Below, one piece after another: positions 1-47,061 of a stretch of DNA of 47,061 nt (positions are counted from its first letter, which is position 1; each line of letters begins with the position of its first letter). The notes beneath the pieces were generated by a model. The model did no database searches and was not told where the DNA came from. It saw nothing but the letters and a program-made list of their open reading frames with translations. The stretch is from a virus, in IMG/VR virus record IMGVR_UViG_3300010397_000055, positions 1-47,061 of that record; one strand, written 5' to 3'. Made by a program: the position numbers and the translations under genes.

Positions 1-123
1 CGGAATCAATCAGGCCGCTGAAGTGGCGGACATGTCTGAGTGCGCGGATGCCCGTAATGTGTGGGCGCCGCGCGGCAAATTGGAGCAGCGTCCTGGCTAC
101 CTGGGACGCTGTGTCTTGCCTGA
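1..123. repeat. Terminal direct repeat, copy 1 (circular contig overlap)
   Basis: These 123 bases are identical to positions 46939-47061. Both copies lie inside the same tail gene in the same frame, so joining the ends restores one uninterrupted reading frame. This is what an assembler leaves when a circular or circularly permuted genome is written as a line. A genuine short direct terminal repeat is the alternative, but lying inside a coding gene makes it less likely. Confidence 0.95.
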
Positions 124-2074
124 AGAGTCGCTGATAAGCGAAGTGGCTGTCGCTCAGGTAGACATCACCAAAGAAGAATCAGTTGGTGTGTTCACCAACA
201 CGAACGATTTGTCGGGGCTCTCCGCGACGGCGCGCTGGCATTTGATTGTGGATGCAGCAAGCGTTGCAAACACATTCCAAATTCTCGGCTGCGGCGTGTC
301 ATTCGCGGCCACCAACATAAACGCGAACGGCGTTTCGATTTTTGTTGAGTACTGGGACGGTGAGGAATGGACGTATCTAGACTCACGTGAGGTTACTAGT
401 TACGTCTCTCGCATCCATCTTGGCGCCACTGCCGGGCATTGCTTTTTCCCCTGGCCGCGTGACCTAACAACATTTGATTCAGCTGTCATAGGTGGGACTA
501 TCACCAGCGCTGTTGCGTTCCGTTTTACCATTGTGCAGGGCCCTGTTGATGCTGAGCTAGACGGGTCTGTACTTGTTGATACGTCAGCGCAGAAGATAGT
601 TCTTCAGTATGCTTACAGCGGTGGGCGTGCTGCCAGCGGTCTTGCTACGGCGGTGAAGTTTAAATCCTCTATCCGTTATCTCTTGAACACGCAGATAAGC
701 GGCGCGGTAACGTTTAACTTAGGTCAGTTGAACGGCATCGTATCGACCTCAGAAGTTATCTCTGGTTCTATCGGGCCGCTGCTACAACCTCCGACCATTG
801 CCGTGGTCCCAGAAACTGAGGAAGCGTTTGTCGCGTCAGGTGGTACTGTAACTAGGCACTTGGCTGTACCCTCCAGCAACATTAGCGCGACTGTTGAGAC
901 GGGTGATTTCGCGGTTGGGCCAAATGCCCCTTACGACAAAAACTACATCGCGCAGCGGTCTGATTTTCCTGCGGCCAAGTTCATCACGTATTTTCAGAAT
1001 CGCATCTGGTACGCGACGGATACGACAGTGGGTTGGGGCGCGGCGCTGCCGTATCACAAGGTGTTTCCGCTTTTGTCAGAAGAATCATTCGCTGATGAAG
1101 ACAACAGCTACATCACGGGACTGTCGAGCCTCGGCGAGAATCTGATCGTCTTTAAAGAACGCAGTATCTGGATGATGGTGTTCGATAGCTTGAACGCTTT
1201 TAGCGAGGCTGTTTTCCGGCGCCGAAAAATTGTCAGCGGGGTCGGTTGTGTAGCGCAGGCCAGCATTCAGAAAATAAATGATGAGCTTGTGTTTCTGTCG
1301 GAGCGCGGTCTGTACGCCTTCAATGGACAATCAATACGAAAGATCACTTTGTCTAAAGGTCAAGACCGTTTGCGCGACTTGTTTGCGAACGGCGTGATTG
1401 ATCGTACGCGCTGCACCGCCGTGGATTGGAAAAAGTATGGTTGCTATCTGCTTGCTTTCAGTCACTCCGCACTTAGCGGCTCTCCCTCCGCGGGCCTTGA
1501 AGGATTTGACGCGTACGCCGTAGTGGACTCAAACGATTTGGTCTTGGTGTGGGACTACGAGCACGACACGTTTTGGCTGTGGGATGACATGCGGGTGCAA
1601 GCGTGGATACCCGTCACTGACGCTAACGGCACCGACCATCTTTATTTTGTAGACCCTTACAGCCGAATCTTCGAACTTGACGCGAGCAACTACGATCACG
1701 GGGCGGCTATCACTTCATACGCGACGACGCAGCGCATGGGATTGAATAGCAACAACACTAAATCGCTTCGCCTGGTCAGCATCACAGCCAACAATACAGC
1801 GAAGTCGTTACTTATTGAGTGTCTCCCCGACGACGCGGTGGAAGCAGCTAACAACGGGACTGGAACTTTGTCGCTCACGGATTTCAACGAGAAAGAATAC
1901 GGCGCTGCTGTTTACGACACTGACATCTACACTGAGGAACGCCGCCGCCAGAATCGTTTGGGCTTCAAACTCAACGGCCAGTATTTTCAAATTAGACTGA
2001 CACACTCAGAGAAGAACAGGCCGTGGGCGCTGTCGTCTCTGCGCGTCGGCTTTGAGGCGTTGGGGATTCGATGA
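2..2074 (+). CDS. Tail nozzle / tail tubular protein B-like (3' part; 5' end at 46895)
   Basis: This is the main part of a gene whose start, ATG at 46895, lies at the other end of the window; the joined protein is about 705 residues. The N-terminus holds a GGINQ...RPGY segment typical of phage tail nozzle or stabilisation proteins (T7 gp12, P22 gp10 types), which bind below the portal and adaptor. A segment near residue 400 (ENLIVFKERSIWMM, then FLSERGLYAFNG) is typical of the beta-propeller core of these proteins. A GTG at 23 gives an open frame within the window but is not the true start. It follows the adaptor and holin-like genes in the circle and overlaps the next gene by ATGA. Confidence 0.75.
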   Translation, partial: GINQAAEVADMSECADARNVWAPRGKLEQRPGYLGRCVLPEESLISEVAVAQVDITKEESVGVFTNTNDLSGLSATARWHLIVDAASVANTFQILGCGVSFAATNINANGVSIFVEYWDGEEWTYLDSREVTSYVSRIHLGATAGHCFFPWPRDLTTFDSAVIGGTITSAVAFRFTIVQGPVDAELDGSVLVDTSAQKIVLQYAYSGGRAASGLATAVKFKSSIRYLLNTQISGAVTFNLGQLNGIVSTSEVISGSIGPLLQPPTIAVVPETEEAFVASGGTVTRHLAVPSSNISATVETGDFAVGPNAPYDKNYIAQRSDFPAAKFITYFQNRIWYATDTTVGWGAALPYHKVFPLLSEESFADEDNSYITGLSSLGENLIVFKERSIWMMVFDSLNAFSEAVFRRRKIVSGVGCVAQASIQKINDELVFLSERGLYAFNGQSIRKITLSKGQDRLRDLFANGVIDRTRCTAVDWKKYGCYLLAFSHSALSGSPSAGLEGFDAYAVVDSNDLVLVWDYEHDTFWLWDDMRVQAWIPVTDANGTDHLYFVDPYSRIFELDASNYDHGAAITSYATTQRMGLNSNNTKSLRLVSITANNTAKSLLIECLPDDAVEAANNGTGTLSLTDFNEKEYGAAVYDTDIYTEERRRQNRLGFKLNGQYFQIRLTHSEKNRPWALSSLRVGFEALGIR

Positions 2075-2694
2075 GTGAATCACCCACACCAGGCGGGCGA
2101 GGACCGCGTCGCGACAAAGACGGCATCGTCAATCAGGACGAAACCGATGCCCTCCGTCGAGGAACGCGGCGCTACGACGGCTGGTATCTGGGGGTGGGTG
2201 ACAACAATTCATTGGGGGTTGCTACAACTGTAGATGTAGCCAACCGCGTTCGTCTTGTTCCGTTGGATTTCTATCCCTTCGGATTTGTACTCAAGCGTGT
2301 TGGGCTTGTTGTTGATGGACCCGTGGCCGCGTCAACTGCACAAGTTGGATTGTATCTCTATCAGAGAGAGCCAAAAGCGCAGTTCATCTTAGTGTCTGGT
2401 AGCTCCATGACCTTGAGCTGTGCTGGCGCCGGGCTGATTCAGGCAACGCTCACGCGCGAAGTGCAAGTAGAACCTTTCACACGTCTCTTCATCGGTTCGG
2501 TGTTTTCGGACGTGAATATTGCTGTCGCAGGCCACGACGTCTCGTCATTTCGGCGCACGCCGATTCTATATATAGATATGCCTTCTACAGCTCTTCCCTC
2601 TTCTCTCCTGCGTTCTGTTCTTACTTCCGACACTTCCGAACCTGTTCCTTACGTAACGTACTCATCTGTCGAAGCTGTTCAAACGGTGGTGTGA
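2071..2694 (+). CDS. Putative virion-associated protein, 207 aa
   Basis: The start ATG overlaps the stop of the nozzle gene (ATGA), so the two are translationally coupled. The first 30 residues are charged and disordered-looking (TPGGRGPRRDKDG), followed by a region rich in alternating hydrophobic residues, consistent with an all-beta domain (VGLYLYQREPKAQFILVSG). No catalytic motif, signal peptide or membrane segment is visible. Its place between nozzle and fibre-like genes suggests a tail accessory or fibre component. I do not recognise the family. Confidence 0.6.
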   Translation: MSESPTPGGRGPRRDKDGIVNQDETDALRRGTRRYDGWYLGVGDNNSLGVATTVDVANRVRLVPLDFYPFGFVLKRVGLVVDGPVAASTAQVGLYLYQREPKAQFILVSGSSMTLSCAGAGLIQATLTREVQVEPFTRLFIGSVFSDVNIAVAGHDVSSFRRTPILYIDMPSTALPSSLLRSVLTSDTSEPVPYVTYSSVEAVQTVV

Positions 2695-2696
2695 CA

Positions 2697-3302
2697 ATGG
2701 CTATCAATTTAGGAATTAGTTATCCAATTTCAGCCGGCACGGTTGTACGTTCTGCGATCAACTCGATTCTTGCGGCCATCGTCTCTAAGTTCAATGCCAA
2801 CATAGACAACAGTGATATCTCTTCCACAGCGAACATCTCGCCGACCAAATTGTCTGCGAGCAACACTGAGTGTTGGGTCACACTTCCCTATCTTGAACGC
2901 GGTACCGTGTGGCCAGCTGTTTCGGCTACTACGCCGTTAGTTGCAGCTGCACTGCCCGGCCAATCTGGTGATGCTAGTTGGGTAGCAACTGATGTGAGTT
3001 GGGTATGTAACGATATTGGTACTGCGGACGCTAGTTTTGATGTTCGATACGGTCACTATGATGGTACAGGCGCTTGGACCAACGATGGCAGTGTTACATT
3101 GGGAGTCGTTCTTACACGCATCGGCGGGGACGGAACTGGTAGTCAAGGTAGGTCCTCAAGACTGAGTGTTAGCATTCCTAACGGCGCCACCGTTACTAGC
3201 CTTGCATTGATGTCTGCCGGTGCGGGAACGGGTGTTGTTTCTGCTGCAACAGGATTTTTGGTAGTCTCGGTCAGACTACGCCGCGTTCTTCAATCGATTT
3301 AA
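2697..3302 (+). CDS. Putative tail fibre or decoration protein, 201 aa
   Basis: The segment NANIDNSDISSTANISPTKLS is a pattern often found near the N-terminus of phage fibres and other exposed structural proteins. The remainder is Ser/Thr/Gly/Ala-rich beta-type sequence ending in VVSVRLRRVLQSI, which resembles the end of the protein encoded at 42358-42777 (SVILVRVEV). I chose the ATG at 2697; a GTG at 2691 forms a GTGA overlap with the previous stop and is equally possible. The call is structural by context, with no defined fold. Confidence 0.55.
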   Translation: MAINLGISYPISAGTVVRSAINSILAAIVSKFNANIDNSDISSTANISPTKLSASNTECWVTLPYLERGTVWPAVSATTPLVAAALPGQSGDASWVATDVSWVCNDIGTADASFDVRYGHYDGTGAWTNDGSVTLGVVLTRIGGDGTGSQGRSSRLSVSIPNGATVTSLALMSAGAGTGVVSAATGFLVVSVRLRRVLQSI

Positions 3303-3314
3303 GAGGTTCTGACT

Positions 3315-4193
3315 ATGCCTGGTTTATTGGACCCTGCTGTCTTAAAAAAACAAGCTGACGACTACGCGGCGTGGCAAGCATCGCAGAAAAATTCCCAGCC
3401 AGCGGCATCACCAACACTAACACCCACTTCGGCGTCCCCGCCCGCAGCTAAACTACCTGCGGTTACACCAGCGGCTCCGCAAAACTCAACCTCATTTGGG
3501 GGAATGAACTTTGCGCCGGGCGGACCAAATTTTGGGGTGAAACCCGATTATACAGCTGTGCAAAAGAGCGCAACTGCATTGGATGCAGGAGGTATCAACC
3601 TCGGTGGACTTAACAGTCCTAAACAAGTTTCAGCGCCTGCCGCGCTATCCAGTAATGGGTATCAAGGACTGAACCTTGGGAACGCAGGCGGTAACGGCCC
3701 AAAACCAAACGGTGGAGTAGTGCCAGGTGTTGGAACGGGTGGACCTCCTCCGCCAATAACTACCGCGCCACCAAAAGTTGAAGGTCAACAGGACATCTCC
3801 TCATTGTGGGCAGATATTCTTAAAGACCACGATGCTGGGAGACAGGGTCTATTCAATCAAGCTAACGCGGACGAAGCCGGTGCCGCACGACGCAACGCTG
3901 AGGTGAATGCTATCTCTGGTGGTGGAGTAGGTGGCGCGTTTGCGGGTGGGAATGCACAAGTTGCTATTGGCGGAATGCAGGCGCGGCAGAAAGCTCTCCA
4001 AGATTTCAACAAGCAAGGTGTTGAGCTGAAGATGGCGCGGCTTGAGCAGCTCATTAAACAAGCTGAGGCTAAGGGTGATCGCGATCTTTCACGCGAGCTG
4101 CAAGCTGAGGCTGACAAGACGGCTATGACTCTGAAGGGCTTGGATGTTCAAGGCGGCACGAACGATATCAATTCGCTAGCTAACGGAGGCTAA
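3315..4193 (+). CDS. Putative internal virion protein, Gly/Pro/Ala-rich, 292 aa
   Basis: A good ribosome-binding site (AGAGG) precedes the ATG. Residues 20-155 are low-complexity and rich in Pro, Ala, Gly and Asn, with repeated FGG/LGG/LGN turns. Residues 165-280 are helical and charged (ALQDFNKQGVELKMARLEQL). It is the first of four consecutive genes ending in a very large internal virion protein, the same order as the ejection-protein cassettes of podoviruses (T7 gp14-15-16, P22 gp7-20-16). I infer an ejected core protein, with no sequence signature that proves it. Confidence 0.55.
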   Translation: MPGLLDPAVLKKQADDYAAWQASQKNSQPAASPTLTPTSASPPAAKLPAVTPAAPQNSTSFGGMNFAPGGPNFGVKPDYTAVQKSATALDAGGINLGGLNSPKQVSAPAALSSNGYQGLNLGNAGGNGPKPNGGVVPGVGTGGPPPPITTAPPKVEGQQDISSLWADILKDHDAGRQGLFNQANADEAGAARRNAEVNAISGGGVGGAFAGGNAQVAIGGMQARQKALQDFNKQGVELKMARLEQLIKQAEAKGDRDLSRELQAEADKTAMTLKGLDVQGGTNDINSLANGG

Positions 4194-4197
4194 TAAA

Positions 4198-4839
4198 ATG
4201 GGAACTTACGATTCCAGCACTTACGGCGGCGGGAATGCTTATTCAGACCAACGTGAATCAGCGCGTTCGCGTTTGTTGGGATTGCTCGATCAACAGCGTC
4301 AAGCTGAAGAAGCTCTCACTGCAAAGCGCAAACAGCAGGCTGGTGAGGCCAACATGGACGCAGCCAGCGAGTGGATGGGGCGTGGCTTGAAGGGCGCCGC
4401 GATGGGCAGTCCTTTCGGACCGATGGGCGCAGCTATCGGTGGCGGCATTGGCGCACTCAGCGGAATTCTTGGTGGAACCCTAGCTCACCACAAAGCGGGT
4501 GAGGGCTGGTTGTCATCTATCGGCGACACGCTGACGGAAAATCCTCTACATGGATTGGATTCAGCACTAGGCAGCCCGCTTGTTGGTGCTGGTATTGCAA
4601 ACTTAGCTGGCGGCGCAAACGGAGGCTCAAGTCGAAACGCTAGCGTGACCGATTATTTGAGACAACCTACAGGAGCTAAAGGTTCCTCAGGTCTTTCTGG
4701 ACCAAGTTATGGGGCTGGACCAAAGTTTGGTGCGGACCAACCATTCAAGTTTAGCAGCGATGCTCCTATGGGTCCGCCAGCACCTAGTCCTACTTCTGAC
4801 ATGATGCCGGATGAGTTCAAGTTCAAGAACTACGGGTGA
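4198..4839 (+). CDS. Putative internal virion protein with glycine-rich amphipathic segment, 213 aa
   Basis: A strong GGAGG site lies nine bases before the ATG. A charged helical N-terminus (residues 10-50) leads into a Gly/Ala-rich segment around residues 60-95 (GAAIGGGIGALSGILGGTLA), which could insert into or cross a membrane. The C-terminal half is Ser/Gly/Pro-rich and looks disordered. Small ejection proteins with such segments form part of the channel that carries DNA across the envelope in podoviruses. The position between two other internal-protein candidates supports this, but the assignment is contextual. Confidence 0.55.
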   Translation: MGTYDSSTYGGGNAYSDQRESARSRLLGLLDQQRQAEEALTAKRKQQAGEANMDAASEWMGRGLKGAAMGSPFGPMGAAIGGGIGALSGILGGTLAHHKAGEGWLSSIGDTLTENPLHGLDSALGSPLVGAGIANLAGGANGGSSRNASVTDYLRQPTGAKGSSGLSGPSYGAGPKFGADQPFKFSSDAPMGPPAPSPTSDMMPDEFKFKNYG

Positions 4840-4845
4840 TGTATA

Positions 4846-5631
4846 ATGCCACCGAACTTACAGAACACTCTTTACTTTCGTCTCCAAGACCAAGAGCGTG
4901 CAAAGGCATTGCAGCAGCGCGAAGGCGAAGCGCAAAACGCAGACATCATTCTCAAGGCGGGAGACCAAGCGGAGCGGCAGCGTCAAGGCGCGTTCGAGCG
5001 GCAGCTTACTCAAGCTGAGCTCCTTGGAAAGCAGGCGGCGCTGGATGGCAAGGAGACGCCTCAGTTCAGCAATGAGAATTTCAATGTCGGAGCGGGGGGT
5101 GCGGCCTCAGAGACACGTGGCCAACTCAGAGCTACTGAGCAAAAGGGCCAGTTGCTGCGAGACATTCAAGCACTGAAGGACAAAGAGGCGGCGCGGCGCG
5201 AGGAGATGCAACAGAACGCGCAGACTGACCGCGCGGGCATTGCAGGGCAATCAGCAATTGACGTCGCTAGGATTAACCAGGGCGGTCTGAGTTATCGCGC
5301 TGAGCATTTCCCGCACGCGGCATCTGCTCCAAAGCCGCCGTCGCCAATGGATCCGAAATGGAATCCATACGCGGCGAAGATGTTGAACTTACGCGCGCAG
5401 CTAAGCGCGAACGCCAAAGTCTGGAATCAGGCGCAGATGGACGCTGCATCAACACAACTGCGGCGCGCCGAGCAAGACGCGATTGGTTACGCCCGAGCTG
5501 CTGGAATGAATGTACCTGATTACCAATCAAGTGAGGATTTGCCGACGCCGGCCGTGCCGGCTCTAGAACCACTACAACATGATACTGAGGCGCCGCCCTC
5601 GGACGATGATTTCGATCAATACTTGAAGTAG
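4846..5631 (+). CDS. Putative internal virion protein, coiled-coil, 261 aa
   Basis: Residues 10-150 are strongly helical and rich in Gln, Glu, Ala and Arg, with heptad-like spacing (DQERAKALQQREGEAQNADI; QALKDKEAARREEMQQNAQT), so a long coiled coil is likely. The C-terminus is Pro/Asp-rich and ends in DDDFDQYLK. There is no enzyme motif. The gene is followed by an AGGAGG site and the giant virion protein. By order it corresponds to the middle member of a three- or four-protein ejection core. Any frame overlap at 4836 is a shadow. Confidence 0.55.
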   Translation: MPPNLQNTLYFRLQDQERAKALQQREGEAQNADIILKAGDQAERQRQGAFERQLTQAELLGKQAALDGKETPQFSNENFNVGAGGAASETRGQLRATEQKGQLLRDIQALKDKEAARREEMQQNAQTDRAGIAGQSAIDVARINQGGLSYRAEHFPHAASAPKPPSPMDPKWNPYAAKMLNLRAQLSANAKVWNQAQMDAASTQLRRAEQDAIGYARAAGMNVPDYQSSEDLPTPAVPALEPLQHDTEAPPSDDDFDQYLK

Positions 5632-5641
5632 GAGGCTAGCA

Positions 5642-8600
5642 ATGCCTGGCCGCCCGTTTGACCCGCTGAGAACTGAGCAAGAGCGCGTCGAACGCGGAGC
5701 ACAGGCGGCCTCTCAAACTGAGGGCTACTCCGAAGGCGACTGGCGTGAACTACAAGCCCGCCAAGTTCAAATGCCTTCGCGCGAGGAGCGCTTACGCTCT
5801 GCGGCTGAGGAAGCAAAGAAAGCACTGCCGGGCGCTTCGGTTGAGGAGCTCCGTGCGCAAGCCAGGAAGAATTACGACACCATTACCCAGCGCTATCAAC
5901 AGCACATCGGCGCTGAGCAGACGGCGCTGAAAGAGGCTGAAAGAGCGGGCGCTGGTTTGCGTGCGAGCGATGTTCGCAAAGACGACGGCAGCCTGCCCAG
6001 TAAGACGGATGACGAGTCCGCACTAGGATGGATTACGCGGCAGCTGCGGCGTTCGGCGCGGGGCGTGGTGGGCGGTGTTGCGGGTGCGCAGCAAGAGCTG
6101 CGTAACATTACTAAGGATGTGCCACTCAGTCAGGGAAGTTTCAAAGAGCCACGCGCAGATGTAACGATACCTGGAGTTGATACTACTGATTTGCTTTTGG
6201 CAGGCGTCCCCGCTGTCGGCTCCGCTTTGATAGCAGGCAGACATCTGCTCACAGATGTTCCTAAGCCTGAGCCCACTAAGATTAGTGTGGGCGCGTCCGA
6301 TGTTGTTGGCACAATGGTGCCACCGCTTGGAACGCTGATGAAGACCGCGCTGGCAGGCGGCAACCCCCGCATGTTTGGCGTGCCTGTCGGTAGTGCTGCA
6401 AGTGAACTGGTGCAGCATCCAAGCAAGCTGGTTGACGTTGCGAAGTCAGCGGGTAAATCGGCGCTCGCGGCATTCAACGATCGCACGCCGCAGACAGAGA
6501 ACGATTTAATCACGCAGCTCGAACACACAAAACAAGACTATATCAAGAAATCGGTCGAACAGGCTAAGCAAGAGATGCAGGGCGCTGACCTCCCTGCAAT
6601 CAAAGCGCGCGCCAAGGAAATCTATAAACAAGCTGTCAGCTCCGACTTGATGACTGTGGACCATCCGAATCTAGCACAGATGGCGGGGGAGTTTTTGCTC
6701 GACCCACTGAACTTTGTCCCCGTGGGTAAAATTGCAAAGGGCACCGGTAAGATCGCAGCGAAAATTCCAGGCGCGGAGAAAGTAATCGCAGGCGCATACA
6801 AGGCGACAGAGGGCTTTCGTCACCTGCCCATCTTTGACCCGCTACGCATGAGTGGAGACCAAGCTGCTAAGGACATCGTCCCTATTGCGGAGTTAGCAGA
6901 GCAAGAGGCGCAGCGCGTTCCGCGAATTGTTGGGCGTTTGAAAGAGGGTCCGCTAGCCATAATACAGAAAGCGACAAAAGATGAAGCAGACAAAGTGTTG
7001 CTCTACGAAGTGGCGACGGGAAAGAAAGATGTTGCTGAACTGCCGTCACATCTCAAAGACGCGTACGAAGCCACAAAGAAACTCGAAGCCAGTCACCGCG
7101 CCCTCCGAAATGCGCTAGGTCTAGCGTCTGAGTTTGATTCACAGGGCATCCTGAAAGCACCTGAGGTGTTGCCCAACTACGTTCCGCGGCGTGTCAAAAA
7201 AGAGATTGAGCAGCAAGGCCTACAAGGTGTTGATGTTCAACCTGAGATGCGCAGCACTCTATCTGTCGCGTCGGCGAAAGCGCGCAAGGCACCTACAGAT
7301 GATCTGTACATCCCCGACGTAGCAAAGCAGTGGGAGGCGGAGCTCCATGATGTAGAGCGTATGGGTACGGCCGCTTTGGAAATCAAACGCACGCGCAAGA
7401 TGCTGGCGGATGAGGGAGCATTGATCGAACTCCCTGTTGCTCGTGGGGCTGGGCGCGAAGAAGCAAAAGCAGAAGCCGCGATAGCAAAATCGATCAAAGA
7501 AGAGGCGTTTGCGACGAAGCATGCAGAGGGCTTGCGCGAACAAGCTATCAAGATGTCGCAAGATGCACAGATGTTGAAGACGGCCTCAGAGGGTCGCGCG
7601 ACTGGAATCACGGATGCGCGTCAAGCCGAGTCCCTAAAAATTGAGGCGCGGCAGCTGGAGAACAAAGCGCAGCTCATGGCGGTCGAAGCGCAAAAGCTAG
7701 ACCGCAAGGCGCTCGAGATAAAGAGCGGGCGGCAGGACCTACTCGGCAAAGCGGCAGTTGCGCAGAAGACGGCAGAGACAGCACGTGCCAGCTACGCCAA
7801 AGCAGAGCAGCTGGGTAAAGAGCTGTCTAACAAGACGGGAGTTGAATGGGTCAAGCTCCAGCCTGAACTGCAAAAGATTGTCTCTGAGAAAACGGGCCGC
7901 CCCCTGATTTCGCAGCAGGGTGACACCCTAACCATACTCCCGAAACCAATCGCGGAGCGGTTTCGAGCGTTGACGCCACTGCTCAGTAAGACGCCCAACG
8001 CTACTGACGAGGCGGTAAAATCGTATGGCAAGCTGATGCAGGCCTACGTCAGGCCGATTCAACGCATCTGGCGCACCGCAAAAACGCTACCCGCGCCTGT
8101 GTTTCATGTGAAGAACGGGTTAGGAGCATTCTCCCTTTCTACTGTTGCGCATGGTCTGAATGCTTTGAATCCGAAATTACAGGGCGCGGCAGCGCTGACC
8201 GCTCTCGAGGCCGCGGGCTTTGGCAGCAAGCGGGCGATGGAGCTGCCGTTTCAATTGCAGTCCGGCAAAGTCATCAAGCTCGGGGACGCGCTGAAGATTG
8301 CTCAGCGCATCGGCATCGTAGACCAGTTTGCTCTCAAGATGGGCTACGACATGACGATGTCAGAGAGCGGCAAGCTGGCAAAGCTAGCTAAGGGCGTTGA
8401 GGACCTCTCATCATTCAACGTCAAAGGCCTACGCAGCATGAGCAAATTGTCGCCCGCGCAGATTGCTCGCGCAACTGACAACTATCAGCACTTGGTAGTT
8501 TTCTTGGGCTTCTTGAAAGGCACGGATAATAGGTCTGTTGCTGAGGCTCTGAAACTTACCTCGGAGTTCAGCGGCAACTACCGACGCCTTGGCGCTGTGG

Positions 8601-9487
8601 AGAAAACATTCATCCGCGAGGCATTCAGTTTCTACAGTTGGTCCCGCTTTATCTTCCCACACATCCTGAAGCAGCTCGTTGTGAACCCGCAGCGCCTCGG
8701 CGCCTACGTAAAAATCCGCGACGCGTTCGAGCGTGAGTACGGCAAGCAAGCGCCTTTCACTTCTGTAGGGGTTGGGCAGCAAATCGGCGCGACCGGTTTT
8801 ACCGCGCCGCCTAGTGCTCAGCCGGCGTGGGCGCAGAAATTTATCAAGACAGGTAAGATGCCAGACATCGGCTCGCACGAATTTGCGATGATGGTGATGG
8901 AGGACCCGTTGAGCATGGGCTTAGCCATCTTGCCGCAGCTCCAGAACATGTTTGACGTGGGGTCCGCGGCTGGCCGCGAACAGATTGTTTCTCAAATCGG
9001 CCCGCTCGCGCAGTTCGCAATGCAGATGGCGACCAAACAAGACATTGATGGCAATCCGACAGGCGAGTTCGCCCACATTTTCCCCGACGCTGGAGAGACG
9101 ACGCAACAGTGGTGGCAACGTGCGAGCAACTCACAGGTCGGTACGTTCGCTGGCAGCTTTACGGACCGCGCTATCACGCCGTGGATGAACCTCTACAAGC
9201 TCTACGCCGACCAAAAAATGCCACGCGAGGCGCTGGATTTACAGCTCCGCTACAAGATTGGGCGCGACTTCATGGGCCTCGACAACCGTGCTATGCAGTT
9301 ACTCGGCAAAGAGGGGCGCTCACTTGGTGGCATGGCGGATACAGGCATCCCGGCGACCACGATTCTACAGAAACCATACTCCAACGCGATGCAGAAAAAA
9401 GAGAAAGCTGTCGAGGCAGTAAAACCGAGAGTGCGGCAGCTCGAGAGACCAGGAAATCTAGACAGCTTAATCTTTAAGGAGCAATGA
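5642..9487 (+). CDS. Large internal virion (ejection) protein, 1281 aa
   Basis: This is the largest gene. A perfect AGGAGG precedes the ATG. The N-terminal 130 residues are a charged helical region, residues 180-260 contain glycine-rich hydrophobic stretches (DLLLAGVPAVGSALIAG), residues 600-740 form a long Glu/Ala/Lys coiled coil, and residues 780-1200 are helical with the segment SFYSWSRFIFPHILKQL. Proteins of this size and make-up after small core genes in podoviruses are packaged in the capsid and ejected with the DNA, as T7 gp16 or P22 gp16. The C-terminal half also resembles polyvalent-protein-associated regions of other large phage proteins. No lytic transglycosylase or peptidase motif was found. 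Confidence 0.7.
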   Translation: MPGRPFDPLRTEQERVERGAQAASQTEGYSEGDWRELQARQVQMPSREERLRSAAEEAKKALPGASVEELRAQARKNYDTITQRYQQHIGAEQTALKEAERAGAGLRASDVRKDDGSLPSKTDDESALGWITRQLRRSARGVVGGVAGAQQELRNITKDVPLSQGSFKEPRADVTIPGVDTTDLLLAGVPAVGSALIAGRHLLTDVPKPEPTKISVGASDVVGTMVPPLGTLMKTALAGGNPRMFGVPVGSAASELVQHPSKLVDVAKSAGKSALAAFNDRTPQTENDLITQLEHTKQDYIKKSVEQAKQEMQGADLPAIKARAKEIYKQAVSSDLMTVDHPNLAQMAGEFLLDPLNFVPVGKIAKGTGKIAAKIPGAEKVIAGAYKATEGFRHLPIFDPLRMSGDQAAKDIVPIAELAEQEAQRVPRIVGRLKEGPLAIIQKATKDEADKVLLYEVATGKKDVAELPSHLKDAYEATKKLEASHRALRNALGLASEFDSQGILKAPEVLPNYVPRRVKKEIEQQGLQGVDVQPEMRSTLSVASAKARKAPTDDLYIPDVAKQWEAELHDVERMGTAALEIKRTRKMLADEGALIELPVARGAGREEAKAEAAIAKSIKEEAFATKHAEGLREQAIKMSQDAQMLKTASEGRATGITDARQAESLKIEARQLENKAQLMAVEAQKLDRKALEIKSGRQDLLGKAAVAQKTAETARASYAKAEQLGKELSNKTGVEWVKLQPELQKIVSEKTGRPLISQQGDTLTILPKPIAERFRALTPLLSKTPNATDEAVKSYGKLMQAYVRPIQRIWRTAKTLPAPVFHVKNGLGAFSLSTVAHGLNALNPKLQGAAALTALEAAGFGSKRAMELPFQLQSGKVIKLGDALKIAQRIGIVDQFALKMGYDMTMSESGKLAKLAKGVEDLSSFNVKGLRSMSKLSPAQIARATDNYQHLVVFLGFLKGTDNRSVAEALKLTSEFSGNYRRLGAVEKTFIREAFSFYSWSRFIFPHILKQLVVNPQRLGAYVKIRDAFEREYGKQAPFTSVGVGQQIGATGFTAPPSAQPAWAQKFIKTGKMPDIGSHEFAMMVMEDPLSMGLAILPQLQNMFDVGSAAGREQIVSQIGPLAQFAMQMATKQDIDGNPTGEFAHIFPDAGETTQQWWQRASNSQVGTFAGSFTDRAITPWMNLYKLYADQKMPREALDLQLRYKIGRDFMGLDNRAMQLLGKEGRSLGGMADTGIPATTILQKPYSNAMQKKEKAVEAVKPRVRQLERPGNLDSLIFKEQ

Positions 9488-9489
9488 AA

Positions 9490-9915
9490 ATGGCATTTCT
9501 TTTTGCGGGCCGTACTGAAACTTACAACCCGGTCGACTTGGGTTTGCTAAGTAAAGCATTGAACGCGACTACAAATTCCAACGGCTTCGGGACGGACGGA
9601 TTCAATCAGCTGACGCTTGAATTCGATGTTGTAAAGCTGACGGCAGGTACGATCACCATCACGTTTGGGCTTCAGCAGCGTGAGCAAGGTAGTACTGTTT
9701 GGAAGACTCAACAGATTGTCTCTTCAAGTGCAGCTGGCGTCGATTCTCTAAGCGACCATACGTATTCGTATGCCATCACGGCGGGCGCCGCGACCTACGG
9801 ATTTGCCATCGACATTCCTATCAACACAGGTGAGATGCGCGTTCAAAGTTTGACCGCTAGCGGCGCTGGCGCGACCGATCTCGTAAGTGTCGCTGCGCGG
9901 ATTGGAGTGGTCTGA
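9490..9915 (+). CDS. Putative virion decoration or fibre-associated protein, 141 aa
   Basis: AAGGAG lies eight bases before the ATG at 9490; an earlier ATG at 9484 overlaps the previous stop but is too close to that site. The protein is all-beta in appearance (LTLEFDVVKLTAGTITITFG) and Thr/Ala/Gly-rich, like the small beta proteins encoded at 42358-44516. It lies between the giant internal protein and two fibre-like genes. Role in the virion surface is inferred; the family is not recognised. Confidence 0.55.
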   Translation: MAFLFAGRTETYNPVDLGLLSKALNATTNSNGFGTDGFNQLTLEFDVVKLTAGTITITFGLQQREQGSTVWKTQQIVSSSAAGVDSLSDHTYSYAITAGAATYGFAIDIPINTGEMRVQSLTASGAGATDLVSVAARIGVV

Positions 9916-11012
9916 TGAAGAATATTTTTAATATATTACTCATCTTCATGGCTCTTATATCCAAAGCTCTCGCCTCCGGCTTTGCGACACCGAGAGCTCC
10001 CAATTCTTCATCGATCATTACAGTGAGTCAGCGTTACAATGATGATGTCAACGCGTGTTTCGGAAATTCTGATGATGCGTGCTTTCAGTATGACACCGCT
10101 GTAACGCCAGATACGTTGGTCTTGGGTGTTGGTGCTGATTCAAAAAACTTCATCATTTGTGACAAAGCAGACATCAATACTGATTGGAATAAAGCGCTCT
10201 CGTCTAATCCGACGATGTGTATTCAGAGTTCGACGGAAGCATCAACCACGGCGCGAATTTGTCTGGCGGACAATGCTACAGATGGTTTGATTACAACTGA
10301 TTCTGGCGACATCAACATGGTACCGAATGGTGGTGATGTGAATGTCACCGGCAATGTCGTGGTACCTAACGCCAACGCTTTCAAATCAGTGAGCTTTGGT
10401 AACTTGTCCTGGATTGCTGACGGCACAATCCGCTTTGCGGATGCGGCAGGCACTGTAGGTTCAAGCTTCATTTACAATACTGGCTCGTTCCTCATGCGCA
10501 ACTTCGCTAATAGCGCGTATCAAAACGTTGTAGCACTTGACTTCAACTCGACCCAGGGCGCGCTTACCGCTGGTACGATGGCTTACCCTAACCAGAACTA
10601 CATGGTGAAGGGATTGAACAAGTTCACGTGGACAAACGCTATGGTTACTGCGTTGGGCGCGTCCACTACTGGAGACATTTCAGTTGCCACACTTCCGGCG
10701 AAGACAGTCGTCACGAATGCTTACATAGTGATTGGTACTGCTGAAACCGCCCTCACTTCACTAACTGTGGCTATCGGCCGCACGGGCGCTACGTATCTTG
10801 ATTATATTACAGCTTCAAATGCTAAAGCGGCCGCTAACACTGTGTATGGTGATGCCTCCGCTGAGCGCGGTACTAATCTTACCGGGTACGATCTCCCAAG
10901 CTATACAGGTACTACAGTAGTAAATGCTCACTTCATTTCCGGCGTGGAGAACCTCTCTACCGCAGTGGCTTGTACTGGCATTGTCTACCTAGAGACGATG
11001 AGGATGCCATGA
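9915..11012 (+). CDS. Fibre-like protein with N-terminal signal peptide, 365 aa
   Basis: Residues 1-21 look like a classical Sec signal: a lysine, a hydrophobic core (FNILLIFMALI) and an ALA-S cleavage motif. The mature part is Asn/Thr/Ser/Ala-rich with repeated short beta motifs (GDINMVPNGGDVNVTGNVVV), typical of fibre shafts or spikes, and holds several cysteines in its first 100 residues. Fibres are normally assembled in the cytoplasm and lack such signals, so this is unusual. The gene overlaps its neighbour at 11009 by ATGA, and that product also begins with a hydrophobic signal-like segment. It could be a displayed or secreted adhesin, or a fibre with a fortuitous hydrophobic N-terminus. 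Confidence 0.55.
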   Translation: MKNIFNILLIFMALISKALASGFATPRAPNSSSIITVSQRYNDDVNACFGNSDDACFQYDTAVTPDTLVLGVGADSKNFIICDKADINTDWNKALSSNPTMCIQSSTEASTTARICLADNATDGLITTDSGDINMVPNGGDVNVTGNVVVPNANAFKSVSFGNLSWIADGTIRFADAAGTVGSSFIYNTGSFLMRNFANSAYQNVVALDFNSTQGALTAGTMAYPNQNYMVKGLNKFTWTNAMVTALGASTTGDISVATLPAKTVVTNAYIVIGTAETALTSLTVAIGRTGATYLDYITASNAKAAANTVYGDASAERGTNLTGYDLPSYTGTTVVNAHFISGVENLSTAVACTGIVYLETMRMP

Positions 11013-11776
11013 TTTGGTTATTGGCACTGCTGTCAACTGTGCAGACAGACACACTATCGTGTCAGATGCCCTACACTTCGGGCGATGCGGACCTTGTCAT
11101 GCAGATTTGGCCGTCTGATGGTCCCGCTCCTTTCAACATGTTTCAACGTTCAGCTACTAATCCTGGCGACCCAAACAGGAAAGATCAAACCCTACTCTTT
11201 GGTTACAACATTGACCGCGGAGGGGGTGCCTACGTTCCCGGGGAAGCGGGTGTAGGTTGGGCACTGGAGTCTCACTTTGATGAGGGCGGCGGGTTTTTCC
11301 GCTCTGAGTTTCATGACTTGTTTATCGATCGGCACGGGTTGCAAAATCGATTCATGACAGCGGAGCTACAACAGTTCGCTAATGGTACTGACCGAGTTAA
11401 CCTAGCTTTCAATCCATCAGCTCTACATCTTGTCGACCCAGCAACAAACACGCGCTACATGTTGTTCTCATCGCAAGCTTTGATCATGACCACGGCCAAC
11501 GCGAAAATTATTAAAGATGTTCCCAACGTCTGCTTTCTTCAGCAATGGTCCGGTACTGGGTACCGCTGCATCGGCTTTGTAAATAACAATCGTGTTGTTC
11601 TGGGTGATGTCGGCGCCGACGGTTTAACATTTGTCGGCAGCATGATTCGCAGCGAACAGGCAACGCCGGCCACGCCGCCTACGGGACAGGTTGTTCAGTT
11701 CATCGAACTCTCAACTGGACGCACTTGCACGAAGCGCTCTGATGGGAGTGTAAAATGTTTTGTTGAGGAGCCTTGA
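11009..11776 (+). CDS. Putative exported protein next to the lysis genes, 255 aa
   Basis: The ATG at 11009 overlaps the previous stop (ATGA) and gives an N-terminus with a hydrophobic core (MIWLLALLSTVQT) followed by a polar region, as in a signal peptide; an upstream open frame from 10970 is not needed. The mature part is beta-type, with aromatic- and glycine-rich turns and paired cysteines near both ends (C in VCFLQ and YRCIG; C in RTCTK and VKCFV), suggesting disulfides outside the cytoplasm. No enzyme motif was recognised. It pairs with the preceding fibre-like gene. Confidence 0.55.
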   Translation: MIWLLALLSTVQTDTLSCQMPYTSGDADLVMQIWPSDGPAPFNMFQRSATNPGDPNRKDQTLLFGYNIDRGGGAYVPGEAGVGWALESHFDEGGGFFRSEFHDLFIDRHGLQNRFMTAELQQFANGTDRVNLAFNPSALHLVDPATNTRYMLFSSQALIMTTANAKIIKDVPNVCFLQQWSGTGYRCIGFVNNNRVVLGDVGADGLTFVGSMIRSEQATPATPPTGQVVQFIELSTGRTCTKRSDGSVKCFVEEP

Positions 11777-12138
11777 TGTTCCTCACTCACCTATTTCTAG
11801 CTGAGGGTGTGCCAACTGTTGCAGACCCGGCGTCTACTATCATGACCACGCTGGGTGGTGGAGCGGGTGCGGTCTTTGTAGTCGTCCTCTGGCAGAATTT
11901 TGTTAAGCCGCTTGTCGAAGTCCTCACTACCAATCTCAAGAACCGCCTTGGCGATTCGGAACTCAAGGCTAAGACGCAGACACGCGCCATGATTCAGGGC
12001 GTGCACGAGAGCATCGCCGAGATCGCAAAGGACCAACGGGCTACTGCTGAAGTCCTACGCGATGTCGCCAAAGAGCTCATCGAGTTCAGGCGCGAGAATG
12101 ACAAGGCGCACGAGCAAATAATTAGAGGTCAGTCATGA
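11776..12138 (+). CDS. Membrane-anchored coiled-coil protein, holin-like candidate, 120 aa
   Basis: GAGGAG lies five bases before the ATG. Residues 20-48 form one hydrophobic segment (GGAGAVFVVVLWQNFVKPL), and residues 55-120 are a charged helix with coiled-coil character. It opens a run of four overlapping genes ending in an endolysin, so it probably serves in lysis, as a holin, antiholin or spanin-like linker. A single membrane segment plus a soluble coil resembles some class III holins and inner-membrane spanins, and the sequence alone does not decide between them. Confidence 0.55.
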   Translation: MFLTHLFLAEGVPTVADPASTIMTTLGGGAGAVFVVVLWQNFVKPLVEVLTTNLKNRLGDSELKAKTQTRAMIQGVHESIAEIAKDQRATAEVLRDVAKELIEFRRENDKAHEQIIRGQS

Positions 12139-12404
12139 GTGAGGCAAATGGTAGTGAGATAGAATTTCGTGTTCGCGCGCTGGAGCGCCGCGCGAGCAAC
12201 GATGCGGATTGGCATGATGAAATGGTACAAGCACAGAAAGATTTGGGCGAGCGGTTACGTGGCACGCACGGCGTGGCGCTTGATGCAGTAGCAGGAATCA
12301 ATGCTCTGCATCTCTCAGTCAAAGAACTGCGTAAGCATGTGGATGCAATCCAGCTTGCAGTTGAGGCGATGCTAAAGCCTGTAGTTAGAAAGAAGGCCCG
12401 ATGA
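12135..12404 (+). CDS. Small coiled-coil protein of the lysis cassette, 89 aa
   Basis: The start overlaps the preceding stop by ATGA. The whole protein is helical and charged with heptad-like repeats (LERRASNDADWHDEMVQAQK; LHLSVKELRKHVDAIQLAV) and ends in a basic tail (RKKAR). No membrane segment is present. It probably pairs with the coiled coil of the membrane protein encoded just upstream. Its stop overlaps a 28-codon membrane-peptide gene. Confidence 0.5.
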   Translation: MSEANGSEIEFRVRALERRASNDADWHDEMVQAQKDLGERLRGTHGVALDAVAGINALHLSVKELRKHVDAIQLAVEAMLKPVVRKKAR

Positions 12405-12487
12405 AAGAATGGATGGAAGATTTGATCTCAGCTGCTGCTGTTTTCCTCATCCTTGCCGTTCTCTACTTCATGCGGAGCTATGGATGA
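12401..12487 (+). CDS. 28-residue single-pass membrane peptide, lysis-associated
   Basis: The ATG overlaps the stop of the upstream gene and its own stop overlaps the endolysin start, both as ATGA, so it sits exactly between two coupled genes. The product is a short acidic/basic N-terminus (MKEWMEDL), a hydrophobic core of about 18 residues (ISAAAVFLILAVLYFM) and a short tail (RSYG). Length and form fit a minimal membrane peptide such as a holin-type or lysis-timing peptide. The double overlap argues for a real gene. Function is inferred from position. Confidence 0.6.
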   Translation: MKEWMEDLISAAAVFLILAVLYFMRSYG

Positions 12488-12966
12488 GTGTCAAATGCAC
12501 TATCTTCTATGACGGGAAATACTCCGACATTGAAATTGAACCCATCGGAGCAGGCTTCTGGCTCCAAGCCCGCGCTGCCCAAGCTTTTACAGCGATGCGC
12601 GAGGCGGCTCTCAAAGTTGGTATCCCGCTCGTGGTCAATACTGCGCTGCGTACGCACGAGCAGCAGAAGCAACTCCGAGCTATCTACGACCAAGCACTCA
12701 TTGACTGGCATGAAGGACGAAGAAAGAAGAAGCCGGCGTCCGTTGCCGAGCCTGGAAGCGTCCATTCTCACCACGAGCAGGGCACCGCCGTTGATATCAA
12801 CCGCGCCCCAGGTGATGACCTATCAACACCAGAACCGGACTCGCCGATTGACTTGTGGTTAAATAAGAATGCCAAGATGTTCGGCTTCTTCCGGACTGTC
12901 TCTGAAGAGCCGTGGCATTGGCAGTACCTACCTGAACAGATGGAGTCTAGACATGCCCAAGCGTAA
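12484..12966 (+). CDS. Endolysin, M15-type peptidase (VanY / D-Ala-D-Ala carboxypeptidase-like), 160 aa
   Basis: The product carries the zinc-site motifs of peptidase family M15: S-H-H-E-Q-G-T-A-V-D near residue 95 (SxHxxGxAxD) and E-P-W-H-W-Q-Y near residue 143, giving the two histidines and aspartate that bind zinc plus the catalytic glutamate region. Such enzymes cut the peptide stems of peptidoglycan and serve as lysins in many phages. I start at the ATG of 12484, which overlaps the upstream membrane peptide (ATGA); an upstream in-frame start at 12409 would add a poorly matching cysteine-rich leader. No signal peptide is seen, so release must depend on a holin. Confidence 0.85.
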   Translation: MSVKCTIFYDGKYSDIEIEPIGAGFWLQARAAQAFTAMREAALKVGIPLVVNTALRTHEQQKQLRAIYDQALIDWHEGRRKKKPASVAEPGSVHSHHEQGTAVDINRAPGDDLSTPEPDSPIDLWLNKNAKMFGFFRTVSEEPWHWQYLPEQMESRHAQA

Positions 12967-13507
12967 TCACATCGATAATTTGATCGATGCAATTCACGAA
13001 CAGGCGATGCGTGATCAAACGCCTGCGGATGTAATCCCGAGCGGCTCGGCCAGCGCGCTACGCCCACCTTATGAGGATGGCCGTGCAGATGTCGCCGACG
13101 TCATTGGTGGTAGTCCGCGCCGACCACACAATCGGGCGCAGCTATCTGCTTACATGAAGAACATCCTCGGTCCTGCGGACAATGTTCTTAGCGATGATGA
13201 ATGGCTCAATCAGCACGCAGCCGGTCCGCACCCGAATCCATTTAATCAGATGCTGGCTGATGCAGAAGCGGGACCAGAGAATACAACGCTGCCGCCAATG
13301 CAGTTTGCTGTTGGGAAAGCGCCGCCAGATATGACTCTCCCGCCCATGCAATTCAGGGTGCCGCAAGAAGACCGGCCGCAGTACGCGGTGGACCCGATGC
13401 AGATTAAGGTTAGCCCTGCTGACGTACACGCTAATGAGCTTCAGCAGTTGGGGGATGACCCACGTATCAAACCTCGAACGGCTGTGCCTTCGACGGGTCG
13501 CCGGTAG
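12953..13507 (+). CDS. Protein of unknown function with repeated PPMQF motif, 184 aa
   Basis: The ATG at 12953 lies inside the end of the endolysin gene (14-nt overlap). The protein is hydrophilic and Pro/Asp/Asn-rich. Three spaced copies of a short motif occur at roughly residues 115-160: LPPMQFAV, LPPMQFRV and DPMQIKV. Repeats of this kind often dock onto a partner, and the rest looks disordered. It is the last gene of the rightward late operon here and converges on a minus-strand gene, with the two coding regions overlapping tail to tail by 41 nt. Confidence 0.6.
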   Translation: MPKRNHIDNLIDAIHEQAMRDQTPADVIPSGSASALRPPYEDGRADVADVIGGSPRRPHNRAQLSAYMKNILGPADNVLSDDEWLNQHAAGPHPNPFNQMLADAEAGPENTTLPPMQFAVGKAPPDMTLPPMQFRVPQEDRPQYAVDPMQIKVSPADVHANELQQLGDDPRIKPRTAVPSTGRR

Positions 13508-13715
13508 GGCAACCAGGAGCACAGAGTTTCTGTAGCTCTAAGATTGTAGGCAGGCTGATAGGAAAGATGCGCCAGCAAGTCTCGTCCTTGTTACACAACA
13601 AGGACCTGAGGTGTATTTCTTCTTTGGCCTCGATGCTCATCCCACGCATGAACAGGTTGGTGGGCAATTCAAAAGGCGGTGGCGCAGCGAATAAGCTGAG
13701 TACGAGAGCAAGCAT
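13467..13715 (-). CDS. Small exported protein with four cysteines, 82 aa
   Basis: The ATG at 13715 is preceded by AAAGGGG with seven bases between. The first 14 residues (MLALVLSLFAAPPP) look like a compact signal peptide. The mature part contains four cysteines in two close pairs (CNKDETC; CAPGC), a typical arrangement for disulfides outside the cytoplasm. A GTG ten codons upstream would spoil the signal. The gene has its own promoter-like sequence with an overlapping inverted repeat, shared in style with two other accessory genes, so it appears separately controlled from the replication operon that ends beside it. Confidence 0.6.
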   Translation of the reverse strand: MLALVLSLFAAPPPFELPTNLFMRGMSIEAKEEIHLRSLLCNKDETCWRIFPISLPTILELQKLCAPGCPTGDPSKAQPFEV

Positions 13716-13727
13716 GTTGGAACCCCT

Positions 13728-13762
13728 TTCAACAAGTTTACTCACTTGTTGAAGAGAGTCAA
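13728..13762 (-). promoter_or_regulatory. Promoter with inverted-repeat operator upstream of the exported-protein gene
   Basis: Read on the minus strand, TTGACT (13762-13757), a 16-nt spacer and TAAACT (13740-13735) form a sigma-70-like promoter. A perfect inverted repeat, TTCAACAAGT and ACTTGTTGAA separated by six bases (13728-13753), fills the spacer and covers the -10 box, where a bound protein would block polymerase. Transcription would start close to the AAAGGGG ribosome-binding site. The same half-site occurs near 25967, 31167 and 31599. Confidence 0.65.
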
Positions 13763-13947
13763 GGCGTTATTTTCCAGTGCAATTGCATCTCGTGTAGCTG
13801 CCCGCAGTAGCAGAGCGGCGCGTCACCTAACTCAGACCTAACTTCGCGCTTGAGCCGCTTGACCTTGCGCCAGAGCTTGCGGTTGTAAGGTGGCTTTTGC
13901 CATTTCTGCACTAGGCGCAGCCACAGGAGTTTCTCAACAAGAGTCAT
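13759..13947 (-). CDS. Small basic protein, 62 aa
   Basis: The start overlaps the stop of the upstream membrane-peptide gene (ATGA). The first 45 residues are strongly basic (LWRKVKRLKREVRS) with tryptophans and leucines, and the C-terminal part holds CYC...H...H (CYCGQLHEMQLHW), which could bind a metal. This is the last gene of the long replication operon. Its 3' end overlaps the -35 box of the downstream promoter. The family is unknown; binding to nucleic acid is a guess from charge. Confidence 0.55.
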   Translation of the reverse strand: MTLVEKLLWLRLVQKWQKPPYNRKLWRKVKRLKREVRSELGDAPLCYCGQLHEMQLHWKITP

Positions 13948-14051
13948 GCTGAAGGGTGAGCTACGACAAGCGCTATTAAGATAGCACCAAGAATAAAACT
14001 AAGTGCATCATGCACAAGCATTCCTGCTGCAATACTAGCTATCCAGCTCAT
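13944..14051 (-). CDS. 35-residue membrane peptide downstream of DNA polymerase
   Basis: The gene begins with an ATG overlapping the polymerase stop and ends with a stop overlapping the next start, both ATGA. The product is nearly all hydrophobic (MSWIASIAAGMLVHDALSF, then ILGAILIALVVA), enough for one long or two short membrane helices. The precise double coupling is the main evidence that it is translated. Its function is unknown. Confidence 0.55.
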   Translation of the reverse strand: MSWIASIAAGMLVHDALSFILGAILIALVVAHPSA

Positions 14052-16537
14052 GCCGCTTTGCCTTTCAGTAGTTCCTTCATTGCCTCAACCGATTTAACTT
14101 TTTCGCATAGGCCCCACGACTCGTTGCTAACTTTGAATTCAACAGGGAAGACATGTGAGTGCGGTCCGAGTTGGACGCGCCGCTCCATGTGCTTTTTCAT
14201 CAAACGCATCAATCGAACTGGGTCGGGGCCGTCAGCGACGAGGCTGTCATGTACCTGTGCGTCGATGCCCTCTTCGGGCCACTTGAGTTCTTTCACCAAA
14301 CCAAGGAACGCGGGATTGATGATGTCCGCGCCGGTCGATTGAGCAGGATGGTTGTAGACCTTGTTGGGCTCAACGACTGAGTAGAAATAGATACGCCTGC
14401 TGCTCAGGGGGGCCTCAACATACTTGGTTTGATACGCTTTCTTGAGTTGCTCTTCGCGCCACACAGCAATGGCGCGTCGCGCTTTGTTGAAACCGCGCGT
14501 CATGTCGCTCACCTGCTTGAGAGCCAGGCTGTGGAAGTCGACGACCATGCTGCGCCAAATGGTCTCGTCGTCCGCGCCGTAGAGCCAGGCGTAGAGCCCC
14601 CTCTTTGCGAGCTCGCGCTCGCGTTCCTCAGGGTCGTCTGTTTCAAAGAGGATTTTTGCGTGACGCCGGTGAACGTCCTCGCCCTTGCCTGCGTCGTAGA
14701 GTCTGAACCACTCAAGCAGTTCTCCGTCTTGCGCAATGAGCGCCATGATTCGAGCCTCAAGCGCGGAGTAGTCTGCTTCAACAATCCAGTTCCCTTTTGG
14801 GGGGCCGAACAGGTCCCGTAGGCCAGGCGCTTCAAGCTTGCGCTCCCCGTTTTTGAGTGTCTTGTATTTGGGGCGCGGAATGTTCTGACAATTGGGCCCC
14901 TGTGAGGACCAACGGCCAGTAACGGTGCCGTAGACTTTCCACGTAGGTCTGACAACAAAGCTCCCGTCTTTGCGTTTCTTGATGGGCAGCTTGGTGATGT
15001 AGGTCTGGAGGAGCTTGCTCCAGCGACGATAGCGCAGGAGTGCTCGTGCTGAGCTAGCTACCCTAGCATTAGGGTCCGTAATCAGGGGTTCGAGCGCCTT
15101 GTTGTCTAGAGTCGGCTGCTCCGTCTTTTCTGAATATCGCGTTGGCCTGACTTTGAGCTTGTTGAAGAAGTAGTCTTTGATTTGAGCGTTGCTGCTAGGT
15201 GATAGGTGCTCCACGCCGTACTGCCTAGCTAATTCCCTTAGCTCGAACAGCGCGTCCTTTTTTCGTTGTCTTAGCGCGACCCTGTGTCGCTCCATGTTCT
15301 CAGTCTTGACGCAGACGCCACGCTCCCGCATGCGCATCGCCCAATACTGTAGGTGCATTTTCTCTCTGAACTGCTCCATTCCTTTGTGGATAGTCTTCAG
15401 CCGTCTGACCAAAGGCCGATACAACCTGACAGTCATGTAGGCGTCTTTGGCGTTGTAGAGCCTCAATTCCAAGGGGTCGCGCTTGGTGAACTTGGCCGCG
15501 CCTTTCAAGTCGGTCTCCTCGCCGAACTCTGTTTTCCACCGCGGCGCGTGAAATTCGATAGTTGCAATCAGACCTAGGTCGTGGGCGATTTGCGGCGCGA
15601 CCACTGCATGGGCAAGCAGTGTGTCGAAAGTGAAGTGCTTAATCTTGAAGTTGTTATGCTTCATGGTCAGCAAATCGTGCTGACCGTTCTGCATAATCTT
15701 GGGCGCGGTGGATTCTAGAATTTCAGTAATCAACGCCCGATACTCAACGGGCAGCTGATCGATTGGCCATGGAACGCTAACAGCAAGTTTTCTAGTAGCT
15801 AACCCCAAGCAAAGGAGCCTGCTTTGCATTGGGTCCACACCGGCCGTCTCGACGTCCACGCCGACAGGCATGTTGCTGTCCCGAATTTGTTTCAAAGCCT
15901 CCAACATCGCAGGGCCGGGCTTGATGACAAGCTTGGGCCAACGCCAGGGCCTGAGCTGCTTAGTAGCCAGCAGCCACGCGCGTTGGAGAAAAATCTCGAA
16001 GACGGGCGAGTAGGCCGACTGGTAGAATCGGCAGAAGGTTGGGTGGAGGGACGGTAAGATAGTGTGCTTGGGAAAGTCTGGGCCGCCCGCTAGAGGCGCG
16101 CCAACCCACGGCACTATCTTACCCTTACCCGTTGTTGCGTAGAGCGCCCACTTACCTAGCGCGAAGACCGTTTTGGAGCGGACTTTTTTGAGCTCCCTGA
16201 CGAGTCGTGGCTTGCAGCATTTGACTGCTTGTTTCCAGTCTTTTGGGGTCGCTGATTTGGTGGGTCTACACAGTACAGCATTTGATACATGTAGGTGTCC
16301 GCGCGAGATGTTTTGCTTTTCCAAGCACTCGTCCACCCACTGACCTGTCGGACCCACCAACGGGCGGCCTTCGTAGACTTCCGTTTTGCCGGGCGACTCC
16401 GCGAGGACAACGAGTTTCGCATTTGGCGTGTAGCTCGGGAGGACAGGTTGTTGATCCTTAAAGGGGCAATCGGAGCACAACGCGCCGAGCGCTCGGGCGT
16501 CAACACCAGCGCTCGGAGACGTGTGCTGTAATTTCAT
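14048..16537 (-). CDS. DNA polymerase A with N-terminal uracil-DNA glycosylase-like domain, 829 aa
   Basis: Residues 1-190 match a family 4-type uracil-DNA glycosylase: ESPGKTE...G.PLVGPTG near residue 47, SNAVLCRPT near 85, LPSLHPTF near 158, and four iron-sulfur cysteines (21, 24, 90, 107 or 108). Residues 215-380 form a 3'-5' exonuclease (DVET near 226; NGQHD; YNAKDA). Residues 420-829 form a family A polymerase palm and fingers: motif A DYSALEAR near 589, a motif B-like YAWLYGADDE near 652, and motif C QVHDS near 762. It would replicate the phage genome and could sense or excise uracil ahead of synthesis. The glycosylase stands where polymerase I carries its 5' nuclease. It lies in the replication operon with nuclease, ATPase and helicase genes and overlaps the upstream gene by ATGA. 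Confidence 0.9.
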   Translation of the reverse strand: MKLQHTSPSAGVDARALGALCSDCPFKDQQPVLPSYTPNAKLVVLAESPGKTEVYEGRPLVGPTGQWVDECLEKQNISRGHLHVSNAVLCRPTKSATPKDWKQAVKCCKPRLVRELKKVRSKTVFALGKWALYATTGKGKIVPWVGAPLAGGPDFPKHTILPSLHPTFCRFYQSAYSPVFEIFLQRAWLLATKQLRPWRWPKLVIKPGPAMLEALKQIRDSNMPVGVDVETAGVDPMQSRLLCLGLATRKLAVSVPWPIDQLPVEYRALITEILESTAPKIMQNGQHDLLTMKHNNFKIKHFTFDTLLAHAVVAPQIAHDLGLIATIEFHAPRWKTEFGEETDLKGAAKFTKRDPLELRLYNAKDAYMTVRLYRPLVRRLKTIHKGMEQFREKMHLQYWAMRMRERGVCVKTENMERHRVALRQRKKDALFELRELARQYGVEHLSPSSNAQIKDYFFNKLKVRPTRYSEKTEQPTLDNKALEPLITDPNARVASSARALLRYRRWSKLLQTYITKLPIKKRKDGSFVVRPTWKVYGTVTGRWSSQGPNCQNIPRPKYKTLKNGERKLEAPGLRDLFGPPKGNWIVEADYSALEARIMALIAQDGELLEWFRLYDAGKGEDVHRRHAKILFETDDPEERERELAKRGLYAWLYGADDETIWRSMVVDFHSLALKQVSDMTRGFNKARRAIAVWREEQLKKAYQTKYVEAPLSSRRIYFYSVVEPNKVYNHPAQSTGADIINPAFLGLVKELKWPEEGIDAQVHDSLVADGPDPVRLMRLMKKHMERRVQLGPHSHVFPVEFKVSNESWGLCEKVKSVEAMKELLKGKAA

Positions 16538-16716
16538 TTAGCTGGGACGTAGATAGCAATCAGACGCTTCTCGAGTTCGTTAACGCGTTTCTGCAACATC
16601 TCGTTGTTGAGCTTGAGATTATGAATCGTGCGCTCAAGCTCTTCGTTCTGAGCAAGCATCAATTCAGCTGACGCTACATGTTCGTCTGCAATGTCAGGCA
16701 TCAAGTCAGCGCTCAC
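16534..16716 (-). CDS. Short coiled-coil protein, 60 aa
   Basis: A GTG at 16716 overlaps the upstream stop (GTGA) and starts a protein that is mainly one coiled coil (EELERTIHNLKLNNEMLQKR, then VNELEKRLIAI). A longer frame starting with TTG at 16800 would overlap the upstream gene heavily and is less likely. The stop overlaps the polymerase start. A small dimerising factor coupled to the polymerase is plausible. The family is unknown. Confidence 0.6.
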   Translation of the reverse strand: MSADLMPDIADEHVASAELMLAQNEELERTIHNLKLNNEMLQKRVNELEKRLIAIYVPAK

Positions 16717-16901
16717 GCCGCGCTCCTCTTTTTGGTCAAGCCAAACTCTTTGCGCCAGTGTGTTAGGAGAGAGAAGGAAATCTTGTTCTTCTTGAGCCAA
16801 GGTCCTTTCTCTCCATACTTGGTGATGTTCTCGAATTGATTCAAGAACTTCTTCTTCTGCGCTTCGGTGAACTTACGACGCGGTGTGCGTTTCTTACCCA
16901 T
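16713..16901 (-). CDS. Transposase OrfA-type helix-turn-helix protein, 62 aa
   Basis: GAAAGG lies a suitable distance before the ATG at 16901. The protein is very basic at the N-terminus (MGKKRTPRRKFTEAQKKKF) and ends with a helix pattern, WLKKNKISFSLLTHWRKEFG, that looks like the recognition helix region of IS3-type OrfA proteins. No transposase catalytic gene or terminal repeats are nearby, so it is more likely a domesticated DNA-binding protein than part of an insertion sequence. It sits just after a terminator-like hairpin and before the polymerase. Confidence 0.6.
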   Translation of the reverse strand: MGKKRTPRRKFTEAQKKKFLNQFENITKYGEKGPWLKKNKISFSLLTHWRKEFGLTKKRSAA

Positions 16902-16917
16902 GATAGAACTACCTTTC

Positions 16918-16952
16918 AAAAAAATCCCCGAGGCGATTTTGCTTAGCGCCTC
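16918..16952 (-). terminator. Terminator-like hairpin between the DUF669-like gene and the polymerase genes
   Basis: On the minus strand GAGGCG and CGCCTC (16952-16947 and 16935-16930) form a six-base stem with an 11-nt loop, followed after GGGGA by seven T residues (16924-16918). The gap between stem and T tract is longer than ideal, so termination may be partial. A second hairpin, CGACAC/GTGTCG (16970-16989), lies upstream in the same 142-nt gap (16902-17043). Together they may lower expression of the polymerase relative to the recombination genes. Confidence 0.5.
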
Positions 16953-17043
16953 CTCCCGCGCCTAGCTGTCGACACCCTGTGTTGTGTCGTCCAGTACTAC
17001 TCGACGGTTTTGCAGCGCCGAATAGCCTAACCACACTTGGAAA

Positions 17044-17694
17044 TTACTTCTTCTTAGTCTTAGCAGCAACTGGCGCCTTGCCATTGCTCTTGACCTTAAC
17101 TGCAACAACAGCCTTCTTCACGAACTCATCAGCGGGCACGAGTGATTCCCCGTCTGGGAGCTCGCTGCGCATGCCAGCGATGTTGGTAAAGCCGTCTTTC
17201 TCAATGACCTGCCCGTAGAAGGCGCAGTCAACTAGCTCGCTGGGATTGTCATAGAGCTCGAGAACCTTGGTGACCGCAAGCTCAGTGACTTCCTGGCGCG
17301 CCTCGTCCTCTTCCGCCTTCTCAATCGCCTCGCCCTTAAAAGTGAGCTGCCCATCAATCTGGCGCGGGTAATCCTCAATCCCCTCAACACCGAGCGCCTT
17401 GAGCGCGCTTACCACGATACCAATCGTGTTTGGTGGCGTGTGGTCCGCGACCTCGGGGTTCGCGACCGGCAAGACGATGTTGTTACGCAAGCTCAGCTTA
17501 GCAACCTTGCTGTTCGGGTCATCCGTTTCGGCAAGCGGCGCGCAACGCAATTCAATCATGAGTGAACCTGATTTTGCCACCTTGGCATTCGCCTCGGTCA
17601 CGAGGAACTGATACCAGCCGAGAGCAAGCGATTGCCGCTGACTCATCTGCGCGATGTTTTCTGGAGTGAGCTTGATGTCTGATGCACGTACCAT
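17044..17694 (-). CDS. DUF669-like phage recombination-associated protein, 216 aa
   Basis: The region GWYQFLVTEANAKVAKSGSLMIELRC near residues 26-52 resembles the opening of DUF669 proteins (a beta strand, an SKSG turn, then a strand), which in many phages lie next to a Sak4-type ATPase and are thought to bind single-stranded DNA. Here a Sak4-like gene lies 29 nt upstream. The C-terminal 40 residues are Lys/Ala/Val-rich (VKVKSNGKAPVAAKTKKK), not the acidic tail of a classical SSB. Single-strand binding is inferred from context and this weak similarity. Confidence 0.55.
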   Translation of the reverse strand: MVRASDIKLTPENIAQMSQRQSLALGWYQFLVTEANAKVAKSGSLMIELRCAPLAETDDPNSKVAKLSLRNNIVLPVANPEVADHTPPNTIGIVVSALKALGVEGIEDYPRQIDGQLTFKGEAIEKAEEDEARQEVTELAVTKVLELYDNPSELVDCAFYGQVIEKDGFTNIAGMRSELPDGESLVPADEFVKKAVVAVKVKSNGKAPVAAKTKKK

Positions 17695-17723
17695 GTTTTT
17701 GCTTTCTGTTTAGTGGGTTTTAC

Positions 17724-18632
17724 TTACTGCGCTGCTTCAATCTTCTTGATGATAGAGCCGAGGTCTGCCGGCTCTTCATCACCTAGGCTGTGCTGCCATC
17801 GGTTCTTGCCGCGGTATCCCTTACCGCCAGTGGGCATGACGATGCGTTTGAATCCGCCGCCCACTTGTTTAGTAGCTACTAAAGCGAATTCCACACTGAC
17901 GTTTGCCGTGTAAATTCCAGCCCCACCGCCTGTGATATCAGGGATTAGGTCGTTGTCGCCCGGTAGCGCCGCTGCTTTTTGGCGGTTCTTTTGGTCGTCC
18001 TCACCAGGCGCCGCCTCGATGCGAGCTTTCGTGTGACAGAGAAAATGTACGTGGCAATCGAGGAGCTGCATCGCCTCGTGAAACAGACGGTGGCTGTATT
18101 GAATGCAGCGATACATGGCGAACTTGTCTTTCGCACCGGATTTCGTGCTGGGACAGTTCTTCTCCCAATAGTCGTTCAATGCCTTGTCGAGCATACTGAC
18201 CGTGTCCACGACAACCCACTTGATGTCGCCGTTGCTCACTTGCTCGCTCGCCGCCGCGACCACAATGTTGATAGCGTCCAAAATCGTGCGCGCGTAGGGT
18301 TTTTCTTCCCCCTTCTTGGCTGGCGTCATGAGCCAGCGAACGTCAATGACGTTGGGGATTGCAATTCCGAGCTCGCGAAATCCGACCACCGCGCCCGCAT
18401 CGAACGCTACCCACAGCATGTCTGAGAGCGCCATCTTTTTCGCAGCCGGCGTGACCTTGGGCCAGAACTCACTCGCGGTTGCCGCAAAAAACGTTTTGCC
18501 GTGGCCGGGGCCGCCATGGGTTGTCATCCGGTAGCGCTCAAGCGCGAGGTCATCTGAAGACCGGACTATGTTTGGTTTTGCTTTGGTAACAGCGGGCTTG
18601 TTTACAGTTGCAGCTGAAGTGAGCTTTGCCAT
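17724..18632 (-). CDS. Sak4-like RecA-fold ATPase (single-strand annealing / recombination), 302 aa
   Basis: Residues 36-45 hold a Walker A motif (GGPGHGKT) and residues near 138 a Walker B (IKWVVVDTVSML). The region after it (LLDCHVHFLCHTKARIEAAP) matches the third strand with a histidine seen in AAA_24/Sak4 proteins. These ATPases promote annealing of single strands with the phage SSB. It is flanked by a nuclease gene upstream and a DUF669-like gene downstream, the usual recombination set. The protein is within the usual length range for the family. A TTGACA box upstream may give it its own promoter. Confidence 0.8.
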   Translation of the reverse strand: MAKLTSAATVNKPAVTKAKPNIVRSSDDLALERYRMTTHGGPGHGKTFFAATASEFWPKVTPAAKKMALSDMLWVAFDAGAVVGFRELGIAIPNVIDVRWLMTPAKKGEEKPYARTILDAINIVVAAASEQVSNGDIKWVVVDTVSMLDKALNDYWEKNCPSTKSGAKDKFAMYRCIQYSHRLFHEAMQLLDCHVHFLCHTKARIEAAPGEDDQKNRQKAAALPGDNDLIPDITGGGAGIYTANVSVEFALVATKQVGGGFKRIVMPTGGKGYRGKNRWQHSLGDEEPADLGSIIKKIEAAQ

Positions 18633-18643
18633 GAGGAGCGTGT

Positions 18644-18672
18644 TCCTAACTTAGTGAAGAAGATGTTGTCAA
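18644..18672 (-). promoter_or_regulatory. Possible promoter before the Sak4-like gene
   Basis: In the 63-nt gap 18633-18695, TTGACA (18672-18667 on the minus strand) is a perfect -35 box, followed after 17 nt by TTAGGA, a poor -10. The -35 and the rare gap within an otherwise overlapping operon support it; the weak -10 does not. No inverted repeat is present. Confidence 0.35.
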
Positions 18673-18695
18673 CGAATTTATTTAAACAACTGTGC

Positions 18696-19634
18696 TCATA
18701 GCTGATTGCACAATCCGACATTCAGCCAATGACACACGCCGTGATAGTCCCAGCAGTGTTTGGTGTTTGTCTGTCGCGTGTGCTCAGTCATGTTGTGGAC
18801 TGCAAGCGCCAGCTGAGACTGAAGCACTCGCACGCGGTGCGCGTTTGGTGTCGGGACAAAGAACAACATGAAGTCCACGACCTTGGTCTTGAAGATGATG
18901 TTAACGATAGTCCCACGCACTTGAGTTTTTGGATACACCGCGTTCCACCCAACTGGGTATGCGACGAATTGGAGTTCATTCATCCACTTGTCAACGACGT
19001 TGCTGTCATGCCGCGATTCGGTTTTGTGGTCGACCAGATAGTAGCCGGGGCCGGGTAGGTCCAAAGCCCGCGTCGTTCGCAGCCGCTCACAATCGGCCTC
19101 ACTAATTTTGGCCACGAGGTCGGCCTGGAAAGTGAAGGGCTCAACGCCGACTGCGTCGCAGATTTTCGCTGCCATCGTCGCGTCATTAGGTGGTGGGAGG
19201 GGCTGTTCGACCGCGACGATTTTTCCAAACTCGGTTGGCTTGAATTCCCCGCGGTACGCTCTGAACAATCTTTCAGCCTCAACCCGCGCAGTCGTATCGA
19301 TTAGATAGGGGTCGCCGTTGGTGTCGATGAATGCGACGGCCTCGGGGTTGAAGTCTTTCTCCTCACGCTTGTGATACATCTTCAAGAACGCGTGCGCGAT
19401 TGTTCCTATCTCCAGCGCCGACTTTTTTGGCTGCTCAATATCTGGCTGCTCGGAGAGCCACGCGGAGTTACAGCAGCCGAGCCACCGCTTGTAATAGCTG
19501 ATGCCAGTGCCGCTACCGCCTGTGTGGATGGTCTGTAAAATTGGCTCGCCGACAGGCTTTGTCTCGACGCTGGGTGTTAGCTGAATGGCCGGGCTGGGGC
19601 TTAGCGCAAGGGGCTTTAGTTTTACTTTGGACAT
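18696..19634 (-). CDS. PD-(D/E)XK superfamily exonuclease (YqaJ/Cas4-like), 312 aa
   Basis: The N-terminal part has the helix GTIAHAFLKMYHKR near residue 95, like the motif I histidine/glutamate helix of RecB-type nucleases. ADLVAKI and YYLVDHKTES near residues 170-205 give the catalytic D...(D/E)xK core (here DHKT). A PD-(D/E)XK exonuclease next to a Sak4 ATPase and DUF669 protein would resect ends for annealing, and perhaps also supply nucleotides from host DNA. Length fits the family. It starts two bases after a small gene and ends 63 nt before the Sak4 gene. Confidence 0.75.
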   Translation of the reverse strand: MSKVKLKPLALSPSPAIQLTPSVETKPVGEPILQTIHTGGSGTGISYYKRWLGCCNSAWLSEQPDIEQPKKSALEIGTIAHAFLKMYHKREEKDFNPEAVAFIDTNGDPYLIDTTARVEAERLFRAYRGEFKPTEFGKIVAVEQPLPPPNDATMAAKICDAVGVEPFTFQADLVAKISEADCERLRTTRALDLPGPGYYLVDHKTESRHDSNVVDKWMNELQFVAYPVGWNAVYPKTQVRGTIVNIIFKTKVVDFMLFFVPTPNAHRVRVLQSQLALAVHNMTEHTRQTNTKHCWDYHGVCHWLNVGLCNQL

Positions 19635-19635
19635 T

Positions 19636-19797
19636 CTACTTCTCTCTCGAGAATCCGTACTCTACGAAATGCGCGACACGCCGCAGCATGCGCCAACAAA
19701 AAATCCGCCGGCCCGTGAGGTAATGCGGGTAAGTGTGCCACCACAACCACCCCGACAAACGGTGGCGCCACGAGTTGTCATGCTGAGTGAACTTCAT
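19636..19797 (-). CDS. Small basic Trp/His-rich protein, 53 aa
   Basis: This short gene fills the gap between the helicase and nuclease genes. Its ATG overlaps the helicase stop (ATGA) and its stop lies one base before the nuclease ATG. The product is rich in Trp, His and Arg (WRHRLSGWLWWHTYPHYLTG) with no cysteine pairs. The exact fit between neighbours is the evidence for translation. No family is recognised. Confidence 0.5.
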   Translation of the reverse strand: MKFTQHDNSWRHRLSGWLWWHTYPHYLTGRRIFCWRMLRRVAHFVEYGFSREK

Positions 19798-21422
19798 AGG
19801 TACTCATCCTGCTCCATTGATTTGGCAGCCAGTCTCAACTCCGCGAGAGCCTCAGCGTGTGATTGCTCAGGCTGTTTGAGGTTCTCGGACAATGCTTTGT
19901 CGGCAGTGGATTGCGCGATGATTTGCTTTGCATCGTGAGCTCGCCGCAGCAGGGTCCGCGCAATGATTTCATCGAGCGTTCCCTTGAGAATTAGGAAGTC
20001 ATTACTAACAGGCATCTTGCCGTTGAGTCTGTGAAAGCGCCCCATGACCTGCGTCATCAAGCTCGGCTGCCAATAGAGCTCCGCGAAGATGACGTGGTTG
20101 AACGCTGTAAGGTCGATACCCTCAGCGATGGACGACATCGTGGCTATCAAGAATGGTGATTGCTCACGAGCAATGTCGAGTTGTTTCTTCCGTTCGCTCG
20201 GCGACCAGCTACCGTCCACATGAGTAAACTTGAGCTCTCTAGCTTGGAATTCTTCGGCAAGCGCGTCCGCCGTCGCACGGAAATAGGTCAAGATACAGAC
20301 TTTGCTTTGCCCCGACTTGTGTACCTCAACCGCGTGCTCAGTCGCCTCTAGGACTTTGAGGCTGCCCGCTTTGCTGACGAAGTTGTCGAGCTGCTGCTTG
20401 TGCTCAGGGAGTCCGTCAAACTCTGCTGTGAGCTCCTTGAGAACCTTTTTCTCAGCAGTGACGTAGATGGGCCTAGCCGTGAACGCGGGGAGAAGATGTT
20501 TCACTTCCTCTTTAGTTACACGGAGAGAAATTGCAGAGACTCGCTCTCTAAGCTCTTCAGCAGTGTCGTGTCGTAATCCTAAAACATCTAGACCGCCCCA
20601 CTGATTTTCTTCAGTGAGGCAGTAGCGTTTAATAAAATTCCAGTAACTGCCGAACCGGTTTGGATAGAGCAGATGCAGTTGATGCCAAAGGTCTTCTACC
20701 TCTGATAAAATCGGGGTCGCAGTCAGGCCGAGGATTACTGCTTCAGGGTTCGCCTGCCGTAGCTCTAGCGCAGCCCTTGAGCGCTGACTTTCGCGGCCGG
20801 CTGCATAGTGGAGCTCATCAAAGATGATGATGTTCGGTTTCAGTCGAGATTCCAGCTTGTGTAGCAGGGACCACGAGGTGATTAGAATCAATGAGCCAGC
20901 CGCCCCATCATCGAAAAGTTCTTCTATCTTCTTACCTGTATCCAGAATGCGAACGTCGGCAACAATGCCCCACTTGTTGATTTCGCTTTCCCAGTTGTAT
21001 TGAACGCTCGCTGGCGCGACGATGAGAATGAGCCCTTGGCCGATTTGTTTAATGACTTCCAACGCTGTGCGTGACTTGCCGAGACCTGTGTCAAAGCTGA
21101 GCATGTACGAACGCAACATTAGAGCATTGCTGACGCCAGCGCGCTGGAACGGATACATGTCATTTGGGAGATTAATTTCTCCTGTGGATTGTCCTGTTCC
21201 CAAAGCACTATGCGCTTGAACTGTTAATCCAACAGCTTCGGCGAGCTCACGAACCTTTAAGAAAAAGTCTTCTCCTACAATCCAAGCTTTCTCGCGCGGC
21301 TCCCAAACGGCGAGGCACTGTTCTTTAAGCTGCTCACGCAGTTGTTCGAATCTGAAATCGAACTTCAGCTTAAGACAGCCACGCGGGCCGGGAGAGATTG
21401 TGATTGCGGGTTTGAGTTTCAT
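19794..21422 (-). CDS. SNF2/DEAD-type superfamily 2 helicase, 542 aa
   Basis: All main superfamily 2 motifs are visible: I, DTGLGKSRTALEV, near residue 112; II, IIFDELHYA, near 201; III, GLTATPI, near 235; and V-VI, SIAEGIDLTAFNHVIFAE and QVMGRFHRLNG, near 430-470. The first 60 residues (WEPREKAWIV) resemble the HARP-like segment that binds branched DNA in SMARCAL1-type proteins. The enzyme would remodel forks or displaced strands during replication and recombination. It overlaps genes on both sides by ATGA. No primase or DnaB-type helicase was recognised elsewhere, so it may be the principal motor after initiation. Confidence 0.85.
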   Translation of the reverse strand: MKLKPAITISPGPRGCLKLKFDFRFEQLREQLKEQCLAVWEPREKAWIVGEDFFLKVRELAEAVGLTVQAHSALGTGQSTGEINLPNDMYPFQRAGVSNALMLRSYMLSFDTGLGKSRTALEVIKQIGQGLILIVAPASVQYNWESEINKWGIVADVRILDTGKKIEELFDDGAAGSLILITSWSLLHKLESRLKPNIIIFDELHYAAGRESQRSRAALELRQANPEAVILGLTATPILSEVEDLWHQLHLLYPNRFGSYWNFIKRYCLTEENQWGGLDVLGLRHDTAEELRERVSAISLRVTKEEVKHLLPAFTARPIYVTAEKKVLKELTAEFDGLPEHKQQLDNFVSKAGSLKVLEATEHAVEVHKSGQSKVCILTYFRATADALAEEFQARELKFTHVDGSWSPSERKKQLDIAREQSPFLIATMSSIAEGIDLTAFNHVIFAELYWQPSLMTQVMGRFHRLNGKMPVSNDFLILKGTLDEIIARTLLRRAHDAKQIIAQSTADKALSENLKQPEQSHAEALAELRLAAKSMEQDEYL

Positions 21423-21610
21423 TTTTGCACGAAGGCTATGGGTCCGATGAGTGCGGCCATCCCAGGATTACTGTTCTGCTCACGTTTGTGTTCTTGGGCT
21501 TTCTTGCGTGACGTAAACCACCACATGTAATTTTTGTGTGGGTAGTGTCCATTTGAGATATCAAACAGCACCCACATTTTCGTTGGGTATTTACGCAGGC
21601 CGGCGCTCAT
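21419..21610 (-). CDS. Small protein of unknown function, 63 aa
   Basis: The ATG at 21610 overlaps the stop of a 29-codon gene upstream, and the stop overlaps the helicase start. The product (MSAGLRKYPTKMWVLFDISN...) is polar with several aromatic residues (YMWWFTSRKKAQEH) and a hydrophobic C-terminus. The pattern of a strand followed by a basic helix is common in small phage proteins that attach to larger enzymes. Family unknown. Confidence 0.5.
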   Translation of the reverse strand: MSAGLRKYPTKMWVLFDISNGHYPHKNYMWWFTSRKKAQEHKREQNSNPGMAALIGPIAFVQK

Positions 21611-21696
21611 CGCCACGGCCACTTATTGAAAGCCACCCAATATGAAACGATGAAGACGATACAACTGGCGACAAGAATCACGGACCAAATCAGCAT
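21607..21696 (-). CDS. 29-residue single-pass membrane peptide
   Basis: AAGGAG lies seven bases before the ATG, and the stop overlaps the next start (ATGA). The product is one hydrophobic helix (MLIWSVILVASCIVFIVSYW) followed by VAFNKWPWR. It is one of several tiny membrane proteins inserted between coupled genes of this genome. The strong ribosome-binding site supports real translation. Role unknown. Confidence 0.6.
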   Translation of the reverse strand: MLIWSVILVASCIVFIVSYWVAFNKWPWR

Positions 21697-21697
21697 T

Positions 21698-22015
21698 TTA
21701 TTTCTCCTTCAGCCTCAGGGCAACGGCGTCGGGGATGTTGGAGAGAAGCGTGCGGCGGTCTTCGCAATTGACGCAGACGCATAGGGTGCGGTGATTGTCA
21801 TTGTATGTTGCACGCACCAACCTCGCGGCGAAGTCGGCGAGCTCGGCATTTTCCTTGATGAGCGCTAGCCGTCCCTGCGGTAACGCGTTCTCGAATTGAG
21901 CAGTCGCCATTTTCTGTAAGGCGATGCTACTATCGCGTTCTGCCTCAAGCGCCGCGATGCGCTTCTCGAGCTCCTGGATTTTTGACGTAGCCAAGTTCGC
22001 CCAATAGTTGTCCAT
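21698..22015 (-). CDS. Coiled-coil protein with CxCxxC motif, 105 aa
   Basis: The first 60 residues form a coiled coil (KIQELEKRIAALEAERDSSI). Near the C-terminus is CVCVNCEDRRTLL, which could bind a metal as part of a dimer. An ATG at 22015 follows a GTG at 22018; the start region resembles that of the gene upstream (both have GTGAGTGATG). The family is not recognised. Confidence 0.55.
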   Translation of the reverse strand: MDNYWANLATSKIQELEKRIAALEAERDSSIALQKMATAQFENALPQGRLALIKENAELADFAARLVRATYNDNHRTLCVCVNCEDRRTLLSNIPDAVALRLKEK

Positions 22016-22018
22016 CAC

Positions 22019-22288
22019 TCACTTCTCGCGCTTTGATTTCAACATCCCGCCGGCCCAATAAGGCTTGTCGCCTATCTCGTGCACGAGAATGTGTTGTTTC
22101 ACCGTCTCGACTACGCCCGAATGATACAGCCCCAACTTTCGGCGGGCCTCGTCAGTTTCCAGCCATACAAGTTCGGCTTTTAAGCCCTTGTGCTGAGCGT
22201 CTTTGCACTCTTCCGTCAGCGCGTGTGTGCAGGCGTACCAAGCATCACAATCGCACGAGCACATGCAGTTGTCTGGATGCACGCTCAT
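22019..22288 (-). CDS. Cysteine-rich small protein, 89 aa
   Basis: GGAGGA lies before the ATG at 22288. The N-terminus carries a dense cysteine cluster, C-M-C-S-C-D-C-D-A-W-Y-A-C near residues 8-20, then a further cysteine at ECKDAQHK, so it probably binds zinc or another metal. The remainder is a mixed alpha/beta sequence with no enzyme motif. It belongs to the island of small cysteine-rich early genes between 22 and 30 kb. Confidence 0.55.
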   Translation of the reverse strand: MSVHPDNCMCSCDCDAWYACTHALTEECKDAQHKGLKAELVWLETDEARRKLGLYHSGVVETVKQHILVHEIGDKPYWAGGMLKSKREK

Positions 22289-22291
22289 CAC

Positions 22292-22495
22292 TCACTCCTC
22301 CGATTCGGCGCGGACAGGTTCGCGCAGACCAATTAGAGCCAGTTCGCAGCGGTAATCTTCAATCGACCTAGGAGCCAAAGCGCGGGCCAGAAGCATGGCG
22401 TTTGCGCGTCGGATGTCCTCTACAACATCCACATTCTGGACATTGGTAGGGCTGAAGAACCCCTGCAGCGCCTTCTTGGTCTTGCGTTTGGTCAT
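22292..22495 (-). CDS. Small basic protein, 67 aa
   Basis: The start overlaps the upstream stop by ATGA. A basic N-terminus (MTKRKTKKALQG) is followed by a helical region (VVEDIRRANAMLLARALAP). No cysteine or membrane segment. Not recognised. Confidence 0.5.
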   Translation of the reverse strand: MTKRKTKKALQGFFSPTNVQNVDVVEDIRRANAMLLARALAPRSIEDYRCELALIGLREPVRAESEE

Positions 22496-22650
22496 CGAGA
22501 CATCATCCTCTGGGCTGCGATGAGCGCCTCTTCGATTGGCATCGGGTTATCATTCGACGCCTGCACATGATTGTAGGGGTTGCGCTTAAGTGTTCGCGGT
22601 CTTGTTCGTCCTGGCTGTCGCCTTGGCTTCTTGCGCTTCCATCCGCTCAT
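22492..22650 (-). CDS. Small Arg/Lys-rich protein, 52 aa
   Basis: ATG at 22650 overlaps the previous stop and its own stop overlaps the next start. The N-terminal half is very basic (WKRKKPRRQPGRTRPRTLKR), suggesting binding to nucleic acid or to an acidic partner; the C-terminal half is a helix (MPIEEALIAAQRMM). Not recognised. Confidence 0.5.
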   Translation of the reverse strand: MSGWKRKKPRRQPGRTRPRTLKRNPYNHVQASNDNPMPIEEALIAAQRMMSR

Positions 22651-22784
22651 CGCCCCGACTCCTCGCGCTTGGGTTGTGGTGACTGAGTACTCGACAAATC
22701 CAACCAAAGAAAAATCGCGCATTCAGCAACTATGATGAAGCCCGCTATAATACCGACGACGCAAAGCAACCTTACTGACATCAT
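22647..22784 (-). CDS. Small single-pass membrane protein, 45 aa
   Basis: Two ATG codons lie in tandem at 22784 and 22781, just after the upstream stop. The product is a membrane helix near residues 5-25 (LLCVVGIIAGFIIVAECAIF) and a short polar tail ending in QPKREESGR. An upstream frame from 22898 is an out-of-context extension. Function unknown; a host-membrane early protein is likely. Confidence 0.55.
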   Translation of the reverse strand: MMSVRLLCVVGIIAGFIIVAECAIFLWLDLSSTQSPQPKREESGR

Positions 22785-22785
22785 C

Positions 22786-23391
22786 TCACCCGCCCTTGGG
22801 TTGTTGGCAGTCGCGATGGATGGGGCCAGAGGCGTCGTACCCATCACAATACTGCTTGCTGCACCTGATGCAGCGCTCATGCGCCATCGGTAGGTCAAGC
22901 ACCTTCGCCGGCTCGCTCGGGGGTAGTGCGCGATAGTAGCCGATGACGCGTCCCTCGACTCTGGCCGCCATCCCGACTATTTCGTGATAGGCCAGTGAGC
23001 ATGCCATCGCGTTGCCGCCGCTATCCTCGCACACCCAAACAGGCTCGCCGTGCAGCGCCCGCTCTTCCTCCCGCCCCTGCGCGATGCCCTTTTCTAAACC
23101 CGACTGGAAATTCTGGTCGCGTAAGCGCGTCATGTACCGAGCTGTGATATCCACCAGTCGAATGCACGGCTCTTCGGGATCGTCGTTAGGTCCGAAGTGC
23201 CCACACCAAACGCATTCAGGCTGTCCCTCGTAGTGATGCAACGGAGAGGTGTCTAACACTTCTTGACGCCCCTCTGCGCGGGCCGCTTCGATGAGGGCAT
23301 CCACTTTGGGGAACACCACATGCGCCACATAGTAGCCGTCACCAGCAGCATGTCCGAGAACCTCTGCCCGCAGCTCGTCAACCTTGCTCAT
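22786..23391 (-). CDS. Early protein with zinc-finger-like motifs, 201 aa
   Basis: The ATG at 23391 overlaps the preceding stop (ATGA). An open frame continues upstream to 23715, but that stretch overlaps two other genes. Residues 1-40 are a helical lead (MSKVDELRAEVLGHAAGDGY). ECVWCGHFGPNDDPEEPC and a C-terminal ERCIRCSKQYCDGY cluster suggest one or two zinc sites. It resembles modular accessory proteins of temperate and lytic phages in style, but I cannot name a family. Confidence 0.55.
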   Translation of the reverse strand: MSKVDELRAEVLGHAAGDGYYVAHVVFPKVDALIEAARAEGRQEVLDTSPLHHYEGQPECVWCGHFGPNDDPEEPCIRLVDITARYMTRLRDQNFQSGLEKGIAQGREEERALHGEPVWVCEDSGGNAMACSLAYHEIVGMAARVEGRVIGYYRALPPSEPAKVLDLPMAHERCIRCSKQYCDGYDASGPIHRDCQQPKGG

Positions 23392-23546
23392 GGCTTCAAT
23401 CTCCCACTCACCGGCCATACTCTGGCCCCATTCACCGGCAACCCATCCAGACCACGCAGCGCCGACCATGCCGCGAGCTCCGTCTTGAATGGACCCATGA
23501 ACTTGATTCCATCGCAGGCTGCGTAGAAAACAATTCGGCGCTTCAT
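23388..23546 (-). CDS. Small protein, 52 aa
   Basis: ATGA overlaps at both ends. The product (MKRRIVFYAACDGIKFMGPF...) has a beta-strand start and an aromatic/glycine-rich body, like the small alpha/beta proteins that are common in phage early operons (a strand, a helix TELAAWSALRGL, a strand). Unknown function. Confidence 0.5.
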   Translation of the reverse strand: MKRRIVFYAACDGIKFMGPFKTELAAWSALRGLDGLPVNGARVWPVSGRLKP

Positions 23547-24664
23547 CGCTTCCCCTCCGGCGCCTGGCAGGTTGGGCATTCAGTCTTGTCGCCACAGCTC
23601 GACGCGGAACAGTGGTAAACAAACCCGTCACCACCGCACGTCTCACACGCCGGTGGCGCCTGCTCACGGATGGAGGCGGGTGCGGAATCGAACAGAGAGC
23701 CCGACCGCACAACATTCTTCACAATCTCACGCCCCCACTTCACTAACTCATCGCGCTCATTGCGCAAGGCATCGCATGCGGAGCTTGCCCCGTAGCGCTC
23801 TGCCATGAGCTGCATCCGCGTCTTGTCGCCATCCCAGCGCCCAGTCTTCTCCTCGACTAGTGCCTTCAGCTCATCGCGCTCATTGCGGAATTGATGTGAT
23901 AGCCTGGTCGCCTCATCACACCGCGCCTCAGCAGCCTGCAAGCGAGCGCGGAGGTCAGAGTACAACTCTCTGTACTCATCTTCACGGCGCTCAGCATCTA
24001 TCAACTGAGTGCGAAGCTCTTCATGCGAGTCACAGAGCTTGAGCGCGCCGTCTACAATATATGGTGGCCAGAACTCTTCTATGGACTTCCGCGAAGCCTC
24101 AATGCCTTCCACGCTCAGCACCTCGCCTTGGTCGTTTGGTGGGCAGGGAGGGACTCGCACCCCCGGTGTTTCTGGTGTCACGGATTTACAGTCCGCTTCC
24201 TTCGCTACTTGGATACCTGCCCATGACTCATCTCGCCCTTCCATGTCGTCGATCATCGCCAGCCGGCCACGGAGATTAGCGCGGCACACCTCTATGTCAT
24301 GCAGTCCGTCGTCGGTGCAGTCGCTGCATAGGATGTCCTCGCCGCAGGCCATGCAGCGGCAGTTGCATTCGTGGTCACCAGGGGCCGGGTTGGTTCCGGC
24401 CGTTGCACAAACATTGCCGGGAGTCATCTCGGTCTCGGTCAACTGAGGCGAGTGACTCAACTTGGTTTTGTCCTCTGACCGCCCGTCAGAAGGCCCTGGC
24501 GATTTATCAAGCCCATTCCATTTGTCGCGACGGCGTGTGGCTTTGTCGAATGCCAACAGACAGTCGCGCAGCAGCTCCGCTAGAACGAAATCTGGCGTGT
24601 TGGAGCCATTCTCTGCGCTGTTCCGATTAATGGCGTCGCGCAGCTCTTCAAGTAGCTGACTCAT
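23543..24664 (-). CDS. Coiled-coil, Cys-rich early protein whose frame runs through a tRNA gene, 373 aa
   Basis: The ATG at 24664 overlaps the upstream stop. Residues 1-145 include a Cys-rich patch (CNCRCMACGEDILCSDCTDD). Residues 148-176 are simply the translation of the same-strand tRNA-Tyr gene (VAKEADCKSVTPETPG...). Residues 180-330 form a coiled coil (DEYRELYSDLRARLQAAEAR) and residues 335-370 hold two CxxC pairs (CETCGG; CPTCQA) that look like a zinc ribbon. The tRNA is 86 nt, not a multiple of three. The frame may therefore be two genes, the second starting at a GTG of 24121 or 24112 after the tRNA, joined by an accidentally open tRNA. One protein encoded across a tRNA is the alternative. 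Confidence 0.5.
   Translation of the reverse strand: MSQLLEELRDAINRNSAENGSNTPDFVLAELLRDCLLAFDKATRRRDKWNGLDKSPGPSDGRSEDKTKLSHSPQLTETEMTPGNVCATAGTNPAPGDHECNCRCMACGEDILCSDCTDDGLHDIEVCRANLRGRLAMIDDMEGRDESWAGIQVAKEADCKSVTPETPGVRVPPCPPNDQGEVLSVEGIEASRKSIEEFWPPYIVDGALKLCDSHEELRTQLIDAERREDEYRELYSDLRARLQAAEARCDEATRLSHQFRNERDELKALVEEKTGRWDGDKTRMQLMAERYGASSACDALRNERDELVKWGREIVKNVVRSGSLFDSAPASIREQAPPACETCGGDGFVYHCSASSCGDKTECPTCQAPEGKR
24137..24222 (-). tRNA. tRNA-Tyr (anticodon GTA), CCA encoded
   Basis: The minus strand folds into a complete class II tRNA of 86 nt. The acceptor GGGCAGG pairs with CCTGCCC, followed by A and an encoded CCA (24140-24137). The D arm is TCC/GGA with a 10-nt loop. The anticodon arm is GCGGA/TCCGT with loop CTGTAAA (anticodon GTA). 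A 15-nt variable arm follows, then a T arm GGGGG/CCCTC with loop TGCGAGT. The long variable arm is right for tyrosine in bacteria. The T loop lacks the usual second T (TGC instead of TTC), a mild oddity. The gene lies inside an open reading frame on the same strand, so it must be cut out of the operon mRNA or come from its own transcript. Confidence 0.88.
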
Positions 24665-24978
24665 TTCCCTTCGCCACCTTCTTCGGCGCTGTCGTAGGCA
24701 ATCAAAGCCAGGTCGAGCTTTTCGCTGCGCCCATGAGCATCCCGCGCAGCCTCAACCACACGTTCGGCGCGGGCTATTTTGACGTACAAGTCGGCAGCCG
24801 TATCCGTCATCTCCTCGCACTGTGCTTCGTCAAGCTTGCTCTTGGCTGAGGCATCGTCACGCTCTGCCCATGCTTCACGAAGGGCTGCGATGAGACGGGT
24901 AGCAACTGGGCTCGCATATCCACACGAAGCCGCCATCGTCTCTCTCGTCTCAATGTCGTCGAGCTCTTCCGGCTTCAT
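24661..24978 (-). CDS. Helical early protein, 105 aa
   Basis: ATGA overlaps upstream and downstream. The product is almost entirely helical and acidic (TRLIAALREAWAERDDASAK; EEMTDTAADLYVKIARAERV). The motif of an Ala/Glu-rich helix recurs in the next two upstream small proteins, which may be related. Such proteins are common in early phage regions. Role unknown. Confidence 0.55.
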   Translation of the reverse strand: MKPEELDDIETRETMAASCGYASPVATRLIAALREAWAERDDASAKSKLDEAQCEEMTDTAADLYVKIARAERVVEAARDAHGRSEKLDLALIAYDSAEEGGEGK

Positions 24979-25223
24979 GGCTTAGCCCCTTTGAGTGCGC
25001 GGATGACCGTTGAGTTCGCACGAGACCACTCAGCCTCACGACCTGGCTTCGTATACCTTTGATCGTCCAACGCCTGGGCGGCCTCCTCGAGAGCCTCGTC
25101 CCAGACGGCGGTGATGAGATCGCCTATTTGTTCACGATAGCTCTGCAAATGCTTCGGGTGGCTAGTTAAGCTCTCAAGCCTAGAACATAAATCCTCGCTC
25201 AGCTCTGCGACTGTCTTGCTCAT
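24975..25223 (-). CDS. Helical early protein, 82 aa
   Basis: ATG at 25223 (preceded by AAGGTG) overlaps the stop of the upstream 59-codon gene. The product is helical, and its C-terminal half, DEALEEAAQALDDQRY...STVIRALKGAK, resembles the upstream neighbour's REEVLEEAAAECERLG...AIRALKVLK, so the two probably arose by duplication or share a domain. An upstream extension to 25277 duplicates that neighbour's region in another frame. Function unknown. Confidence 0.55.
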   Translation of the reverse strand: MSKTVAELSEDLCSRLESLTSHPKHLQSYREQIGDLITAVWDEALEEAAQALDDQRYTKPGREAEWSRANSTVIRALKGAKP

Positions 25224-25399
25224 TTCAGCACCTTCAAAGCACGAATAGCTTTTGCGCAAGCCGCGTTCTCTTCCCATGCGCCAAGCCGCTCACATTCAGC
25301 AGCGGCCTCCTCGAGAACTTCCTCTCGCGCTGCTGCAAGAATGTTACTGAGCTGAGAAATAGTCAGTGCAACATTGACACCAATGTCCTCGCCGCTCAT
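25220..25399 (-). CDS. Helical early protein, paralogue-like, 59 aa
   Basis: The ATG at 25399 overlaps the upstream stop and the stop overlaps the next start (both ATGA). The product, MSGEDIGVNVALTISQL..., ends in EEVLEEAAAECERLGAWEEN and IRALKVLK, similar to the C-terminal half of the downstream protein. The double overlap and this similarity support a real gene. Unknown function. Confidence 0.6.
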   Translation of the reverse strand: MSGEDIGVNVALTISQLSNILAAAREEVLEEAAAECERLGAWEENAACAKAIRALKVLK

Positions 25400-25818
25400 A
25401 GCGCATTACCCAATCGACCACGCAGGATGTTCCGCGCCTCTTTTGCGGCTCTGAGCGCCTCGCTTTTTCCTACCTCGAAATCCGCACGGAAACTCTCCGG
25501 CATGTAGTACGCGAACGATGTTAATATTTCTCTAGTCGTGCGCTCTGCGTCGCGCGCCCGCAGTTTCAGAGGCAAGCCCTCATTCTTGAGCGCGGCCAAG
25601 ACGCCTTCATACTTGGCGAGGACTATCTTTGGAACAACTACATGCGTCTCTGTGTTGAGGTCTTTCAAGTTCTGAAACCACGATTCAATGTTGTCCAGCA
25701 TAGTCGCGAGAACCTGACTGAGCGGCCGCTGCCCTGATTCCCCATCGCCTGTGAACCGCGCCAAGCGCGCCTGAATGCTCTCGCTCATCTGCTGATGAAT
25801 GGTTTTCTCTTCGCTCAT
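25396..25818 (-). CDS. Early protein of unknown function behind an RNA switch, 140 aa
   Basis: The ATG at 25818 follows AAAGGGG with six bases between. That site can pair with a complementary segment in the upstream 27-codon ORF, so its translation may be conditional. The protein is helical and soluble, with a basic patch (LKLRARDAERTTREILTSFA) and a C-terminal helix (KSEALRAAKEARNILRGRL). No cysteine, membrane segment or enzyme motif is seen. An upstream in-frame start at 25842 lies inside the switch structure and is unlikely. Confidence 0.6.
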   Translation of the reverse strand: MSEEKTIHQQMSESIQARLARFTGDGESGQRPLSQVLATMLDNIESWFQNLKDLNTETHVVVPKIVLAKYEGVLAALKNEGLPLKLRARDAERTTREILTSFAYYMPESFRADFEVGKSEALRAAKEARNILRGRLGNAL

Positions 25819-25821
25819 GAC

Positions 25822-25960
25822 AATCCCCTTTAAAGACGGCAAGGCACCTAGGGCATTTTGAAAGGGGATTCCAAAGTCATCCCTAGATGCCCGCCGTCAA
25901 CCTGCGTTGTTTGGTGCTTACTGCTCACCACTGAAATCCCCTTTCAACTTCTCTAGGGAT
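25822..25960 (-). promoter_or_regulatory. Candidate pseudoknot translation switch (leader RNA)
   Basis: In minus-strand order the leader contains ATCCCTAGA (25960-25952), TTGAAAGGGGATT (25947-25935, ribosome-binding site of the 27-codon ORF), TCTAGGGAT (25887-25879), AATCCCCTTTCAA (25870-25858), CCCTAGGTGCC (25853-25843) and TTTAAAGGGGATT (25834-25822, ribosome-binding site of the 140-codon gene). The central pair is complementary to both the upstream and the downstream pair. A long stem, GACGGC plus GGCATCTAGGG against CCCTAGGTGCC plus GCCGTC (25897-25835), puts AATCCCCTTTCAA in its loop, free to pair with either ribosome-binding site as a pseudoknot. The complementarity is seen directly; the switch is inferred. 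Confidence 0.6.
25848..25931 (-). CDS. 27-codon leader ORF inside the switch
   Basis: Tandem GTG codons (25931, 25928) follow TTGAAAGGGG with six bases between. The product (VVSSKHQTTQVDGG...MP) shows no obvious functional pattern. Its last codons overlay the CCCCTTT segment that can mask the next gene's ribosome-binding site, and its stop lies 29 nt before that gene. A ribosome moving to the stop would cover the masking segment, so the ORF looks like a leader peptide whose translation matters more than its sequence. Confidence 0.5.
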   Translation of the reverse strand: MVSSKHQTTQVDGGHLGMTLESPFKMP

Positions 25961-26000
25961 AATCTCTTCAACAAGTCATGTCAAGCGCTTTCAACAACTT
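25956..26000 (-). promoter_or_regulatory. Promoter with two direct operator half-sites
   Basis: On the minus strand TTGACA (25984-25979) is a perfect -35 box; TATCCC or TTATCC, 16-17 nt on, is a moderate -10. Two copies of the recurring half-site flank or overlap it, ACTTGTTGAA (25976-25967) and AAGTTGTTGAA (26000-25990), in direct orientation 23 nt apart. It would drive the leader ORF and the small-gene operon downstream, separately from the ATPase gene upstream. Confidence 0.55.
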
Positions 26001-26004
26001 TTTT

Positions 26005-27063
26005 CTAATTCTCTCCCACGAGCCTAATGCTTGCTCCCGAGAACTCACAGAGTCCTTTCTCTACTAAGTCGGCCATCGTTTGTTTGGTCGCGCGCAGGCC
26101 CGTGCTCCAAAATTCTTTACAGTCTTTCACTGAGTACAAGCGCCCCGGCTCGAGACTGTCATAGCAGCGCATCACTTGTTGTTCACGGTCCGCGCCCTCG
26201 TTGAGACGCACCATGCTCAGCTTGGCCAAATCAATAATGTCGCGGTCGCCCTCTTTGTGGTTTTCGATTTGCCACGCGACAGAATATCTTTCTTCGCCAG
26301 CTGACCGCGCTCTGACAGTTAAATCGATGTGGCCCTCGCTCATTTTATAGCGCCGATAGGCGAGATGAATGTCGTAAGCATCTGTCAAAACGCCGGCGCC
26401 GCGGACTTGGCTATCAATGTCCGCTTTCCTGTCCTCACCACGAGACTTGTCCAAGTGGCACATGTAGACAGCTGTACTGCCCGCCTCACGAATCATCTGT
26501 AGAGTATCGAGCACCGGCGCCATCTCTGACACTTTGTTCTCATCAGCGCTGTGCATGTAGACGAGCGCATCGAAGTAAGCGACTTTTATCCCACGTCGTT
26601 TGACCAGGCTCACTAAGCTGTGACGCCAATCCGGCTCGTCGAGCTTGGTCCGTTTGCGATGCGCGAAGTAAAGGTTTTTAAGCCTAGGGTCGTTGGTCTC
26701 TATTTCTAAAGTCTTGCAAATACCTAGAACCCTTTCTTTGGTCTCTGCCGTGCCTCCCTCCTCCTCAACAAAGAGAACCGGCATCGGCGCGATTGGTTCG
26801 AGCAAGCTGCTACTTACGCCTGTTGCCATGCAGAGCGCCTGTGTCAGCGCTGAGTACGTTTTCATCGAGCGTTTCTTGTGTCCGGAGAGCAAGCACAAGC
26901 CGTCCTCAGGGATGAACCCAGGTATCAACCATCTACCCGCGTCGACGGCTTGAGTGAGCCAGGTATCAATTGTTGGTGGCTCCCAGCTAGGAGAGCCAAC
27001 CTCATTGGTCAAGTCACTGGCAACGTCGTCGACTGCGGCAATAGTTGGGCGGAGCTTTCGCAC
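26005..27063 (-). CDS. RepA-like AAA ATPase / hexameric helicase with C-terminal winged helix, 352 aa
   Basis: Residues 45-65 read WLIPGFIPEDGLCLLSGH followed by KKRSMKT, which aligns with the strand and P-loop of AAA_25/RepA-type ATPases (usual form GxxKxGKT), with Met where glycine normally precedes the lysine. Walker B is VAYFDALVYMHS near residue 163, and TAVYMCHLDKSRGEDRKADI (residues 190-210) matches the third strand with polar residue. The last 70 residues are a winged-helix-like domain (RLYSVKDCKEFWSTGLRATK). This is the most likely replication initiator or helicase loader. The start is a GTG with a weak ribosome-binding site and an AT-rich leader. Confidence 0.75.
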   Translation of the reverse strand: MRKLRPTIAAVDDVASDLTNEVGSPSWEPPTIDTWLTQAVDAGRWLIPGFIPEDGLCLLSGHKKRSMKTYSALTQALCMATGVSSSLLEPIAPMPVLFVEEEGGTAETKERVLGICKTLEIETNDPRLKNLYFAHRKRTKLDEPDWRHSLVSLVKRRGIKVAYFDALVYMHSADENKVSEMAPVLDTLQMIREAGSTAVYMCHLDKSRGEDRKADIDSQVRGAGVLTDAYDIHLAYRRYKMSEGHIDLTVRARSAGEERYSVAWQIENHKEGDRDIIDLAKLSMVRLNEGADREQQVMRCYDSLEPGRLYSVKDCKEFWSTGLRATKQTMADLVEKGLCEFSGASIRLVGEN

Positions 27064-27262
27064 AAGAGACCCCGAGCGACAGGAACAGAGAACAGGAGGA
27101 GTATGATGAATATATTATAAAAAACTTAGTTAAATCAGCGCTCTTGGGGTTTTTGTCAGCTTGGTGTGTTAGTATTTTTGATTGTGTTAGCTACGCAACT
27201 ACATCACTCGTTCACTTGGTCGTGCGGCAAGTGCGGAACTGGATTCTCCGGCACGCCGCGGT
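27064..27262 (-). promoter_or_regulatory. AT-rich gap with possible -10 box upstream of the ATPase gene
   Basis: This 199-nt gap contains an AT-rich stretch with TATAAT on the minus strand (27119-27114), ideally placed for a promoter of the ATPase gene, but no clear -35 box. On the plus strand the gap also holds an open frame encoding a zinc-ribbon-like segment (C-G-K-C-G, then C-L-M-C-G) running into the next gene on the other strand. I regard the latter as a possible gene remnant. Confidence 0.35.
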
Positions 27263-27607
27263 TCACTCGAGGGTCTTGTCTGATGTGTGGTCAGACATGG
27301 GAGTTCCTAGTTCCTTCCTCCAGTTGTAAAACGCGCCCGCCGAAATCCCTGACTCCCGCAGCGTCGGCGCCACACCAATTTCGGCTGCGCGGGCGAGCAC
27401 GGCGCGCTTGAATTCTAAAGAGTACGCCTTGACCTGTTTCGGTCTGCTTGTTTGCAGCCACGCTGCGGCCTCCGCGAGAGCCTGATTTCTAGTATCCTCA
27501 CTGCTCATCGCGACCTTGCGGAGTGCTTTGTTCTCGAGCTCCAATTGTCGAACGCGATGGCGTAGATTTTGGAGCTCGATGGTTTTTTTGCCGAGCCCCC
27601 TAGTCAT
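27263..27607 (-). CDS. Coiled-coil plus transposase-type helix-turn-helix protein, 114 aa
   Basis: The ATG at 27607 lies eight bases inside the end of the upstream gene. Residues 5-35 form a coiled coil (IELQNLRHRVRQLELENKAL) and residues 60-105 a helix-turn-helix of the type found in IS3-family OrfA and related transposases (YSLEFKRAVLARAAEIGVAP; ISAGAFYNWRKELG). The order, coil before DNA-binding domain, is the reverse of usual OrfA proteins. No insertion-sequence ends or catalytic gene are nearby. I infer a phage transcription regulator of transposase origin, similar in kind to the protein at 16713-16901. Confidence 0.6.
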   Translation of the reverse strand: MTRGLGKKTIELQNLRHRVRQLELENKALRKVAMSSEDTRNQALAEAAAWLQTSRPKQVKAYSLEFKRAVLARAAEIGVAPTLRESGISAGAFYNWRKELGTPMSDHTSDKTLE

Positions 27608-27800
27608 CTGGATACTGCTCGTCAGCAACTGCATCCATGTCAAAGGTGGCGCGCTCCTCCGCAATTCTTGATTCATACTCACTCAGTAGCTCAGTGCACC
27701 AATGACATCCGAAAAAAAGCTTTTCGGCGTGCTTGCCACGTTCGTGGTCGCGGTCAAGGTCCTTGTCTCGTTTGTACCCCTTGAATTGCCACAAGGTCAT
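27600..27800 (-). CDS. Small acidic/basic protein with C-x2-C, 66 aa
   Basis: ATG at 27800 overlaps the upstream stop (ATGA). The product is charged (YKRDKDLDRDHERGKHAEKL), with one cysteine pair (FGCHWCTELL) and histidines that could form a zinc site, and an acidic tail. Belongs to the early small-protein island. Not recognised. Confidence 0.5.
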   Translation of the reverse strand: MTLWQFKGYKRDKDLDRDHERGKHAEKLFFGCHWCTELLSEYESRIAEERATFDMDAVADEQYPDD

Positions 27801-28021
27801 TTGACAAAGACCTCCACGAAGTAGGGGCAACGTTCGCACGCGCGATAGCTGTGCTTGTGTTTCTCATCTGAACTTGGCGGCCAGCCGACCCCGAAAATTA
27901 GCTTGCCGCGGCATTTTGGACAGCGGTCTACTGGCTTGCTCTTTAGCTTCTTAGGCTTTTCTGCATCAGGAGTAAGACCTGCGTCTACGCCATTCACGCC
28001 GCTATGAATCACAACACTCAC
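27797..28021 (-). CDS. Zinc-ribbon protein, 74 aa
   Basis: A GTG overlaps the upstream stop (GTGA). The C-terminal half has two cysteine pairs 22 residues apart (DRCPKCRGKLIFG and YRACERCPYF), the hallmark of a zinc ribbon; the N-terminus is a Gly/Asp/Lys linker. Zinc ribbons of this size in phages often bind DNA, RNA polymerase or a virion protein. The partner is unknown. Confidence 0.65.
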   Translation of the reverse strand: MSVVIHSGVNGVDAGLTPDAEKPKKLKSKPVDRCPKCRGKLIFGVGWPPSSDEKHKHSYRACERCPYFVEVFVK

Positions 28022-28188
28022 GCTGCTCTCTCACTTGTTAGAAAATGGACAAGACACGGAGTGCATCGGCCGCACTGACACTGCACCGCCGCCCGTTTAA
28101 GCTCTTCAACTTGGTGGCTAAGCAACTTGACTCCGTCGTAGAGAACCGTCCAGACACCATCGATTCTCGATACGTAAACGCGAGCCAT
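28018..28188 (-). CDS. Small zinc-binding-like protein, 56 aa
   Basis: GGAGGT lies nine bases before the ATG at 28188, and the stop overlaps the next start (GTGA). The product begins MARVYVSRIDGVWTVLYDG, has a helix (LLSHQVEELKRAAV) and ends with a compact cysteine cluster (CQCGRCTPCLVH). The excellent ribosome-binding site and coupling support a real gene. Function unknown. Confidence 0.65.
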   Translation of the reverse strand: MARVYVSRIDGVWTVLYDGVKLLSHQVEELKRAAVQCQCGRCTPCLVHFLTSERAA

Positions 28189-28255
28189 GTAGTGCTCAAC
28201 CTCCCGAGCACGCGGCGCTGCTGTGAGAACTAACTAAGGCCTCGGGGGAGGAGAC

Positions 28256-28408
28256 TTAATCAACAACGCAACAGCGCCGCGCGTGAGATGTTGTTACGAC
28301 GATGAGGCTGTTAGGCGCAAGAGAAATCTTGCTGAAGAAGTACGTAGGTTGTGAATATTTTGAAGCAACAAAAAGCGCCGTGCACAAGATGGGATAGAAT
28401 AGCATCAT
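28256..28408 (-). CDS. Possible small hydrophobic protein, 50 aa
   Basis: The ATG overlaps the stop of the upstream gene (ATGA), and the N-terminus is hydrophobic (MMLFYPILCTALFVASKYSQ). No good ribosome-binding site is visible and the rest lacks a pattern, so this may be a chance frame. The 67 nt after it, up to the next gene, show no clear feature. Confidence 0.35.
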   Translation of the reverse strand: MMLFYPILCTALFVASKYSQPTYFFSKISLAPNSLIVVTTSHARRCCVVD

Positions 28409-28650
28409 TTTTCGTCCACAATGGGACGACCCAAGCGGAGCATTTTTATAATTGTCTCATCATCAGCACCTGTGCTCCGATTCCAATAGAAAATCCCGTT
28501 GCGCTCCCACCAGCGTTGAAATTGCTGTGCGCGCTCTTGAGTAGCAAAGACTAAGAGCACAGCCGTTTCTACAGGAGCTTTGGATACTGCCTCGCAACGC
28601 ATGCGGTGGCGCGGATGGTGGCGATGTTGGCGGCGTTGTTTCAACAACAT
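28405..28650 (-). CDS. Small protein, 81 aa
   Basis: The ATG follows directly on the stop of the lipoprotein gene (TAAATG). The first 20 residues are rich in Arg, His and Gln (LLKQRRQHRHHPRHRMRCEA). The remainder looks like a compact alpha/beta domain (VLLVFATQERAQQFQRWW; FYWNRSTGADDE). Coupling to the lipoprotein upstream suggests shared expression. Not recognised. Confidence 0.5.
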   Translation of the reverse strand: MLLKQRRQHRHHPRHRMRCEAVSKAPVETAVLLVFATQERAQQFQRWWERNGIFYWNRSTGADDETIIKMLRLGRPIVDEK

Positions 28651-29268
28651 TTATTTACACACGTTGTGAACCCAGTCACACGCACTGCCGTAGCATCCGG
28701 CATTCCACATGGGCTGAGTGTGTGGCGGACAGCACGGCTGCCCCGGCCTGAACCCACATTGCTCACATTGATTGCTAAGACACTGTTGAAACCAGCCACA
28801 GGCGCCGCAGCTCTCAACAAGTCGGGGGGCACCGCACCCGTCATCTGCCGCGATGGAGCCGCAAACAGCGCCTTGCGCTGAGCACAGCTGCACGTCCGTT
28901 TCGGGGTAACAAGCTGGGCATGCAGCGCATTCGATTTGCCGCTCGGCCCCACAGTTGTCGATTACTAGTTGTGAGCCGCACATGCTCTCGGAGCACAGCT
29001 CCAAGTCCGGCTTAGGCACGCACGGGCACTCGCCGCACCACACGGCGTGGATAAGACCACAGTGCTCCTCGACTTCAATCTCGCCGCACTGGCCTGCGCA
29101 GAGTGTGGCTACAGGGTCAGGAACACACAGCGCGCTGTCAGAGGCAGTGTCAGTAGTATCACTGTCCCCTGCGTCCTCATCGCGACTCTCGTCACGACCC
29201 TCCTCAATAGGCATCAAATGCGGGTTGCCGCATGCAGGGAGTAACAAGAAGAAGGCCGCAGTACGCAT
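28651..29268 (-). CDS. Cysteine-rich lipoprotein with repeated C-G modules, 205 aa
   Basis: A short signal with a lipobox-like LLPAC (acylated cysteine at residue 13) is followed by an acidic Asp/Ser/Thr linker of about 30 residues (RDEDAGDSDTTDTASDSALC) and then at least three modules with cysteines in the order C..G.CG......CG......C..C, ending in a fourth dense cysteine region (CGFRPGQPCCPP). Linker plus cysteine modules of this style are widespread in secreted proteins and lipoproteins of Myxococcota. The modules would be held by disulfides at the cell surface. TAGGAG lies six bases before the ATG, directly after a terminator hairpin. Expression on the host surface, perhaps excluding other phages, is inferred. 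Confidence 0.7.
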   Translation of the reverse strand: MRTAAFFLLLPACGNPHLMPIEEGRDESRDEDAGDSDTTDTASDSALCVPDPVATLCAGQCGEIEVEEHCGLIHAVWCGECPCVPKPDLELCSESMCGSQLVIDNCGAERQIECAACPACYPETDVQLCSAQGAVCGSIAADDGCGAPRLVESCGACGWFQQCLSNQCEQCGFRPGQPCCPPHTQPMWNAGCYGSACDWVHNVCK

Positions 29269-29291
29269 GATGGACTCCTATCCCCTCAAAT

Positions 29292-29316
29292 AAAAAGGGC
29301 GCCGAATAGGCGCCCT
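29292..29316 (-). terminator. Rho-independent terminator upstream of the lipoprotein gene
   Basis: On the minus strand AGGGCGCC and GGCGCCCT form a perfect eight-base stem with a five-base loop, directly followed by TTTTT and ATTTG. It would end transcripts arriving from the genes at 29344-31111, so the lipoprotein gene, starting 24 nt later, would need readthrough or antitermination. No promoter is visible between. Confidence 0.8.
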
Positions 29317-29343
29317 AGAATCACTTAAGTTTTTCTCAACTCG

Positions 29344-29520
29344 TTACCTCTCCTTGCGTAAGGTACGTACCAAACGCTTGAATTGCCGTCCGACCTTGTC
29401 GCTGCACTCCTGATGGAACAGCACAGTCTCGGGGCGCGGACGCAGGTCCAGGAACCATTCCTCCTGTCCATCGTCCTGTTTAACAGGGCGTTGACAGAGG
29501 TAGCATCTATCGAGCTTCAA
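29344..29520 (-). CDS. Zinc-finger-like protein with TTG start, 58 aa
   Basis: A TTG at 29520 overlaps the upstream stop (TTGA) and is preceded by GAGGAG with six bases between, an ideal site. The product has CYLC near residue 6 and HQEC near residue 36, a possible C2HC zinc site, and a basic C-terminal helix (GRQFKRLVRTLRKER). The rare start codon probably hid this gene from simple ORF lists. Confidence 0.65.
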   Translation of the reverse strand: MKLDRCYLCQRPVKQDDGQEEWFLDLRPRPETVLFHQECSDKVGRQFKRLVRTLRKER

Positions 29521-29669
29521 GCTGAGCTCCTCGCGTCTAGTTCCTCATGATGTAAGAGTGTGTCCCAGATGCAGAGCCACTTGAGGCTGCGATTGCTCCG
29601 CTCCATGCGGTGAACGTCAAAAGCACGCTTGCGGCGAAGCCTGATGCGCATCAATCGAGACGGTTTCAT
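29517..29669 (-). CDS. Small Arg-rich protein, 50 aa
   Basis: ATGA overlap with the upstream gene and TTGA overlap with the next. The product is strongly basic in its first half (MKPSRLMRIRLRRKRAFDVH) and carries W, H and C residues later (LKWLCIWDTLLHHEE). The double overlap supports it; the family is unknown. Confidence 0.5.
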   Translation of the reverse strand: MKPSRLMRIRLRRKRAFDVHRMERSNRSLKWLCIWDTLLHHEELDARSSA

Positions 29670-29980
29670 TTGGTTTCTCCTGCGGCTTTGGTGACAACAT
29701 GCTGCAACAGAGCCATAGCGCGCTCCAGGTCTAGGGGCAGGCGCCCACAGTGCTCAGCTTCTTCTAAGAGCTCTCTGAGCATCATTTGACATACCTCGAG
29801 CAACTCAGGCGCAGCAGCAATGAGGCGGGCGTTCGCTGCTCCCTCTTCCTCGCCCCCTTCGTCATTCCGACACAGCACAACGGATACATTCAGTCCGGAC
29901 CGTGTATGGGCGCGCACCCGAAACTCGTCGCCTACGGGCACAAACCAAGGCCCCGGTGTGTGCTTTGCGCTGTTACTCAT
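29666..29980 (-). CDS. Phage protein with TPGPW and LIAAAPELL motifs, 104 aa
   Basis: The ATG at 29980 (MSNSAKHTPGPW) lies eight bases inside the upstream gene. The sequence pattern HTPGPW near the start, a central Ala-rich beta part and NARLIAAAPELLEVCQMMLR is a very common small-protein family in phage early regions (HTPGPW...ARLIAAAPELLEAL). Its biochemical role is not established to my knowledge. The fit in length and motifs is good. Confidence 0.7.
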   Translation of the reverse strand: MSNSAKHTPGPWFVPVGDEFRVRAHTRSGLNVSVVLCRNDEGGEEEGAANARLIAAAPELLEVCQMMLRELLEEAEHCGRLPLDLERAMALLQHVVTKAAGETK

Positions 29981-30284
29981 GAACAACCTCGTTGATGTAA
30001 TGTTCAGCAATCTCATACCAATCCACTTCGCCCAACGCGGCTCCTAAAAGGTCGGCAAACACGCCGCCAACCTCCGGCATATCCTCCTCGTGCGTAGCCT
30101 TTAGCTGCTCCGCGAAAGCTGAAATTGCTGTTGCCGCGCTCTCATGGCTCGCGAACGCCTCACGCGCGGCAGCGCGCCGCCACTTGTAAGACTCTTCGTC
30201 ATTGTCTAGACAGGATGCTACGGCCCAAGTCTCGTAGTTCGACCAGCCGTTGAAGCGTTCAGTCACTGCTGCGTTCGTCTTCAT
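29973..30284 (-). CDS. SNYETW-type phage protein (DUF7249-like), 103 aa
   Basis: The N-terminal FNGWSNYETWAVASCLDNDE matches a widely distributed phage and plasmid family with the signature GxSNYETWxxxLWLxNDE. The rest is helical (AAREAFASHESAATAISAFA) and ends with DWYEIAEHYINEV, also typical. The family is found among early genes, with proposed but unproven anti-host roles. The ATG overlaps the upstream stop. Confidence 0.7.
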   Translation of the reverse strand: MKTNAAVTERFNGWSNYETWAVASCLDNDEESYKWRRAAAREAFASHESAATAISAFAEQLKATHEEDMPEVGGVFADLLGAALGEVDWYEIAEHYINEVVHE

Positions 30285-30484
30285 GATTGCATCTCTCCCT
30301 TAAGTGCAAGGACACACTTATGTGTGTGGGCGGTGCGCCGCCCAGCGAGCAGCTCCATCCCCAAAGGACCAAAACCGCCACGCATGATGACAGTGCCGCA
30401 GTCAGGACACTCCCAGCCAATGATTTCTGACTCAGCATTGCAGAGCCAGGCACCATCACGTCTAACAACGTCAGCGAACCTCAT
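30281..30484 (-). CDS. Small zinc-binding-like protein, 67 aa
   Basis: AAAGGGG lies nine bases before the ATG, the same ribosome-binding site as the accessory genes at 13715, 25818 and 31111. WECPDCG near residue 25 and HTHKC near residue 55 form a possible C2HC or C3H site. The protein opens an operon of small genes that ends at the 29292-29316 terminator. In the 99-nt gap upstream (30485-30583) a short hairpin (GTGAG/CTCAC) is the only further feature. Confidence 0.6.
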   Translation of the reverse strand: MRFADVVRRDGAWLCNAESEIIGWECPDCGTVIMRGGFGPLGMELLAGRRTAHTHKCVLALKGEMQS

Positions 30485-30583
30485 GACTCAAATCCCCTTT
30501 CAGTGAGCGCCATCATCAGTGCAGGGATGCTCAACCCTACAGACGTAGTGAGTTTGTCTCACCACGTTTCGGCAGTTAGGAAA

Positions 30584-31111
30584 TTAGTAAACGTACTTGT
30601 CCAAGTCGCAGGCACACGGAAACTCGCTGTACAACTGCGCATGCACTTTGCCGACGACACTGTTGTCGTAATCCTTTAGTCCGAAAAATGCGTCGTCGGT
30701 GTGAGCGCCATCTGAGTCGCCCGTCGTCGCGCGCTTGTACCAATGCCCAAACTCATGGACGAAGGCGGAACGGCCAACGCAGGGCCCGCTGTAGCGGTAG
30801 TAGATAGTGTCTTCAATCTGGCAACCCTCGGACCGAGGAGGGCAAACCAAGTCGAGGCCGGCTCTATCTAACAACACGACATGAAGCGGGGCAGTTACAG
30901 CGCTCTTACCCCAGATAGAGAGAGTCAACTCGATGGCCCGCTCCAACTGCTTAGGCGACACATCATGGCTGTTGGCCTGTACATCAGCCTCGTCCACGCT
31001 GAAGCTCGAGCTCGTAAAGCTGTCCTCCTCACAGACCGGTGCTGCGTCGTTGGGAGCGCTGTTCTCGCTCCCACAACCCGCTAGCACCAACGAAGCAATC
31101 ACAAAGCGCAC
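30584..31111 (-). CDS. Lipoprotein zinc metalloprotease (HExxH), 175 aa
   Basis: The start is a GTG behind AAAGGGG. Residues 1-13 form a lipoprotein signal with a perfect lipobox, LAGC (Cys 13). A polar linker follows, and the zinc motif HEFGHWYKR stands near residue 120 with GAHTDDAFF some 15 residues later, a likely third ligand region. Six or more cysteines (VCPPRSEGC; CACD) imply disulfides outside the cytoplasm. The protein is a small zincin of no family I can name. It would sit in the host membrane after infection and may process surface proteins or act in superinfection exclusion. It has its own operator region and stands apart from the replication genes. Confidence 0.7.
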   Translation of the reverse strand: MRFVIASLVLAGCGSENSAPNDAAPVCEEDSFTSSSFSVDEADVQANSHDVSPKQLERAIELTLSIWGKSAVTAPLHVVLLDRAGLDLVCPPRSEGCQIEDTIYYRYSGPCVGRSAFVHEFGHWYKRATTGDSDGAHTDDAFFGLKDYDNSVVGKVHAQLYSEFPCACDLDKYVY

Positions 31112-31117
31112 GCGAAA

Positions 31118-31206
31118 CCCCTTTCAAGTGTGGCCAGCTCAAGCGCTAGTCACAGTTCGCTTTCTCTTCAACATCTGTGCCACTTGTTGAAGAGAATCGA
31201 AAGGGG
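31118..31206 (-). promoter_or_regulatory. Operator repeat and masked ribosome-binding site of the protease gene
   Basis: A perfect inverted repeat with 12-base arms, TTCTCTTCAACA and TGTTGAAGAGAA, spans 31162-31196 with an 11-nt centre; its core matches the operator at 13728-13753. Read on the minus strand, ACCCCTTTC (31207-31199) just after the regulator gene is complementary to the protease's GAAAGGGGT (31125-31117), with the inverted repeat between them. A readthrough transcript could hide the start, while one begun inside the gap would not. TTGAAG...TAGCGC is the only promoter-like pair and is weak. Confidence 0.55.
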
Positions 31207-31208
31207 TC

Positions 31209-31514
31209 TTAGAGGCCTTTTAGCGCGTTTCTAGTTGTTGATAGCGAATTGTTATTCACAGTAAAGTGTGTAGAACTTTTCGCGGCTTCAACAATTGCGG
31301 CTTTCTGTTCGTGTTCCCTCACTAATTTGTCAGCCTCAACTGCGTAACGCATTTCGCTAGGGCTGATGTGGTGGCGTGTAAGTATTATCTGCAATCCACG
31401 ACGCGAGATGCCAAGCGCGGCCGCCGTGTTTGTTACATGCCAGTTATTCTCGCGCAGCGCCCGGACGATAACTACTTTCTGCGCCAAGAGCATCTCTTCA
31501 TCGTAACGGGACAT
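31209..31514 (-). CDS. Fis/NtrC-type helix-turn-helix regulator, 101 aa
   Basis: Residues 10-50 (KVVIVRALRENNWHVTNTAA, then ALGISRRGLQIILTRH) match the Fis-type DNA-binding domain found at the C-terminus of NtrC-family activators: a helix, ...T.AA..LGISR..L, and a recognition helix. Here the domain stands near the N-terminus without an ATPase, followed by a polar tail. I start at the ATG of 31514; an upstream frame to 31574 adds residues lacking a pattern. It is the first gene of the leftward arm, next to the divergent control region, so it probably governs early transcription and is a candidate for binding the recurring TTCAACAAGT sites. Confidence 0.7.
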   Translation of the reverse strand: MSRYDEEMLLAQKVVIVRALRENNWHVTNTAAALGISRRGLQIILTRHHISPSEMRYAVEADKLVREHEQKAAIVEAAKSSTHFTVNNNSLSTTRNALKGL

Positions 31515-32019
31515 GTGCCTCACAATGAGCAAATGCCGCGCCGAGGGGCGGTGCAGCACTACTACGTACAACACTCCAATGTACTAGGTGCAAGTAATTT
31601 GTTGAAGACGAGGAGAGGCGTTTATAGAATCTTAGGTTCTAACGCTTTTTCCTACGAGTTGTTTTCATCGTTCGGTTTTTCCGACATGTTGGTGTGAGTA
31701 ATATGCACCACACACATTACTCTCGCCCGCAACGCGTGAGTTGACGTGCGGGCTCGCGATCGCTCGCGTGAGATGCAATCCCTCTTGTGGCGCGCGGGTG
31801 GGCTGCTACTACTGAACACTTGTCTCCACCTTAATATAGCGGATGTCGGTATTTCTGGCCGCCACTCACACCACCACCCACCCCGACGCATCCCTCTGTT
31901 CCCCCCTCATAGGGGGGTGGGGCGGGAGGGAACTACGATAGGAGTTCACACACGCAGTAAAAATCCTGCCTGCCATGGGCCTTTTTGATTTCAAAAAAGA
32001 TGTTGCTTTTTTCCAGGGT

Positions 32020-32077
32020 CTGGGTTATGACAAGGGCAGCTTATACGAGTATAAGCAACCCTGTCATACCACCCCAG
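32020..32077. repeat. 58-nt near-perfect palindrome
   Basis: From outside in: CTGGGT with ACCCCAG, TATGACA with TGTCATA, GGG with CCC, and a perfect core GCTTATACGAGTATAAGC (32039-32056). Only a few bases are unpaired (single A, CA and AA, and CC). It could extrude as a cruciform, bind a dimeric protein, or act as a strong RNA hairpin. There is no T tract on either side, so it is not a classical terminator. Confidence 0.75.
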
Positions 32078-32079
32078 TA

Positions 32080-32106
32080 GCTCACCTAATGAAATCGCTC
32101 ACCTAA
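32080..32106 (+). repeat. Tandem direct repeat GCTCACCTAA
   Basis: Two identical 10-base copies start at 32080 and 32097, a 17-nt period (about one and a half helical turns). They lie beside the large palindrome and 24 nt before the first rightward gene. They may be iteron-like or activator sites. Confidence 0.6.
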
Positions 32107-32130
32107 CTACCTTCACGCGGTCCGACGAAA

Positions 32131-32883
32131 TTGAGCAAGCTAACTACTGGAAAACTGGCAGAAGTGGAAGAATTTCCGCATCTGTTCACGGATTTATCTC
32201 GGCAGGGGCGGTGTGCGCTCATCCTCTGTGGACGCTGGCAACGAAATTTGTCCGCGTTTAGACTTGAAGAACTAGTGAAGGTGCTGGTCGTAGAGGAGCT
32301 CCTAGCTAAAGGTTTATTTGAACTCTTCTCTGAGAAGCAGCGCCTCTACAAATTGACGGAGCGTGGCAGCTCCCTGAGCAAACAAGTTTGGGGAATGCTC
32401 AGCTACCGCTGGCAGCAAAATGCAATGCGCTATGTGCGCAGCGCCTATGGGGCACATAGAGCTAAGTGGGTCTTTGCGAGTGAGCGAGAAAAGCTCCTCG
32501 AGTCTCGCTACACGACTTTGAACAAGATGTTTACGCGAGCCTGGCGGACAGACTTTAATTCTTCGCGGTTCCTGCTTGAGATGGAAAAGAAGAAGGGTGA
32601 GCGTCGCCCTCCGTTTCATGAGCTGGGGCGCCTGCCTGTTTGGGTTTTTCAGGTAGTTTGTGGAGCGCACGAGTTTGGTGGTGTGCCCACTACTTATTTT
32701 AGATCTAACAAACCGCGCTCTTTGGCTGCTCAAGAACTAGGAATGAGGGGCGTTATTCGTGTGCGAGTTACAACTGACAATCGCTGGTTCTTAACTCCGC
32801 TTGGATGTGAACTTGCTGAGGAATATTGTACGCAACGCGCCTATGAAGTAGATACTGAAGAGGATGGTGAAGAAGAGAGTTGA
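32131..32883 (+). CDS. Putative regulator or small terminase with two winged-helix-like parts, 250 aa
   Basis: The frame starts at a TTG and has no early ATG; no clear ribosome-binding site is visible, so the start is uncertain (a GTG follows 11 codons later). Residues 45-80 (VVEELLAKGLFELF...LYKLTERGSSL) resemble the wing region of MarR-type winged helices, and the C-terminal part (GMRGVIRVRVTTDNRWFLTP) looks like a second wing. The centre is basic. As the first gene of the rightward arm, seven genes ahead of the large terminase, it could be a late-gene regulator or the small terminase. Its acidic tail (DTEEDGEEES) is typical of neither. Confidence 0.5.
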   Translation: MSKLTTGKLAEVEEFPHLFTDLSRQGRCALILCGRWQRNLSAFRLEELVKVLVVEELLAKGLFELFSEKQRLYKLTERGSSLSKQVWGMLSYRWQQNAMRYVRSAYGAHRAKWVFASEREKLLESRYTTLNKMFTRAWRTDFNSSRFLLEMEKKKGERRPPFHELGRLPVWVFQVVCGAHEFGGVPTTYFRSNKPRSLAAQELGMRGVIRVRVTTDNRWFLTPLGCELAEEYCTQRAYEVDTEEDGEEES

Positions 32884-33424
32884 AGAAGAGAGTGGGCAAA
32901 GCGGTGCGGCTTACGTCGATCTTAGTGGGTTTCCTGAGGTCCCTCCTGATGCTAGGCCGCGCCGCATCTACTTTCTAAAGTTAGGGCTGCTGGACATCGA
33001 AACGTTGCGTAACCGCGGCTACGACCCGATGACTTTGTTTCAACTGCCGCGAGGTACGCCGGAGAGCGAAGATTTCTACCTACGGGCCAAAGCTCAAGCG
33101 ATTGAGGAAGGCACCGTCACATCTGACAAGCTGATGAACGCCGCGCTAGAGCTCCAAATGAAGGCTGCCGGCATGCTCGCTCAAAAGAACCTCGGCGTTA
33201 AGGTCAAGGTCAATGTTAGGAGCGAAGACGTAGAGGGGATGTTGAAGAGCTGGGGGCAGAGTAGGTACACTCTGCGGGGGAATTCGACTGTCCAAGCCGC
33301 AAACCTCACCATGAAGCAGTTAACGTCAGGTGAAGAAAAGCGGCGGCGCGGCGGTAAAAGTAAGCAAGGTGTGAAGACCGAAATGTTGAAAGTAACCGGA
33401 ATGCTGAAAGGCAAAACGAAATGA
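32864..33424 (+). CDS. Putative packaging-associated protein, 186 aa
   Basis: The ATG lies 20 bases inside the upstream gene. The protein is basic towards the C-terminus (KRRRGGKSKQGVKTEMLKVT) with a helical centre (SDKLMNAALELQMKAAGMLA). Its position before the large terminase makes a small terminase role possible, but the expected N-terminal helix-turn-helix is not evident. I leave it as unknown. Confidence 0.5.
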   Translation: MVKKRVEEESGQSGAAYVDLSGFPEVPPDARPRRIYFLKLGLLDIETLRNRGYDPMTLFQLPRGTPESEDFYLRAKAQAIEEGTVTSDKLMNAALELQMKAAGMLAQKNLGVKVKVNVRSEDVEGMLKSWGQSRYTLRGNSTVQAANLTMKQLTSGEEKRRRGGKSKQGVKTEMLKVTGMLKGKTK

Positions 33425-33696
33425 GCTGTGGCTGCCCCTTTGAAGGCTATGAGCTTGTTGAGTCGCAAAGCGAACCCGACGCCACGGCAAAAATTGAACG
33501 CTGCTCAACAACAGTTGGCTATCATCGAGTCCCGTGGACAGATGCTAGCGCTTACTACGAGGCGCTTGGTTGGAAGTATCGACACATGGCGGTGTTAGCC
33601 TTAGATGCTGCCGGCTTGCTGGAAAAATATGATGGCGGCATGATCGACGAAATCATCGCCGACCTGGAGAAAGAACATGAGCTACTACGCGCGTAA
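33421..33696 (+). CDS. Small acidic protein, 91 aa
   Basis: ATGA overlap with the upstream gene. The product has two N-terminal cysteines (MSCGCPFEGYEL), one central cysteine and a helical C-terminus (GGMIDEIIADLEKEHELLRA). Unknown. It overlaps the next gene by 20 bases, whose ribosome-binding site (GGAGAAAG) lies in its last codons. Confidence 0.5.
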   Translation: MSCGCPFEGYELVESQSEPDATAKIERCSTTVGYHRVPWTDASAYYEALGWKYRHMAVLALDAAGLLEKYDGGMIDEIIADLEKEHELLRA

Positions 33697-34057
33697 GCGC
33701 TGGGTTTTGGAAGTCTCTAGTGCTTCAGACTACTCGCGGCCCGTCACTTCAGCAGGCGAGTACACCAGCACGCCAGACGAATTTAGAGTCAACGATGTGA
33801 TTGAGGTTGCGACCGCAGGACAGACTTATACGCTGAGCCATCTCAGCTCTGTTGAGCAGGTCCGCGTTACGAATCTCGACAGCACTAATTATCTTGATGT
33901 GACATTTCGCTCAGCGGCCAACGGCGCGACCGATAATAAAGTTAGGATTGCCGCGACCAAAACTTGGGACTGTCCAGACGTGACCGTTGCAAACAACCTA
34001 ACGCTGACCGCGAACACGGCGGCGGTTTTGGTCAGCATCGACTACAGCGGGACTTAG
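33677..34057 (+). CDS. Small beta-type structural-like protein, 126 aa
   Basis: GGAGAAAG lies a suitable distance before the ATG. The body alternates strands and turns (VIEVATAGQTYTLSHLSSVE; VRIAATKTWDCPDVTVANNL), like the small beta proteins encoded after the capsid gene. It may decorate the head or act in assembly. Family not recognised. Confidence 0.5.
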   Translation: MSYYARKRWVLEVSSASDYSRPVTSAGEYTSTPDEFRVNDVIEVATAGQTYTLSHLSSVEQVRVTNLDSTNYLDVTFRSAANGATDNKVRIAATKTWDCPDVTVANNLTLTANTAAVLVSIDYSGT

Positions 34058-34060
34058 TCA

Positions 34061-34087
34061 GAGTTTATAGCGTTTGGCGATAAACTC
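34061..34087 (+). terminator. Hairpin in the gap before the PSKS gene
   Basis: GAGTTTAT and ATAAACTC form an eight-base stem with an 11-nt loop just after the stop of the upstream gene. There is no T tract, so it may stabilise mRNA ends or attenuate rather than terminate. TAGGAG for the next gene follows 13 bases later. Confidence 0.35.
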
Positions 34088-34112
34088 ACTAAGGTTTGTA
34101 TAGGAGATACAC

Positions 34113-34286
34113 ATGCCATCGAAGTCGCAGAAGCAACACAATTTCATGGAGGCCGTCGCGCACAATCCAGACTTTGCAGCGCGCGCGGGCGTCTCCCAAA
34201 AGGTGGGACGCGAATTCGTGGATGCTGACAAGGGTATGAAGAAGCCGCTACCGACGCGCTTGGCGAAAAAGACTAAGGCGAAGTGA
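34113..34286 (+). CDS. Small phage protein of the PSKS...NFMEAVAHNP type, 57 aa
   Basis: TAGGAG lies seven bases before the ATG. The product, MPSKSQKQHNFMEAVAHNP..., continues with FAARAGVSQKVGREFVDADKG and a Lys/Pro-rich end. This order (PSKS, QHNFM, NP.FA, GV.Q.VG.EF..ADKG) is common in phage packaging regions. The role is unknown to me. The stop overlaps the next start (GTGA). The gene is too short for many gene finders. Confidence 0.75.
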   Translation: MPSKSQKQHNFMEAVAHNPDFAARAGVSQKVGREFVDADKGMKKPLPTRLAKKTKAK

Positions 34287-34540
34287 GCCAGCAGCACCGC
34301 AACCCAGAAACGTACGCGGTTCCATTTCTCGACCGCGTCATTGCGCTACATCACGCCCATCGAAACGACAAAGAGTTTGGGCAGGAGCACAAAGACGGTG
34401 AGCGCGCGGCTTATCATTTAGCGGTTACCTGTCGCCACGGCGGCACGATGGAGAGATTGAATTCTACGTTCGCCTACTGGTGCAATTACTGCGGCTTTCT
34501 ACAAACCGATGCCGACTTAGTGGTTAATGGAACACGCTGA
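34283..34540 (+). CDS. Small zinc-ribbon-like protein, 85 aa
   Basis: GTG start overlapping the previous stop. The C-terminal half contains CRHGG near residue 52 and CNYCGFLQ near residue 70, a possible H/C3 zinc site. The end overlaps the large terminase start by 14 bases, so it is coupled to packaging genes. Role unknown. Confidence 0.55.
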   Translation: MSQQHRNPETYAVPFLDRVIALHHAHRNDKEFGQEHKDGERAAYHLAVTCRHGGTMERLNSTFAYWCNYCGFLQTDADLVVNGTR

Positions 34541-36473
34541 GGTCATCCGCCAGGCGGCAAAAATTGTCAGGCGTGCTGGTCTTGAGGATAGTCCGCTCTG
34601 TACAAGTAACTTCCTTGACTACGCCGACCTTGTAAAAGACATCATCGCGAATTGGCCGCGCAAGAAAAGAACAGCCAAGGGTAAGGGGTTGAAAGATTTC
34701 CTCGAGGGGCTGAAGGAAATCCGTGACGACTTCGAGGCGCTGGTCGCTTCCGACCCGCTGATGATTTACAAACCGGCTCACCACGTGAGCCTTGAGTTTC
34801 ATCAGTCGCTTGCGAAGTGGCGCTACTTCCGTGGCGGCAACGGCATCAGTAAGACTCAATCAGCGGTCGCGGATAATTACTGGGTCGTGACACGGCAGCA
34901 TCCGTATCGTCCTTTGCCTCCTGCTGGCGGCTCAGTTTTCGTTATTGGAACCAACTTCAGCAAGTACGCGCCCGCGGTTTTCGAGACTAAGTACGTCCTT
35001 GGCGAGAACGGCAACCCGCTGAGCCCCGCGTTCCCCGAGGGCGGGAAGTGGTTTCATCACTACGACGACCGCAAACATATCTTAACGGTCAGCTGCCCTG
35101 AATGCGCTAGTAATGGAAAACCTAAGCAATGTCCGAGCTTACACATCAAGCCAGTCTTGAGATTGTTTTCGGACGTTGAGGGCCCCTCAGTTCTAGCTGG
35201 TGCGCGCTACGCACAAGGGCAGTTCGATGAGCAAATCAACTATCTCTTCTGGAGCGAGGCGCTCAAGCGCATCGAGAACGTTCCAAATTCAGGGCTGATC
35301 GTCACGGAGACACCTATCTACGGAAAAGCGTGGTGGACGCATTCGGTTTTGACGGTGCTTGCAGAGAGTAAGCCAGAAGAGAACCTCATTCCTGGCACTA
35401 ACAAGGTCTTGGTGAGTCTGCATTGTATCGACCAGTACTCGGCGGGCCTGGTTCCGAAAGAAGACATTGACGCTAGCAAAATGGGCATGACCGAGCCGGA
35501 AATTCAGGCCCGCATCTACGGCCTGCCAGTCGCCGCGAATGAGCAATCAGTTCTAGACTTGGTCACGCTGTCGGTTATGCGTGAAGAAACCAAGCCGCCT
35601 CGCCTCGGCAATTTACTGCTCAAGGTAGAACACAAGGGCGCTTTCAAACTGGAGTCGCAACACGACCCAGATTTGCACGCGCGGGTCATCCTCGAGAAGG
35701 CGGACGAGAAACAGAAAGTCGAATTCAGAATCAGCGAGCAGGGCATGCTGTATCTTTGGGAGCCCCCTTTGCCCACGGAACAATACTTAATCTGTGCGGA
35801 CGTGGCGCAGGGCCTGACAAAGCGGGATTACTCCTGTGCTGACGTCTACCGACTTAGGCTTGAGGATTTCCAAATCAACCTCGAACAGGTGGCACAGTTC
35901 CACGGCTGGATTAGTTCAATTCCCTACGGCGAAGAGCTGATGAAGTTGGCCATCTACTACAACAGTGGGGTTCTTGCTGTTGAGCGCAACGGCCCTGGCG
36001 ACGCGACGATTCAGACCGTCAAAGACTTGGGCTACTGGAATCTGTATCAAGATTTGAACAGTGCGATCGCGAGCCGGCAGATGTTCGACCAGTTCTACGG
36101 CGTGGATACAACTTCAGCTAGTAAGCCGATGATGATTTCAATGTTGCAGTCAGCCATCAAAGACAAACGCACCGGCAAGCGCACTCTAATCATTAGGTCG
36201 AATGAGTCGCTGACTGAGATGGAAAACTATGTCCAGGCGCCGTCGAGCTCCGGCAAGACGTTCAAGTTCGGCGCTATCGGCACCATGCACGACGACCGCG
36301 TCATCCCGCCAGCCATCGGAGTGTACATTGTGAGGACAAACCCAAATGTGTACGATGTCGAGCTGGCGCGTTCCCGAAAATTGGACGGCGTTAACTGGCG
36401 CAACAAAGACGAACGGACGCAGAAATTTTGGAATGGCTTTCATCAACAATTGAAGCGGAAAACGGCGCGATGA
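34527..36473 (+). CDS. terL: Terminase large subunit, 648 aa
   Basis: The ATPase half shows a Walker A-type loop GGNGISKT near residue 103 and a Walker B-like region (LNYLFWSEAL reads NYLFWSEAL) near residue 240. The C-terminal nuclease half has the RNase H-like acidic residues: ADVAQG near 422, VERNGPGDA near 488 and MHDDRV near 588. It packages DNA into the prohead through the portal and cuts the concatemer. Length is slightly above the usual range because of an N-terminal 75-residue extension and a central region with CPECASNGKPKQCPS that may bind zinc. It is followed by a membrane protein and the portal gene. Confidence 0.9.
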   Translation: MEHAEVIRQAAKIVRRAGLEDSPLCTSNFLDYADLVKDIIANWPRKKRTAKGKGLKDFLEGLKEIRDDFEALVASDPLMIYKPAHHVSLEFHQSLAKWRYFRGGNGISKTQSAVADNYWVVTRQHPYRPLPPAGGSVFVIGTNFSKYAPAVFETKYVLGENGNPLSPAFPEGGKWFHHYDDRKHILTVSCPECASNGKPKQCPSLHIKPVLRLFSDVEGPSVLAGARYAQGQFDEQINYLFWSEALKRIENVPNSGLIVTETPIYGKAWWTHSVLTVLAESKPEENLIPGTNKVLVSLHCIDQYSAGLVPKEDIDASKMGMTEPEIQARIYGLPVAANEQSVLDLVTLSVMREETKPPRLGNLLLKVEHKGAFKLESQHDPDLHARVILEKADEKQKVEFRISEQGMLYLWEPPLPTEQYLICADVAQGLTKRDYSCADVYRLRLEDFQINLEQVAQFHGWISSIPYGEELMKLAIYYNSGVLAVERNGPGDATIQTVKDLGYWNLYQDLNSAIASRQMFDQFYGVDTTSASKPMMISMLQSAIKDKRTGKRTLIIRSNESLTEMENYVQAPSSSGKTFKFGAIGTMHDDRVIPPAIGVYIVRTNPNVYDVELARSRKLDGVNWRNKDERTQKFWNGFHQQLKRKTAR

Positions 36474-36862
36474 TTTTTATATATATACTCATGTTCCTCT
36501 CCCTTGCTGTGCTTGCGACTCTTGGGCTTGTCGTCCTGAGCCAGCAGAAAGCCAATCAAAGAGTTCTCGACTTCATGGATAACGCGCTCGACTCCATGAA
36601 CAAGCTCGCTCAGATTGGAATGATTCACGCGGGCAGCAAGAATGCATCTGAGGCTGTTGCTGTCGTAGCGCAGACGCAGCTTGATTTGCCAGCTGCCGAA
36701 AATGGCCTTGCGGCAGAGCTTGAGGCTAGCAAACCAAAGAGATTGGTTGGATTCATCAGCGTTGATGCTGTCGGTAATCAGCGTCCGTTCTATTTTGACA
36801 AAGAGCCGCCGCCGCAAATGCTGGCTAAGATTCCTGAGCATCTGCGCATCTACAAAGACTAG
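36470..36862 (+). CDS. Membrane protein between terminase and portal, 130 aa
   Basis: The ATG at 36470 overlaps the terminase stop (ATGA); an upstream frame to 36428 lies in the terminase gene. Residues 2-24 form one hydrophobic helix (IFIYILMFLSLAVLATLGLV), followed by a helical region and a soluble Pro/Lys-containing domain (GFISVDAVGNQRPFYFDKEP). A membrane protein in this position is unusual for a head operon; lysis, exclusion or assembly at the membrane are possible. Confidence 0.6.
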   Translation: MIFIYILMFLSLAVLATLGLVVLSQQKANQRVLDFMDNALDSMNKLAQIGMIHAGSKNASEAVAVVAQTQLDLPAAENGLAAELEASKPKRLVGFISVDAVGNQRPFYFDKEPPPQMLAKIPEHLRIYKD

Positions 36863-36871
36863 GTGGGATTT

Positions 36872-37162
36872 ATGGATATGAATAGGTTTACGCAGCCACC
36901 TCCTGGCGCTGCTGATGACCCAGACGCCTATCAGATGGCGATGGACGCGCTGCATCCTGTCGAAAGCGCGCCTACGGAAGCTAACGAGCCAACTCCTGAC
37001 GCGCCGCCCGACGATGCGCTGAAAGCAGCTCTGTTAGAGCAAGCTGAGAAGATGAAACAGTTCTCTGAACAGTATCAAGATTCTGTTTCGACGAAGAATC
37101 AACAGAGCCAACAGCAAGCCCAGCAACTGCTAAAGGGAAATATCGATGAACAATCCCACTGA
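36872..37162 (+). CDS. Small Pro/Gln-rich protein before the portal, 96 aa
   Basis: AGGTGG lies before the ATG at 36872; a GTG at 36863 is also possible. The first half is Pro/Ala/Asp-rich and disordered-looking (PTEANEPTPDAPPDDALKAA), the second half helical and Gln-rich (KNQQSQQQAQQLLKGN). It overlaps the portal start by 17 bases. It might be a packaging or scaffold accessory. Unknown. Confidence 0.55.
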   Translation: MDMNRFTQPPPGAADDPDAYQMAMDALHPVESAPTEANEPTPDAPPDDALKAALLEQAEKMKQFSEQYQDSVSTKNQQSQQQAQQLLKGNIDEQSH

Positions 37163-39398
37163 CCCATTTGGCATTGTTGACGGCTATGCCGATTTACAAA
37201 AGGGCTCGCCGACGCACGATGAAACGCAGCTCGTCGGCAACATCCAAACGATTATTCAACAGGCACAGCAAGCACGCCGTGCGCGCGAACAAGCGTGGGA
37301 GTTCAACCTCGTCAATCTCAAGGGCGAACAAGTCCTAGCGCGGTCCCCCATCGACGGCACGACCATCCGCGTAACGTTCGATAACCAAGGCGGCGAGCTC
37401 CAATCGCAAGACAATGTCTTGCTCCCGACACACCGCGCGTTTGTTGGAAAGATGACGCGCATTGTACCTAGCTGCATCGTTCTGCCACGGACTGAAGACC
37501 GTGAAGACCAGACCGCCGCCGAGGTGATGGATTCACATCTCGACTATCAGTGGCGTCATCAGAAGATGAAGAAGAAGTACAAGCGCGCGATGGAGAGTTT
37601 GTCGTTCGCGGGGACGGGGATTCACGAGCTTTGTTGGGACCGGGATAAGGGCCGCTTGATTGGTTACTGCCAGTCCTGCTCTTACGGCTACGACACACTG
37701 AAGCCGGGTGATCAGTGCCCCGCGTGTGCGATGCAGGCCGAGCTTTCGATGCAGGGCGGTATGGCTAATCCAGCGATGACTGGTCAGTCAGTGCCGCAGC
37801 CAAGCATTCTTGTAAAGGCAATGGACGGTGACATTGTTGTTGATGTCTTAGACGTCCGCGAGTTCTTTCCGCAGCCTGGCATTCCAGACCTCGAGAATAT
37901 GCAGTGGTGCTACACCAAAAAGCCCGTCGCGGTCGCGAAGCTGCGCAAGATGTTCCCTGAGGCCGCGGACGTCTTTTATGAAGAACAAGACATCCACACA
38001 GATAGGTCGGTTACTTTCAGCCGTGAGGCTGTTGGAGTTCAGATTGAGCAGCATCAGCTCAAAGGCCACGCCAACTTGTTTACTATTCATGAAGCTCCGA
38101 CAGGAGAACATGAGCGTGGAAGAATCATCTTCTACGCAAACGGTCGCGTGCTGCGTCAACAACCCAACATCTACTACGAGCTCTTTGGGCGCTTCCCTTT
38201 TTTCATCTATCGCGCAGACCGCTACGAGGGAGAATTTTGGGGCGGCGCTCCGATCGACCAAGCGTGGCACTTGCAGCGCGAGCGCGACGCGCTAGCAACG
38301 AGTGTAAGGTCTCATCGTGAGCTGACACTCAACCCTGTTGTGATGGCCGGCACAAACAGCGGAATGGACATGGAGCGCCTGACTACAGTCCCTGGTCAGG
38401 TCATCAAAATTCGCCCGAACCCACTGGGCAAGCCATCTTTCATGCCGCCTGCGCAGCTCCCTCAGCATGTCTACGGTGAGTTCGATCGCCTGGCGACGGC
38501 GATGCGAGACAAATTCGGTGTGACCCCTCACGAAGTGGGTCAGTCAGCGCCTGACCAATCAGGTCGTTACGCTGCGATGCTAGAGAGTCAAGCGAGCGAG
38601 GCGGTGGGTCCGTTCTTGATTGAGAACTTGGACGAATGGCTGGAGCTGCACCGCTGCATTCTGATGCTCGCGCAGCGCTGTTACGCGCCTGACCGGCGCT
38701 GGGCGATTCGTGGCTATGATTACCCGAAAAGCTACAGCTGGGACCAAGCCAACATTCGCGAGGGCTGGGACCTTATTCTTGCTGATGAGGATAGCCTCTC
38801 GAAGAATCCAGCGATGCGCTTGCAACAAGTGATGATGCTCCTTGATAAGGGTGTCTACACTGACGATGCGACAGGGCGCCCCGATAAGAAAAAGTTCCTG
38901 CGTCAAGCAAACCTACGAATGCCGGGGAGTGGGCCAGACCTTGACGCGCAACACCGTGCTTACGCCGCTGCCATTCCTGACATGATTGCTCGTGGCGAAT
39001 ATCGCGGCCCGCTGCCGTGGGATGACGCGGTCATGTGCTGTGAAGAGATTGTGAACTGGCTGCGCGGTTCTGGACTGCACGCGCCCGACCCGCTGGTCAG
39101 TCAGATTTACCAAGTGTGGACTGTCTACGCGAACGCGCTCAATCCGCAGGACCCGCGGGCGATGGGCCTGTTCCCGAACCCCGCTCTTGCGGGCGGTCTC
39201 CAGCAACAGCAACAGCTTAACGCACCGCAGCAAGCGCAACCTACTCAGCCTGCCGGTTCAGGGGCGGGCGGCTTTGCCGCGCCCCCACAAGTCGGCCAAC
39301 CGCAAGACGTGAACCAACAAGTTCAGAGTGCGGACAAGATGGCTGAGGGCGTTGCTAGGGCTGGCATGAAACAAGAGGGCTCCTCTGTGTCTGCATGA
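37146..39398 (+). CDS. Portal protein, 750 aa, with zinc-ribbon insertion
   Basis: Located directly after the terminase block and before scaffold and capsid, as expected for a portal. The length and a C-terminal Gln/Pro-rich tail (LQQQQQLNAPQQAQPTQPAG) fit podovirus head-tail connectors. Conserved-looking features are PVVMAGTNSGMDMERLTTVP, then GQVIKIRPNP, and the region DKFGVTPHEVGQSAPDQSGR, followed by a helical C-terminal part. Near residue 180 a C-x2-C...C-x2-C insertion (YCQSCSYGYDTLKPG, CPACAM) forms a zinc ribbon, uncommon in portals. AAAGGGA precedes the start. Confidence 0.85.
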   Translation: MNNPTDPFGIVDGYADLQKGSPTHDETQLVGNIQTIIQQAQQARRAREQAWEFNLVNLKGEQVLARSPIDGTTIRVTFDNQGGELQSQDNVLLPTHRAFVGKMTRIVPSCIVLPRTEDREDQTAAEVMDSHLDYQWRHQKMKKKYKRAMESLSFAGTGIHELCWDRDKGRLIGYCQSCSYGYDTLKPGDQCPACAMQAELSMQGGMANPAMTGQSVPQPSILVKAMDGDIVVDVLDVREFFPQPGIPDLENMQWCYTKKPVAVAKLRKMFPEAADVFYEEQDIHTDRSVTFSREAVGVQIEQHQLKGHANLFTIHEAPTGEHERGRIIFYANGRVLRQQPNIYYELFGRFPFFIYRADRYEGEFWGGAPIDQAWHLQRERDALATSVRSHRELTLNPVVMAGTNSGMDMERLTTVPGQVIKIRPNPLGKPSFMPPAQLPQHVYGEFDRLATAMRDKFGVTPHEVGQSAPDQSGRYAAMLESQASEAVGPFLIENLDEWLELHRCILMLAQRCYAPDRRWAIRGYDYPKSYSWDQANIREGWDLILADEDSLSKNPAMRLQQVMMLLDKGVYTDDATGRPDKKKFLRQANLRMPGSGPDLDAQHRAYAAAIPDMIARGEYRGPLPWDDAVMCCEEIVNWLRGSGLHAPDPLVSQIYQVWTVYANALNPQDPRAMGLFPNPALAGGLQQQQQLNAPQQAQPTQPAGSGAGGFAAPPQVGQPQDVNQQVQSADKMAEGVARAGMKQEGSSVSA

Positions 39399-39796
39399 AA
39401 AAGTCTTGCAAACATTGCCAGAAAGAGTTTGTGCCCGAGCGCGCAATTGCAGCGTACTGCTCACTTGATTGTCGAATTGATGGGCGTGCCGTACTTAATC
39501 GTGCCGCTAGACAGCGCGCCCCGCGCCCTCGAATGGCGGAAGTGGTTAGAATGGATGTTTTTGAGCGTGACGGGTTCAGTTGTGTGTACTGTGGGAAAAG
39601 CAGCTACGAAGATCGTGTGATTCTAGAGGTAGACCACTTAATTCCTATTTCTGGGGGCGGCACGGAGGCCACTGAAAATTTAGTGACCGCATGTAGGAGC
39701 TGCAACCATGCTAAGGGAACTAGAATCATTGCTGAGGAAATTCGTAAACGGATAGAAATTCGTACAAAGAAGAGCACTGCACTACATGTAGTGTAG
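39395..39796 (+). CDS. HNH endonuclease, 133 aa
   Basis: The N-terminus has a CKHCQKEF...YCSLDCR zinc finger and the C-terminal half the HNH fold: CVYCGKSS, then EVDHLIPISGGGTEATENLV and ACRSCNHAKG, giving the DH, N and second CxxC of the family. It is a free-standing HNH nuclease and may be a homing enzyme or a packaging-linked nuclease. The ATG overlaps the portal stop (ATGA). It is immediately followed by a structured non-coding stretch before the scaffold gene, the kind of site where mobile HNH genes insert. Confidence 0.85.
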   Translation: MKKSCKHCQKEFVPERAIAAYCSLDCRIDGRAVLNRAARQRAPRPRMAEVVRMDVFERDGFSCVYCGKSSYEDRVILEVDHLIPISGGGTEATENLVTACRSCNHAKGTRIIAEEIRKRIEIRTKKSTALHVV

Positions 39797-39798
39797 GG

Positions 39799-39827
39799 TT
39801 GACTTAACCACCCGCTCACAGCACAAT
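39799..39827 (+). promoter_or_regulatory. Possible promoter for scaffold and capsid genes
   Basis: TTGACT, a 17-nt spacer and CACAAT stand just after the HNH stop and before the structured leader, a sensible place to raise expression of scaffold and capsid. The -10 matches four of six consensus bases. The 5' half of the first RNA domain overlaps these boxes, so both cannot be used in the same transcript. Confidence 0.45.
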
Positions 39828-39940
39828 CCCTAGGCCAACATACCGGGCTTAGGGGCAAAGAGGGTCGCGACCTACCGCTGTGAACGCCTCCTGAGAACTC
39901 GGGTTCAAACTCGAGTGGCACGCGTAACGTGCTGGAGGCG
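39816..39940 (+). ncRNA. Structured RNA leader: two adjacent three-way junctions masking the scaffold start
   Basis: Domain 1: TCACAGC (39816-39822) pairs with GCTGTGA (39877-39883) and encloses a nine-base stem CCCTAGGCC/GGCTTAGGG (39828-39836, 39846-39854, one G-U pair) and a short GGTCGCGACC hairpin (39863-39872). One base later, domain 2: CGCCTCC (39885-39891) pairs with GGAGGCG (39934-39940), enclosing ACTCG/CGAGT (39897-39901, 39912-39916) and GCACG/CGTGC (39918-39922, 39928-39932). GGAGG is the scaffold gene's ribosome-binding site, so domain 2 would block initiation until opened. Pairing is seen directly; regulation is inferred. Confidence 0.6.
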
Positions 39941-39942
39941 GA

Positions 39943-41082
39943 ATGAGTGCAGTAGCAGCAGGTGCAGCAAGTTCTTCAGCAGCTCCGAGCAATACTCCGA
40001 GCCAAGTTAGTTCAGCTCCGAGCGAAGCCGGAAGCTCGTCTGAGAGAGTGCAGGATATCTTCGAGGCTGTGGATGGTGTTGGGGTTAAACCCAGCATCCC
40101 CACTATTGAAGAGCGCAAGAAGGTTAAGGCCGCAAAGCCGAAAGTCGAAGGCGCAAAGCCGCCTGCAAATGCAACACCTGTTGAAGATTCTACTGACCAG
40201 TTGGCCGAAGTCGAAAAGTTTATCAATCAGGAACTGAGTCCAGGCGAGCAAGAGATTGCTGACCGCGTGGGTCAAGAAGGCGCTGAGCCTGAGCAAGACC
40301 CTGCGACACGCGGTGAAAAGCGTTTTCAGGAACTGGCAAACGCGCGGCGTGATGCAGAGGAGCGTGCTGGCCGAGCTGAAGCGTACACGCAACAGCTAAC
40401 GCAGCATCTCCAGGGTTTTCAGCAACAAGTCTCTCAGGCGTTTCAAGAGATGCAGGTGACCAATGCGCGCCTGAGTGCTCAAGTTGAAATGCTTTCGCGA
40501 GGAACGCAGCCGCAAGAAGAAGTCGACCCGGAAGTTCGGGTCATGGACCGTCTCTCAAACGCAGCGCTTGAAAAGCTGGCGCCGCAGGTTCGGAAGTACA
40601 TCGAGCCTGTGATGCAAGAACTTCAGACGCTGAAGCAAGAGAAAGCGGAAGCGGCAGCGTTGGCAAGAAGCACTGAGAACAAGAACCGCTATCTCAGCGA
40701 TGCTGACACTCATACGGTCAACACCGTGCTCAGAGGAATTCCTGAAGAGTACATCACTCCTCAGCATCGTGAGGACTACAAGTCTGACGTTCTGTCTACG
40801 ATGTACGCGTATCGCACTGATGCGCCAAACGCCGCGAAGATTGTGCGGGAGAAGAATCTCCGCAATGCGCTGCTCTTCATCAAGGCGTTTGGCAAATCGA
40901 AACAGGGTGCGCGAGAAGCCGGTGCGGCGGCCCCGCCTGTTCCGGGCCGTGGTGTTAGCGCGACAAGCGCTGGCGCTCAAAATCAACAAGTACCATCACT
41001 ACAACTCTTAGCTAAGCACGGTTTTACGGGAGACCAAGCAGCCCTTGATTGGGCGTTCGCTGGGTCCCCGCCGCTTAGCTAG
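39943..41082 (+). CDS. Scaffolding protein, 379 aa
   Basis: Placed between portal and capsid genes. The first 110 residues are Ala/Ser/Pro-rich and disordered. Residues 110-240 form a long Glu/Gln/Ala coiled coil (ARRDAEERAGRAEAYTQQLT; AQVEMLSRGTQ). The C-terminal part is helical and ends in a compact segment (LLAKHGFTGDQAALDWAFAG). This make-up is typical of scaffolding proteins that guide prohead assembly and are then lost. The ribosome-binding site is in the stem of the preceding structured RNA, suggesting controlled expression relative to the capsid protein. Confidence 0.75.
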   Translation: MSAVAAGAASSSAAPSNTPSQVSSAPSEAGSSSERVQDIFEAVDGVGVKPSIPTIEERKKVKAAKPKVEGAKPPANATPVEDSTDQLAEVEKFINQELSPGEQEIADRVGQEGAEPEQDPATRGEKRFQELANARRDAEERAGRAEAYTQQLTQHLQGFQQQVSQAFQEMQVTNARLSAQVEMLSRGTQPQEEVDPEVRVMDRLSNAALEKLAPQVRKYIEPVMQELQTLKQEKAEAAALARSTENKNRYLSDADTHTVNTVLRGIPEEYITPQHREDYKSDVLSTMYAYRTDAPNAAKIVREKNLRNALLFIKAFGKSKQGAREAGAAAPPVPGRGVSATSAGAQNQQVPSLQLLAKHGFTGDQAALDWAFAGSPPLS

Positions 41083-41103
41083 TTACTTTAGGAGCATACA
41101 ACT

Positions 41104-42345
41104 ATGCCGTCTCCAGGCGTTGGAATTACTGACTTCGGGGCGAGTTTCATCAAGTATCTTCCCGGCGTCACTATGACTTTGAATATGACGAGTCCTGCTC
41201 GTCAGATTCCTCTCGGCAAGGTGAAGTGGGAAGGTGACCGTCTTCTGAAGAAGGTCCACGTCCAGCTCAACACTGCCATCACTTCGGTGTCGGACGGCGG
41301 CAGCATCCCGGTTGCGGGAAAGCAGACCTACGTCGACAGCGAGGCGTATCGCAAGTTCTGCGTTGCGGCGGCCCAAGTTACCGACGGTATCTTGCGTAAC
41401 GCGGCGACCACGGAAAATGCGGCTATCACCGTGACGAAGTCGGAACTCGAGACGCTGTTGAAGAGCGTCCGCATGTACGAAAACTTCATGTTCACGCGAG
41501 ACGGCACGGCAGTTGTGGCGACTCTCGGCGCGACCACGAGCGGCGCGACTATTACGGTTAGCGACGGCCGCGGGTTCTGGGACAATCAGACCTACGAGCT
41601 GCGCGACGCCACCACGCCGACCACCATCTATGACAGCTTCACTGTCAGCAAGACGGCGCGTGCGTTGACGAACGGCGAGGCGACTTTGACTTTGGCCTCG
41701 ACCCTCGCGTCGAGCGGCCAGTCGACGGGCAGCTACATCAGCTGGAAGGCTGGTGACGATGCGGCGTACGGCAAAGTTTGGACGGGTCTTGGTAAGTTGA
41801 TCGACGACGCGTCCGGAACTTTCCAGAGCGTCAGCACTACGACCTACCCGCGCTACACCAGCCCGGTCTTGGACAATGGCGGCACGAAGCGCCCGCTGAC
41901 TCCGACCCTGTTTCGGCAGATGCTTGCCATGATCAAACAGGAATCTGGTCAGGACGCGAACCGTGACATCACTGTCCTCACCTCTGTGTGGGATGGCATC
42001 AACGTCGAAGAGCTCTACGAGGGCGATGTCCGCATCACCCCAGAGACCAAGACGGTTGGCCTTGTGATGCCGACGTTCCAGACCGCGTTGGGGAAAGTCA
42101 GCATCATGACTGACCCGCACGCGCCATACGGCACGATGTTCTTCATTGACCGTAACGAGATTTCGCGTGCAGTGCAGGCGGACCTCGATTGGCGTCGCAG
42201 CGACGGTGGCGGCATCTTTGAGCGGTCGAACAACTTCCTTGGTTACTACGCGAACGCCGTGGAAATCAGCGAGCTGTTCATCGACCAGCGCAACCGCTGC
42301 GGCAAAATCAAAGACCTCAAGGTCACGGCCAAGACCGCTTACTAA
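41104..42345 (+). CDS. Major capsid protein, 413 aa
   Basis: TAGGAG precedes the ATG. Position after the scaffold gene, length and composition fit a HK97-fold capsid protein of podovirus type. Segments such as RYTSPVLDNGGTKRPLTPTL, FRQMLAMIKQ, and MTDPHAPYGTMFFIDRNEIS resemble the conserved parts of N4gp56- or T7-like-sized capsid families. A region near residues 130-215 (GATTSGATITVSDGRGFWDN...) looks like a beta-rich inserted domain. I assign by context and these patterns. Confidence 0.8.
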   Translation: MPSPGVGITDFGASFIKYLPGVTMTLNMTSPARQIPLGKVKWEGDRLLKKVHVQLNTAITSVSDGGSIPVAGKQTYVDSEAYRKFCVAAAQVTDGILRNAATTENAAITVTKSELETLLKSVRMYENFMFTRDGTAVVATLGATTSGATITVSDGRGFWDNQTYELRDATTPTTIYDSFTVSKTARALTNGEATLTLASTLASSGQSTGSYISWKAGDDAAYGKVWTGLGKLIDDASGTFQSVSTTTYPRYTSPVLDNGGTKRPLTPTLFRQMLAMIKQESGQDANRDITVLTSVWDGINVEELYEGDVRITPETKTVGLVMPTFQTALGKVSIMTDPHAPYGTMFFIDRNEISRAVQADLDWRRSDGGGIFERSNNFLGYYANAVEISELFIDQRNRCGKIKDLKVTAKTAY

Positions 42346-42357
42346 AGAGGTGACCCC

Positions 42358-42777
42358 ATGCCAGGACCTAGGTTAGGGCTTAGCCCCATGAATTTGGCGC
42401 CGGAGGGAGATTCTACGAATCTCCTCGACAGCCAATGGGGCGTTATCCCATTTCGGGTGGATGTCACTACAGACACTTCTGCTACTTCCTTCAAAGTCTT
42501 CCCCTCTGGCGCGCCGTTCACGTGCCGCGTCATTGGGTTTGAGGGAATCATGCAGGGTGCTGGAGCAGGCGGCATGACGATTGTGTTGAATTCGAATGCT
42601 GGCACTGCCATCACCGATTCAATCAGTCTTGCCGCGCTGCCGGACCAAGCAAAGTGGGATTGCGCCACCATCAATGATGCACAGTGGACTGTTAACAAAG
42701 GTGATGTGTTGTCGGTCGTGACTGCAACGTCGCCGCTTACGCGAGCAAGCGTCATTCTTGTTCGAGTGGAGGTGTAA
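42358..42777 (+). CDS. Putative head decoration protein, 139 aa
   Basis: AGAGGTG precedes the ATG. The product is beta-type (SFKVFPSGAPFTCRVIGFEG; MTIVLNSNAGTAITDSISLA; VLSVVTATSPLTRASVILVR), similar in outline to the proteins at 9490-9915 and 42779-43357. A small beta protein directly after the capsid gene is usually a decoration or cement protein. Inferred. Confidence 0.55.
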   Translation: MPGPRLGLSPMNLAPEGDSTNLLDSQWGVIPFRVDVTTDTSATSFKVFPSGAPFTCRVIGFEGIMQGAGAGGMTIVLNSNAGTAITDSISLAALPDQAKWDCATINDAQWTVNKGDVLSVVTATSPLTRASVILVRVEV

Positions 42778-42778
42778 G

Positions 42779-43357
42779 ATGCCAAACACTCCAGGACGAA
42801 CACTTGCAAACGGCAAGGTGGAAGTCGGTAACGCGAGCGGAGTAGCAGTTGCTGTTACTCCATCTGGCGATGTGACTTTCACTAATGCAGGTGTTGCATC
42901 TATCGGTGCAGGCAAGGTGACATCAGCAATGATGTCGGCGTTGACCATTCGGTACGCGACGATTTCGTTGAATGCAACTCAAGCGTGCGCGCTCAATAGC
43001 GCGCCGCAGACGGTTGTGGCGGCGCCCGGCGCTGGATTTGTCACCATTGTTCACAGAGCAATCTGTGTACTCAACTTCAGTGGCGCGGCAATCACGGCAA
43101 ACGGTATTGTGGGTCTCTATGAGACTGACTCTGCCGGGCAAGTGATTACTGGCACATTGACTTTGGCTACATTTCTAGGCGCGAGCGCTGACGTTATGAA
43201 GACAATCCAACCGATTGATAGTGCTACTACCGGCACCACGCGATTGGACAACAAAGCAATTGTGTTGAGTCAAGCAACGGGTGATTCAACGAAGGGCTCT
43301 GCGACTTCAACAGTTGATGTGCATTGTTGGTACAGCACCGTTCCACACGGTCTTTAA
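42779..43357 (+). CDS. Putative head or fibre surface protein, 192 aa
   Basis: The ATG at 42779 lies one base after the upstream stop; the extension to 42758 is inside the upstream gene. The first 60 residues (LANGKVEVGNASGVAVAVTP; GDVTFTNAGVASIG) show the short repeat style of fibre N-termini, and the rest is a beta domain ending in a single CWYST. Probably displayed on the virion. No catalytic motif. Confidence 0.55.
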   Translation: MPNTPGRTLANGKVEVGNASGVAVAVTPSGDVTFTNAGVASIGAGKVTSAMMSALTIRYATISLNATQACALNSAPQTVVAAPGAGFVTIVHRAICVLNFSGAAITANGIVGLYETDSAGQVITGTLTLATFLGASADVMKTIQPIDSATTGTTRLDNKAIVLSQATGDSTKGSATSTVDVHCWYSTVPHGL

Positions 43358-43377
43358 TTAATTAAGGGAGAATCGAA

Positions 43378-44133
43378 ATGGCTGTTCGTAAATTTACTGA
43401 CGTAAACTTTGAGGCCACGGGGCAAGCTATTCAGCTGCTCTCGACTGGCGCTGTCGTCGCAGGTGGCGACACCGATGTGAACTGGATTTTGATGGGGTCG
43501 CCCCCGGAGCAGTTTGAGTGTTCGACTCTTGCGGCGTCGACTGAGAAGCTTTGGAAGAAACACGCGACCTTGACGGGAATTGTCCCGCCTGTGGATGCGA
43601 CCAACAATGAGGGCTTTGAGCTCACGCAAGGTATTCTTGCTGGCGCGAAGTCACGTTTCACAGTTGGTACCGACCCGGCGTTTTATTTTTCGTGCCGTCT
43701 TGGACTCACTACAGTTGCTGACTATGACGTCCTCGTCGCCGGCTTCCGTGGTAAGTTGACTACGGGGCCAGAAGCGTACGCGGCGGTCGCGTCTGTTGAT
43801 ACGCCCGCAGAGATTATCACGGCATATGATACCGTCGGCGGGGTTAACGTACAGAGCGGCACGTTACACGGTGTTACTCGCCTCGCGGCCGGTACTGGTG
43901 TCGATACTACGCTGACCACTACGTGGGCGGATGCAGCTGTGAAGACGTTGACTGTTAAAGTCAGTGCAGCTGGCGTTGTCACTGCGGCAGTGGACGGTAC
44001 TGCGTTGGCTGATTTTGTCAGCGTAACGTTTGCGGCCGGAACTGTGGTTAGTCCGTATCTCCTTGGCGTGAAGGGCCAAAATGGTGCGACGAGCACCTTG
44101 CAGCTCAAGCGCTGGACTTGCGGCTATCAATAA
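43378..44133 (+). CDS. Putative virion surface protein, 251 aa
   Basis: AAGGGAG precedes the ATG. The sequence from residue 35 on (NWILMGSPPEQFECSTL; FELTQGILAGAKSRFTVGTD; FYFSCRLGLTTVADYDVLVA; TLTVKVSAAGVVTAAVDGTA) has the strand pattern of a concanavalin/laminin G-type jelly roll, which binds carbohydrate in other phages. The fold is inferred by pattern only. It belongs to a run of four small surface-type proteins after the capsid gene. Confidence 0.55.
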   Translation: MAVRKFTDVNFEATGQAIQLLSTGAVVAGGDTDVNWILMGSPPEQFECSTLAASTEKLWKKHATLTGIVPPVDATNNEGFELTQGILAGAKSRFTVGTDPAFYFSCRLGLTTVADYDVLVAGFRGKLTTGPEAYAAVASVDTPAEIITAYDTVGGVNVQSGTLHGVTRLAAGTGVDTTLTTTWADAAVKTLTVKVSAAGVVTAAVDGTALADFVSVTFAAGTVVSPYLLGVKGQNGATSTLQLKRWTCGYQ

Positions 44134-44159
44134 ATTCTTTTTTCTAGGAGCTAACTACA

Positions 44160-44516
44160 ATGGCAGCTGCAACTGTATCTAAATCTTTTGAGTGGCGGGC
44201 AGAACCATACTTCGTCCACGAGGTCGAAGTATCGAGCATCACGTCAGATCAAACTGAAAACATTGCTAATGGGTCGCCGACAGATAAATCGGGTGTTGGT
44301 ATCGTTCCGGAAAAGGTGGAATGTGAAGTTATCACTCCACCTACCGTGCTTTGCACGATGTCTTTCTACCGTGTGAAGGCCAGTGACTCGACTACGAACA
44401 ACACCTCAGCGGTGAAGTTTGTCGCTGAAGCTGGCGGTGATCTTGTGGGTATGGTGGCGAAGGTTAAGTTCTTCTTTAAGGAGAGCAAAGCCGGCGGCAT
44501 CTCAAGCACTAGCTGA
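44160..44516 (+). CDS. Small virion-associated beta protein, 118 aa
   Basis: AGGAG precedes the ATG. Beta-type, with a polar centre (SSITSDQTENIANGSPTDKS) and a basic end (AKVKFFFKESKAGGISS). Two cysteines (ECEV; LCTM) are central. Contextual assignment as a head component. Confidence 0.5.
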   Translation: MAAATVSKSFEWRAEPYFVHEVEVSSITSDQTENIANGSPTDKSGVGIVPEKVECEVITPPTVLCTMSFYRVKASDSTTNNTSAVKFVAEAGGDLVGMVAKVKFFFKESKAGGISSTS

Positions 44517-44525
44517 GGTTATTCT

Positions 44526-45083
44526 ATGCACGCGCCTGATTGGGTTAGTGACGAGCTGTATCGAATTCACAAGAACTGCCGCTTGGGTTGGGTCGGGCAG
44601 GACCGCGAAGGTCCTGACGATGAACTCAACAAAGGCACCTTTGGTTTGATTCAGCTGTATCACCGGCGCGATGCTGAGAAGACGTACTTCGGAGATTTCT
44701 GGAACGACCGAGGCCCAATCTTCGGTCGTTCTTTTGATTCGTTGTTTTGGGTTCCCATCTACATCGTCGATGTTCCGCCCGTGCAGGTTTTTGACGGCAC
44801 TGTCATTGAGCTGCTCAAGCGTTGGATGATTCCGTTCAAGCAGCGCTACATGGAGGCAGCCCTCGAAAAAGGTCAGCAGTACAAGACGATGGTGGACGAT
44901 CTCGCGGGCGAGCAGGGTAGTTACATGTTCTGGAAGAGCCGCCAGACAGATGCCGCCAGCGATCGAACTACGACGTATGCAGAGACAACTGAGGAAGATA
45001 AAAAAGTCCTCGCGGGCGAAAAACTGACTGACCTAACGCAAACGTTCACCGAGCTGCCGGCCGAAGCTCAACCGATGGAGTAG
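44526..45083 (+). CDS. Putative head-completion protein, 185 aa
   Basis: GAGG precedes the ATG. The first half is rich in aromatic and charged residues (DWVSDELYRIHKNCRLGWVG; LIQLYHRRDAEKTYFGDFWN); the second half is helical (LLKRWMIPFKQRYMEAALEK) and ends in an acidic tail. It stands between the surface proteins and the adaptor gene, five bases before the latter. It may join portal to tail or act in head completion. Not recognised. Confidence 0.5.
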   Translation: MHAPDWVSDELYRIHKNCRLGWVGQDREGPDDELNKGTFGLIQLYHRRDAEKTYFGDFWNDRGPIFGRSFDSLFWVPIYIVDVPPVQVFDGTVIELLKRWMIPFKQRYMEAALEKGQQYKTMVDDLAGEQGSYMFWKSRQTDAASDRTTTYAETTEEDKKVLAGEKLTDLTQTFTELPAEAQPME

Positions 45084-45087
45084 CCGC

Positions 45088-45765
45088 GTGTCCGAAGAGC
45101 GCCGCAACTTAGCTTGGCATCGCAAGGCCGTTTCACGAATCGTCACGTTCAATGCGCGGCAGACTGACCAAGCTTTTGCTGGTGCGACCGCTAATGACCA
45201 ATACGGAATTATTGATTCTGCAATCAATGAGGCCGCGCGTGAAGAGCGTACATACATTTTCAACAACAGCGGCACCGAGCCATTGCGCCGCGTTCAGTCT
45301 CTAACTTGGTCTGCTGATGACGCAACTCTCACGCTCCCAAACATCTACGATCCAAACGATGTTATCGCAATCACGGACATCACAAACGACGCTGTGGGCC
45401 AGCCGATTTTCGTGATGAGCAAAGCGCAAAATGCGCTGACGTTTTGGAAAGATTACAACACGCTTCAGTGGGGTAGCTCAGGCCCAGGGCGTGACATGAC
45501 GATTGAAGTCGCTTTCATCGCGCAAGCGCCCGAGCTTACAGAAACCACACAAGAGTTTTCTTTCATACCTTACGCTCATCGCGATCTAATCAACTGGTCC
45601 GCGGCGGTCATTCTGTCTCTCGAGGCTGACCAAACTCCTACTAGGTCATGGGTAGATCGCCGCGATGATTTGCGTGAGCAGCTTGAGCTCGCGCTATCAA
45701 AGGGCAAACCGCTCACTACGAACGTCCCGCGGATTCAAAACCAGCGCACGCGGCGCTTACTGTAA
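45088..45765 (+). CDS. Head-tail adaptor (tail tubular protein A / gp4-like), 225 aa
   Basis: The start is a GTG with GGAG upstream. The N-terminal helices (SRIVTFNARQTDQAFAGATA; YGIIDSAINEAAREERTYIF), a central beta domain (LTLPNIYDPNDVIAITDITN) and C-terminal helices (YAHRDLINWSAAVILSLEAD) follow the plan of podovirus adaptor proteins that extend the portal (T7 gp11, P22 gp4 types). Size fits. In the circle it is followed by a 279-residue protein, a holin-like gene and the nozzle, which strengthens the assignment. Confidence 0.7.
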   Translation: MSEERRNLAWHRKAVSRIVTFNARQTDQAFAGATANDQYGIIDSAINEAAREERTYIFNNSGTEPLRRVQSLTWSADDATLTLPNIYDPNDVIAITDITNDAVGQPIFVMSKAQNALTFWKDYNTLQWGSSGPGRDMTIEVAFIAQAPELTETTQEFSFIPYAHRDLINWSAAVILSLEADQTPTRSWVDRRDDLREQLELALSKGKPLTTNVPRIQNQRTRRLL

Positions 45766-45784
45766 TTTTTGGAGATAGAGTTCA

Positions 45785-46624
45785 ATGGCCTTGTTGACAA
45801 TTCAAAACCGCACCGAAGTTCAGCAGCATGCTTACATGGACACGGGGCATCGCCACACCTTGGAGCCGTATGAAATTCGTGAGGTCCCGGAGGAAATTGC
45901 GCATGCGTTTCTTCTTCAACGTGCGCCGAGCGTGCAGAAGTATGATGTTGTCATTCTTCCGCCTGCGGCTGGCGAGCGCGTAGTTTGGCTCGCGAATATG
46001 ACCGGCAACCCGTTTGCGCCGGATACTGTCAAAGTACTCAAGCAAGACCCCAAGACGGGTTTTGAAGTCGCGCACGAATTCCCGAATCAGCTCAAGAGCC
46101 CGATGCCGGTGACGCGCGAGATGGAGACGTCGCAAGAAATTGTTATGGGTGACAGCGGTAAGGAGAGCATCTCACACCCACCCATCACGATTACGCTCCC
46201 GCCTTACAAGCGTCATCCTTTCGGCGCGACGATTGCTGAATGGATGTTGCGGCGCGACGCGCAGATGGATGAGCTATCAGTCGGCAAGATTGCTGCCGTC
46301 CGAGCGCCGTCCAATTTTGAGCCGAACGACTCATGGGACTTCCGCGACATCGTTGTCTTTGCGCACATGGTTGAAGACTTGGATTGGATCAAGTTGTTCA
46401 ACTTGAAGGATGAAACTGAGGCGCAGGCAAAAAAATCGAAGGCGGTCCTTCTTCAAGCTTTGTTCTTCCGTCTCTGCGACCACCGCTACGCGCTGCCGAC
46501 TGAGCCGGCGTTCAAGCTGAAGTTGATGGACGTGACTGAGCGGTCGATGAAGATTGACGCTGAGAAGAAGGCGCAGGATGCGCAGCGTCAGCAACAACAC
46601 AACAAGCAACAGCAGGGGAGATAA
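45785..46624 (+). CDS. Structural or assembly protein of unknown type, 279 aa
   Basis: GGAGATAG precedes the ATG. Residues 1-60 look like a small beta domain (RHTLEPYEIREVPEEIAHAF), residues 115-190 contain IVMGDSGKESISHPPITITL and charged loops, and the C-terminus is a Gln-rich helix (KKAQDAQRQQQHNKQQQGR). It might be a tail chaperone or head-tail joining protein. No family recognised. Confidence 0.55.
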   Translation: MALLTIQNRTEVQQHAYMDTGHRHTLEPYEIREVPEEIAHAFLLQRAPSVQKYDVVILPPAAGERVVWLANMTGNPFAPDTVKVLKQDPKTGFEVAHEFPNQLKSPMPVTREMETSQEIVMGDSGKESISHPPITITLPPYKRHPFGATIAEWMLRRDAQMDELSVGKIAAVRAPSNFEPNDSWDFRDIVVFAHMVEDLDWIKLFNLKDETEAQAKKSKAVLLQALFFRLCDHRYALPTEPAFKLKLMDVTERSMKIDAEKKAQDAQRQQQHNKQQQGR

Positions 46625-46627
46625 CAC

Positions 46628-46891
46628 ATGAAACCAGGATTCTTTTCATCTGAGTTTGCGGTGACCATGGCAGGCTTTGCGGCCGCGTTCCTAAACAAGA
46701 AGTTGGGTCTGGAAATTGACCCGTCCGTGTTAATGGGACTCCTCGGCACTGTTGCGGCGTACGTTGCACAGCGCGGTTGGCTGAAGACCAGAGCTCCATC
46801 CCTTGTGGTTCAGCCGCAGGGCCTGCCGCCGTTCATGGCCAGCGCCGAGATGAGCAAGAAGATGTTGGAAGACGCTAAAGCTGCTCAGTGA
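46628..46891 (+). CDS. Holin-like membrane protein, 87 aa
   Basis: GGGGAG precedes the ATG. Two hydrophobic stretches, EFAVTMAGFAAAFLNKK (residues 9-25) and PSVLMGLLGTVAAYVAQRG (residues 32-50), joined by a short loop, with a soluble Pro/Lys tail, resemble small class II holins in phages of Gram-negative bacteria (FFSSEFxVTxxG...GLxxDP..). It is far from the endolysin in the linear map, so it may be a second holin or a membrane protein of assembly. Confidence 0.6.
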   Translation: MKPGFFSSEFAVTMAGFAAAFLNKKLGLEIDPSVLMGLLGTVAAYVAQRGWLKTRAPSLVVQPQGLPPFMASAEMSKKMLEDAKAAQ

Positions 46892-46894
46892 ACA

Positions 46895-47061
46895 ATGGGC
46901 AGGCAAGACTACAAGTACATCGAAACGCCGCTCATAGGCGGAATCAATCAGGCCGCTGAAGTGGCGGACATGTCTGAGTGCGCGGATGCCCGTAATGTGT
47001 GGGCGCCGCGCGGCAAATTGGAGCAGCGTCCTGGCTACCTGGGACGCTGTGTCTTGCCTGA
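46895..47061 (+). CDS. Tail nozzle protein, 5' part (continues at position 2 in the circle)
   Basis: The ATG at 46895 starts MGRQDYKYIETPLIGGINQ..., four bases after the holin-like gene, and runs off the window. Its last 123 bases are the same as positions 1-123, so the gene continues at 124 and ends at 2074. The GGINQ start is typical of nozzle or tail tubular B proteins. Confidence 0.85.
   Translation, partial: MGRQDYKYIETPLIGGINQAAEVADMSECADARNVWAPRGKLEQRPGYLGRCVLP
46939..47061. repeat. Terminal direct repeat, copy 2
   Basis: Identical to positions 1-123. See the first copy: it marks closure of a 46,938-bp circular map. Confidence 0.95.

Follow-up and report, generated by a model that had tools for sequence, protein, structure and literature searches.

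A phage leader carrying a complement of its own ribosome-binding sites: a possible translational-coupling device

We found that the minus-strand leader of a 140-codon phage gene carries, under the last codons of a 27-codon open reading frame, an element (B2) complementary to the ribosome-binding site (RBS) of both frames, and that a second such anti-RBS lies on the stop codon of another ORF of the same genome. On the strength of this layout we favor, with a confidence just short of even, the reading that the leader is a translational-coupling device acting by RBS sequestration. We propose that the leader ORF is translated and that expression of the downstream gene depends on it.

Results

The features of the leader are listed here by position in the window, that is, the whole stretch of 47,061 nucleotides that was analyzed.

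25979..25984, minus strand: candidate -35 box TTGACA, followed after a 17-nt spacer by TATCCC, a poor -10
25962..25976, minus strand: operator-like motif ACTTGTTGAAGAGAT, within the promoter spacer, single copy
25960-25952, minus strand: A1, ATCCCTAGA, a 9/9 complement of A2, overlapping the candidate -10
25947-25935, minus strand: B1, TTGAAAGGGGATT, RBS of the leader ORF, with a spacing of 6 nt from GGGG to the GTG at 25931
25848..25931, minus strand: leader ORF, from GTG 25931 to TAG 25850-25848, 27 codons, VVSSKHQTTQVDGGHLGMTLESPFKMP
25898-25881, minus strand: 5' arm of stem S1, containing A2
25887-25879, minus strand: A2, inside the 5' arm of S1
25870-25858, minus strand: B2, AATCCCCTTTCAA, anti-RBS, in the 27-nt loop of S1 and the last leader codons
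25853-25847, minus strand: A3, CCCTAGG, inside the 3' arm of S1
25853-25835, minus strand: 3' arm of S1, containing A3 and the leader stop codon
25834-25822, minus strand: B3, TTTAAAGGGGATT, RBS of the 140-codon gene, its GGGG 6 nt before ATG 25818
25396..25818, minus strand: 140-aa gene, an orphan, predicted to be all-helical at low confidence; its ATG lies 29 nt after the leader stop

The six elements from A1 to B3 had been named in a preliminary description of this DNA, and all of them lie on the minus strand where it had placed them. Its assignment of B1 and B3 as ribosome-binding sites fits in both sequence and spacing, and the ORF coordinates confirm that B2 underlies the last codons of the leader ORF. 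An open frame of 27 codons is not rare by chance, and the openness of this one is weak evidence for a leader ORF. No promoter was reported at the leader by a consensus promoter scan. Because A1 overlaps the only candidate -10, it probably lies upstream of the RNA start and outside the short RNA, as had been cautioned at the outset; a transcript start near 25950 is likely.

B1 and B2 form Watson-Crick pairs at 13 of 13 positions, and B2 pairs with B3 at 12 of 13, with one C.T mismatch and a longest run of 10 bp; with the 9/9 match of A1 to A2, the complementarity claimed for A2-B2 toward both A1-B1 and A3-B3 is real. The stem is likewise present and holds B2 in its loop as described, but it comprises 18 bp with one bulged C rather than 17 bp. 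In its exact 65-nt frame, loop included, the S1 hairpin has a folding energy of -37.2 kcal/mol, and no other hairpin measured was as stable; among 9,400 65-nt windows genome-wide (both strands, 10-nt steps, on a grid that did not fall exactly on the S1 frame), the lowest value was -36.0 kcal/mol. The whole-leader fold has a z score of -2.4, and 2 of 200 shuffles were equally stable. An intrinsic terminator at the stem was rejected, as only TTT follows the stem and a terminator scan found none there. Searches for known Rfam leaders and riboswitches gave no match at gathering score in the window except a tRNA, and weak chance hits at the leader.

When the downstream flank was shuffled 3,000 times, the 13-nt B1:B2 complement was never reached (0 of 3,000); shuffling the upstream flank gave the 10-nt B2:B3 run in 2 of 3,000 cases. 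Taken by itself, the B2:B3 pairing energy is less remarkable, since 145 of 3,000 shuffles equalled it. The matches of B2 to B1 and to B3 are not independent, because both of these RBSs are members of a single class. We also took 62 candidate starts and determined the longest perfect RBS complement within ~110 nt on either side, giving 124 comparisons (the starts were picked from ORFs, so that single ones may be wrong, although the three top cases do not depend on this). The longest complements in this phage were 13 nt (B1:B2), 10 nt (B2:B3) and 9 nt (the gene starting at 31111), whereas the maximum over 368 RBS/flank comparisons in three other phages of similar size was 8.

Whether B2 hides B3 is a separate matter. 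In a pseudoknot-free series of growing RNAs, the read-through transcript forms A1:A2 first (0.93), B1:B2 next (0.89-0.99) and finally S1 (1.0), and in an RNA starting near 25950, without A1, B1:B2 stands at 0.96-0.98 until the 3' arm of S1 appears and then falls to 0. After S1 has formed in full, the nested folds show no pairing of B2 with either RBS, and B2:B3 is never the nested optimum, so that a B2:B3 pairing must be a pseudoknot. In the nested fold, roughly half of the GGGG of B3 is unpaired and B3 is largely accessible. B3 is of ordinary SD strength among the RBSs of this phage and needs no help on that count.

A coarse rigid-helix test of the pseudoknot accepted none of 60,000 placements at 13 bp, 48 at 12 bp, 4,098 at 10 bp and 20,115 at 7 bp. 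The B2:B3 pairing would gain from -9.7 (7 bp) to -13.1 kcal/mol (10 bp); the loop hairpin that is lost costs 5.0 kcal/mol, and the penalty for a pseudoknot is ~7 to 10 kcal/mol. Since the lost hairpin and the penalty offset the gain, the net energy is marginal, at roughly zero, and the modeled pseudoknot, sterically possible at 7-10 bp, is possible but not strong. The H-type pseudoknot originally suggested to hide the start can therefore be kept only in part: 7-10 bp fit, but 13 bp do not, the energy is marginal and B1 is the preferred partner. Indeed, B2 matches B1 better than B3, and B1 competes for B2 at equal or better energy; at equilibrium B2 may thus shut down the leader ORF while B3 stays accessible, the reverse of the proposed OFF state.

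This preference raises the alternative that B1:B2 is the decisive pairing. Formed early, it would shut off leader initiation until completion of the stem released B1, so that the element would time initiation of the leader ORF, while B3 would be unregulated and would resemble B1 as a member of the same RBS class. The perfect match over 13 nt, the fall of the one mismatch in B3, and the persistence of B1:B2 in the nested series until the S1 3' arm appears are all consistent with this. However, it does not account for why B3 sits at the foot of the stem, or for the similar arrangement at 31.2 kb described below, and we regard it as quite unlikely.

The RBS motif GAAAGGGG occurs 6 times in the 47-kb window, where 1.25 copies are expected. 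Four copies are RBSs (of the leader ORF and of the genes starting at 30484, 31111 and 13715), and two are anti-RBSs (B2 and 31199-31206); B3, with TAAAGGGG, is a fifth member of the RBS class. In gene orientation, GAAAGGGG is found only at start codons with SD spacing. The features concerned are the following.

31209..31574, minus strand: Fis-type HTH protein (PF02954), 121 aa, candidate binder of the operator motif
31197..31209, minus strand: second anti-RBS, AGACCCCTTTCGA, its first base being the last base of the Fis-HTH stop codon
31162..31196, unstranded: 12-bp inverted repeat TTCTCTTCAACA/TGTTGAAGAGAA, operator-like; as RNA, a hairpin stacked inside the sequestering helix
31115..31127, minus strand: RBS TTGAAAGGGGTTT of gene 30584-31111, paired in the MFE fold
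30584..31111, minus strand: 175-aa ORF with a lipobox-like start (VRFVIASLVLAGC), LAGC, and an HEFGH motif
30491..30503, minus strand: RBS-class copy CTGAAAGGGGATT, before ATG 30484, with no anti-RBS nearby
13720..13732, minus strand: RBS-class copy TTGAAAGGGGTTC, before ATG 13715

The second anti-RBS lies ~70 nt before the RBS of gene 30584-31111, to which it is complementary over 9 nt by Watson-Crick pairs (a length reached by 9 of 3,000 shuffles) and over 13 nt with G.U pairs. The predicted fold of this region places a 13-bp nested helix over the RBS, with a z score of -3.4, and 0 of 200 shuffles were as stable. Both anti-RBSs sit at the end of the ORF that precedes the RBS, one under its last codons and one on its stop codon. 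GGGG is followed by a different letter at each locus, and the anti-RBS changes to match (GGGGA:TCCCC at 25.9 kb, GGGGT:ACCCC at 31.2 kb); this is one compensated position between two loci of one genome and not a phylogenetic test. As judged from these pairings, the second anti-RBS/RBS pair makes RBS sequestration more likely as the principle of the leader. Gene 30584-31111 itself gave no match in family searches; it may encode a lipoprotein, and HEFGH is typical of zinc peptidases. Nearby, the divergent intergenic region 31892-32130 has a GC-rich inverted repeat (CCCCCCTATGAGGGGGG) in its vicinity and a turn in GC skew near 32 kb, which makes it a candidate origin or divergent control region.

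The two loci also bear on the possibility that the leader has no regulatory role, a partial duplication and inversion of an RBS region having left the repeats, with the leader ORF as a by-product and the 140-codon gene read directly from B3. The blocks A1-B1-GTGAGC and A3-B3-ATGAGC do resemble a degenerate direct repeat, and the commonness of open frames of this length and the accessibility of B3 in the nested fold point the same way. Against it stand the S1 stem, which forms the most stable hairpin measured, and the occurrence of anti-RBSs at two unrelated loci with locus-matched letters, and we hold this reading to be distinctly improbable.

A third alternative is that the repeats form a DNA operator array bound by a regulator of the phage, for which the Fis-HTH protein (31209-31574) is a possible candidate, and that the complementarity in RNA results secondarily from the sites being inverted. 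The sites would be the TTGTTGAARRG copies at promoters, and TTGAAAGGGG, used in both orientations, would be a related half-site; the TTGTTGAA sites would be candidate Fis-HTH targets. TTGTTGAARRG occurs 4 times, against 0.09 copies expected, at three loci that resemble control regions (13.7, 26.0 and 31.2 kb); the copies at 31.2 and 13.7 kb form perfect dyads of 12 and 10 bp, respectively, and one array has the Fis-HTH gene immediately upstream of it. At 13.7 kb, moreover, an operator half runs directly into the RBS-class motif (CTTGTTGAAAGGGG), so that there may be a relationship between the operator and the RBS class. Against an operator array, GAAAGGGG in gene orientation is confined to start codons with SD spacing, B2 is placed away from the promoter, ~90 nt into the transcribed leader, the pairing letter is locus specific, and the 18-bp stem contains no operator motif. 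An operator array, which would also account for the inverted copies, is a serious alternative for the leader, if an unlikely one. TTGTTGAARRG in its own right is probably a DNA operator, perhaps bound by the Fis-HTH protein. The repeated operator-like motif ACTTGTTGAAGAGA is seen at 13725-13756, 25962-25976 and 31162-31196, with dyads at 13.7 and 31.2 kb.

One further, and very doubtful, suggestion is that the private RBS class TTGAAAGGGG(A/T)TT, with its five starts and two anti-RBSs (A type and T type), constitutes a small regulon in which the B2 loop could act both in cis and in trans. B2 pairs with B1 at -18.8, with the RBS of gene 30484 at -18.7 and with B3 at -14.3 kcal/mol, and the 31.2-kb element finds its best partners in the T-type RBSs that precede starts 13715 and 31111.

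For the 140-aa protein, the searches run returned no family or homologue, and an AF2 model from the single sequence reached a pLDDT of 59.5. Relatives were sought with the 140-aa protein, a 352-aa AAA protein, the DNA polymerase, a polymerase alignment and the major head protein as queries. The only clear relative was an 8.7-kb IMG/VR contig (L057) whose head and portal proteins are 70% and 46% identical to those of the phage (window 37146-42345); this contig comprises structural genes, without the leader region. No homologue of the leader was found by tblastn and DNA searches of phages and plasmids or by scans of viral and genome contigs. Pattern scans returned AT-rich hairpins only for the B2-B3 arrangement, no match for B1-B2, and unrelated contigs only for the operator-RBS arrangement. 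A tRNA-Tyr(GTA) gene with encoded CCA (24137-24222, minus strand) lies within an ORF of the same strand, 23543-24664; either this ORF is not a gene over its full length or the tRNA is nested inside it.

Discussion

In the coupling model that we favor, S1 would stand as long as the leader ORF is untranslated, and 7-10 nt of B2 in its loop could pair with B3, or with B1, damping initiation. A ribosome that reached the TAG, which lies in the 3' arm, would cover that arm together with the 3' part of B2 and open the hairpin. B3 would then be free just past the front edge of the ribosome, and the same or a new ribosome could start the 140-aa gene. The same principle would operate at 31.2 kb without a pseudoknot, the anti-RBS at the Fis-HTH stop closing a nested helix on the next RBS. 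B1:B2 might be a transient early fold, or a feedback limiting leader initiation.

At both loci the upstream frame overlaps or abuts the masking strand. Masking of the downstream RBS is predicted as a nested fold at 31.2 kb and only as a pseudoknot of marginal energy at 25.9 kb. The two-state switch originally put forward is supported in part, by its RBSs, the placement of B2, the expected opening of the stem by a terminating ribosome and the second anti-RBS locus, but weakened by the energy of the pseudoknot, the preference of B2 for B1 and the position of A1.

By analogy, the mechanism appears nearest to that of coupled phage genes (MS2, f1) and to the repZ pseudoknot of the IncI-alpha plasmid ColIb-P9. 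repY-repZ of ColIb-P9 shares with the phage leader a short leader frame, a hairpin, a pseudoknot and an RBS whose access is tied to leader translation. That pseudoknot activates, under the control of an antisense RNA. The one proposed here would repress, and no antisense RNA is known here; because of these two differences we do not class the phage leader with ColIb-P9, a system described by Asano and Mizobuchi in 1998 (cited in PMC10724649).

In an established model of coupling, the ribosome that reads the upstream frame unfolds the RNA; examples are MS2 coat-lysis, f1 VII-IX and E. coli rpmI-rplT (PMC12548453). As in those systems, upstream translation is thought to open the structure masking the next RBS; here (25.9 kb), however, the upstream frame is a 27-codon leader, and the anti-RBS, carried in the loop of a hairpin, is complementary to the RBS of the leader itself as well. 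In a survey of leader genes, the preferred stop-to-start distance was ~10-16 (PMC4833913), and the 29 nt between the leader stop and the ATG are longer than typical. Reinitiation by the terminating ribosome may be an addition to coupling by unfolding.

Translational attenuation of erm genes (PMC8274638) is similar in that a leader ORF overlaps the structure governing the downstream RBS, but the phage leader has no drug-induced stall, resistance gene or known stall peptide, and nothing in the leader or the gene suggests stalling. The com-mom genes of phage Mu (PMC6483171) likewise have a masked start on a phage mRNA and a regulated opening of it; there, the RNA-binding protein Com opens the start, whereas no such protein has been identified here. 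The principle of coupling is already known; it is the layout that is unusual.

If this reading is correct, the phage couples genes by means of inverted RBS copies placed where the preceding frames end, and a single anti-RBS competes for two RBSs. It would also supply a clear, sequence-based rule by which other phages could be searched, namely, complements of an RBS under the last codons or the stop of the upstream frame, and a natural layout for building coupled gene pairs.
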